From NCBI GenBank assembly GCA_012839895.1, contig DUML01000090.1:1-34808 (forward strand): DNA of 34,808 nt, written 5' to 3'. Positions 1 through 34,808 of the stretch are shown piece after piece (the first letter of the stretch is position 1; each line of letters begins with the position of its first letter). Origin of the DNA: Peptococcaceae bacterium. Its GTDB lineage: Bacteria; Bacillota; Desulfitobacteriia; Desulfitobacteriales; Syntrophobotulaceae. The position numbers were made by a program, and so were the translations under genes. The notes under the pieces are model-generated. The model ran no database searches. It saw only the letters and a list, made by a program, of their open reading frames with translations, and was not told the DNA's origin.

Positions 1-18
1 AAATTTTTGATAAACTGA

Positions 19-131
19 TTATGCATTTGGCGAATACGACCTCCTTGGAGGGTTGGTTTGGCGACTAACGTATTCGACCAAATGCTTTTCTTTTTCCTGC
101 CACCCCAACATTTATTTTAGAACCCTTTTTC
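19..131 (-). repeat. dispersed repeat, left copy
   Basis: The core at 96-131 matches, in inverted orientation, the sequence at 34675-34711 near the other end of the window. Eighteen bases from CCTGCCACCCCAACATTT are identical, followed by a shared AGAACCCTTTTT. Next to the core, 24-39 and 69-85 form an inverted repeat (GCATTTGGCGAATACG against CGTATTCGACCAAATGC) that could fold as a hairpin. Read on the minus strand it holds a 30-codon frame (111 to 19) starting MLGWQ, the same five residues that open the short frame in the right copy. No transposase is present, so this is a non-autonomous repeat or a conserved small element of unknown role. It abuts the truncated kinase. Confidence 0.6.
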
Positions 132-132
132 G

Positions 133-476
133 GTGGATGCTCAATTGCCGCAAAAACTATCCATTTCCGAAACGGAGCTTTGCGCCCTGCTGTCCAACAG
201 CTTGGAAAACGCTATAGAGGCTGCTGCTAAAGTTACCGATGAACAATTGAGAAAAATAAGGATCAGCTGCCATATTCACAAGGGAAATTTGCTGATTTTT
301 ATAGAGAACAACTTCACGGGTGAACTGCAATGGAGAACGGCTTGTCGCAAAGCAGCCGGGATGATCATGGTTTTGGTGTTAAAAGCATAGCAATGATTGT
401 TGAAAAATATAACGGCTACTACTCCTTTGAGGCCGAGGACGAGATAGTTACCTTAAGAATTGTGCTGCCGCTGTAA
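133..476 (+). pseudogene. C-terminal remnant of a GHKL sensor histidine kinase, frameshifted
   Basis: This is the ATPase end of an AgrC/NatK-like sensor kinase. The first frame (from GTG 133) contains the N-box, ELCALLSNSLENAIEAA, followed by a strand ending FIENNF. The frame then runs into nonsense and stops at 390. A second frame, from about 330 to TAA at 474-476, carries the rest of the fold: ENGL, then the glycine box DDHGFGVKSI, then a terminal strand LRIVLPL. Inserting one base near 328-331 (the run CAATGG) would join them. Family members are around 400 residues with membrane helices ahead of this domain. Those are absent, and the frame closes with a stop at 118-120 against the dispersed repeat. 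It is therefore a doubly broken gene that is unlikely to signal. Confidence 0.8.
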
Positions 477-517
477 TTTTGGATCTGGCTTCGAGAATTG
501 CCCGGATACTCTGACTG

Positions 518-555
518 GAAGTGTTTATTATAGTATGAAGTGTTTATAATAGTAT
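518..555 (+). promoter_or_regulatory. 19-bp tandem duplication with TATAAT, ahead of the SDR gene
   Basis: Two adjacent copies, GAAGTGTTTATTATAGTAT (518-536) and GAAGTGTTTATAATAGTAT (537-555), differ at one base. The second contains TATAAT at 545-550, a plausible -10 element, but I see no good -35. The duplication could be a paired operator or simply a slippage product. Confidence 0.4.
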
Positions 556-601
556 AACAATACCAGTACTCAAATGGGTCATGCGATGGAGGGTTTTTTT
601 A

Positions 602-1387
602 ATGAAAAATGTAGTGATAACCGGCAGTACGCGGGGCATTGGCTTAGCTATGGCAATTGAGTTTCTACGGGCAGGATGTAATGTAACGCTGTCCGGTAGA
701 GGGGAGGCTCTGGCTGCTGCAACTCTTAAGGAGCTGTCACCTTTTGAAGGAAAATATATTTATGTTCAATGTAATGTCCAGGAAAAAGCAAGCCTGCAAA
801 ATCTTTGGGATACTTCTTGGAAACAGTGGGGCAATGTGGACATATGGATTAATAACGCGGGGCAAAACACGCCCTTTTTGTTTTCCTGGGAGACGGGCGA
901 AACTTATATTGAAAATCTTATGAAAACCAACATTATCGGTATGATATATGGCTCTCAAATTGCGGCAGCGGAAATGTTAAAACAGGGGCATGGTGCGATA
1001 TACAGTATGGAGGGTTTAGGCTCTAACAACATGATACAGCCCAAGACCATCCTATATGGTACCAAATGCGCCTTAACCTACTTTATGAAAGGGCTTGCCA
1101 AGGAACTGGAAGGCACCGGTATAATAGCAGGCCGCTTATCGCCCGGAATGATGCTTACCGATTTCATCACTAAAACTCCTGACGGAGAACAGTCGGAAGT
1201 CTTATCTGACGAAAAGTTCAAAAAAATATTTAACATATTGGCAGATAAACCTGAAACAGTGGCTAAATTCTTTGTACCTAAAATTCTCAACAACACTAAA
1301 AATGATGTTCAATTCAAATGGTTGACAAACAGCAAGGCCGCATGGCGGTTTATGACGGCGAGTTTCCGTAAAGATAGGCTGATTTAA
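602..1387 (+). CDS. short-chain dehydrogenase/reductase (NYC1/NOL-like group), atypical active site
   Basis: This is a classical SDR of 261 residues with a Rossmann fold. It shows the cofactor glycine motif TGSTRGIG (residues 7-14), the NNAG motif (84-87) and a candidate catalytic Ser at 135 within IYSMEGLGSN. The MEGLGS region resembles the chlorophyll b reductase-like SDR branch, but no substrate can be read from that. I chose ATG 602 because GGAGGG sits at 588-593, eight bases upstream; the in-frame ATG at 581 lies before that site. The odd point is the Tyr-Lys pair: it reads LYGTK, giving YxxK where the family has YxxxK, as if one codon had been lost. Activity is doubtful unless the local loop compensates. 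It stands alone, with no operon partner. Confidence 0.85.
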   Translation: MKNVVITGSTRGIGLAMAIEFLRAGCNVTLSGRGEALAAATLKELSPFEGKYIYVQCNVQEKASLQNLWDTSWKQWGNVDIWINNAGQNTPFLFSWETGETYIENLMKTNIIGMIYGSQIAAAEMLKQGHGAIYSMEGLGSNNMIQPKTILYGTKCALTYFMKGLAKELEGTGIIAGRLSPGMMLTDFITKTPDGEQSEVLSDEKFKKIFNILADKPETVAKFFVPKILNNTKNDVQFKWLTNSKAAWRFMTASFRKDRLI

Positions 1388-1413
1388 TATAGAATAGATC
1401 GACCGAAGGAAAC

Positions 1414-1573
1414 ATGAAGGATTGTAATAATGGGAAAGCTATTAAAGAAGCTTTGAGAAATCTAAATATTGAAGTATCTCCAGGAAAAAATGCCTAAATA
1501 TTTTGCAGTTATAAAACCTGAAGCAGTTGAAGAGCTAAAACAAGCGATGGAACACTTTGCTTCAAGTTTATAA
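1414..1573 (+). other. two overlapping 27-codon ORFs of unknown nature
   Basis: The first frame runs 1414-1497 and the second 1490-1573; they overlap by eight bases. The first is preceded by a weak AAGGA only three bases before its ATG, and I see no clear ribosome binding site for the second. The second begins MPKYFAVIKPEAVEELKQ. I do not recognise either. They could be the two pieces of one small gene broken by a frameshift, or chance frames in a decaying stretch downstream of the SDR gene. Confidence 0.25.
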
Positions 1574-1658
1574 AATGTCTATAGGATTTAGAACATAACA
1601 TCATGTGGACGCTTACCTTGGGGTTCCATTCTAAGGTGTAAAACACGAAATCAGTATT

Positions 1659-1700
1659 AAAAATGGGTGTAATTCTGTATTAGAATTTGCACCCATTTTT
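1659..1700. terminator. intrinsic terminator, probably bidirectional
   Basis: An 18-base arm starting AAAAATGGGTG pairs with the arm ending GCACCCATTTTT around a short loop at about 1677-1681. The arms end in A and T runs, so the hairpin can terminate in both directions. It serves the plus-strand stretch after the SDR gene and the minus-strand zinc-ribbon remnant. Confidence 0.75.
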
Positions 1701-1719
1701 GATAAGGCGAATTATTAAA

Positions 1720-1855
1720 TTATTTTGTTCCTATAGAACCAGGTTTTTTAACATTTTCTATCTGTTTTATCTTTAAGTATAAAATCTTACTAGTTCCTTT
1801 TTCCAATTGGAACCCCTTGTTTGATTCTCGAGCTTCCGCAATTGCTGCAATTCAT
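1720..1855 (-). pseudogene. small zinc-ribbon-like gene, frameshifted
   Basis: A strong ribosome binding site (GAGGAGG, complement of 1861-1867) lies five bases ahead of an ATG at 1855. The first frame reads MNCSNCGSSRIKQG, with a CxxC knuckle, and soon stops. Another frame continues with FQLEKGTSKILYLKIKQI and ends VKKPGSIGTK at a TAA at 1720. The span is 136 bases, one more than a multiple of three, so removing a single base at the GGGG run near 1813-1816 restores a protein of about 44 residues. The terminator at 1659-1700 follows directly. The signals around it look like a real small gene broken by a homopolymer indel or misread there. Its function is unknown. Confidence 0.6.
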
Positions 1856-2069
1856 TTTTTCCTCCTCAATTTATGTCCAAATTATGAACTATTGAAAAAT
1901 GTTATTTTATATTTTATCAATTAAAACATTGAATACAATTCAAATATCTTCGTGGTTTAAAGTGTCAAAATGAGAAATGTTGTACCAAATCAGAAACAAT
2001 CAAAGCTAAGTGAGAAACTGGTGAAGAGTGGAAAGCCCTATTTTAAGAGGGTGTAAGGAAAATGTTATC

Positions 2070-2086
2070 CTGGCATAAAATTTGCA
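2070..2086 (+). promoter_or_regulatory. sigma-54 (RpoN) -24/-12 promoter
   Basis: CTGGCATAAAATTTGCA fits the sigma-54 consensus TGGCAC-N5-TTGC. The GG at 2072-2073 and GC at 2084-2085 are exactly 12 bases apart. The predicted transcript starts near 2096 and gives a leader of about 180 nt before the gene at 2277. No sigma-54 activator gene is present in the window. Confidence 0.75.
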
Positions 2087-2276
2087 TTAATAATTATGTG
2101 GTAAGACAATTTGTGTAATTTCACAAAAGAAGTGTTGATAATAAAGAAAAATAAGCGTAAGACATATTACGCGTTAGCTGGCAATTGGTAGGTGAGATTT
2201 TGTACAAGTATCAAGCTCCGGCTGGCAAATTAGGTAAAAATAAAAATTATTAAGATATTTAGGAGGTAAGAATTCA

Positions 2277-2609
2277 ATGGATACTTATTACAACCCTGCC
2301 GATTTAGCTAAATTCTCCACTATGGGAGAAGAAGCGCCGGACCTTTGGCAAAAATTTATGGCCTATTATGGTGCGGTTTTTGAAAATGGGGCGCTTACAG
2401 CCCGGGAAAAAGCCTTGATTGCTTTGGCGGTGGCTCATGCAATTCAATGCCCTTACTGCATTGATGCTTACACCCAAGGGGCTCTGGAAAAGGGAGCCAA
2501 TGAAGCTCAAATGACGGAAGCGATCCATGTGGCTTGCGCTATTCGAGGCGGAGCAGCTCTTGTCCACGGTGTCCAAATGAAAAATGTGGCCAAAAAGATT
2601 GGCTTTTGA
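2277..2609 (+). CDS. CMD/AhpD-type peroxidase-like protein associated with ArsS
   Basis: This 110-residue protein belongs to the carboxymuconolactone decarboxylase/AhpD fold. The redox motif is CPYC at about residues 59-62, followed by an Asp-Ala-Tyr turn typical of these proteins. In many genomes a small member of this fold sits beside the ArsS radical SAM gene and is annotated as an arsenosugar biosynthesis-associated peroxidase-like protein, sometimes with selenocysteine in place of the first cysteine. Here it is an ordinary cysteine. The start has AGGAGG about nine bases ahead. It lies nine bases upstream of the radical SAM gene, so the two form an operon, probably read from the sigma-54 promoter at 2070. 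The link to arsenic chemistry comes from family naming, not from this sequence. Confidence 0.85.
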   Translation: MDTYYNPADLAKFSTMGEEAPDLWQKFMAYYGAVFENGALTAREKALIALAVAHAIQCPYCIDAYTQGALEKGANEAQMTEAIHVACAIRGGAALVHGVQMKNVAKKIGF

Positions 2610-2618
2610 GGTGACGTC

Positions 2619-3626
2619 ATGAATGTAAATGTGACTTCACCGTTTTCCCAGCTTGACACTTTGGAAAGTGTCGGGATTAAAACATTTGTTGAAAAGCTGA
2701 AAGAAATTCAAGCGTTTCCGTTAAAAAGCGGCGACCATATTAATATTATGCAAATCAACATTGGCAAAGTTTGTAATCTGAGCTGCAAACACTGCCATGT
2801 CGAAGCCGGACCTCAGCGCACGGAGATCATGTCCCAAGAAATCATGGCCCAGTGTCTTCAGGTAATGAATGATCATCAGATCAAAACACTTGATATTACA
2901 GGAGGAGCGCCGGAGCTTAATCCGAATCATCAATGGCTGATCCGGCAAGCAACAGAAATAAACCGCCATGTGATAACCCGCTGCAATCTGACTGTCCTGA
3001 ACGATAAAAACTACGCCCATTTGCCGGAATTTTATGCTGAGCATAAGGTGGAAGTCGTTGCTTCTTTACCCTATTACACTCAAAAAAATACCGATCGTAT
3101 GCGAGGTGACGGGGTTTTTCAATCCTCGATTGAGGTTTTGAAACAGCTAAACAAGCTAGGGTATGGCCGGGAAGGCAGTGATTTGAAGTTGAATCTAGTA
3201 TACAACCCCGGCGGGGCATTCCTACCACCTGCACAGCAAGGGATAGAAGCCGATTTTCGCCGGAATTTGCTCGATCAGTACGGTATAACCTTTAATAGCT
3301 TGTATGCTATCGGGAATTTCCCCGTAGGACGGTTTTTAACTTTTTTACAAAAATCAGGCAACCTTCAGCCCTATATGGAAAAACTGGTAGCCGCTTTTAA
3401 TCCGGAGACAGTCTCCGGCGTAATGTGCCGGGACCAAATCTCGGTCAGTTGGGACGGGTATCTCTTTGATTGTGATTTTAATCAGATGCTAAACTTAAGT
3501 TGCAAGCCCAAACATATTTCTGACTGCAAAGCGGAAGATCTAAACGGAAGAGAAATCGCCGTTCATAATCATTGCTACGCCTGTACGGCAGGCAGCGGTT
3601 CAAGTTGCGGCGGAGCTGTTGTTTGA
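2619..3626 (+). CDS. arsS: radical SAM protein of the ArsS family (arsenosugar biosynthesis type)
   Basis: This 335-residue radical SAM enzyme has its 4Fe-4S motif CNLSCKHC (CxxxCxxC) at about residues 52-59 and an SAM-binding stretch TGGAPELNP at about 95-103. The C-terminal domain has several conserved cysteines, ending CYACTAGSGSSCGG, the extension that marks the ArsS family (DUF3641 region). The known member acts on methylated arsenicals to build the deoxyadenosyl arsenical precursor of arsenosugars. No arsM or ars efflux gene is nearby, so the substrate here is unproven. ATG 2619 follows GAGGTGA closely. A short inverted repeat (TTGATCA, 3623-3643) overlaps the stop codon but has no T tract. 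It is paired with the upstream CMD protein. Confidence 0.8.
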   Translation: MNVNVTSPFSQLDTLESVGIKTFVEKLKEIQAFPLKSGDHINIMQINIGKVCNLSCKHCHVEAGPQRTEIMSQEIMAQCLQVMNDHQIKTLDITGGAPELNPNHQWLIRQATEINRHVITRCNLTVLNDKNYAHLPEFYAEHKVEVVASLPYYTQKNTDRMRGDGVFQSSIEVLKQLNKLGYGREGSDLKLNLVYNPGGAFLPPAQQGIEADFRRNLLDQYGITFNSLYAIGNFPVGRFLTFLQKSGNLQPYMEKLVAAFNPETVSGVMCRDQISVSWDGYLFDCDFNQMLNLSCKPKHISDCKAEDLNGREIAVHNHCYACTAGSGSSCGGAVV

Positions 3627-3825
3627 TCACATTTATTGATCAATAACCAGAAACATTTTAGATTTAAAACCTCCGAAAAACCTGTGTAATTAGTCTATTG
3701 TGACCTATCTTGTTCAAAGGAAGCGCCAGGTGATGAAAGATACAATAGATACCTTATTTCCCCCCAAGGTCTAAGCCAATCTTGCCTGAAAAGCTAATTT
3801 CTAATAACTAAAACGACAGTTTAGA

Positions 3826-3891
3826 GGTAATTAAATGTAATTTAAACTCAATATATAAGGTAACTTAAAGGTATTTTGAAGGTAATTTAAA
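3826..3891 (+). promoter_or_regulatory. array of 11-bp direct repeats upstream of the cheY-like gene
   Basis: Five copies of a GGTAATTTAAA-like unit occur: 3826-3835 (one base short), 3836-3846, then after a 12-base gap 3859-3869, 3870-3880 and 3881-3891. The last three are GGTAACTTAAA, GGTATTTTGAA and GGTAATTTAAA, in direct tandem. Eleven-base direct spacing, one helical turn, is the pattern bound by OmpR/PhoB-type response regulators. The array ends 44 bases before the -35 element. Confidence 0.55.
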
Positions 3892-3934
3892 GTTGTGTAA
3901 AAAATATAATAATTTCAAAAATTAACTTGTAATC

Positions 3935-3963
3935 TTGACGAATTAAGGAAGTTACATTATTAT
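3935..3963 (+). promoter_or_regulatory. sigma-A promoter for the cheY-like gene
   Basis: TTGACG at 3935-3940 and TATTAT at 3958-3963 are separated by 17 bases. The start of transcription would fall near 3970, about 35 bases before the ATG at 4006. Confidence 0.7.
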
Positions 3964-4005
3964 GTAAAATCGTGGTTAGGATTTTTGGGGGGTAAAACAT
4001 TTACA

Positions 4006-4374
4006 ATGAAAATTTTGTTGGCGGACGATTCAATGTTTATGCGTAAATTGCTCGCCGGCATACTTTTAAAGAACGGTCATACTGTTGTGGCTGAAGCTAC
4101 TAATGGGCAAGAGGCTTTTGACCAATATAAACGTTATAAACCCGATTTGGTTTTTATGGATATGAATATGGCGGTGGTTAACGGCTTAGAGGGTGTAAAA
4201 CTGATTAAAGCCTATGATCCGAAAGCCATGATTATCATGTGTTCTTCAATGGGACAAGAGTGTTATAGAATGGATTCTTATATCGCCGGTGCATTTGATT
4301 ATATTGTAAAGCCCTTTCAAGCTTCCAGAATCCAGGAAGTTTTAAGCAGAGTAAAAAGTATGAGTGTAATGTGA
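4006..4374 (+). CDS. stand-alone CheY-like response regulator receiver
   Basis: This is a single receiver domain of 122 residues with no output domain. The acidic pocket is ADDS (Asp 8 and 9), the phospho-acceptor Asp lies in VFMDMNM at about residue 52, the switch Ser in MCSSM at about 82, and the conserved Lys in VKPF at about 104. I start at ATG 4006, which gives the usual MKILLADDS opening. A TTG at 3985 is in frame, but the G-run 3987-3992 more likely serves as the ribosome binding site, although its 13-base spacing is long. Partners, a kinase or chemotaxis genes, are not in the window. The gene has its own promoter and repeat array, so it may be under control of another two-component regulator. 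Confidence 0.9.
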   Translation: MKILLADDSMFMRKLLAGILLKNGHTVVAEATNGQEAFDQYKRYKPDLVFMDMNMAVVNGLEGVKLIKAYDPKAMIIMCSSMGQECYRMDSYIAGAFDYIVKPFQASRIQEVLSRVKSMSVM

Positions 4375-4394
4375 AAAAACGTTAATGAAGGAAG

Positions 4395-4418
4395 AACCGT
4401 CGCAGAAATGTGGCGGTT
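4395..4418 (+). terminator. possible terminator hairpin after the cheY-like gene
   Basis: AACCGTCGC (4395-4403) can pair with GTGGCGGTT (4410-4418), with two G-U wobbles, around a six-base loop. No T tract follows, so termination here is uncertain. Confidence 0.35.
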
Positions 4419-4420
4419 AA

Positions 4421-4449
4421 TTGCTATAGTACATAATTTGGAATATAAT
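4421..4449 (+). promoter_or_regulatory. sigma-A promoter for gatCAB
   Basis: TTGCTA at 4421-4426 and TATAAT at 4444-4449 have a 17-base spacer. Transcription would begin near 4456, which leaves only about 19 bases before the ATG at 4475 and supports the later gatC start at 4520. Confidence 0.7.
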
Positions 4450-4519
4450 TAAAACGATATTTTTACTTGTTAAGATGTCGATGAAGAGTAGACGTAAGAA
4501 GGATGTGAGCCCGAAACCA

Positions 4520-4807
4520 ATGAAAATTACCGAGAAAGATGTAGAACAACTGGCAACAGTGAGTAGGCTGGAGCTAACGGCTGAAGATGTTAGCGCCTAT
4601 ACCAAGTACCTAAATACCGCCCTGGACTACATGGATAAGTTGAAAAAATTGGACACCAGCAAAGTAGAGCCTGCTCAACAGGTTCTGCCGGTTAAAAATG
4701 TGTTTAGAGAAGATACCGTAGAAGCAAGTTTAGAGAAGGAACTAGCCTTAGCCAATGCTCCGGAGGTAGAAGAAGGATCTTTTAAAGTACCCCGGATTGT
4801 TTTATAG
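4520..4807 (+). CDS. gatC: Asp-tRNA(Asn)/Glu-tRNA(Gln) amidotransferase subunit C
   Basis: GatC is the small subunit that wraps around and stabilises GatA and GatB in the amidotransferase that converts Glu-tRNA(Gln) and Asp-tRNA(Asn) to the cognate amidated forms. The protein starts MKITEKDVEQLATVSRLELT, the usual GatC opening, and carries the mid-protein segment LDTSKVEPAQQVLPVKNVFR typical of the family. I place the start at ATG 4520, which gives 95 residues, the normal length. An in-frame ATG at 4475 would add a basic 15-residue tail not seen in the family. Neither start has a strong ribosome binding site. gatA follows after nine bases. Confidence 0.9.
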   Translation: MKITEKDVEQLATVSRLELTAEDVSAYTKYLNTALDYMDKLKKLDTSKVEPAQQVLPVKNVFREDTVEASLEKELALANAPEVEEGSFKVPRIVL

Positions 4808-4816
4808 GAGGTTTTC

Positions 4817-6250
4817 ATGGAATTAACTTCATTACCAATACACCAGCTTCATGATCTCATGGTGAAAAAAGAGATTAGCTGCCTGGAGTTAACCAGGGCT
4901 TATCTGGACCGTATCAGTCAAATTGAAGAGCGAATCAAAGCTTTTCTGACAGTTACAGCCGAAGAAGCTTTGGAGCAAGCTAGGAAGATAGATGAACAAC
5001 GTGCCCGGGGGGAAAAACTCTCTCCTTTGGCGGGAATCCCTGTGGCTGTAAAAGATGATATTTGTACGGCAGGAATAAAGACCACCTGTGCTTCGAAGAT
5101 ACTCTACAATTATATTCCTCCCGTTGATGCTACCGTTGTAAAGAAGTTAAAGGAAGCCGGCTCAATAATAGTGGGGAAGTCCAATATGGACGAGTTTTCC
5201 ATGGGCTCTTCAACTGAAAATTCAGCATTTTATCCTACGAGAAACCCCTTTGACTACGATAGGGCCCCCGGTGGCTCCAGCGGAGGGTCGGCGGCAGCAG
5301 TAGCTGCAGGGGAAGCAGCTTTTGCTTTGGGCTCTGATACAGGAGGGGGTATCCGGCAGCCTGCAGCTTTTTGTGGTGTAATAGGGCTGAAACCTACTTA
5401 TGGCCGCGTTTCGCGGTCAGGGCTCATCTCCCATGCTTCTTCTCTTGACCAAATCGGACCTTTTACCAGTGATGTAAGGGATCTCGCTCAAATATTAAAT
5501 GTAATTTGCGGCCCGGACAGTCAGGACTCCATCTCAGCTCAGGTTGATGTACCTGATTTTACCCAAAGCTTAACTGTGGATATAAAAGGATTAAGAATTG
5601 GGCTGCCTAGGGAATATTTTGGGGTAGGTTTAGACTCTAGGATAAGAGCCCAGATTCAAGAAGCCGCCTATAAATTAGAGGAATTAGGGGCTATTTGTGA
5701 AGAAGTATCCCTGCCTCATACCGAGTATGCCGTGACCGCTCACTATATTATTTCTTGTGCCGAAGCCAGTTCTAACCTTGCTCGTTATGATGGAGTACGG
5801 TACGGATTAAGAGTGGATACCGAAGATGTTTTAAGCATGTTCAAGAAGACCCGTGCCCAAGGTTTTGGCAGCGAGGTCAAAAGAAGGATTATGTTGGGCA
5901 CTCTGAACTTAAGCGCTTTTTATTATGATACTTATTACTCCGAGGCCCTTAAAGTTCGAACTTTGAACAGGCATGATTTTGCCCGGGCTTTTGAGAAATA
6001 TGATTGCCTTTTAACTCCTGCCAGCCTGACAACTGCTTTTAAATTGGGAGAAAAAGCAGAGGATCCTTTAGCAATGTATCAGTCCAATGTTTGCACTTTG
6101 CCTGCTAACTTGGCCGGCTTACCGGCTATGTCCCTGCCTTTTGGGACAATAGAGGGAATGCCTGTTGGCTTGCAGCTTATTGCCCGTCATTTTGACGAAG
6201 AGACACTTCTTAAGGTGGGGTATGCCTTGGAGCAAATTAATTTTTCCTAG
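4817..6250 (+). CDS. gatA: amidotransferase subunit A with Gly at the catalytic Ser position
   Basis: GatA is the glutaminase subunit, an amidase-signature enzyme that releases ammonia from glutamine for GatB. The protein has 477 residues. The Ser-cisSer-Lys triad is expected at Lys 79, Ser 154 and Ser 178, the Staphylococcus aureus numbering as I recall it. Lys 79 is present in VAVKDD and Ser 154 in GGSSGGS. The nucleophile position reads [11 protein letters not shown] where the family has SDTGGSIRQPA, so residue 178 is Gly (codon GGT at 5348-5350). A single A-to-G change from AGT explains it. Everything else looks intact and well conserved. The subunit should be unable to hydrolyse glutamine unless this base is an error. 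Start ATG with AGGAGG; nine bases separate it from gatB. Confidence 0.95.
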
Positions 6251-6259
6251 GGGGTCAAA

Positions 6260-7714
6260 ATGAGTAAATACGAAGCAGTTATTGGTTTAGAAGTTCATGT
6301 TGAACTAAAAACAAATACCAAACTTTATTGCGGTTGTTCAACTGCATTTGGGAAAGAGCCCAATACCCAAGTGTGCCCGGTTTGTCTGGGTTTGCCGGGC
6401 AGTACGGGTGTTTTAAACCGGAAAGCTGTGGAACTGGCAACTAAAGCCGGACTGGCTTTAAATTGTGAAATAGAAACTTACACCTGGTTTGACCGCAAGA
6501 ATTATTATTATCCTGATTTGCCGAAGGGTTATCAAATTTCCCAAGTCTTTCGCCCTATCGCCCATAACGGGTATTTGGATATAGAAGTGGATGGCCGGAA
6601 TAAACGCATCCATATCAGGCGGGCTCATCTGGAGGAAGACCCAGGAAAACTGACCCATTCGGGCAGTTCAATCACAACATCCCATTCTTCCTGTGTAGAC
6701 TATAACCGTTCCGGTATTCCGCTCATTGAAATTGTCTCTGAACCTGAAATAAGCTCCGGCGCAGAGGCTAAAGCTTATTTGGAGAAGCTAAAGGCAATCT
6801 TGGAATATGCGGGAGTTTCTGATGTTAAAATGGAACAAGGTTCCCTACGCTGTGACGCCAATGTCTCAGTACGGCCTCTAGGAACCAGTACTTTAGGTAC
6901 TAAGACTGAAATTAAAAATATGAATTCATTTCGGGCTGTTGAACGGGCAATTGAGTATGAAATTGAAAGACAAATTGAGGTCCTGGAAGATGGGGGAGAG
7001 ATTATCCAGGAAACCCGCGGTTGGGATGAAAATAAGGGTATAACTGTTGCTATGCGCAATAAGGAAAATCCTGATTACCGTTGTTTTATGGACCAGGAAA
7101 TTGCCCATATCGAGCTGACACCGGAGTGGATTGAAGGAGTTAGAGCGACCCTTCCGGAATTACCTGATGCGCGCCGGAAGCGCCTTATTGAGGAGCATGG
7201 ACTGCCAGCCTATGATGCGGAGATAATTACCAGTTCTCTTGATTTAGCTGAGTTCTTTGATGCTGTTTATGCCGAGTTTCCTGATGCCAAAACAATTAGT
7301 AACTGGATTATGGGAGAGCTTTTACGGCTCCTAAATGCCCGGAATATGGAATTGTTTGAAGCTAAGGTTACTCCTAAATATTTTGCTAAGCTTTTAGAAC
7401 TGATCAAAAAGGGCACTATCAGCAACAAAATCGGCAAAGAAGTTTTCGAACAGATGTTTGAAACTGGCCAAGATCCGGAGCGAATCGTAAAAGATAAAGG
7501 GTTGGTCCAAATCTCAGACGAAGGGCAGTTAGCTTCAATCCTTACTGAAGTAATTGCCAAGAACCCCAAGTCAGTAGCGGATTTTCAATCCGGTAAGGAG
7601 CAGGCTCTCGGCTTTTTGGTCGGCCAGGTTATGAAAGCCACCAAGGGGCAGGCCAACCCGGGACTGGTTAACAGCATGCTTAGAAAAATGTTGTCCCAAA
7701 ATAATAGTGGTTAG
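6260..7714 (+). CDS. gatB: Asp-tRNA(Asn)/Glu-tRNA(Gln) amidotransferase subunit B
   Basis: GatB binds the mischarged tRNA, activates the side-chain carboxylate with ATP and transfers ammonia to it. The protein has 484 residues, close to the family norm. The N-terminal cradle has the EVHVEL motif and the zinc-type cysteines in YCGCSTAFG and CPVCLGLPG, then the [14 protein letters not shown] segment. The C-terminal YqeY-like tail domain, ending in the helix around residues 450-480, is complete. It is the last gene of gatCAB, with a GGGGGT ribosome binding site six bases ahead. No clear terminator hairpin follows before the AraC gene at 7824. Confidence 0.97.
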
Positions 7715-7823
7715 TTTTTAAGCAGATTAAGTATTATTACAATTAAGAAATTGTTTTTTTGTGAAAATATCAACATTTTAGTGGATAAGATGAAAATAAT
7801 AAGATTTAAGAGGTAATGGTCCT

Positions 7824-8708
7824 ATGGGATTTTTGGAACAGCTTTTGGCCCATATTCCGCCTCATCCCCTTAAGGATAAGGTAGAGGCTTACCCGGGAAA
7901 AGATATGGTGATTTTTAAGCCCAATATTATCTTTGAGGGGCCTTTTTGTTCCCATCACTATCAATTTGTCCTGCCTTTGAGTGACGCTCCCTCGCTTATA
8001 GTGGAAAAACAAAGTTTTCCCATAGAGCAGAATAAGCTCTTTCCGATTAATCCCGAACAGGTTCACGGTGCGCATGCCCAGCGGGAAGTTCAGGGTTACC
8101 TAACAATACTCATTAAAAAAGAAACTCTTCAGGAAATGGCCAAGTCTGCTTTCGGCAAGGCTGATATCAGCTTTAAAAATGTTTTTACATTTGTTGACAG
8201 CGAAGCAAGACACCTTATTAATCAATTTATGTTTGAGACAGCCAATCGCCAGCTTGGGTATGAATTTATTCAGGAAGGAATAACCCTTCAACTGGCGATT
8301 AACTTTCTTAGGCGGCTGAAAAGCAATTTGTTTTTGGAGAAAAGTGAGCGCTCTAGCCCTCGGGAAAGTATTAATAAAGCCATTGAATTTTTGAATGAGT
8401 GTTATAATGAGGATTTTTCCTTGGAGGATATAGCTCGCGTAGCCAATTTGAGCCCTTATCACTTTGTTAGGGTTTTTAAAGCTGAAACGGGAGTGACTCC
8501 TCACCAATATTTGATGAATATAAGGATTAAGCGCGTTAAGGAAATGCTGGCTGATAAGAATCTTTCTATCTCTCAGGCTTTCTCCTACTGCGGGATGGAT
8601 TACAATGGACACTTTGCTGCACTGTTTAAACGGAAGGAAGGGCTTACGCCTTCCCAGTATCGCAAGTTAGTGCTTGGGAAAGATGAAAGCCAGAAAGGTT
8701 ATGTATAA
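7824..8708 (+). CDS. AraC-family transcriptional regulator
   Basis: This is a 294-residue regulator. The first 160 residues look like a cupin-type sensing domain, with HPLKDK, a proline-histidine-rich opening and GAHAQREV. The last 100 form the paired helix-turn-helix DNA-binding domain: the first helix pair lies around FSLEDIARVANLSPYHFVRV and the second around SISQAFSYCGMDYNGHFAAL, followed by the signature tail GLTPSQYRK. ATG 7824 has AAGAGG ten bases ahead. It is the last plus-strand gene before a minus-strand cassette, so its target is not obvious; it could act on a distant operon. The inducer is unknown. Confidence 0.9.
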   Translation: MGFLEQLLAHIPPHPLKDKVEAYPGKDMVIFKPNIIFEGPFCSHHYQFVLPLSDAPSLIVEKQSFPIEQNKLFPINPEQVHGAHAQREVQGYLTILIKKETLQEMAKSAFGKADISFKNVFTFVDSEARHLINQFMFETANRQLGYEFIQEGITLQLAINFLRRLKSNLFLEKSERSSPRESINKAIEFLNECYNEDFSLEDIARVANLSPYHFVRVFKAETGVTPHQYLMNIRIKRVKEMLADKNLSISQAFSYCGMDYNGHFAALFKRKEGLTPSQYRKLVLGKDESQKGYV

Positions 8709-8770
8709 ATAATAAATTAAGGTTATTACCTATCATGAATATGCTTATAAAATATATAAAATAGGCTTAG

Positions 8771-8800
8771 AGCCCTTGCCCAAGAAAACAGGCAGGGGCT
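8771..8800. terminator. hairpin between convergent genes
   Basis: AGCCCTTGCC (8771-8780) pairs with GGCAGGGGCT (8791-8800) with one mismatch and a ten-base loop. It lies between the ends of two convergent genes, so it likely ends both transcripts, although neither side has a T tract. Confidence 0.5.
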
Positions 8801-8821
8801 GTTGTGCTTAAATCGACTTGA

Positions 8822-10222
8822 TTATATATGCGCTTCCTCCATGTCATTCATGGAAAAACCTTCTCTTTTTACATCACTCATTGTTAAGTGTAGTATCTCA
8901 TCGTCTATTACCTTATTCTTAAGTTTTTTTACAGCTCCATAGGGTTCTATTAAAGAGAGCTTATCCCCGTTTCCGGAAATAACCCAGAGGGTTTTATAAC
9001 CTTTAGGTTTAGTTACTAGTTTTTCTTCCCCTTTGCCGTCTGTAAAATAAATTAACATATTAAAATTATTTTTATTGGCATATTCAAATACCGGGGTAAA
9101 GCGGGTGCTTCCTCTTATATTTAGACGTTCCTTAATATCCTTGGCAGTTCTAATTTTATATACCCGTCTGATTTCACAGTCGCACTCTATGACGGTAATT
9201 TCATGGTTGTAGTTCTTGAGGATAGCCAGCACTTCTTTCATGGCCTGATTAAATTCCCCATCGCTGATACTGCCGCTGATATCCAAAGCAACGGCAACTT
9301 TGGCTTTATAACTGCGAAGTTCACCTCTTAAATCCAAGCGCTCGGGCTGTCTTCGATTTCTTCTTGTTATGGTTTTCTTTTTATCGCTGGCAATAGTTCC
9401 CATTAACTTTTTAAGGTATAAGTTCCAAGGCAATTCGCCGTTATTGCTTTTCAGGGAAGCAATTATACTTTCTAAGTATTTAGGAAGGCTGCCTTTTTGA
9501 GAATTGTTAATATACTTTTCCGTGAATTCCTGGAGAGTTTTTTCGTCAATATCACTGGATTCTTCCCAAATGTCATGGGCTTTTTCAGGGTTATAATCGG
9601 TTTCTATATCTTCAATACTATTGTTTTCTGTTTCCTCATCTTCTTCTAGCACGTCCAGGACACCTTGGATTTCAGCGACATAATATTCAAAAGGTTTAAA
9701 GGGCAGGAGTTTTAAAGAATACTTTGAATTAACCCGTTCTAAGGTAACAGCGTTGGGGGGCAGATGTTCTAAATAGGTATTAACTACTATATCCATGGCC
9801 AGATTGCAGGCTAGGGAGCTGTACTGGGCCTTTATAGCTTTGGCCCTGATTAAATGACCGGATACGATATGAAGTATTTCGTGCTTAATAGTGCTTTCCA
9901 TTTGTCTTAGATTGAGGCCTAAAAAAAGGAGAGGATTAAAATAAATTACATACTTAGCTTTTTGGAAATTAACAGCGGTGGGAGAGGTAAGGTTAAAACG
10001 CATTTCTCTGGACATTTGAAACAAAAAATAACCAAAGAAATTATCTTTGTCTTCCATAAGACCTAAACAAACTTGATCCACAAGACGGAAAAAATCATGT
10101 TGAAAATCCTGGGGTATAGTAAGCTTGGAATTAGGATTCTTTTGTTTGGCTTTAAAAAAATTATTAACAATAATGTTCGCTTTTTCCGAAAGCGCCTCAA
10201 CTTGGCGGGCAAAAAAAGACAT
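8822..10222 (-). CDS. metallopeptidase-like plus VWA-like domain protein (DUF2201/COG3864 type)
   Basis: This 466-residue protein has two parts. The N-terminal part carries a zinc-metallopeptidase-like motif HEILH at residues 114-118, followed by a further His at 123. A long acidic linker (about 190-230) leads to a C-terminal von Willebrand A-like domain with the MIDAS motif DISGS at 314-318. Proteins of this build are commonly encoded beside a MoxR-like AAA ATPase, as here: the ATPase gene ends six bases upstream. A metal-dependent adaptor role driven by the ATPase is likely, and proteolysis is possible. Substrates are unknown. It is the third gene of a three-gene minus-strand cassette. A second, truncated relative is at 25183-26445. 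Confidence 0.85.
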   Translation of the reverse strand: MSFFARQVEALSEKANIIVNNFFKAKQKNPNSKLTIPQDFQHDFFRLVDQVCLGLMEDKDNFFGYFLFQMSREMRFNLTSPTAVNFQKAKYVIYFNPLLFLGLNLRQMESTIKHEILHIVSGHLIRAKAIKAQYSSLACNLAMDIVVNTYLEHLPPNAVTLERVNSKYSLKLLPFKPFEYYVAEIQGVLDVLEEDEETENNSIEDIETDYNPEKAHDIWEESSDIDEKTLQEFTEKYINNSQKGSLPKYLESIIASLKSNNGELPWNLYLKKLMGTIASDKKKTITRRNRRQPERLDLRGELRSYKAKVAVALDISGSISDGEFNQAMKEVLAILKNYNHEITVIECDCEIRRVYKIRTAKDIKERLNIRGSTRFTPVFEYANKNNFNMLIYFTDGKGEEKLVTKPKGYKTLWVISGNGDKLSLIEPYGAVKKLKNKVIDDEILHLTMSDVKREGFSMNDMEEAHI

Positions 10223-10228
10223 TATTTA

Positions 10229-11356
10229 TCACCTGATCATTTTATAAGCATCGAAATATGATTCTATAAAAGCTTCATTTTCCAAAGCATATTTATACAC
10301 TTCCGGGTAAGTGTTCCTAATGTCCTTCATGATTCCTATCTTTAGATCCGCAGGGTAAATGTTCAAAACTTCCACAAGCCTGTCCAGGAAATAGTTTGGC
10401 AAAGGATTGCTGTTTTTCGAATTTGCTTCCAAGTTTTGCAGGATATTCCTGGCCGCCAGATAAAGGCGGGTAGGGCTTTCATTTTTGATCTTTTCTTTAA
10501 CTGTTTCAGAAAGGTATTCCCCGGAAAAAACATCCTCATAAGAGAGGAGCGGACGATAGTCGGCTTCAATAAAGCTCAGAAACTCTTCGGCTATTACCCG
10601 TCCCACATTGCCTTTGACCACATTTAAGAACACAGAGCGGGGGATAGAGTCTTTATTTTCTTTGTAAACTTTATAACAGCTGGAAATTCGCTCATAACTT
10701 CTGGGAGTTGCCCGGAGGTCATCCTCATTAATCTTGTGCAAATATTCAGGGAAAGTAGAGATAAATTCCACGACTTTTGGCTCAATTCCCGCTCCAAGAG
10801 CCCAATCTATCCACTGTCTGGAATCCGGTTCCATATAGAGCCAGACGAATCTGTTTTCTTGGGCGGGGTCCATATCCACAACTTGATATTCGTATTCTGA
10901 GCCATATTTACTTGACGGGTTCATGGCCGCTAATATTTTAACTTTTTCAGGTACTTTATAGCCGTTTATTTCCCTGTTTAAAATAATGTTCATTAGTTCC
11001 TGTTGAACTGTATGTTCACAACGGTTGATTTCATCAATAAATAATAGGACTGTTTTCCCTTTGGCTATTTCTTCGTCAATTTCTCTGAGCTTATGATGAA
11101 CGGCATATACTGTTGCTTTTTTTTCAGATTGACTATTTTGGCCGTTTGGACCAACATAGTTTTCTATCGTTGGCAGACCGCCTATTTCACCTTCTTTGAG
11201 GAGATTTCCATTAATAATAATTAAGCTCCAATTGTTTTTTTCAGCTATTTCCCTGGCTAATGCTGTCTTGCCTATGCCGCTTTCACCCACAATTAGGGGG
11301 ACTGCTCCAGTTGATAATACCAATTCAGCACTTTTTAAGGTGTCTGTATAATTCAT
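10229..11356 (-). CDS. MoxR-like AAA ATPase
   Basis: This 375-residue AAA ATPase has Walker A GESGIGKT at residues 24-31, Walker B LLFIDEIN at 104-111 and sensor 1 in AAMNPSS with Asn at 146. The layout matches the dynein-related/MoxR group, which remodels or activates VWA-domain partners. The gene lies between the repeat-protein gene and the VWA gene, with gaps of 12 and 6 bases, so the three should be co-transcribed. Its ribosome binding site GGAG overlaps the stop codon of the upstream gene, which suggests translational coupling. The role is not established; related ATPase-VWA pairs are known in cofactor insertion and in predicted conflict systems. Confidence 0.88.
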   Translation of the reverse strand: MNYTDTLKSAELVLSTGAVPLIVGESGIGKTALAREIAEKNNWSLIIINGNLLKEGEIGGLPTIENYVGPNGQNSQSEKKATVYAVHHKLREIDEEIAKGKTVLLFIDEINRCEHTVQQELMNIILNREINGYKVPEKVKILAAMNPSSKYGSEYEYQVVDMDPAQENRFVWLYMEPDSRQWIDWALGAGIEPKVVEFISTFPEYLHKINEDDLRATPRSYERISSCYKVYKENKDSIPRSVFLNVVKGNVGRVIAEEFLSFIEADYRPLLSYEDVFSGEYLSETVKEKIKNESPTRLYLAARNILQNLEANSKNSNPLPNYFLDRLVEVLNIYPADLKIGIMKDIRNTYPEVYKYALENEAFIESYFDAYKMIR

Positions 11357-11368
11357 CCCGATTCACTC

Positions 11369-12172
11369 CTACATTATCTTCAGCTTTTCATCTACGGCTA
11401 TTTTCTTAGCTTTTTTACTACCGTATTTATAAATAAGCATAATTTTGTCAAGGGGCAGAAGGCCGTTGTTCTTATCTATAGTGCTGCAGTTTAGAAAGTC
11501 TCTGATATATTTTTCTTCAACGTCTTCCTTAGCCAGCACTTCTTTTAATACTTGTTCCAAGTCTTCCCGAGTTATTTCGTTTACTACATATTTAATAACT
11601 AAAATATTCACTTTTAAGAACTCTAAGATTTTATTTTTGTCCAAATTGTTGATAAAGGTAATAGCTCGCTCATTATTTTTGACGGCTAGAAGCTCGGCTT
11701 GAAAGGTGGGAGTTTTTATATATCTTAAGGCTTCATAGTTAATAGTGACCGCTTCTTCCTGGACACTTGGAAAAGGCTCTTTAATAAACTTGATGGAATC
11801 ATAATTTTTTCTGACAGCTAATAATTGCAATTCTTCGCTGGGATTTTCAACGTATTGAATAGCCCAGCCGGCCTGACTTAAAGCTAATTTGATCAACTTG
11901 TCGCTGGGGTTTTTTATATACTGGAGATTAGTCCAACCGGCGTTAATGGCTTTAATCATCATTTCTTCGGTTGGGTTAGTGATAAATTGAATGGCCCGGG
12001 CATCATTGTCCAAGGCTAGCTCCTGCATTTCTGTGGTTGGGTTTTCAATATATTCTAATGTAAGCCCATTTTGCCGTAGAGCCAATAGCTTCATTTCCTC
12101 ATTTGGGTTAGGGATATTAGCAATTGCTTTTGGATTATATTTAATCATTTCCATAAGCATTGAATTTTCCAT
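11369..12172 (-). CDS. 22-residue repeat protein (DUF4116-like), first gene of the AAA-VWA cassette
   Basis: This 267-residue protein is built largely of a helical repeat with an exact 22-residue period. The conserved proline of each unit falls at 23, 45, 67, 89, 111, 133 and 155, most within a pattern such as IQFITNPTEEM or LEYIENPTTEM, and each unit continues with a short LALxxx helix. It resembles the DUF4116 repeats. The last 90 residues are a different, lysine-rich helical region. There is no signal peptide or membrane segment. The start at 12172 has AAGGA nine bases ahead. As the first gene before an ATPase and a VWA protein it may provide target recognition. That role is inference; the repeats and operon are seen. 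Confidence 0.75.
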   Translation of the reverse strand: MENSMLMEMIKYNPKAIANIPNPNEEMKLLALRQNGLTLEYIENPTTEMQELALDNDARAIQFITNPTEEMMIKAINAGWTNLQYIKNPSDKLIKLALSQAGWAIQYVENPSEELQLLAVRKNYDSIKFIKEPFPSVQEEAVTINYEALRYIKTPTFQAELLAVKNNERAITFINNLDKNKILEFLKVNILVIKYVVNEITREDLEQVLKEVLAKEDVEEKYIRDFLNCSTIDKNNGLLPLDKIMLIYKYGSKKAKKIAVDEKLKIM

Positions 12173-12278
12173 AATATTGCTTCCTTTGCTCTTTATAGTT
12201 TAGATAATCAATTAAAAATTAGAAATCAAAAAGAAGAAATAATTTGAAAATCTTTTCTATAGCTTTAACCAAATAGTA

Positions 12279-12307
12279 ATTATACCACTGCGGAAAAAAG
12301 CGGTCTA
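12279..12307 (-). promoter_or_regulatory. sigma-A promoter of the repeat/AAA/VWA cassette
   Basis: On the minus strand TAGACC (complement of 12302-12307) and TATAAT (complement of 12279-12284) are 17 bases apart. The transcript would start near 12272, about 100 bases before the ATG at 12172. Confidence 0.6.
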
Positions 12308-12311
12308 GAAA

Positions 12312-12355
12312 ATGTATCTTGAAAAATACATCTTATTATGTATGTTGTGTTACAT
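12312..12355. promoter_or_regulatory. two ATGTA-TACAT palindromes, possible operators
   Basis: ATGTATCTTGAAAAATACAT (12312-12331) and ATGTATGTTGTGTTACAT (12338-12355) both have ATGTA/TACAT arms with gaps of 10 and 8 bases. They lie just upstream of the minus-strand -35 element and between two divergent genes. The regulator is unknown. Confidence 0.45.
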
Positions 12356-12442
12356 TTAAGTTTAATGCTCATTAATTTTATGCTAAATTAAATAAGTAAG
12401 AAAAAAGTAAGTCCGTCTTTCAATTAATTTAAATAAAAGAGT

Positions 12443-12480
12443 TTGATGATAATCTCCTGTTATGATAATAATCTCTTGTT
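12443..12480 (+). promoter_or_regulatory. sigma-A promoter with repeated motif, ahead of the PHP gene
   Basis: TTGATG (12443-12448) and TAATAA (12466-12471) have a 17-base spacer. A 13-base motif, ATAATCTCCTGTT (12449-12461) and ATAATCTCTTGTT (12468-12480), is repeated with 19-base spacing across the spacer and -10, which suggests a repressor site. Confidence 0.5.
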
Positions 12481-12514
12481 GGGAATAGTGGGGGACTAAA
12501 AGGAGGTAATTATC

Positions 12515-13381
12515 ATGCCCAAGCTAAAAATTGATTATCATGTTCACCCCAATTATTCCATAGATGCTTCTCCGGTAACCATAAGGGATTATTGCCATAA
12601 GGCCTTGCTTTTGGAATTAAGGGAGATTTGTTTTTGTACCCATGTTGAATTGGATCCCAGGCGAAATGAAAAAGAAAATTTCGTTATGTTAAATGGGGAA
12701 AAGCGACCTGTTTATGAATTAAACTGGTTGGATAGCTATTTTGCAGAAATTGGCCAAGCCCAAAAGGAATTTAATAATTCAAGTCTAAAAATTAAGGCCG
12801 GCGTAGAAATAGGGTATTGTCCCGGTGTGGAGAATTATATTGAGAGAATTGTTAATGATTACCCCTTCGATTTTGTCATGGGAGCAATTCATTGCCTGGA
12901 CCATATCTCCATTTCTTCCCAAAAAGAAAGCCCCTACTATTTTAGAAGCAGGAGGGCGGAAACGGTACGGGAAGAATATTTTGCAGTATTAATGGAAGCG
13001 GTTAAAACCGGATTTTTCGATTGTATAGCCCATATTGACATTTATCGAAGGTACGGAATTCAATTCTTGGGTTCTGAGGCTTACGCTATTCATCGCGGAG
13101 CTATCGAACCGGTCTTTGCAGAAATGAGCAAAAGGGGAATGGGAATAGAAATTAATACCTCAAGCCGTCGCAGAGGGTTGAAAGATTTTCACCCCACTAA
13201 AGAGATTTTGGAATTGGCCATAAAAGCAGGTGTCAAAGTATTTACTGTAGGTTCTGACGCCCATTCTCTCGATCAATTAGGAGAGGGAGTAGATGAAGCC
13301 CTGGCTTTACTACACGAAGTTAATGGCTCCAATTATGTTTATACCCGGAGAAAGCCGGTTCCTTGTCCAATAGCTTGCTAG
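12515..13381 (+). CDS. PHP-domain phosphoesterase (histidinol-phosphatase family)
   Basis: This is a 288-residue metal-dependent phosphoesterase of the PHP fold. The first metal motif is DYHVHPNYS near residues 8-16. Further conserved pieces are CTHVELD, the GVEIGY segment with its catalytic Glu, GAIHCLDH, IAHIDIYRRYG and the C-terminal GSDAHSLDQLG. HisK-type histidinol-phosphate phosphatases share this outline, but no his gene is nearby, so another phosphorylated substrate is possible. ATG 12515 has AAAGGAGG at good distance. It is divergent from the repeat/AAA/VWA cassette and convergent with the inositol genes; an inositol-phosphate substrate would be attractive but is only a guess. No terminator hairpin is evident between 13382 and 13462. 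Confidence 0.85.
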   Translation: MPKLKIDYHVHPNYSIDASPVTIRDYCHKALLLELREICFCTHVELDPRRNEKENFVMLNGEKRPVYELNWLDSYFAEIGQAQKEFNNSSLKIKAGVEIGYCPGVENYIERIVNDYPFDFVMGAIHCLDHISISSQKESPYYFRSRRAETVREEYFAVLMEAVKTGFFDCIAHIDIYRRYGIQFLGSEAYAIHRGAIEPVFAEMSKRGMGIEINTSSRRRGLKDFHPTKEILELAIKAGVKVFTVGSDAHSLDQLGEGVDEALALLHEVNGSNYVYTRRKPVPCPIAC

Positions 13382-13462
13382 AGTAAGGTGTTTTATTGTT
13401 TTTTATTTTTCTATTATCTTAAAAAATCTTAAAAATTTTAGGTTGGATGCTCGACGGGTTTG

Positions 13463-14803
13463 TTAGAGGTTAGACAAGTTCCGGGCAACTTTAAAGCGAT
13501 AAAGTGTTTGGAAATGAGTAACCGCAGCCAGGATAAGGAGGGTGGCTGGGATCAGGTTGAAAATGCCTCCCAACATAATTAGAAATAAGCGACCGTCACG
13601 ATTGGCAGGCAGATAGCGTAACCTGCCGTCATTTATTTCCGGCAGGTAGGATTTGCCGGTGACGGTTTTATATTTTTCTTTAAACAGCATTGACATAGGT
13701 AATCCGGTTAAAGCTGCAGCGCTTAGGAGGAGAACCGGAAGGCTGTTTGCGGAAGTTGAGTACCAGGCGTAGCTCATGCCGATAACAATAAAGTAATCGG
13801 CATAACGGTCTAAAATCGAATCAAAAACTTCGCCGTATTTGCTTTGTAAGTATTTCAAACGTGCGATTTCACCGTCAACTCCATCAAGAATAGAACTAAA
13901 CTGGGCGAGTATTCCCCCAAGTATTGGGTTTAAGAAAGCAAAAGAAATTGCCGAGACAATAGATACTAAAAAAGATAAAATTGTTATTTGATTCGGGGTT
14001 AGTTTAGTAGATGATAAAAGCTTTGTTATCCTGAGGGAGAACTTGCGGTTTATGACCCGGGAAATAAGTCCGTCTTTAGGGGGTATCAGGGAACGCAGTA
14101 GCAGGGTTTCACAGTATTTATAACTGGCGGGGTCATCTACATCAACCCAATTATGATTTACAAAATGTAGTTTTACTTTGCCCTGTTCAGCCAAGATGTT
14201 AACAGCATCTGTAAGAGCATAAGCTCCTTGAGCTATTGACTTGGCCAGAGCTTTTTGCAGCGCTCCTGTATCAACGAAAAGTCCACAATCCACTGCATTA
14301 AAATTTTCAAGGTCTTTACCCAATCTCTCAGCTCTACTTCCCGTAGCTGAGATTTTCGTACATTCATCTAAATCGTGGATCTTTTCCAGCCTGTTATCGC
14401 TGGCCAGCAAAAGCTCATCATCTTCCATAATTTTTGCGGCTTCAATAACGGATTTTAATATCTCAAGTTCGAAAATATGATCTGCCATTATAAGTATATA
14501 TTTTTCATTTTCGCGGTAAAGCTCCTGAAAAGTGGCTGCAGATACGCCGTTGCCAAGTTTCCAATCGGAATTATGCAAATAAGTAATATTTACTCCTAAT
14601 TGCCGGCCGTTACCAAGATAATCCCGAATTTCATCGGCATAACAGCCGGTAATAATTATACAATCTTTTATATCACATTCTTTTAAGGCGAGAATGCTTC
14701 TTTCGATTAAAGGAAGGCCTAATAACGGAATAAGAGGCTTGGGCCTTTGGGATAAGGCCCTTAGCCTGCTTCCTTCCCCTGCGGCAAGGATGACAGCTCT
14801 CAT
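13463..14803 (-). CDS. fused NTP transferase and CDP-alcohol phosphatidyltransferase (IPCT/DIPPS-like)
   Basis: This 446-residue protein combines two enzymes. Residues 1 to about 235 are a sugar-nucleotidyltransferase fold with the AAGEGSRLRAL nucleotide motif at 7-17 and MADHIFE at 106-112. Residues from about 250 are a membrane domain with the full CDP-alcohol phosphotransferase signature: Asp 307, Asp 310, Gly 311, Ala-Arg 314-315, Gly 324, Asp 328 and Asp 332. The same fusion makes CDP-inositol and then di-myo-inositol phosphate phosphate in thermophiles. Its ATG overlaps the stop of the upstream inositol-phosphate synthase by one base, so the substrate is most likely inositol 1-phosphate. 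The end product, a soluble solute or an inositol lipid, is unknown. Confidence 0.85.
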   Translation of the reverse strand: MRAVILAAGEGSRLRALSQRPKPLIPLLGLPLIERSILALKECDIKDCIIITGCYADEIRDYLGNGRQLGVNITYLHNSDWKLGNGVSAATFQELYRENEKYILIMADHIFELEILKSVIEAAKIMEDDELLLASDNRLEKIHDLDECTKISATGSRAERLGKDLENFNAVDCGLFVDTGALQKALAKSIAQGAYALTDAVNILAEQGKVKLHFVNHNWVDVDDPASYKYCETLLLRSLIPPKDGLISRVINRKFSLRITKLLSSTKLTPNQITILSFLVSIVSAISFAFLNPILGGILAQFSSILDGVDGEIARLKYLQSKYGEVFDSILDRYADYFIVIGMSYAWYSTSANSLPVLLLSAAALTGLPMSMLFKEKYKTVTGKSYLPEINDGRLRYLPANRDGRLFLIMLGGIFNLIPATLLILAAVTHFQTLYRFKVARNLSNL

Positions 14804-15894
14804 TAACGTTCTCTCCTGCCGGCAATAAAGTCTTCTACCATTTTTTTGGCTTCTGAGTCTGTATATTGAACCGGCGGCGATTTCATAGTATAGGCTGAAA
14901 TGGAATATAAAATTCCGCCGATTTTACGGTCTAAGGCCAATTTCATGCATCTAATAGCGTCGATCATGGAACCGCCGCTATTGGCTGAATCTTCAACAGA
15001 CAATTTGAGGTCTATGGTCAAGGGTAGATGGCCGAAGCCTCTTCCTTCCATTCTTATATAACAAATTTTGTTATCATCAAGCCAAGGAATATAGTCGCTG
15101 GGACCAATATGAATATTTCTGCTGTCTAGGGTTTTTTCCAATTGAGATTGTACTGATTGGGTCTTTGATTTTTTCTTGGAGGTAAGTCTGCTGTGATTAA
15201 GCATGTTGAGGAAATCAGTATTTCCTCCGAAATTCAACTGATATGTTCGATCCAAAATTGCACCACGATCTTCAAACAGCTTGGTTAAAACACGGTGAAT
15301 AATAGTCGCTCCGATCTGACTTTTTACGTCGTCGCCAATAATCGGAATGTTTTTATCTGCAAATTTTTTTGCCCAGGTTTCATCAGAAGCGATAAATACC
15401 GGAATGGCATTAATGAAGCCCACATTAGCTTCCAGGCAGGCTTCAGCGTAGTGCTTAGCGGCTTTTTCCGAACCTACAGGCAAATAGTTGATGAGAATTT
15501 CCGCACCGCTTTCCTTGAGAACTTTAGCCACATCGCAGGGTTTTTCATCGGCTACTATAAAAGTATCATCTTCAGGATAATCGGCCATATGTTCAGATAC
15601 TCCGTCCAAAACCGGACCCATTTGCACAGTAACGGGATAATCGGGCAACTCTTTGTAGAATACTTTAGTGCAATTTGGCTTGGCGAAGACCGCTTCTTTC
15701 AGGCTTTTCCCCACTTTGCGTTTATCTATGTCAAAAGCGGCAACTACGTTGATGTCTCCCGGTGTGTAGCCACCTAGATTATAATGCATAAGACCGATAG
15801 TATCTTCCGGTGAATTTTTGTACAATTCAATTCCTTGTAATAATGAACTAGCGCAATTTCCAATACCAGCAATGGCTATGTTAATTCTTGACAT
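14803..15894 (-). CDS. myo-inositol-1-phosphate synthase
   Basis: This enzyme converts glucose 6-phosphate to inositol phosphate with bound NAD. The protein has 363 residues, the short bacterial/archaeal form. The NAD-binding loop is GIGNCASSLLQG near residues 11-22. Other family hallmarks are INYLPVGSEKAAKHYAE, GDDVKSQIGAT and the C-terminal SGGSMIDAIRCMKLALDR. The start has a strong AAGGAGG. It is followed, with a one-base overlap, by the cytidylyltransferase/CDP-alcohol transferase gene, forming a two-gene inositol phosphate operon. A predicted promoter lies some 300 bases upstream, so the transcript has a long untranslated leader. In bacteria this pathway serves inositol lipids, mycothiol or thermoprotective solutes. 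Which one applies here is open. Confidence 0.9.
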   Translation of the reverse strand: MSRINIAIAGIGNCASSLLQGIELYKNSPEDTIGLMHYNLGGYTPGDINVVAAFDIDKRKVGKSLKEAVFAKPNCTKVFYKELPDYPVTVQMGPVLDGVSEHMADYPEDDTFIVADEKPCDVAKVLKESGAEILINYLPVGSEKAAKHYAEACLEANVGFINAIPVFIASDETWAKKFADKNIPIIGDDVKSQIGATIIHRVLTKLFEDRGAILDRTYQLNFGGNTDFLNMLNHSRLTSKKKSKTQSVQSQLEKTLDSRNIHIGPSDYIPWLDDNKICYIRMEGRGFGHLPLTIDLKLSVEDSANSGGSMIDAIRCMKLALDRKIGGILYSISAYTMKSPPVQYTDSEAKKMVEDFIAGRRER

Positions 15895-16207
15895 TGAAAT
15901 ACCTCCTTAAGCTCATTAAGTTGTTATTTTCGATGCCAATAATTATTTAAGCCATTATCTGGGCGATCACTCCTTTCTTAAATTTAATAATATTTTTTAA
16001 ATTATTTTTTCATTTTTCGTACAAACAGAATTATTCCCTTCACCTCCTTTGGTAAATAAAAACTATAATAAAATTCCTAAACAAGTTAGGAGTTTATTTT
16101 AAGCTATGAATTTATACCGGTATTGTAAGATAATAGAAACAACTCCCAACTAAAAAAATCAGAAGCTTTTCTATTATTAGCACTCTCTGAGAAAGGCTGC
16201 TAACAGC
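15895..16207 (-). promoter_or_regulatory. long 5' leader of the inositol operon
   Basis: About 300 bases separate the predicted start of transcription from the ATG. The leader contains an inverted repeat TCCTAA-ACAAG-TTAGGA at about 16074-16090, followed on the minus strand by a T-rich run. It also holds two extra purine-rich ribosome-binding-like stretches, complements of CACCTCCTTTGG near 16040 and CACTCCTTTCT near 15968. I recognise no known riboswitch or T-box element in it. Confidence 0.35.
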
Positions 16208-16237
16208 ATTATAACAGAGAATAGATAATTTATGCAA
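16208..16237 (-). promoter_or_regulatory. sigma-A promoter for the inositol operon
   Basis: On the minus strand TTGCAT (complement of 16232-16237) and TATAAT (complement of 16208-16213) are 18 bases apart, with no closer promoter visible upstream of the gene at 15894. Confidence 0.6.
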
Positions 16238-16406
16238 CTATATCCTAAATGTGAAGTTGTCACTTTGGATATAAGTCCAAGAAGGAATTTATATTGTTTT
16301 TTAGAATAAATCAAATAAGTCAAATTTATGGCCAGGATGTGATTAAACCTATGCATGACTTTTTCGGAAACGACTGATAATAATGGTGAAATCAGGAGGT
16401 GGCAAA

Positions 16407-18335
16407 ATGTTTTCTAACGTTTTAAAGCCAGGGAAAATTGGCACTTTAGAGTTAAAAAACAGATTCATTATGCCTGCAATGGGTTCCGGACATGGCGACC
16501 TTGACGGCAGGGTCACTCCTAAACTTATTGAGTATTACAAAGCCCGGGCTAAGGGAGGATTTGGCTTAATCATTGGGGAATTTGCCTGTGTTTCTGAAGA
16601 AGGAAAGGCAGTACCGGGTCAGCTGATGATCACAAGCGATGATTACCTTCCCGCTTTCAAACAACTGACGGACAGCATTCATCAAGCCGGGGGAAAAATA
16701 GCGTTGCAAATTCATCATGCCGGCCGGGAGACTAACTCAGCCGTTACCGGCAGACAGCCTGTAGCACCTTCCCCGATTCCTTGCCCAATTAATCGAGAAC
16801 TTCCCAGGGAATTAACTACCGCTGAGATATATGAGTTGATTGAAAAATTCGGAGAAGCTGCATTGCGGGCTAAAAAGGCCGGTTTTGATGCTGTGGAGAT
16901 CCACGGGGCGCATGGTTATTTAGTTGCCCAATTCCTTTCTCCCAATACAAATAAGAGGGTGGACGAATTCGGGGGAGATTTAAGCGGGAGAATGAAGTTT
17001 GCCGTAGAGTTAATTAAGAAAATTAAGGAAAAATGCGGCCAAGATTATCCCCTGATCTTTAGAATCAGCGGTGAAGAAAGAGTCGAGGGCGGTATGGGTC
17101 TAAGGGAAACAGCAGCTATTGCCCAAGGACTTGCCGAGGCCGGGGCTGACGCCATCCACGTTTCCACTGGGGTTTATGCCAGTTTGGTTTGGACTGTTGC
17201 CCCCTACAATGTGCCCCAAGGTTATAACCTTACAGCGGCTGAAACAATTAAAAAAGCGGTAAACGTACCGGTGATTGCAGTTGGGAGAATCGTTGAGCCT
17301 TTAATGGCCGAAAATGTAGTGGCCTCGGGCATTGCCGATTTTGTGGCTTTAGGGCGAGCTTCTCTTGCTGATCCTGATTTTCCGCTTAAAGTTAAGGAGA
17401 ATAGAACCCAGGAAATATCCCCTTGCGTCGGCTGTCTGACAAGATGCCAAGGGGTACAGGGAGTAAGGCCTGACGACCATGGCGTGTCCTGTATGATTAA
17501 TCCCTTCACCGGCCATGAAAATACTATGATTATTAGGAAAACTGAAAAGCCTAAAAAAATTGTTGTGGTGGGCGGAGGCCCGGGCGGTTTGGAAGCTGCT
17601 TGGGTGGCAGCTGCCAGAGGGCATCAGGTTATTTTGTTGGAAAAAAGCGGTCAACTGGGAGGCCAGTTCCTGACGGCATCTATCCCGCCCGGGAAACAAG
17701 AACTGGCTAGAGCAATCCGCTATTATATTGAAATGTGTAAAAAATATAATGTGGATATTAGGCTGAATGTTAAGGCTGATGTTCCTTTCCTGGAATCCCT
17801 GCAGCCTGATGCGGTTATTTTAGCGACAGGTGCCGTACCCAAGGAATTAAATGTTCCTAACCAGGGCATACCTGTTGCCCAAGCGGTAGATATTCTTGCC
17901 GGCAAAGTGCTCCCCGGGCAAAGAAATTTAGTTGTCGGCGGGGGGTTGGTAGGCTTGGAAACCGCTAAACATTTACTAAGCCAGAACCGGCAGGCAACGA
18001 TTGTGGAAATGCTTGAATCTGCAGGAGAGGATATTCATGCTCACATCAAGTATTTCCTTTTCAAATCCTTAGCGGATGGAAATGTAGATATCTTAACCAA
18101 CACCAAAGTGAAGGAGTTTAAAAAGGACGGGGCTCTCTGTCAAAGTCCGCAAGGTGACCTTATACTAACCGGTTATGACATGGCGATCCTGGCTTTGGGT
18201 GCGGACTCTTATAACCCCTTGGAACATGAACTTAGAAGAAAGATTAAGGAAGTGCATGTTATTGGGGATGCAGCCAAACCGCGTAACGCAGTCGTGGCTA
18301 TAGATGAAGGCGCTTTATTGGGCTTGGAAATCTAA
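16407..18335 (+). CDS. NADH:flavin oxidoreductase, 2,4-dienoyl-CoA/enoate reductase type
   Basis: This 642-residue protein has the three-part layout of FadH-like and BaiCD-like enzymes. An FMN-binding old-yellow-enzyme barrel fills the first 330 residues, with IHGAHGYLVAQFLSP and HHAGRET as typical motifs. A 4Fe-4S cluster motif follows in CVGCLTRC plus a Cys 15 residues later. The FAD/NAD-binding half begins VVVGGGPGGLEAAW. Such enzymes reduce activated C=C bonds in unsaturated acids or acyl-CoAs. I start at ATG 16407, seven bases after AGGAGG; an ATG at 16383 is in frame but lies ahead of that site. It is a single-gene unit with its own terminator. The substrate is not evident. Confidence 0.92.
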   Translation: MFSNVLKPGKIGTLELKNRFIMPAMGSGHGDLDGRVTPKLIEYYKARAKGGFGLIIGEFACVSEEGKAVPGQLMITSDDYLPAFKQLTDSIHQAGGKIALQIHHAGRETNSAVTGRQPVAPSPIPCPINRELPRELTTAEIYELIEKFGEAALRAKKAGFDAVEIHGAHGYLVAQFLSPNTNKRVDEFGGDLSGRMKFAVELIKKIKEKCGQDYPLIFRISGEERVEGGMGLRETAAIAQGLAEAGADAIHVSTGVYASLVWTVAPYNVPQGYNLTAAETIKKAVNVPVIAVGRIVEPLMAENVVASGIADFVALGRASLADPDFPLKVKENRTQEISPCVGCLTRCQGVQGVRPDDHGVSCMINPFTGHENTMIIRKTEKPKKIVVVGGGPGGLEAAWVAAARGHQVILLEKSGQLGGQFLTASIPPGKQELARAIRYYIEMCKKYNVDIRLNVKADVPFLESLQPDAVILATGAVPKELNVPNQGIPVAQAVDILAGKVLPGQRNLVVGGGLVGLETAKHLLSQNRQATIVEMLESAGEDIHAHIKYFLFKSLADGNVDILTNTKVKEFKKDGALCQSPQGDLILTGYDMAILALGADSYNPLEHELRRKIKEVHVIGDAAKPRNAVVAIDEGALLGLEI

Positions 18336-18371
18336 GTTTAAGATAATTTAAGATAAATTATTGTCAAGCGC

Positions 18372-18404
18372 TCCGGCGGGAAAACTTGTCCTGCCGGATT
18401 TTGT
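18372..18404 (+). terminator. intrinsic terminator after the enoate reductase
   Basis: TCCGGCGGG (18372-18380) pairs with CCTGCCGGA (18390-18398) with one mismatch and is followed by TTTTGTT. Confidence 0.8.
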
Positions 18405-18492
18405 TATGCATAATAAGAAGAGAGTTTTTAGTATCTAAAATCTAAAGATTAAAAATTTAGAAAAATAAAATGTTAAAGGTTGAAAATACTTT

Positions 18493-20472
18493 ATGAAAAA
18501 ATTAGTCCTTGGAATCTTGGCGCATGTGGATGCAGGTAAGACAACCTTGGCCGAAAGTATGCTTTATTTAAGCGGGAGAATTAGAAAAATGGGCAGGGTG
18601 GACAATAAGGATGCTTATTTGGACACCTGGGAGCTGGAAAAGGCCAGAGGCATCACTATTTTCTCCAAACAAGCAATTTTGGAATTAAACGATATTGAGA
18701 TTACCTTGCTGGATACCCCAGGACATGTGGATTTTTCGGCTGAAATGGAGAGAACTCTGCAAGTGCTGGATTATGCGATCTTAGTAATCAGTGCAGCCGA
18801 TGGGGTGCAGGGTCATACCAAGACTTTGTGGAGACTCCTTGATCTGTATCAGATTCCTGTTTTAATATTTATTAATAAAATGGATCTGAATGGGATGGAT
18901 AAGGTTAAGCTAATTAAAGAATTAAAAGATCAGCTTGGTGATGGCTGTGTTGAATTCGAAGAAGTTGAAACAGAGGGCTTTTACGAAGAACTGGCTATAT
19001 GTGATGACCTCCTGCTGGAAACCTATCTAAAAACCGGAAGAATTGAAACTCTGGACATAAAAAAGGCAGTTAACGCCCGCAAAATTTTTCCGTGCTTTTT
19101 CGGTTCTGCTTTAAAGTGTGAAGGCGTGGAGCCTTTTCTTCAGAGTATAGCAAAATATGCCCAAATCCCTTCTTACCCCGAGGAATTCGGGGCTAGAATA
19201 TTTAAAATAACAAGGGATGAGGAGGGAAACCGGCTTACACACCTGAAGATTAAAGGCGGCAGGCTAAAGGTAAAGGATGTCTTAACTGTCGGCGGCAGGC
19301 AGGAAAAAGTTAATCAAATTCGCCTGTATTCCGGGCAAAAGTTTGAGGTCAGAAGCGAGATTGAGGCAGGTTCTGTCTGCGCTGTGACCGGGCTTAGCCA
19401 AAGCAAACCGGGAGAAGGTTTAGGTAGCGAGAAAGCTACCGTTAAGCCGGTCTTAGAACCCGTCTTGTCTTATCAGATCATCCTGCCGGAAGGTTGTGAC
19501 CCCAGAGTAATGCTTCCCAAGCTGCGCCAGCTTGAGGAAGAACAGCCTGAACTCCGTATTGTCTGGGATGAAGAGTTGCAGGAAATCCAAGCGAAGATTA
19601 TGGGAGAAGTGCAGATAGAAATCTTACAGGAACTAATCCAAAACCGTTTTGGGGTTAAGGTAGTTTTCGGCGTGGGAAAGATTATCTATAAAGAAACGAT
19701 TGCCAAGGTGGTAGAAGGAGTAGGACACTTTGAACCCTTAAGGCATTATGCCGAGGTTCACCTGTTACTAACCCCGGGAGAGCCGGGAAGCGGTCTTGAG
19801 TTTGGAACAGAATGCAGCGAAGATCTTTTAAGTAAAAGCTGGCAAAGACTTGTCTTGACACATCTGGAAGAAAAGGTGCATAAAGGCGTTCTGACAGGGT
19901 CGCCCATAACTGATATGAAAATTACTTTAGTAGCAGGCAAAGCCCACGAGAAGCATACCGCGGGCGGTGACTTCCGAGAGGCTACTTACCGTGCCGTTCG
20001 GCAAGGGTTAATGGAGGCTGAATCCATTTTATTGGAACCTTATTATGTTTTTGAACTGGAGCTGCCTGCGAAAATGGTAGGGAGAGCCATGGCGGACATT
20101 GAAAAAATGCATGGAAACGGTGAGATATCCCGGACAAGCGGTGAGATGGCGGTTATTATAGGGAGCGCTCCGGTTGCAACCATGAGGAATTATCACCAGG
20201 AAGTGGCTAATTATACCAAAGGAATGGGCAGACTGTTCTGCACACTCAAAGGCTACGAACCATGCCATAATGCCGCAGAGGTCATTGAACAGATTGGCTA
20301 CGATGCGGAAAGGGATGTGGAAAACCCGGCAGGTTCGGTGTTTTGCTCTCATGGTTCCGGCTTTTTGGTACCTTGGAATAAAGTCAAAGAGTACATGCAC
20401 CTGGAAAGCTATTTCTCTTCAGTAATTACCAGAAAGTCTAAAGATGCATTTACTGGCATATCGACTGGATAA
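18493..20472 (+). CDS. TetM/EF-G-like translation factor GTPase
   Basis: This 659-residue GTPase has the domain order of ribosomal protection proteins. The G domain shows G1 AHVDAGKTT (about residues 10-18), a switch region RGITIFSKQ, G3 DTPGHVDF and G4 NKMD. Beta-barrel, EF-G domain IV-like and C-terminal domains follow. Clostridia carry several such proteins outside mobile elements, distinct from the tet genes; nothing here (no transposon, no leader peptide) points to a mobile resistance gene. It could relieve stalled ribosomes or give low-level tetracycline protection. The ATG at 18493 has only a weak AAAGG upstream. It is a lone gene between the reductase and rubrerythrin. Confidence 0.88.
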   Translation: MKKLVLGILAHVDAGKTTLAESMLYLSGRIRKMGRVDNKDAYLDTWELEKARGITIFSKQAILELNDIEITLLDTPGHVDFSAEMERTLQVLDYAILVISAADGVQGHTKTLWRLLDLYQIPVLIFINKMDLNGMDKVKLIKELKDQLGDGCVEFEEVETEGFYEELAICDDLLLETYLKTGRIETLDIKKAVNARKIFPCFFGSALKCEGVEPFLQSIAKYAQIPSYPEEFGARIFKITRDEEGNRLTHLKIKGGRLKVKDVLTVGGRQEKVNQIRLYSGQKFEVRSEIEAGSVCAVTGLSQSKPGEGLGSEKATVKPVLEPVLSYQIILPEGCDPRVMLPKLRQLEEEQPELRIVWDEELQEIQAKIMGEVQIEILQELIQNRFGVKVVFGVGKIIYKETIAKVVEGVGHFEPLRHYAEVHLLLTPGEPGSGLEFGTECSEDLLSKSWQRLVLTHLEEKVHKGVLTGSPITDMKITLVAGKAHEKHTAGGDFREATYRAVRQGLMEAESILLEPYYVFELELPAKMVGRAMADIEKMHGNGEISRTSGEMAVIIGSAPVATMRNYHQEVANYTKGMGRLFCTLKGYEPCHNAAEVIEQIGYDAERDVENPAGSVFCSHGSGFLVPWNKVKEYMHLESYFSSVITRKSKDAFTGISTG

Positions 20473-20550
20473 CAGCCATGGTTTAAAATATAATTATAAT
20501 AAAGTTTCGGTCTAGAATAATAACATTAAAAATAAATGGGAGGTAATACC

Positions 20551-21045
20551 ATGAACAACGAGAAAACCCTAGAAAATTTGATGGCTGCCTTTGCGGGTGA
20601 GTCACAAGCCAACCGGAAATACCTTGCTTATTCCCAAAAAGCCGAAAAAGAAGGGAAGCTTAATGCCGCCAAATTGTTTAAAGCTGCTGCCGACGCTGAA
20701 ACCATTCATGCTCTTAGAGAACTTGAGGTTGCCGGAAAAATTCTCTCCACCAGTGAAAACCTGAAGGACGCAGTAGCAGGTGAAACCCACGAATTTAAGA
20801 ACATGTACCCTGAATTTATTGAGGTCGCCAAAGCTGAAGGCAATAAAGCCGCTGTCTCGATTTTCACTTTTGCCATGAAGGCTGAAGAAGTGCATGCCAA
20901 GTTATATCAGGAAGCACTGGAAAACTTGGATGAAACAGAAGAAGTCTTCTATTACCTCTGCCCGGTTTGCGGCAATATTGAAAAGTCCGTTCCGGAAAAG
21001 TGCAGCATTTGCGGTGTTTCAGGAGAAAAATTCATTAAGTATTAA
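20551..21045 (+). CDS. rubrerythrin
   Basis: This non-haem iron protein reduces hydrogen peroxide in anaerobes. It is 164 residues long, the short form. The N-terminal ferritin-like four-helix bundle carries the di-iron ligands in AGESQANRKY, ADAETIHAL and KAEEVHAKLY. The C-terminal rubredoxin-like knuckles are CPVCG and CSICG. I start at ATG 20551, seven bases after GGGAGG; an ATG at 20536 is in frame but overlaps that site. Upstream lies one good half of a PerR-like box, ATTATAA at 20493-20499, in AT-rich DNA; the other half is poor, so peroxide control is only possible. A terminator follows at 21173. Confidence 0.95.
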   Translation: MNNEKTLENLMAAFAGESQANRKYLAYSQKAEKEGKLNAAKLFKAAADAETIHALRELEVAGKILSTSENLKDAVAGETHEFKNMYPEFIEVAKAEGNKAAVSIFTFAMKAEEVHAKLYQEALENLDETEEVFYYLCPVCGNIEKSVPEKCSICGVSGEKFIKY

Positions 21046-21068
21046 GAAGTACAAGTATTAAAAAGTAC
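21037..21068 (+). repeat. 16-bp tandem duplication at the rubrerythrin stop codon
   Basis: AAGTATTAAGAAGTAC (21037-21052) and AAGTATTAAAAAGTAC (21053-21068) are adjacent with one mismatch. The first covers the last two codons and stop of rubrerythrin. More degenerate AAGTACTT-like copies continue to about 21110. It looks like slippage at the 3' end of the gene. Confidence 0.5.
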
Positions 21069-21172
21069 TTAAATAAATATTAAAAAGTTTTAGAAAAAAG
21101 TACTTAAAATAATATTTGTTAAATTGCCATTAATAAGGACATTACAAATATATCTCTTGATACTTAAATAGC

Positions 21173-21220
21173 AAAGAGTGCCGCCAACTGTCTGAGACTG
21201 TTTTGCGCACTCTTTTTTTT
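21173..21220 (+). terminator. intrinsic terminator downstream of rubrerythrin
   Basis: AAAGAGTGC (21173-21181) pairs perfectly with GCACTCTTT (21207-21215), and T residues run on to 21220. Beyond it, 21216-21247 holds a 16-base near-perfect tandem repeat (TTTTTGTAGGCAT-like), and I see nothing else before 21381. Confidence 0.8.
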
Positions 21221-21380
21221 GTAGGCATATATTTTTGTAGGCATTTATTTAGGTATATATATTTATTCAAGGGTATAGATTTTACTCTAAGTTACCTAAA
21301 ATATCCAAATACTTGAAATATTTTCTTTTGCGTATGTATGATATGGAAGATAGTGATTTCAAAAGAACGGAGGTTAGATT

Positions 21381-21829
21381 ATGAAGAGAGCACTGGGCAG
21401 AATGAAGGTATTTACGATATTAATATTTGTAGTTTCGGTATTAATTGGTTGTAGCTCAGCGCCGGCTTCCACTTCCAATACTCCTTCCGAACCGGCTTCA
21501 AAACAGCCTTTAGAACCGTCTTCCGGCCAAGCTTCGGAGCCTGCTTCCGGAGGAGAAAAATATACAATGATGACCGGGAAGGGGTTGCCAGGTGTTTTCG
21601 TTATCCTGTAGATATTAATATCGATGGCCAAAGGGTAACTATTAAAAATGAACAAGAAATGCTTGTCCAGTATGACAAAGTATTTACTGCCGATGTGAAA
21701 AAAGCTGTTGTCCGGCAGCAAATTGGCGATCTGACAGCCAATGCCATGAATGTCATGGTCGGTAACGGTCAGCTTTGGTTCGGAGTAGATGAAAATCAAG
21801 ATTACTATATCCTGGCTGTAAATCCTTAA
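21381..21829 (+). pseudogene. lipoprotein gene, frameshifted
   Basis: The gene opens with a lipoprotein signal peptide: basic residues, a hydrophobic run, and a lipobox ending LIGC at about residue 24. A Ser/Pro/Glu-rich linker follows, and the frame then stops at 21609-21611. From about 21590 a second frame continues to TAA 21827-21829 with a plausible folded domain: RYPVDINIDG, VTIKNEQEML, a helix VKKAVVRQQIGDL, and NGQLWFGVDE near the end. The total length is two bases more than a multiple of three, so one missing base joins the frames. The intact protein would be an exported lipoprotein of about 149 residues with a small C-terminal domain. The ribosome binding site GGAGG lies seven bases ahead of ATG 21381. 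Confidence 0.7.
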
Positions 21830-21957
21830 GGTTGCTCAACATGCCGATGTTAATTTCATATTTATTTCAATCGCATCGTAATTACTTCATTTTAATTACT
21901 TCATTTTTATTTCACGTGGAACGGTGTTTCACGGGAAGTATATTCTTTATCGTTTGT

Positions 21958-22560
21958 TTATTCAGCCGCAATGGCCCAAAGATAGAGAGAGGCTACAGAA
22001 CCGTAGGGCGAATATCTTTTTCTATATCTTGAAAACTGTTCGGGGCTTAAAGATTTAAGCCCATATAGTTTCATCATGCCCCGGCGAATACCTAAGTCGC
22101 TCCAACTCACTACATCTGGCCTTTCCAATGAGAAGATTAATAACATCTCGGCCGTCCATTTCCCAACTCCTTTAAGTGCCGATAAACGTTTAATTATCTC
22201 TTCATCTTGGAGTTGACTCATCTCGGCTAAATTCAGTTCTCCCTGGATAACGGCATTGCAAATCCCTATTATATAGCTTGCTTTTCTTAAGGACAGGCCG
22301 CATTGTTGTATTTCTGTTAGTGAAGCTGATGTTAGCGTTTCAGGAGAAATTACCCCGAAACGTTCTTGTAGCCTATTCCAGACAGTTACCGCGGCTTTGG
22401 CTGAGATCTGCTGGCTTACTATACTATGAATAAGAGCGGTAAATAAATCGGGGATTACCTCACGTTCGATCATGCCAATTCGGTCTATAGCCTGTCCCAG
22501 TTTCTTATCCATTTTCTTTAAGTAGGTAATTTCTTTTTGTCCGTATTTAAAGATATTCAC
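21958..22560 (-). CDS. DNA-3-methyladenine glycosylase, AlkA/HhH-GPD type
   Basis: This 200-residue base-excision repair glycosylase is of the short type that lacks the N-terminal AlkA domain. The helix-hairpin-helix is LKGVGKWTAEMLLIF at about residues 130-144, and the catalytic Asp is in WSDLGIRRG at about 152-160. An earlier family motif is LIHSIVSQQISAKAA. It starts with GTG at 22560, with GGAG about 11 bases ahead. It removes alkylated purines. It is a single gene, convergent with the broken lipoprotein and divergent from resB, with no sign of an adaptive-response operon. Confidence 0.88.
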   Translation of the reverse strand: MNIFKYGQKEITYLKKMDKKLGQAIDRIGMIEREVIPDLFTALIHSIVSQQISAKAAVTVWNRLQERFGVISPETLTSASLTEIQQCGLSLRKASYIIGICNAVIQGELNLAEMSQLQDEEIIKRLSALKGVGKWTAEMLLIFSLERPDVVSWSDLGIRRGMMKLYGLKSLSPEQFSRYRKRYSPYGSVASLYLWAIAAE

Positions 22561-22596
22561 TCGCTTCTTGCTCCTACCGAATATTTAAATTTTTAA

Positions 22597-22634
22597 AAGA
22601 TAATATCAATAGATAAAGATAATATCAATAGATA
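22597..22634. repeat. perfect 19-bp tandem duplication
   Basis: AAGATAATATCAATAGATA occurs twice in a row (22597-22615 and 22616-22634) between the divergent glycosylase and resB genes. It may sit in promoter DNA of either gene; I see no clear promoter elements for resB. Confidence 0.6.
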
Positions 22635-22743
22635 AATATATAGATTATATTTATTTTTATTGAGTGGCAAAAAATATCATGTAGGTTGTGTTAGAATGGT
22701 CTTAACAAGAAAGCCAAAGGTGCGGTAAAGGCGGATAAGCAAG

Positions 22744-23772
22744 ATGATTCCTCTAATAAGGCGATGGCGAATAATCTTTAGCTCCATGCGGATGGCTTTT
22801 AGGCTTTTAATAGTCCTTGGTATTGCCGCTTCCCTGGGCACATTTATTCCCCAAGGATTTCCTGCTGATTTTTACCTTGAGCATTATGGTTACTTACTGG
22901 GAAAGTTATTACTAATGTTAAGCTTTGATCACCTTTACAGCTCTTGGTGGTTTCTTGGGCTGGAAGGATTGTTGGGATTTAATATAGTTTTTTGTTCTCT
23001 GCAAAGGTTAAGAACAATCAACAGTATTTGGGAAACAGGCTCTATTTTGCTGCATTTGAGTATCCCGGTGATTTTTCTGGGAGGGGTAATTTCAGCGTTT
23101 TTAGGCATTAGAGCCGATATTAAGATAGCTGTTGGGGAAACAAAGGATTTAACTGGGCTTGGCTTCCCAGGTTATGTAATGCAACTGGAGGATTTTCGGA
23201 TTGAATACTATGATACGCAGGAGCCAAAGCAGTATGTAAGCACTGTGGTTTTGGAAAATGCAAGCGGGGAGAGACTTGCCGGAGAAATCAAGGTCAATCA
23301 TCCTCTTAAGCATAAGGAGCTGAAAATATACCAGCATAGTTATGGTTGGCAAGTGAGCGGTATGGTGAAGTACGAAGATCTAAGCCAGCCTTTTCAAATG
23401 GAAGAGGGTGGGGAGTTAGCCTTAAATGCTCAGGAAGGTCTCGTTTTAAAGCTTATTTTTATCCCGGACTTCGATAAGCAGACCGCTGCGCTGCGTTCTC
23501 TTTCTTCTTTTCCTCATAATCCTCGCTTGGCTTGTGCTTTAATTCAGGATACGGAATTACTGGATATGAAATTTGCGGCTCCGGGAGAACAAGTTATTTT
23601 AGGAGAGCATCAGGTTCTGTTTGTCGCTTATCGTTACTATAGCGGTTTAATTGTTAAAAGTGATCCGGGTCTACTTTGGATTTTTTGTGGATTTGGCCTG
23701 ATGGTTCTCGGTTTTTTGCTGCGCTATGCAGTTCCGCAGTGTTTGATGGGAGGAAGAAAATTGTGGAAATAG
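22744..23772 (+). CDS. resB: cytochrome c biogenesis protein ResB
   Basis: ResB (Ccs1) works with CcsB/ResC in system II to carry haem across the membrane and attach it to apocytochrome c. The 342-residue protein has the family's four-helix plan: two N-terminal helices ending in SLGTFIPQG, a third around residues 95-115, a large external domain with NHPLKHKELKIYQHSYGW, and a last helix near 315-335. It overlaps the downstream ccsB by ten bases. The start has only a weak ribosome binding site. Its presence means the organism makes c-type cytochromes, although none is encoded in the window. Confidence 0.92.
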   Translation: MIPLIRRWRIIFSSMRMAFRLLIVLGIAASLGTFIPQGFPADFYLEHYGYLLGKLLLMLSFDHLYSSWWFLGLEGLLGFNIVFCSLQRLRTINSIWETGSILLHLSIPVIFLGGVISAFLGIRADIKIAVGETKDLTGLGFPGYVMQLEDFRIEYYDTQEPKQYVSTVVLENASGERLAGEIKVNHPLKHKELKIYQHSYGWQVSGMVKYEDLSQPFQMEEGGELALNAQEGLVLKLIFIPDFDKQTAALRSLSSFPHNPRLACALIQDTELLDMKFAAPGEQVILGEHQVLFVAYRYYSGLIVKSDPGLLWIFCGFGLMVLGFLLRYAVPQCLMGGRKLWK

Positions 23773-24566
23773 GGTTAAACTTTGCTGTTTTTATTTGTAT
23801 TTTAATTAGCATTATCATCAGCACTGTCGCTCTGTGGAAAGCAGGAAAAAACATAGAAAAAATAGCCTTTGGGTTGCTTGTCCTGGCTTTTTTCTTGTTG
23901 ACTGCTTCTTTGAGTGTCAGGAGTTTCAATTTAGGAAGGCTGCCGTTTGCCAATCTATATGAATATACTTTTGTTTTTGTTTGGGGCATATTGCTACTAT
24001 ATGCTCTGTCCCGCAGCAAACTCCATTCGGCCTTGTTTACCCTTTTAGTTGCTTTCCTGACTTTTGTGCTCCTTTCTTTTGGCAGTACTATGCCGTCGGA
24101 AGCCAAACCTCTCCTGCCAGCATTACAAAGCTATTGGCTCCGGCTTCATGTCGGAACAGCCATTATCTCTTACTCGGCTTTTGCGCTGTCCTTTTGTTTG
24201 GCTATTATGTACTTAATTAAGGAAAAGGCCAAGGGTGCGGATTTTCCAGGAATACTACCTCCACTGGAGAAGTTGGATAAACTCCAACACTTGGCCATTA
24301 TTGTCGGTTTTTCTTTTCTTTCCTTGGTCTTGATTACGGGCGCGATCTGGGCGGAGGAAGTGTGGGGCAAGTGGTGGAGCTGGGATCCTAAAGAAACATG
24401 GGCTTTAATTACCTGGCTCATCTATGCCGCCTATCTTCATTGCCGCCAGAGGCGGAATTGGAAGGGTAAAAAGGCTTCAATCCTGGCAATTGTCGGATTT
24501 CTGGTTGTGCTTTTCACTCTCTATGGCGTGTCTTTTCTTATGTCAGGTTATCACAGTTATATTTAA
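23763..24566 (+). CDS. ccsB: cytochrome c biogenesis protein CcsB/ResC (CcsA family)
   Basis: This is the haem-handling partner of ResB. It is a multi-helix membrane protein of 267 residues with the tryptophan-rich WWD motif WGKWWSWDPKETW near residues 201-213 and external histidines expected to ligand haem. I start at GTG 23763, nine bases after GGGAGGA and inside the end of resB. Longer in-frame starts exist but would run further into resB. The overlap suggests tight translational coupling and assembly of the two subunits. After TAA at 24564-24566 there is no strong terminator before the next promoter at 24655. Confidence 0.9.
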   Translation: MEIGLNFAVFICILISIIISTVALWKAGKNIEKIAFGLLVLAFFLLTASLSVRSFNLGRLPFANLYEYTFVFVWGILLLYALSRSKLHSALFTLLVAFLTFVLLSFGSTMPSEAKPLLPALQSYWLRLHVGTAIISYSAFALSFCLAIMYLIKEKAKGADFPGILPPLEKLDKLQHLAIIVGFSFLSLVLITGAIWAEEVWGKWWSWDPKETWALITWLIYAAYLHCRQRRNWKGKKASILAIVGFLVVLFTLYGVSFLMSGYHSYI

Positions 24567-24654
24567 CATTTATATTTAAGAGGACGAAGTAGAGTGGTAT
24601 GGTTGTAAACTAAGGAAATGAATCATAAGCCTAAAATATGCAATAATTTGTGGT

Positions 24655-24683
24655 TTGACAAAAATTAAACAGTACTTTAAATT
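24655..24683 (+). promoter_or_regulatory. sigma-A promoter before the truncated solute-binding gene
   Basis: A consensus TTGACA (24655-24660) and a fair TAAATT (24678-24683) are 17 bases apart. Confidence 0.55.
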
Positions 24684-24749
24684 TATATTTATGCATAAAT
24701 AGTTTTCAACAATGTATAAGTATTCAATTATTGAGGGGAGATGTTTAGA

Positions 24750-25190
24750 GTGAAAAGATTAATGGTATTAATTCTTGTTTCTCTGCTTATTTTGACGATG
24801 GCAGGTTGCGGTTCAAGCAATGCCCCCAGCGGCGGCGCAGACAAAGATGGGGGTAAGGAAGTACCTAAGGTTAAGGTGATTGATATTCCCCTGACACAAG
24901 AGGAATATGCTTTTGGGGTAGATAAAAATCAACCCGAACTCCTTGAAGAAGTAAACAAATTCGTAGCTAAGATTAAAGAAGATGGTACATTTGACCAAAT
25001 TTTGAACAATTATTCTGGCGACGGAGAGCCAAAGGCTGTTACATCCGCTAAATTAGACAACACCAAAGACCAGCTTGTTGTAGCCACCAATGCTGCTTTT
25101 GAACCTTTTGAATATACCAAAGGTGATAAGTATTACGGTATAGATATGGAAATAGCTGAACTTCTGGCTAAGCACCTGGGTAAAGAGTCA
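24750..25190 (+). pseudogene. 5' fragment of an amino-acid ABC transporter substrate-binding lipoprotein
   Basis: The frame begins with a lipoprotein signal (LTMAGCG lipobox), then a segment with IDIPLTQEEYAFGVDKNQP and FDQILNNYSGDGEPKA. It goes on into the true start of the binding fold: QLVVATNAAFEPFEYTKGDK and YYGIDMEIAELLAKHLGKE. Family members keep about 200 more residues after this point. Here the homology stops at about 25183 and the frame ends SACAQA at 25206-25208. Sequence of an unrelated VWA gene begins at the same place, so a deletion or recombination has removed the rest. GTG 24750 fits the GAGGGGA site better than ATG 24741, which lies one base from it. It is exported but cannot bind ligand. 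Confidence 0.8.
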
Positions 25191-26445
25191 GCCTGTGCCC
25201 AAGCCTGATTTAGGAACATTGGCTGTGGATATGTACTGGAGGCTTTATTATGATCCCTTGATATTACCTCAGTGGCCGGTGGAAGTAATTCAAGGCGTGC
25301 TTTATCATGAGGTTTGTCACCTTTTGCGCGATCATGCTGCCAGAATGAAAGATTATGACCCACATTTGAGCAATATGGCGACTGATGCGGAAATAAATGA
25401 TGACCTGATTCGGGAAGGCATAAGATTCCCACATGAACCGCTGACTCCTCAATCCCTTGGCCAGCCTGAAAATCTCCTTGCTGAGGAATACTACACCGCC
25501 CTGGTAAGTAAGCAAGAACAGAAATCAGAAAAACAAAGGCAATCCCAAACACATACCCGGCCGGATTCGGCCGAGGAGAATAATTCAGCGTCTAGAAGTG
25601 GCCAAGGAGATTATTCTAATGATCCTAGCGAAAGACAGAGCTCGGGTTTAGACGAGAGTGTTAGGACAGAAAACGATCAATCTGAGCGCCCTTTGTCCGG
25701 TTCTGGTTGGTGCGGCTCTTGTGCGACGGGGCAGATGGCACCCTGGGAGGAACCTCCACCAAGCAAAGGGTTATTAATCGGACTGAGTAAAATGGAAGGA
25801 GAGCTAATCCGCCGGCATGTTGCTAATGAAATCCAAGAACATGCTAAGGCTCAAGGCCGGATCCCAGGGCACTGGCTTCGTTGGGCCAAAGAAAAGCTTC
25901 AGCCGCAAGTAGATTGGCGCAAACAACTGGCAGCGACTGTTCGGGCCTTCGTGGCTGACACGGCCGGAGCCACAGATTACTCTTACCGGCGCCCTTCACG
26001 TCGCCAAGGACAGGCCGTGAAAGGAAATGTTATTTTCCCGTCTCTGCGCTTCCCGGTACCATCAGTAGCCGTTATTGCAGATACAAGTGGCAGTATAGCG
26101 GATAGGATGCTGGCACAGATCCTTGCTGAAATAACCGGAATCTTAAAGGTTATAGGCCAAAGGGAAGGAGTTCGGGTTCTGGCAGTGGACCAAACTGTTC
26201 AGTTTTGTCGGCAGATCTTTCGCCCGGAACAAGTCCAATTAATCGGTGGCGGCGGAACAGATATGGGTGTCGGCTTGGAAGCAGCAGCTAGGTTAAAGCC
26301 CTCACCCCAGTTAGGAATTGTAATTACGGATGGGTATACATCGTGGCCTGCACGGCCCCCGCGGGGGATGAAAGTAATAGTTGTATTAATCGGAGAGGGT
26401 AAAGCGCCGTCTTGGGCTAAGACAATAAACATTAGTTCCGCTTAG
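25183..26445 (+). pseudogene. N-terminally truncated metallopeptidase/VWA protein (DUF2201 type)
   Basis: The open frame encodes 416 residues from a GTG at 25195, but that GTG has no ribosome binding site and homologous sequence already reads QPVPKPDLGTLAVD across the junction. Relatives carry some 30 further residues ahead of this. Both functional motifs survive: HEVCH at 38-42 with a further His at 47, and a VWA MIDAS motif DTSGS at 296-300. Between them lies a polar, low-complexity linker (about 105-170). It has the same two-domain plan as the protein at 8822-10222 but is a different, more divergent member. The AAA ATPase gene that normally precedes such genes is gone, probably in the same deletion. 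Probably not expressed, though the body is intact. Confidence 0.75.
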
Positions 26446-26499
26446 GAGTATATTACTTTTTGAAGAACTAATTTTGGAGAACTGCGCTCGTAAGATTGT

Positions 26500-28557
26500 T
26501 TACTCCTTATTTGCTCCGATGAAGGTATCTATTGCCTGGAAAGTTTGAGATTGTTCCAAATTTCCCAGCACCATGTAGCGTGGGATAACATAATCGCTGT
26601 ATTTATTTCGAACACCTTCCAAACTATAAATCGGTTCATCCCAAATGGTCATACCGGAACTAAGGCCGATTTGTTTGAAAGTACTTTTTAATTCCGGGCT
26701 GATATCATCTATATTGCCGGTTTTTTTAGGATGGTAGGCTCCGAAAGGATAACAAATTTGGGTAGGTGTGACACTTTTCCCAGGTGTACAGGATAGGATC
26801 TCTAAAAAGGCTTTGCCCGGACCGGTGTAAGGAGAGGAGTATTCCCAAGAATACTCCAAGTTTTCAATATAAATACTTTTGGGATAGACATCTGTGCCTT
26901 CCAAGGAGCTAACTTCATAGTGAACTGGAAATTGAAACTTAGTGTCATCCGGCTTTTGCCAGGTATTATTGGCTTCATCCCAAGCCGGCCAGGGTAAATC
27001 CTGTTGGTCAAGGTAGATCCTTACAAGGCCGGTTCCATTCGGACTGGGATTTGCTGTTTCGAACGTAAGGGTATACTCTTGCCCTGCGGTAAATTTGTAG
27101 GGAGTAATGTTAATCGTTTGCCAGGCCCATTCTCGCCAATTGGGAGAAAACCTGGAAACTTTTTCGCCATTAATATAAACATCAATTATTAGAGGATACC
27201 ATTCGCCCAAATTAGCAACAGTTTTAAATCTTAAAGCTTCACCGGTAAAGGATTGCTCAGGAGTAAACTTAATGGATGTTTTAGCCAAGCTACCGTTGCT
27301 ATAAGTACCACCTAAGACCAAACATTCCAAATAGTCATTTTCCTCATAGCCAGTCGAATAGGCATGCCAGGAAGCTGCCAGATACTTTTGAATAGCATTA
27401 TTGTTGGCGATTAAATCATTGTAAATATATTGTCTAAACTCTTGCTGGGATACTTCCCGGCCGTTATCTCCGGCTAATATCAAGCAGGCCTGAGCAGGCC
27501 ATTTCACATTGGCATCATAGGTCATTCCTGTACAGGTGGTTGAAAGTTAATAATCCCCCGAAAAATTAGGTATAGCATAAATGTTAAAAGTGGCATTACC
27601 GGTATTTTGGGTTGTGAAAGTGATGGTATAAGTCTCATTGGCTTGCAAAGTGTATGCACGGTCGAAATTAATGGTAACAAATTCTTTTTCCGGCCACTGG
27701 CTGCGGGTATCGTATTCTGTAGTACTGATTGTGGATGTGGCAACTTCTGTTCCGTTAATGCTTATTTTAACAGTGGCATCGTAGCCGCTGCTATATGGAG
27801 TATGGAGAGAAGCCCAAGCTCTCAGCTTATTGACAGTAACGTTTGTTTTGGCTTTAAATTGGATTGAACTGGTAATTGGCTGCATTGTATTAATATCAGT
27901 ACCGAATAAAGGGAAACCCCAGGTTAATTGATCTACATGGGCAAAATCCCAGTACCAGCGCGAATCATTAGTATTAATATAAATAAACTCTCCATTATCG
28001 ATATAACAAGGACCTTCTAAAATTGGTTCGGACACTACGGCATTATCTTGTAGTCTTAAACTAAAGTGATGAAGGTTATAAGTGTGATTGAGTATTTCGC
28101 AATATCCGGCGGAATAGATTTGATTAAGTTCAGCCCAGCTTGTATAGCCCTCCTCGGGAGCAATTGTACCAAGTCTCCTGCCAATAACAGCGATGCCAAA
28201 AGGAATCTGCTGCTCAATTAGCCAATAAGCGGCTAAACCTACTGATTCTCTGGCATCATCAATGATTATTGTAGCTATAGGCCCATTTGGGTTATTTTTT
28301 TGGGCATACCATTCGGCATATTTGGAAGGGGGTACAAAAGTAAATCCTTTGTTTTTCAGGTAATTAATTTGTTCCTTAAAGTCATCCAGATAAATTACAT
28401 ATTCCGATTTCTCATCTGGGTTTGTAGTGAATCCATGATAGCATAAGGCGATATTATTGAGTTGGGGAGAGGAGGGTGCTTTGGCATAAGCTGCATTGCT
28501 AAACAACAAAAGGAAGATGATTATAGTAATTAAGTAGTAAGTTGCTTTGGGTCTCAT
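26500..28557 (-). pseudogene. exported polysaccharide deacetylase with internal jelly-roll-like repeats, interrupted by an in-frame TAA
   Basis: One reading frame runs from ATG 28557 (AAGGAGG eight to ten bases ahead) to 26500 but is split by a TAA at 27547-27549. Restarting at ATG 27525 in the same frame gives the second half. The protein would be about 685 residues. A signal peptide ends near FSNAAYA. A deacetylase-like domain has ATIIIDDARES with its metal Asp and a His-rich LNHTYNLHHF. Then come two related beta-rich modules, one beginning SSIQFKAKTNVTVNK, the other TSIKFTPEQSFTGEA, and finally the end of the deacetylase fold, with CYPFGAYHPKKTGN and SSGMTIWDEP. The junction reads NFSGDY, stop, LSTTCTGMTYDANV. 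No ribosome binding site serves the second half. Confidence 0.8.
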
Positions 28558-28741
28558 CAAATTAATCCTCCTTATAAGATTCAACTAAGAGAAATGCAAA
28601 TCTATTATTTGGAAATGGATAAAGTTTAACTTCTTAGAGGTATATCTATTGCTTAATAATAGACTTGTACTTACATTAAATGGTAAATTCTACACATAAT
28701 GGAATATTCCTTTTCTGGTGTTAAAATAACATAAAATGTTC

Positions 28742-28845
28742 TATAATCGGCGAAAAAATTTACTAAATTTAAGGAATTTAAAATCTACTGAACTTTGAAA
28801 TTATAGTCAATAAAAAGACCGGGTTTAACTACCGGCTTTTTTATT
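28742..28845 (+). ncRNA. candidate short transcript between divergent genes
   Basis: TATAAT at 28742-28747 (with a poor -35) and the strong terminator at 28809-28845 would bound an RNA of about 95 bases with no open frame of note. The terminator has no other gene to serve on this strand. No known RNA family is recognised. Confidence 0.3.
28809..28845. terminator. intrinsic terminator with near-perfect palindrome
   Basis: AATAAAAAGACCGG pairs with CCGGCTTTTTTATT around a nine-base loop (GTTTAACTA-like). The stem ends in A and T runs on both sides, so it could act in either direction. It lies in the 488-base gap between the deacetylase start and the acyl-CoA synthetase. Confidence 0.8.
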
Positions 28846-28912
28846 GATAGTAGAGTTAGGATTCAGCGAACAACCGGGTAATAGTTGTGAAAAAGTAGAA
28901 CTTAAGAAAATA

Positions 28913-28941
28913 TTGATTAAGAGCCTATCTCCAATTATAAT
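28913..28941 (+). promoter_or_regulatory. sigma-A promoter of the acyl-CoA synthetase
   Basis: TTGATT (28913-28918) and a consensus TATAAT (28936-28941) are 17 bases apart. Transcription would start near 28948. Confidence 0.75.
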
Positions 28942-28955
28942 GAAATAGAGTTTTT

Positions 28956-28984
28956 TAGGTAGTTAGGAAGTACGGTACTATCTA
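28956..28984. promoter_or_regulatory. palindromic operator-like site just downstream of the transcription start
   Basis: TAGGTAGT (28956-28963) and ACTATCTA (28977-28984) form an outer inverted repeat, and AGTACGGTACT (28969-28979) is an inner perfect palindrome. The position just after the predicted start fits a repressor that blocks the acyl-CoA synthetase promoter. Confidence 0.5.
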
Positions 28985-29045
28985 GAAAATACATCGTAGA
29001 CAAACAAGCCTAAATTGTTGGATGGTAGAACGGAGGAAAAGAGAA

Positions 29046-30680
29046 ATGTTAATTACGGAAATACTTGCTCGCAATGCTCTGCTGTATGGGCAGGAGAAAT
29101 GCCTGACCGAGATTAATATGGATCTGCAGGAAAGGCATAATGTTACATGGATGGAGTATGAACTTATTGAAAATAACCCTGCCGGTGAATACCGGCGGGA
29201 AATGACCTGGCGGGTATTTGACGAGAAAGCCAATCGGATGGCTAACCTGCTCTTAAAGAGGGGTATTAAAAAAGGGGATAAAGTTGCTATTCTTCTTATG
29301 AACTGTTTGGAATGGCTGCCAATTTATTTTGGTATCCTAAAAGCCGGTGCGGTGGCAGTGCCGCTAAACTTTCGCTATACCGCAGAGGAAATAAAATATT
29401 GCCTGGATTTATCTGATACTGTGGCCTTGGTTTTTGGGCCTGAATTTATTGACAGGATAGAAGCAATATACAATGATATTCCCAAAGTGAGAATGCTTTT
29501 CTTCTCCGGAGAAAACAGACCTCTTTTTGCTGAGAATTACGATCGTTTAACAGCTAATTGTTCTTCTGAAGCTCCTTCAGTTGAGCTGTCAGAAGATGAT
29601 GATGCGGCTATTTATTTTTCCTCGGGGACAACAGGATTCCCTAAAGCAATCTTGCATACCCACCGCAGCCTGGTGTCGGCCTGTTATACGGAATTAAACC
29701 ATCACGGCCAAAAACGTGATGACAATTTCTTGTGTATTCCTCCTCTTTATCATACCGGTGCCAAAATGCATTGGTTCGGCAGTTTGCTCTCCGGGAGTAA
29801 GGCTGTACTCTTGCGAGGTGTCAAACCGGAATGGATTTTAAAAACGGTATCGGAAGAAAAGATTACTATAGTCTGGCTTTTAGTTCCTTGGGCTCAAGAT
29901 ATCCTTGATGCCATTGAACGGGGAGACGTGAAGCTGGAAGATTATGAACTATCCCAATGGCGCTTAATGCATATCGGCGCCCAGCCTGTCCCACCAAGCT
30001 TAATTCGCCGTTGGAAAAAATATTTCCCAAATCATCAATATGACACTAATTATGGCTTAAGTGAAGCAATCGGTCCCGGCTGTGTCCATTTAGGAGTTGA
30101 GAATATTCATAAAGTTGGGGCTATTGGTATACCGGGTTACAAATGGGAAGTTAAGATTACCGATGAAAACGGTCGTCCGGTTAAGCAAGGAGAAGTAGGT
30201 GAATTAGCAGTCAAGGGACCGGGGGTAATGAAATGTTACTACAAGAATCCGGAAGCGACTGCGGACGTAATCAAAGATGGTTGGTTGTTTACCGGGGACA
30301 TGGCGAGAATGGACGAGGATGGGTTTATCTATTTAGTTGACCGCAAGAAGGATGTTATTATCAGTGGGGGAGAAAATATTTATCCGGTGCAAATAGAAGA
30401 TTTTCTCCGGGCTCATGACGCTATTAAAGATGTTGCCGTTATCGGCTTGCCGGACGACCGTCTTGGAGAAATAGCGGCGGCTATTATAGAGCTTAAAGCG
30501 GGCTTTGAATGTACCGAAGAAGATATTAAGGCTTTTTGTAAGTCGCTGCCCAGATATAAACGGCCGCGTAAGATTATCTTTGACCAAGTCCCGCGTAATC
30601 CAACCGGGAAAATTGAAAAGCCCCACTTAAGAGAAAAATACGGGGCTGTAAGGTTGGTAGCGGCTCTGACTGAAAGATAA
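29046..30680 (+). CDS. AMP-forming acyl-CoA synthetase
   Basis: This enzyme activates a carboxylic acid with ATP and loads it on coenzyme A. It is a 544-residue ANL-superfamily protein with the P-loop IYFSSGTTGFPKA, the motif NYGLSEAIGPG, the hinge DRKKDVIISGGENIYPVQIE and the catalytic Lys in PRNPTGKIEKPHLR. I start at ATG 29046, nine bases after GGAGG; ATG 29022 is in frame but lies before that site. The set of motifs fits the medium- or long-chain and aromatic acid ligases, and the exact acid cannot be read. It is monocistronic, with its own promoter, operator-like palindrome and terminator. The enoate reductase at 16407 could act on similar substrates but is not linked. Confidence 0.93.
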   Translation: MLITEILARNALLYGQEKCLTEINMDLQERHNVTWMEYELIENNPAGEYRREMTWRVFDEKANRMANLLLKRGIKKGDKVAILLMNCLEWLPIYFGILKAGAVAVPLNFRYTAEEIKYCLDLSDTVALVFGPEFIDRIEAIYNDIPKVRMLFFSGENRPLFAENYDRLTANCSSEAPSVELSEDDDAAIYFSSGTTGFPKAILHTHRSLVSACYTELNHHGQKRDDNFLCIPPLYHTGAKMHWFGSLLSGSKAVLLRGVKPEWILKTVSEEKITIVWLLVPWAQDILDAIERGDVKLEDYELSQWRLMHIGAQPVPPSLIRRWKKYFPNHQYDTNYGLSEAIGPGCVHLGVENIHKVGAIGIPGYKWEVKITDENGRPVKQGEVGELAVKGPGVMKCYYKNPEATADVIKDGWLFTGDMARMDEDGFIYLVDRKKDVIISGGENIYPVQIEDFLRAHDAIKDVAVIGLPDDRLGEIAAAIIELKAGFECTEEDIKAFCKSLPRYKRPRKIIFDQVPRNPTGKIEKPHLREKYGAVRLVAALTER

Positions 30681-30696
30681 TAATCCATGAATGTAA

Positions 30697-30738
30697 CAAA
30701 CACCTACAGGGCAGATTGTATGTAGGTGTTTGCTTTTT
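30697..30738 (+). terminator. intrinsic terminator after the acyl-CoA synthetase
   Basis: A perfect 12-bp stem, CAAACACCTACA (30697-30708) with TGTAGGTGTTTG (30721-30732), is followed by CTTTTT. Confidence 0.9.
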
Positions 30739-30770
30739 AAGCAATCATTTAAAGCTTTTGGAGGTAAGAA

Positions 30771-31145
30771 ATGTCGGAAAGAATTATGTTGGAGAAAATG
30801 ATTTGGGCTGTGGTAGGAGTATCACCCAATCCTCAAAAATACGGATATAAAGTGTATCAAAAGTTAAAGAAATGCGGATATAAGGTTTATGCCGTTAATC
30901 CCTTCTACGAAAATATTGAGGAAGATAAATGTTACAAAGACTTATCTTCTTTGCCGGAAATACCGCAAGTTGTAAATATGGTGATATCAGCGAAGAAAGG
31001 CAAGGCCGTAATTGAAGAAGCCGCCAAACTAGGAATAAAATATGTCTGGTTTCAGCCGGGAAGTTGTGATAAGGAGTTACTGGAGTTAACTGGAAAACTT
31101 GGGATGGAATCCGTTCAGGCTTGCGTGCTTGTGAGCACGAAATAA
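30771..31145 (+). CDS. CoA-binding domain protein (YccU-like)
   Basis: This small stand-alone CoA-binding Rossmann protein has 124 residues. It resembles the CoA-binding domain of succinyl-CoA synthetase and the YccU group. It shows the early strand [39 protein letters not shown], and the later VWFQPGS with Cys after it. The start has GGAGG about seven bases ahead. It binds CoA or acyl-CoA, but the biological role of this family is unclear. It directly follows the acyl-CoA synthetase, although a strong terminator lies between. Its last 31 bases overlap the end of the convergent uppP gene. Confidence 0.85.
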
Positions 31146-31948
31146 ACAATTACTAAAGTGCCTAAAGCGATGCGGTACCAGCCGAAAGCTTTAAAGTCGT
31201 TATTTCTTATGTAGCCCAATAAGAATTTGATGGCCAGAATAGAAACTACAAAAGCTACAGCCATACCAGTCAATAAAATGGCTATTTCTAAGTTAGTAAA
31301 AGATAAGCCAAATTTAACCAGCTTTAAAGCGCTGGCTCCAAACATTACAGGAATAGAAAGGAAAAAAGAATATTCGGCTGCCAAGTACCGCGACGATCCA
31401 AGAATAATTGCACCTAAAATAGTTGCTCCTGAGCGTGAAGTTCCCGGGATTAAGGATAAAACCTGAAACATACCGATTAAGAAGGCGGTCCGATAAGTCA
31501 AGTCATTAATGGTATTAATCCTGCTTTTCCTGTATTTATTACGATTTTCTACCACAATAAAAAGTATCCCATAAAGGATCAACATTAGGGCTACGGTTTG
31601 GTAATTATAGAACTTGGCATTTAACCAATCATCGAATAGTAAGCCCAACACTGCCGCCGGTAAGACCCCTATTATTACTTTATACCAAATCTTCATGGTA
31701 TTTTTCTTTTCAGAGAGAGTTTTGCGCGCGGAAAAGGGATTTAGTCTTTCAAAATATAGAATGGCTACTGCTAGAATCGCACCTAATTGGATAACAACAA
31801 AAAACATTTCTTTAAATTCAGCCGTAGCGTTCAGTTGAATAAATTCTTCCACCAGGATCATATGACCGGTACTGCTGATAGGCAGCCATTCGGTGATCCC
31901 TTCCACTATTCCAAGTAAGACAGCTTTTATTATTTCTAAAATTAACAC
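31115..31948 (-). CDS. uppP: undecaprenyl-diphosphatase
   Basis: UppP/BacA removes a phosphate from undecaprenyl diphosphate at the membrane to recycle the lipid carrier used in wall synthesis, and overproduction gives bacitracin tolerance. The 277-residue protein has eight or so membrane helices and both family motifs: [15 protein letters not shown] near residues 16-30 and [13 protein letters not shown] near 167-179. It starts with GTG at 31948 with AGGAGG about 12 bases ahead. A TATAAT on the minus strand near 32004 is a likely -10, although the -35 is poor. The 3' end overlaps the convergent CoA-binding gene by 31 bases, with no terminator seen between them. Confidence 0.95.
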
Positions 31949-32452
31949 TAAGACAGTTACCTCCTAAAATTATTCTTTTCGGACAATTTCATTACCTTTT
32001 GTTATTATACAGCTTCTATCAAAACATTTCATAGTGCTAGTTCCGCAAAACCACAGTTTTTGTGGATAATTTTGGCTTAATTATTGTGTCTTATTATAGT
32101 AATAGTAATCTTTATCCCTTATATACCTTATTTATATCTCTTAATTTATATTTTATCGAATTAAGAACAAACTGCTCTATTAGAATACGAATTGATGGAA
32201 GAAGTATTTGAAAACAAGGGATCTGTTTGCGGGTTTTTCGGGAGCGAATTATTTTGCATAGAAACACTTTAACTACTAAACTAAATTAGTTTATAATTAG
32301 TTTATAATAAAAGAACGTCTTAGAAACTAAAGTCTGCTGGAGTTTGCATGAGGTAATATGCTGGGTGCATGGAATGAAGAAGAGCCTGAAGCATGCTAGT
32401 GTGAAGACTAAGCGCAGTTAGAAGATCTAATAACCGAAAAAGGAGGTAACTG
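31949..32452. promoter_or_regulatory. intergenic control region between uppP and the DUF1538 operon
   Basis: No gene is visible here. A 15-base perfect palindrome, AAACTAAATTAGTTT, lies at 32278-32292, followed by a tandem TTAGTTTATAA pair that supplies two TATAAT boxes (32292-32297 and 32303-32308) as likely -10 elements for the plus-strand operon. From 32310 to 32440 a purine-rich leader contains three GCATG words and an AGTCT/AGACT pair (near 32331 and 32405) that could close a structured RNA. I recognise no known riboswitch. A weak CCACA/TGTGG hairpin lies near 32050. Confidence 0.45.
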
Positions 32453-33148
32453 ATGAATCTAAAAGAAACAGCATTAGAAGTTTTATATTCTACCGTACCG
32501 ATTATTGCTATCATTTCTATCTTGCAATTTACCGTTGTTAAATTACCTTGGGAAGTGTTTGGGAAATTTATCGGCGGTGCTGTTATGGTAATTTTAGGGC
32601 TGATTCTTTTCCAGCTTGGTGTAAACAAAGGCTTTTTGCCTATGGGTGAAATGACCGGCGCTAGAGTAGTAGCAAAAGGGAAATTATGGTTGATCTTGTG
32701 TTTCGGTTTTGTGTTAGGTTTTGCCGTTACTGTTGCCGAGCCAGATCTTCAGGTTCTGGCCTCACAAGTTGATGCGGTATCTGAGGGACAGATTGGCAGA
32801 TACATTTTGTTAATTTCTGTTGCTCTCGGGGTTGGCATCTATGTCCTGCTCGCTTTATTAAGGATATTTTTAAATATCTCTTTTTACTATCTCCTTCTGG
32901 GGAGCTATGTCTTAATTTTGTTGTTATCTTTCTTTACCCCTCCTCAATATCTGGCAGTTTCCCTTGATTCCGGCGGGGTAACCACAGGGCCGATGACAGT
33001 CCCCTTTATTCTAGCCCTAGGTGTCGGTGTAGCCGCTTCCGTAAGAAGAAAAGGTGTTGCCTCTGAAGATAATAGTTTTGGTTTTGTAGCTTTAGCTTCG
33101 GCCGGCCCCATCTTGGCAGTTCTTTTGTTAGGGGTGATCTATCAATGA
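32453..33148 (+). CDS. DUF1538 membrane protein, first of a pair
   Basis: This 231-residue integral membrane protein has about six predicted helices and belongs to the DUF1538 family (PF07556). Family marks are NKGFLPMGEMTG, FVLGFAVTVAEPDLQVLA and the glycine-rich DSGGVTTGPMTVPFI. I recall a report that a pair of DUF1538 proteins, UmpA and UmpB, works as a cation/proton antiporter in a halophile; whether that applies here is unknown. The start has AGGAGG about seven bases ahead. The gene overlaps the next, a paralogue, by four bases (ATGA), so the two halves are probably made together as a heteromer. A tandem P-II protein completes the operon. Confidence 0.88.
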   Translation: MNLKETALEVLYSTVPIIAIISILQFTVVKLPWEVFGKFIGGAVMVILGLILFQLGVNKGFLPMGEMTGARVVAKGKLWLILCFGFVLGFAVTVAEPDLQVLASQVDAVSEGQIGRYILLISVALGVGIYVLLALLRIFLNISFYYLLLGSYVLILLLSFFTPPQYLAVSLDSGGVTTGPMTVPFILALGVGVAASVRRKGVASEDNSFGFVALASAGPILAVLLLGVIYQ

Positions 33149-33873
33149 TCGCTGTACTGTTTGAAGGCTTTCTAGGGACTATTAAGGATGTGACTATCGC
33201 TTTAGCTCCTGTTGTTGTCTTGTTTCTTTTAGCTCAGGTTTTTTTGCTCAAGCTCCCTCGCCGAAGGCTGTTCCGTATTGCTAAAGGGGTTATTGTTTGT
33301 TTTTTTGGACTGGTCTTGTTTCTCCAGGGTGTCCATGTTGGTTTTATGCCTGTAGGAGAAATGATGGGCATAACTTTGGGAGATTTAGAATATAATTGGA
33401 TATTAATACCCCTTGGTTTTGTGCTTGGGTTTGCTGCAGTTATGGCTGAACCTGCCGTCCAAGTTTTAGTTGATCAAATTGAGCAAGTTTCCGGTGGATC
33501 TATTAATAAAAAAGCCGTTCTTTTAACACTTTGTTTAGGTGTAGGTATTTCCGTAGCCTTAGCGATGGCTAAAATATTAATGGGAATTCCTCTCTGGTAT
33601 TTTATTCTTCCCGGATATGTGATAGCATTCATCTTAAGCAAATTTGTCAATACTAAATTTGTTACCATCGCTTTTGACTCCGGAGGGGTTGCGACCGGAC
33701 CAATGACAGTTACTTTTATCTTATCCATGACAGTCGGGGTAGCCCAAGTTTTAGAAGGAAGAAATCCTTTATTAGACGGCTTTGGTACAGTTGCCTTAGT
33801 TGCCATGATGCCCATCCTAACTATTCTATTATTGGGCTTCTTGTACACTAGAAAGGAGAAAGAGGAAAGCTAA
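33145..33873 (+). CDS. DUF1538 membrane protein, second of a pair
   Basis: This 242-residue paralogue of the preceding gene keeps the same order of motifs: HVGFMPVGEMMG, FVLGFAAVMAEPAVQVL and DSGGVATGPMTVTFI. It has about six helices and a short charged tail ending RKEKEES. In some genomes the two halves occur as one protein, so this split pair likely forms one transporter. The ATG lies inside the end of the first gene, and the stop TAA shares its last A with the ATG of the P-II gene. That makes a tightly coupled three-gene unit. The P-II neighbour suggests the transporter is gated by a nucleotide or small-metabolite signal. Confidence 0.88.
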   Translation: MIAVLFEGFLGTIKDVTIALAPVVVLFLLAQVFLLKLPRRRLFRIAKGVIVCFFGLVLFLQGVHVGFMPVGEMMGITLGDLEYNWILIPLGFVLGFAAVMAEPAVQVLVDQIEQVSGGSINKKAVLLTLCLGVGISVALAMAKILMGIPLWYFILPGYVIAFILSKFVNTKFVTIAFDSGGVATGPMTVTFILSMTVGVAQVLEGRNPLLDGFGTVALVAMMPILTILLLGFLYTRKEKEES

Positions 33874-34583
33874 TGAGTATTTATTCCTCCATGCCAGGTG
33901 ATGATCACAGGTTAATTATAACTATTGTTAAAAAAGGTGTTGCCGGCAAGGTGGTAAATGCCACCAAGGAAGCAAAAATCGGTGGCGGTACGGTCTTTTT
34001 GGGCCGAGGAACAGCCAATAAGAAGCTGTATCGGCAATTCTTTGGGATTGATTATGAACCGGAAAAAGAAATAATATTTACTTTAGTTGAGCAGGAAAAG
34101 CTGAATGCCGCTTTGGAGATTATCCTTAGAGAAACAAAACTGGACCAGCCGGGAAAGGGCATTGCTTTCGTGATCCGAGTACGGGAAATTATAGGTCAAA
34201 TTTCCATGTTGAACAGCCAGAAAAAAGATGGAGGGCTTGCTATGAACGCTTCGTTAAAAGACTGTCCGGTGAAATTTGATTTAATAGTGACCATAGTAAA
34301 TGACGGTTTTGCAGAAGATGTTATTGAGGCTGCTAAAGGAGCAGGAGCTGAAGGGGGAACTATTATTCACGGGCGGGGCAGTGGCATCCATGAAAATGCC
34401 AAACTATTTGGAATGACTATTCAACCTGAGAAAGAAATAGTTTTAACCCTGGTTGATACGAAGAAAACCCAGCAAATCCTAGAGGCTATTAATGAGGCTG
34501 TCCATCTTGATAAGCCTAATACAGGTATTGCCTTTGTCTTAGATGTGGAAAAAGCATATGGGATACATCATCTGACCAAGTAA
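33873..34583 (+). CDS. double-domain P-II-like regulator
   Basis: This 236-residue protein has two P-II-like domains in tandem. The first spans about residues 10-107 (GGGTVFLGRGTANKK then EPEKEIIFTLV). The second spans about 131-229 (EGGTIIHGRGSGIHE then QPEKEIVLTLV). Each ends in the typical GIAFVxxV strand. Classical P-II proteins are single-domain trimers that sense ATP, ADP and 2-oxoglutarate and bind transporters such as AmtB. Here the GRG segments replace the long T-loop signature, so the uridylylation site is absent and ligands cannot be assumed. With two domains per chain, a different assembly from a simple trimer is likely. Coupling to the DUF1538 pair implies it controls that transporter. 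No promoter of its own is visible. Confidence 0.88.
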   Translation: MSIYSSMPGDDHRLIITIVKKGVAGKVVNATKEAKIGGGTVFLGRGTANKKLYRQFFGIDYEPEKEIIFTLVEQEKLNAALEIILRETKLDQPGKGIAFVIRVREIIGQISMLNSQKKDGGLAMNASLKDCPVKFDLIVTIVNDGFAEDVIEAAKGAGAEGGTIIHGRGSGIHENAKLFGMTIQPEKEIVLTLVDTKKTQQILEAINEAVHLDKPNTGIAFVLDVEKAYGIHHLTK

Positions 34584-34808
34584 CGCTGCAAAATGCTACG
34601 TTTACGACGCTTCGCTGCTCTAACTGACCCTTCACTCTATTCGGGATGACATAAGATTGCACTCCGTTTTGCTTGAAAAAAGGGTTCTTTGTCAAATGTT
34701 GGGGTGGCAGGTATTCAGTCGAATACTTGCCACTTTTAATTTATGAGCAACAATGTAAGATACGGGTTCTAAAACGGGTAAATTTCCTGAAACCATAAGC
34801 ATTACGTT
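34584..34808 (+). repeat. dispersed repeat, right copy, and flanking non-coding DNA
   Basis: The core at 34675-34711 is the inverted counterpart of 96-131. It runs into a hairpin (GGCAGGTATTC, AGTC, GAATACTTGCC at 34706-34731). A 16-codon frame, MLGWQVFSRILATFNL, spans 34696-34746 but has no ribosome binding site. The stretch 34600-34660 (CGACGCTTCGCTGCTC and following) also looks like common intergenic repeat sequence. No gene is seen here. Confidence 0.55.

Follow-up and report, generated by a model that had tools for sequence, protein, structure and literature searches.

A conserved three-gene unit of Clostridia that links a DUF4116 repeat protein to a MoxR/metallopeptidase-VWA pair and may act as one ATP-driven remodelling machine

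Within a window of 34,808 nucleotides (the whole stretch of DNA that was analysed, from a 2.84-Mb draft genome in 132 contigs), three minus-strand genes encode a DUF4116 repeat protein (REP), a MoxR-like AAA+ ATPase (ATP) and a protein with metallopeptidase and VWA-like domains (VWA), and this trio recurs in a single gene order across Clostridia. We cautiously favour the interpretation that the trio is one ATP-driven protein-remodelling machine, in which REP would be the scaffold for recognition, joined to the other two proteins by its C-terminal cap. The preliminary description could match the combination to no described system, and in the literature searched on DUF4116, DUF2201 and MoxR/VWA there is likewise no account of the DUF4116 trio or of the repeat proteins that recur beside related pairs. 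The tight packing of the genes was confirmed, with gaps of 12 nt between REP and ATP and 6 nt between ATP and VWA. The locus comprises:

12279..12307, minus strand: promoter, consisting of TAGACC, a CTTTTTT-containing spacer and TGGTATAAT (promoter scoring, conservation in relatives)
11369..12172, minus strand: REP, DUF4116 repeat protein of 267 aa, proposed recognition scaffold or adaptor (ORF, PF13475, AlphaFold2 model, period 22)
11576..12166, minus strand: predicted REP solenoid, residues 3-199, about eight and a half 22-residue two-helix units (model, periodicity, conservation)
11372..11575, minus strand: REP C-terminal cap, residues 200-267, trio-specific, with invariant G251, D261 and L264 (conservation, phage comparison)
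10229..11356, minus strand: ATP, MoxR-like AAA+ ATPase of 375 aa (ORF, Pfam, conserved residues)
11264..11287, minus strand: ATP Walker A, GESGIGKT, with K30 and T31 in 74/74 (alignment)
11030..11050, minus strand: ATP Walker B, VLLFIDE, with D108 and E109 in 74/74 (alignment)
8822..10222, minus strand: VWA, 466 aa, N-terminal zincin-like metallopeptidase domain (DUF2201_N) and VWA-like domain (DUF2201) (ORF, Pfam, model)
9854..9883, minus strand: VWA zinc motif, HEILHIVSGH, with H114 and E115 each in 73/74 and H118 and H123 in 74/74 (alignment)
9269..9283, minus strand: VWA MIDAS, D314-x-S316-x-S318, in 74/74, together with T373 (9104-9106) and D395 (9038-9040), also 74/74
8764..8807, minus strand: GC-rich stem-loop 3' of the last gene, terminator-like, weakly supported (folding z -1.25)

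Pfam scores and conserved residues substantiate the earlier identification of ATP and VWA as a MoxR-type ATPase with a metallopeptidase-VWA partner. AAA_5 scored 39.8 bits in ATP (cut-off 22), and VWA scored 36.1 bits for DUF2201_N (23.2) and 69.6 bits for DUF2201 (26.4). The Walker A and B, sensor and arginine residues of ATP (K30, T31, D108, E109, N146, R169, R219 and R223) are invariant in all 74 aligned sequences, as are the five MIDAS residues of VWA, so that the 73 trios described below combine the AAA+ catalytic residues with an adjacent VWA protein of intact MIDAS, the hallmarks of MoxR/VWA chaperones. The zinc motif has lost one residue in each of two homologues (H114Q in L066 and E115Q in L104), and among related pairs, including those of phages, MIDAS is intact throughout and the zinc motif is gone in some. 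Since MIDAS persists in pairs that have lost the zinc motif, gripping of the client seems to matter more than its cleavage, and proteolysis may not be the essential step. The predicted model of VWA is good for both domains and poor for the linkers and the C-terminal end. No solved sequence relatives of ATP or VWA were found.

Scanning a species-genome collection with the ATP alignment yielded 80 independently fetched loci, spanning Desulfosporosinus, Clostridium, Clostridioides, Romboutsia, Terrisporobacter, Cellulosilyticum, Sarcina and others. At 73 of these 80 Clostridia loci the three genes are complete, always in the order REP-ATP-VWA and mostly with gaps near 12 nt and of 3-8 nt; the remaining seven are mostly explained by contig-end cuts or a split VWA frame. 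Among 61 related genomes, a close, full-length homologue of ATP is present at 21 other loci, where the three proteins are 62-79% identical to those of the window; REP lies upstream at all 21, and VWA adjoins ATP at 20 of them, the exception being G029, in which a transposase-like ORF sits between them. As the DUF4116 Pfam model alone missed REP in a six-frame search of its own genome, alignment A3 was used in its place. In the 47 related genomes covered by both order-level searches, REP and ATP occurred together in 21, neither occurred in 26, and one never occurred alone, while in a 299-genome phylum sample REP was detected in six genomes, the same six that have strong ATP and VWA. This neighbourhood search, proposed beforehand as a check, thus found the linkage to be clearly conserved, contrary to the refuting outcome named with it. 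Presence is patchy, with the trio in 17 of 24 sampled genomes of one genus.

The proposal of a single promoter was also upheld. The top-scoring promoter-like site 5' of the trio is TAGACC-17-TATAAT with TG ahead of the -10 (12307-12279, minus strand), and the extended -10 TGnTATAAT is found in 32 of 73 upstream regions, compared to a mean of 2.2 in mononucleotide shuffles; in Desulfosporosinus and its neighbours the entire stretch TAGACCCTTTTTTT...TGGTATAATCAT..TATTTAGATTAACTTAAAAAGTAT is shared. At the loci examined, a same-strand upstream gene, where present, is 45-524 nt distant, and the trio is therefore probably its own unit. In one Clostridium group the trio is preceded, at a distance of at least 78 nt, by a gene assigned by eye as a RelQ-like (p)ppGpp synthetase. 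Upstream motifs for sporulation, heat-shock, SOS and other regulators (sigE, sigF, sigG, sigK, sigB, CtsR, HrcA, LexA, Rex and Spo0A) did not exceed shuffles. The palindromic operators said to flank the genes did not hold up, as about half of dinucleotide shuffles match the best palindromes on both flanks, and the downstream palindrome seems to be part of the terminator-like stem-loop, itself weak (z -1.25).

Gene-tree distances for REP, ATP and VWA correlate with r of 0.93-0.96. Each comparison of two trees shows only 0-2 conflicts among splits supported at 0.95 or more, indicating that the trio has been inherited as a unit. Each of the three genes has a dN/dS of about 0.1-0.4 between close relatives, denoting purifying selection, with no sign of diversifying selection on REP. 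A conserved promoter of its own and co-inheritance do not alone prove physical interaction, and the genes could form a co-inherited operon whose products share a pathway, such as a stress response, without building one machine. We judge this highly improbable, as interaction is the general rule between MoxR proteins and their VWA partners (PMC9976466, PMC13036017) and as perfect one-to-one presence with constant order exceeds what is usual for a loose pathway.

In the single machine that we favour instead, recognition would fall to REP. DUF4116 (PF13475) matches REP with 47.0 bits (gathering cut-off 24.9) and is the only Pfam family above cut-off; this score together with the 22-residue repeat places REP in DUF4116, and PADLOC returned no match. 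Seven prolines stand at residues 23, 45, 67, 89, 111, 133 and 155, the exact 22-residue spacing over seven units that had been pointed out previously, which none of 20,000 residue shuffles reached, and self-identity is maximal at lags 22 and 44. The structure prediction suggested at the outset was run on single chains, and the AlphaFold2 model of REP (pLDDT 95.4) depicts an alpha-solenoid of two-helix 22-residue units with a distinct C-terminal bundle as its closure, in agreement with an earlier contact-based model of DUF4116 as an alpha-solenoid (PMC8078820). This predicted fold supports the reading of REP as a binding scaffold. The best-conserved repeats are the units at residues 101-144, and W80, G251, D261 and L264 are invariant. 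REP length is nearly constant at 256-278 aa, the exceptions being L104, with 464 aa, and L093, which is short; this constancy sets REP apart from repeat scaffolds that diversify freely.

A fold search of the PDB with the REP model (Foldseek) gave no significant match. A single marginal sequence match to a solved protein was regarded as chance, and VIA-align found HEAT/ARM proteins and designed repeat proteins with middling scores, which were taken as similarity of arrangement only. Matches in a viral structure library are mainly DUF4116 proteins of giant viruses and of phage Atu_ph07. Phage DUF4116 proteins align with the REP repeats only, and the REP cap matched no phage protein even at E = 1. 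Because the cap is trio-specific and has no phage match, it is, judging from these alignments, a natural candidate for docking to the engine. In addition, acidic surface residues have been proposed for NorD binding (PMC9976466), and by analogy the invariant acidic D261 is a candidate MIDAS ligand.

The closest relatives of the trio ATP and VWA are the adjacent pair of the Bacillus jumbo phages AR9, PBS1 and BpSp, at about 32% identity, and the engine matches the phage families phrog_1314 (2.4e-58) and phrog_1297 (3.4e-57). In both the ATP and the VWA tree, in which bacterial pairs are sparsely sampled, the trio is sister to AR9/BpSp with support of 0.99, and other Bacillota pairs branch farther out. 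These comparisons indicate that the engine shares ancestry with the AR9/BpSp pair; transfer could have gone in either direction. A viral scan with a single ATPase sequence found nothing, and one with the ATP alignment gave one contig. No REP-type gene was found beside the phage pair; SCTP-2 and Atu_ph07 carry both the pair and a DUF4116 protein, far apart. The phage genes are mis-annotated with the label "HNH endonuclease"; in the trio they gain a counterpart in cells, which may lend itself more readily to study. The pair also occurs in other jumbo phages, and a virion-assembly role has been proposed (PMC7824862). However, the AR9 pair starts about 57 nt 3' of an annotated early promoter, and late expression is the pattern for 41 of the 43 virion protein genes of AR9 (PMC5312081). 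At least in AR9 the pair is therefore more likely to act early, which calls virion assembly into question for it.

These phage-borne nearest relatives, together with the patchy presence of the trio even inside one genus and the existence of MoxR-vWA ternary conflict systems (PMC7159879), are what could be expected of an anti-phage or conflict system of that type, in which REP senses an invader and the engine triggers a lethal or degradative output. The preliminary description had likewise connected the pair with predicted ATP-driven conflict systems, a reading that the results do not support. The third component is none of VMAP, iSTAND, FtsH or a beta-propeller; effector domains, among them the variable effector and EAD domains of such systems, were not detected, and sizes and domains are constant in 73 trios; no consistent defence genes were detected among 112 neighbouring proteins; and the trio ATPase had no match on plasmids. 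The trio is chromosomal and stable at some sites in some Clostridium lineages, and its fixed domain architecture and purifying selection also speak against conflict, which we consider quite improbable.

Beyond the trio, DUF2201_N was detected in 35 of 398 phylum genomes, and both partners are visible at about 22 non-trio loci. At six of these (L167, L168, L172, L174, L175 and L178), a same-strand BspA-type LRR protein adjoins the pair or sits between its genes, with LRR_5 matches at E of 3e-14 to 2e-94, and at L154 the ATPase gene is preceded by that of a pentapeptide-repeat protein, with a gap of 12 nt. The protein adjoining the pair at L176 matches no Pfam family, but inspection by eye shows tandem HR-DGPA-like repeats in it. 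Against a background of 2 LRR-like ORFs in 533 (624 kb from the six LRR genomes), the enrichment has a binomial P of about 2e-6, which becomes about 2e-5 when the two loci from one genus are treated as a single case; these values are approximate as they depend on slot counts and a home-made LRR profile. At many related pairs, no adjoining repeat protein was recognised. We propose a grouping of MoxR/DUF2201 pairs with repeat scaffolds, in which the contiguous same-strand repeat protein is DUF4116 (73 trios), LRR_5 (6 loci) or pentapeptide (1). It is conceivable, and we suggest it tentatively, that Bacillota possess a family of remodelling or proteolytic ATP-driven machines in which one phage-type MoxR/metallopeptidase-VWA engine has its target set by exchangeable repeat scaffolds of unrelated fold. 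If true, target recognition in an AAA+ machine would here follow a plug-in design, with the DUF4116 solenoid, BspA-type LRR, pentapeptide helix and others as scaffolds. That repeat proteins without homology to one another recur next to related engines suggests a general rule.

That recurrence also bears on whether REP is instead the dedicated client of the engine, matured, assembled or cleaved by the MoxR/VWA pair and then active elsewhere, as nitric oxide reductase is served by NorQD. One-to-one linkage suits a chaperone and its client equally well, DUF4116 proteins exist without the engine in phages and on plasmids, and there is no other possible client among constant neighbours, as no constant client gene adjoins the trio and its neighbours vary between lineages. 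Such a role nevertheless appears unlikely, given that REP lacks both a cofactor site and any enzyme domain, that its predicted simple solenoid has no obvious need of assembly help, and that non-homologous repeat proteins recur beside related engines.

In the machine that we infer, with REP as adaptor rather than client, ATP would form the usual AAA+ ring, onto which VWA would dock, gripping a client or adaptor via its MIDAS metal site and holding the zinc-metallopeptidase domain beside what is gripped. REP, as a rigid alpha-solenoid of fixed length, would recognise the client by its repeats and be coupled to the engine through the trio-specific cap, possibly with D261 contacting MIDAS. ATP hydrolysis would then twist VWA and pull the REP-bound client, leading to remodelling or to clipping at the zinc site. 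Related pairs in other Bacillota would work with other repeat scaffolds, such as the BspA-type LRR and pentapeptide proteins. The mechanical precedent is NorQ/NorD (PMC9976466, PMC13036017), in which a MoxR ring twists its VWA partner to remodel the target (PMC13036017). MoxR/VWA machines are widespread, their targets are known in few cases and target choice is mostly unclear; a one-to-one linked REP of fixed length with a putative docking cap would offer a concrete recognition component for such a machine.

Like NorQ/NorD and RavA/ViaA (PMC9976466, PMC13036017, PMC6987120), the trio combines a MoxR-type AAA+ gene with a neighbouring VWA gene whose product has an intact MIDAS, and the ring-plus-VWA mechanics proposed for those systems may by analogy apply to it. 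Unlike them, it has an extra metallopeptidase domain and a repeat protein, and has no constant client-enzyme neighbour. With the MoxR-vWA ternary conflict systems (PMC7159879) it shares the three-gene logic and the MoxR/VWA core, but its third component differs, effector domains are lacking, its architecture is fixed and it was found here in Clostridia; membership was rejected on the third component and the effectors. The jumbo-phage pair places a metallopeptidase-vWA protein next to a MoxR ATPase in the same order as the trio (AR9 gp028-gp029, BpSp gp083-gp084), and in AR9 and BpSp its zinc and MIDAS residues are those of the trio. These two phages have no DUF4116 protein, and the engine therefore works without REP there, whereas the trio is chromosomal and includes REP. 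Finally, the DUF4116 proteins of phages, giant viruses and Bacteroides plasmids share with REP the 22-residue alpha-solenoid repeats, and REP is set apart from them by its fixed length, its trio-specific C-terminal cap and its constant position adjoining the engine.

In 16 Clostridium loci (among L084-L109), a gene assigned by eye as a RelQ-like small (p)ppGpp synthetase lies upstream of the trio's DUF4116 repeat gene and is transcribed in the same orientation; its distance from the trio is in most cases 78-390 nt. The trio upstream regions of Desulfosporosinus and its relatives share a conserved, partly palindromic stretch, TTTAGATTAACTTAAA, located 3' of the -10 element (12240-12280 in the window), which may represent an operator or leader element. 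Within the trio itself, a transposase-like open reading frame sits between the ATPase and VWA genes of one related genome (G029, L142:2853-4403). DUF4116 repeats yielded up to 29 profile matches in phage contigs (viral contigs L121-L132, plus L111), and these matches were often tandem paralogues.

A separate group of MoxR/DUF2201 loci (L160, L164, L179) contains a conserved protein of 180-220 amino acids, encoded between the ATPase and VWA genes, that had no match in Pfam and carries a SSGLLETIEALK-like motif at its end. The window also contains a second DUF2201 metallopeptidase-VWA gene, which is missing approximately the first 30 profile positions and overlaps by 14 nt the end of a solute-binding-protein gene whose domain pieces are apparently in the wrong order (24741-26445). 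A deletion, rearrangement or assembly join is possible near 25150-25200.

The metallopeptidase-VWA protein of Bacillus jumbo phage AR9 (gp029, L113:6225-7649), whose own record note names pfam09967 and pfam13203, is a member of PHROG 1314 (phrog_1314), a family labeled "HNH endonuclease", and this incorrect label is repeated across many phage records. An annotated early promoter precedes the AR9 ATPase-VWA pair (L113:4932-7649), which fits poorly with the virion-assembly role that has been proposed for the pair in jumbo phages other than AR9 (PMC7824862).
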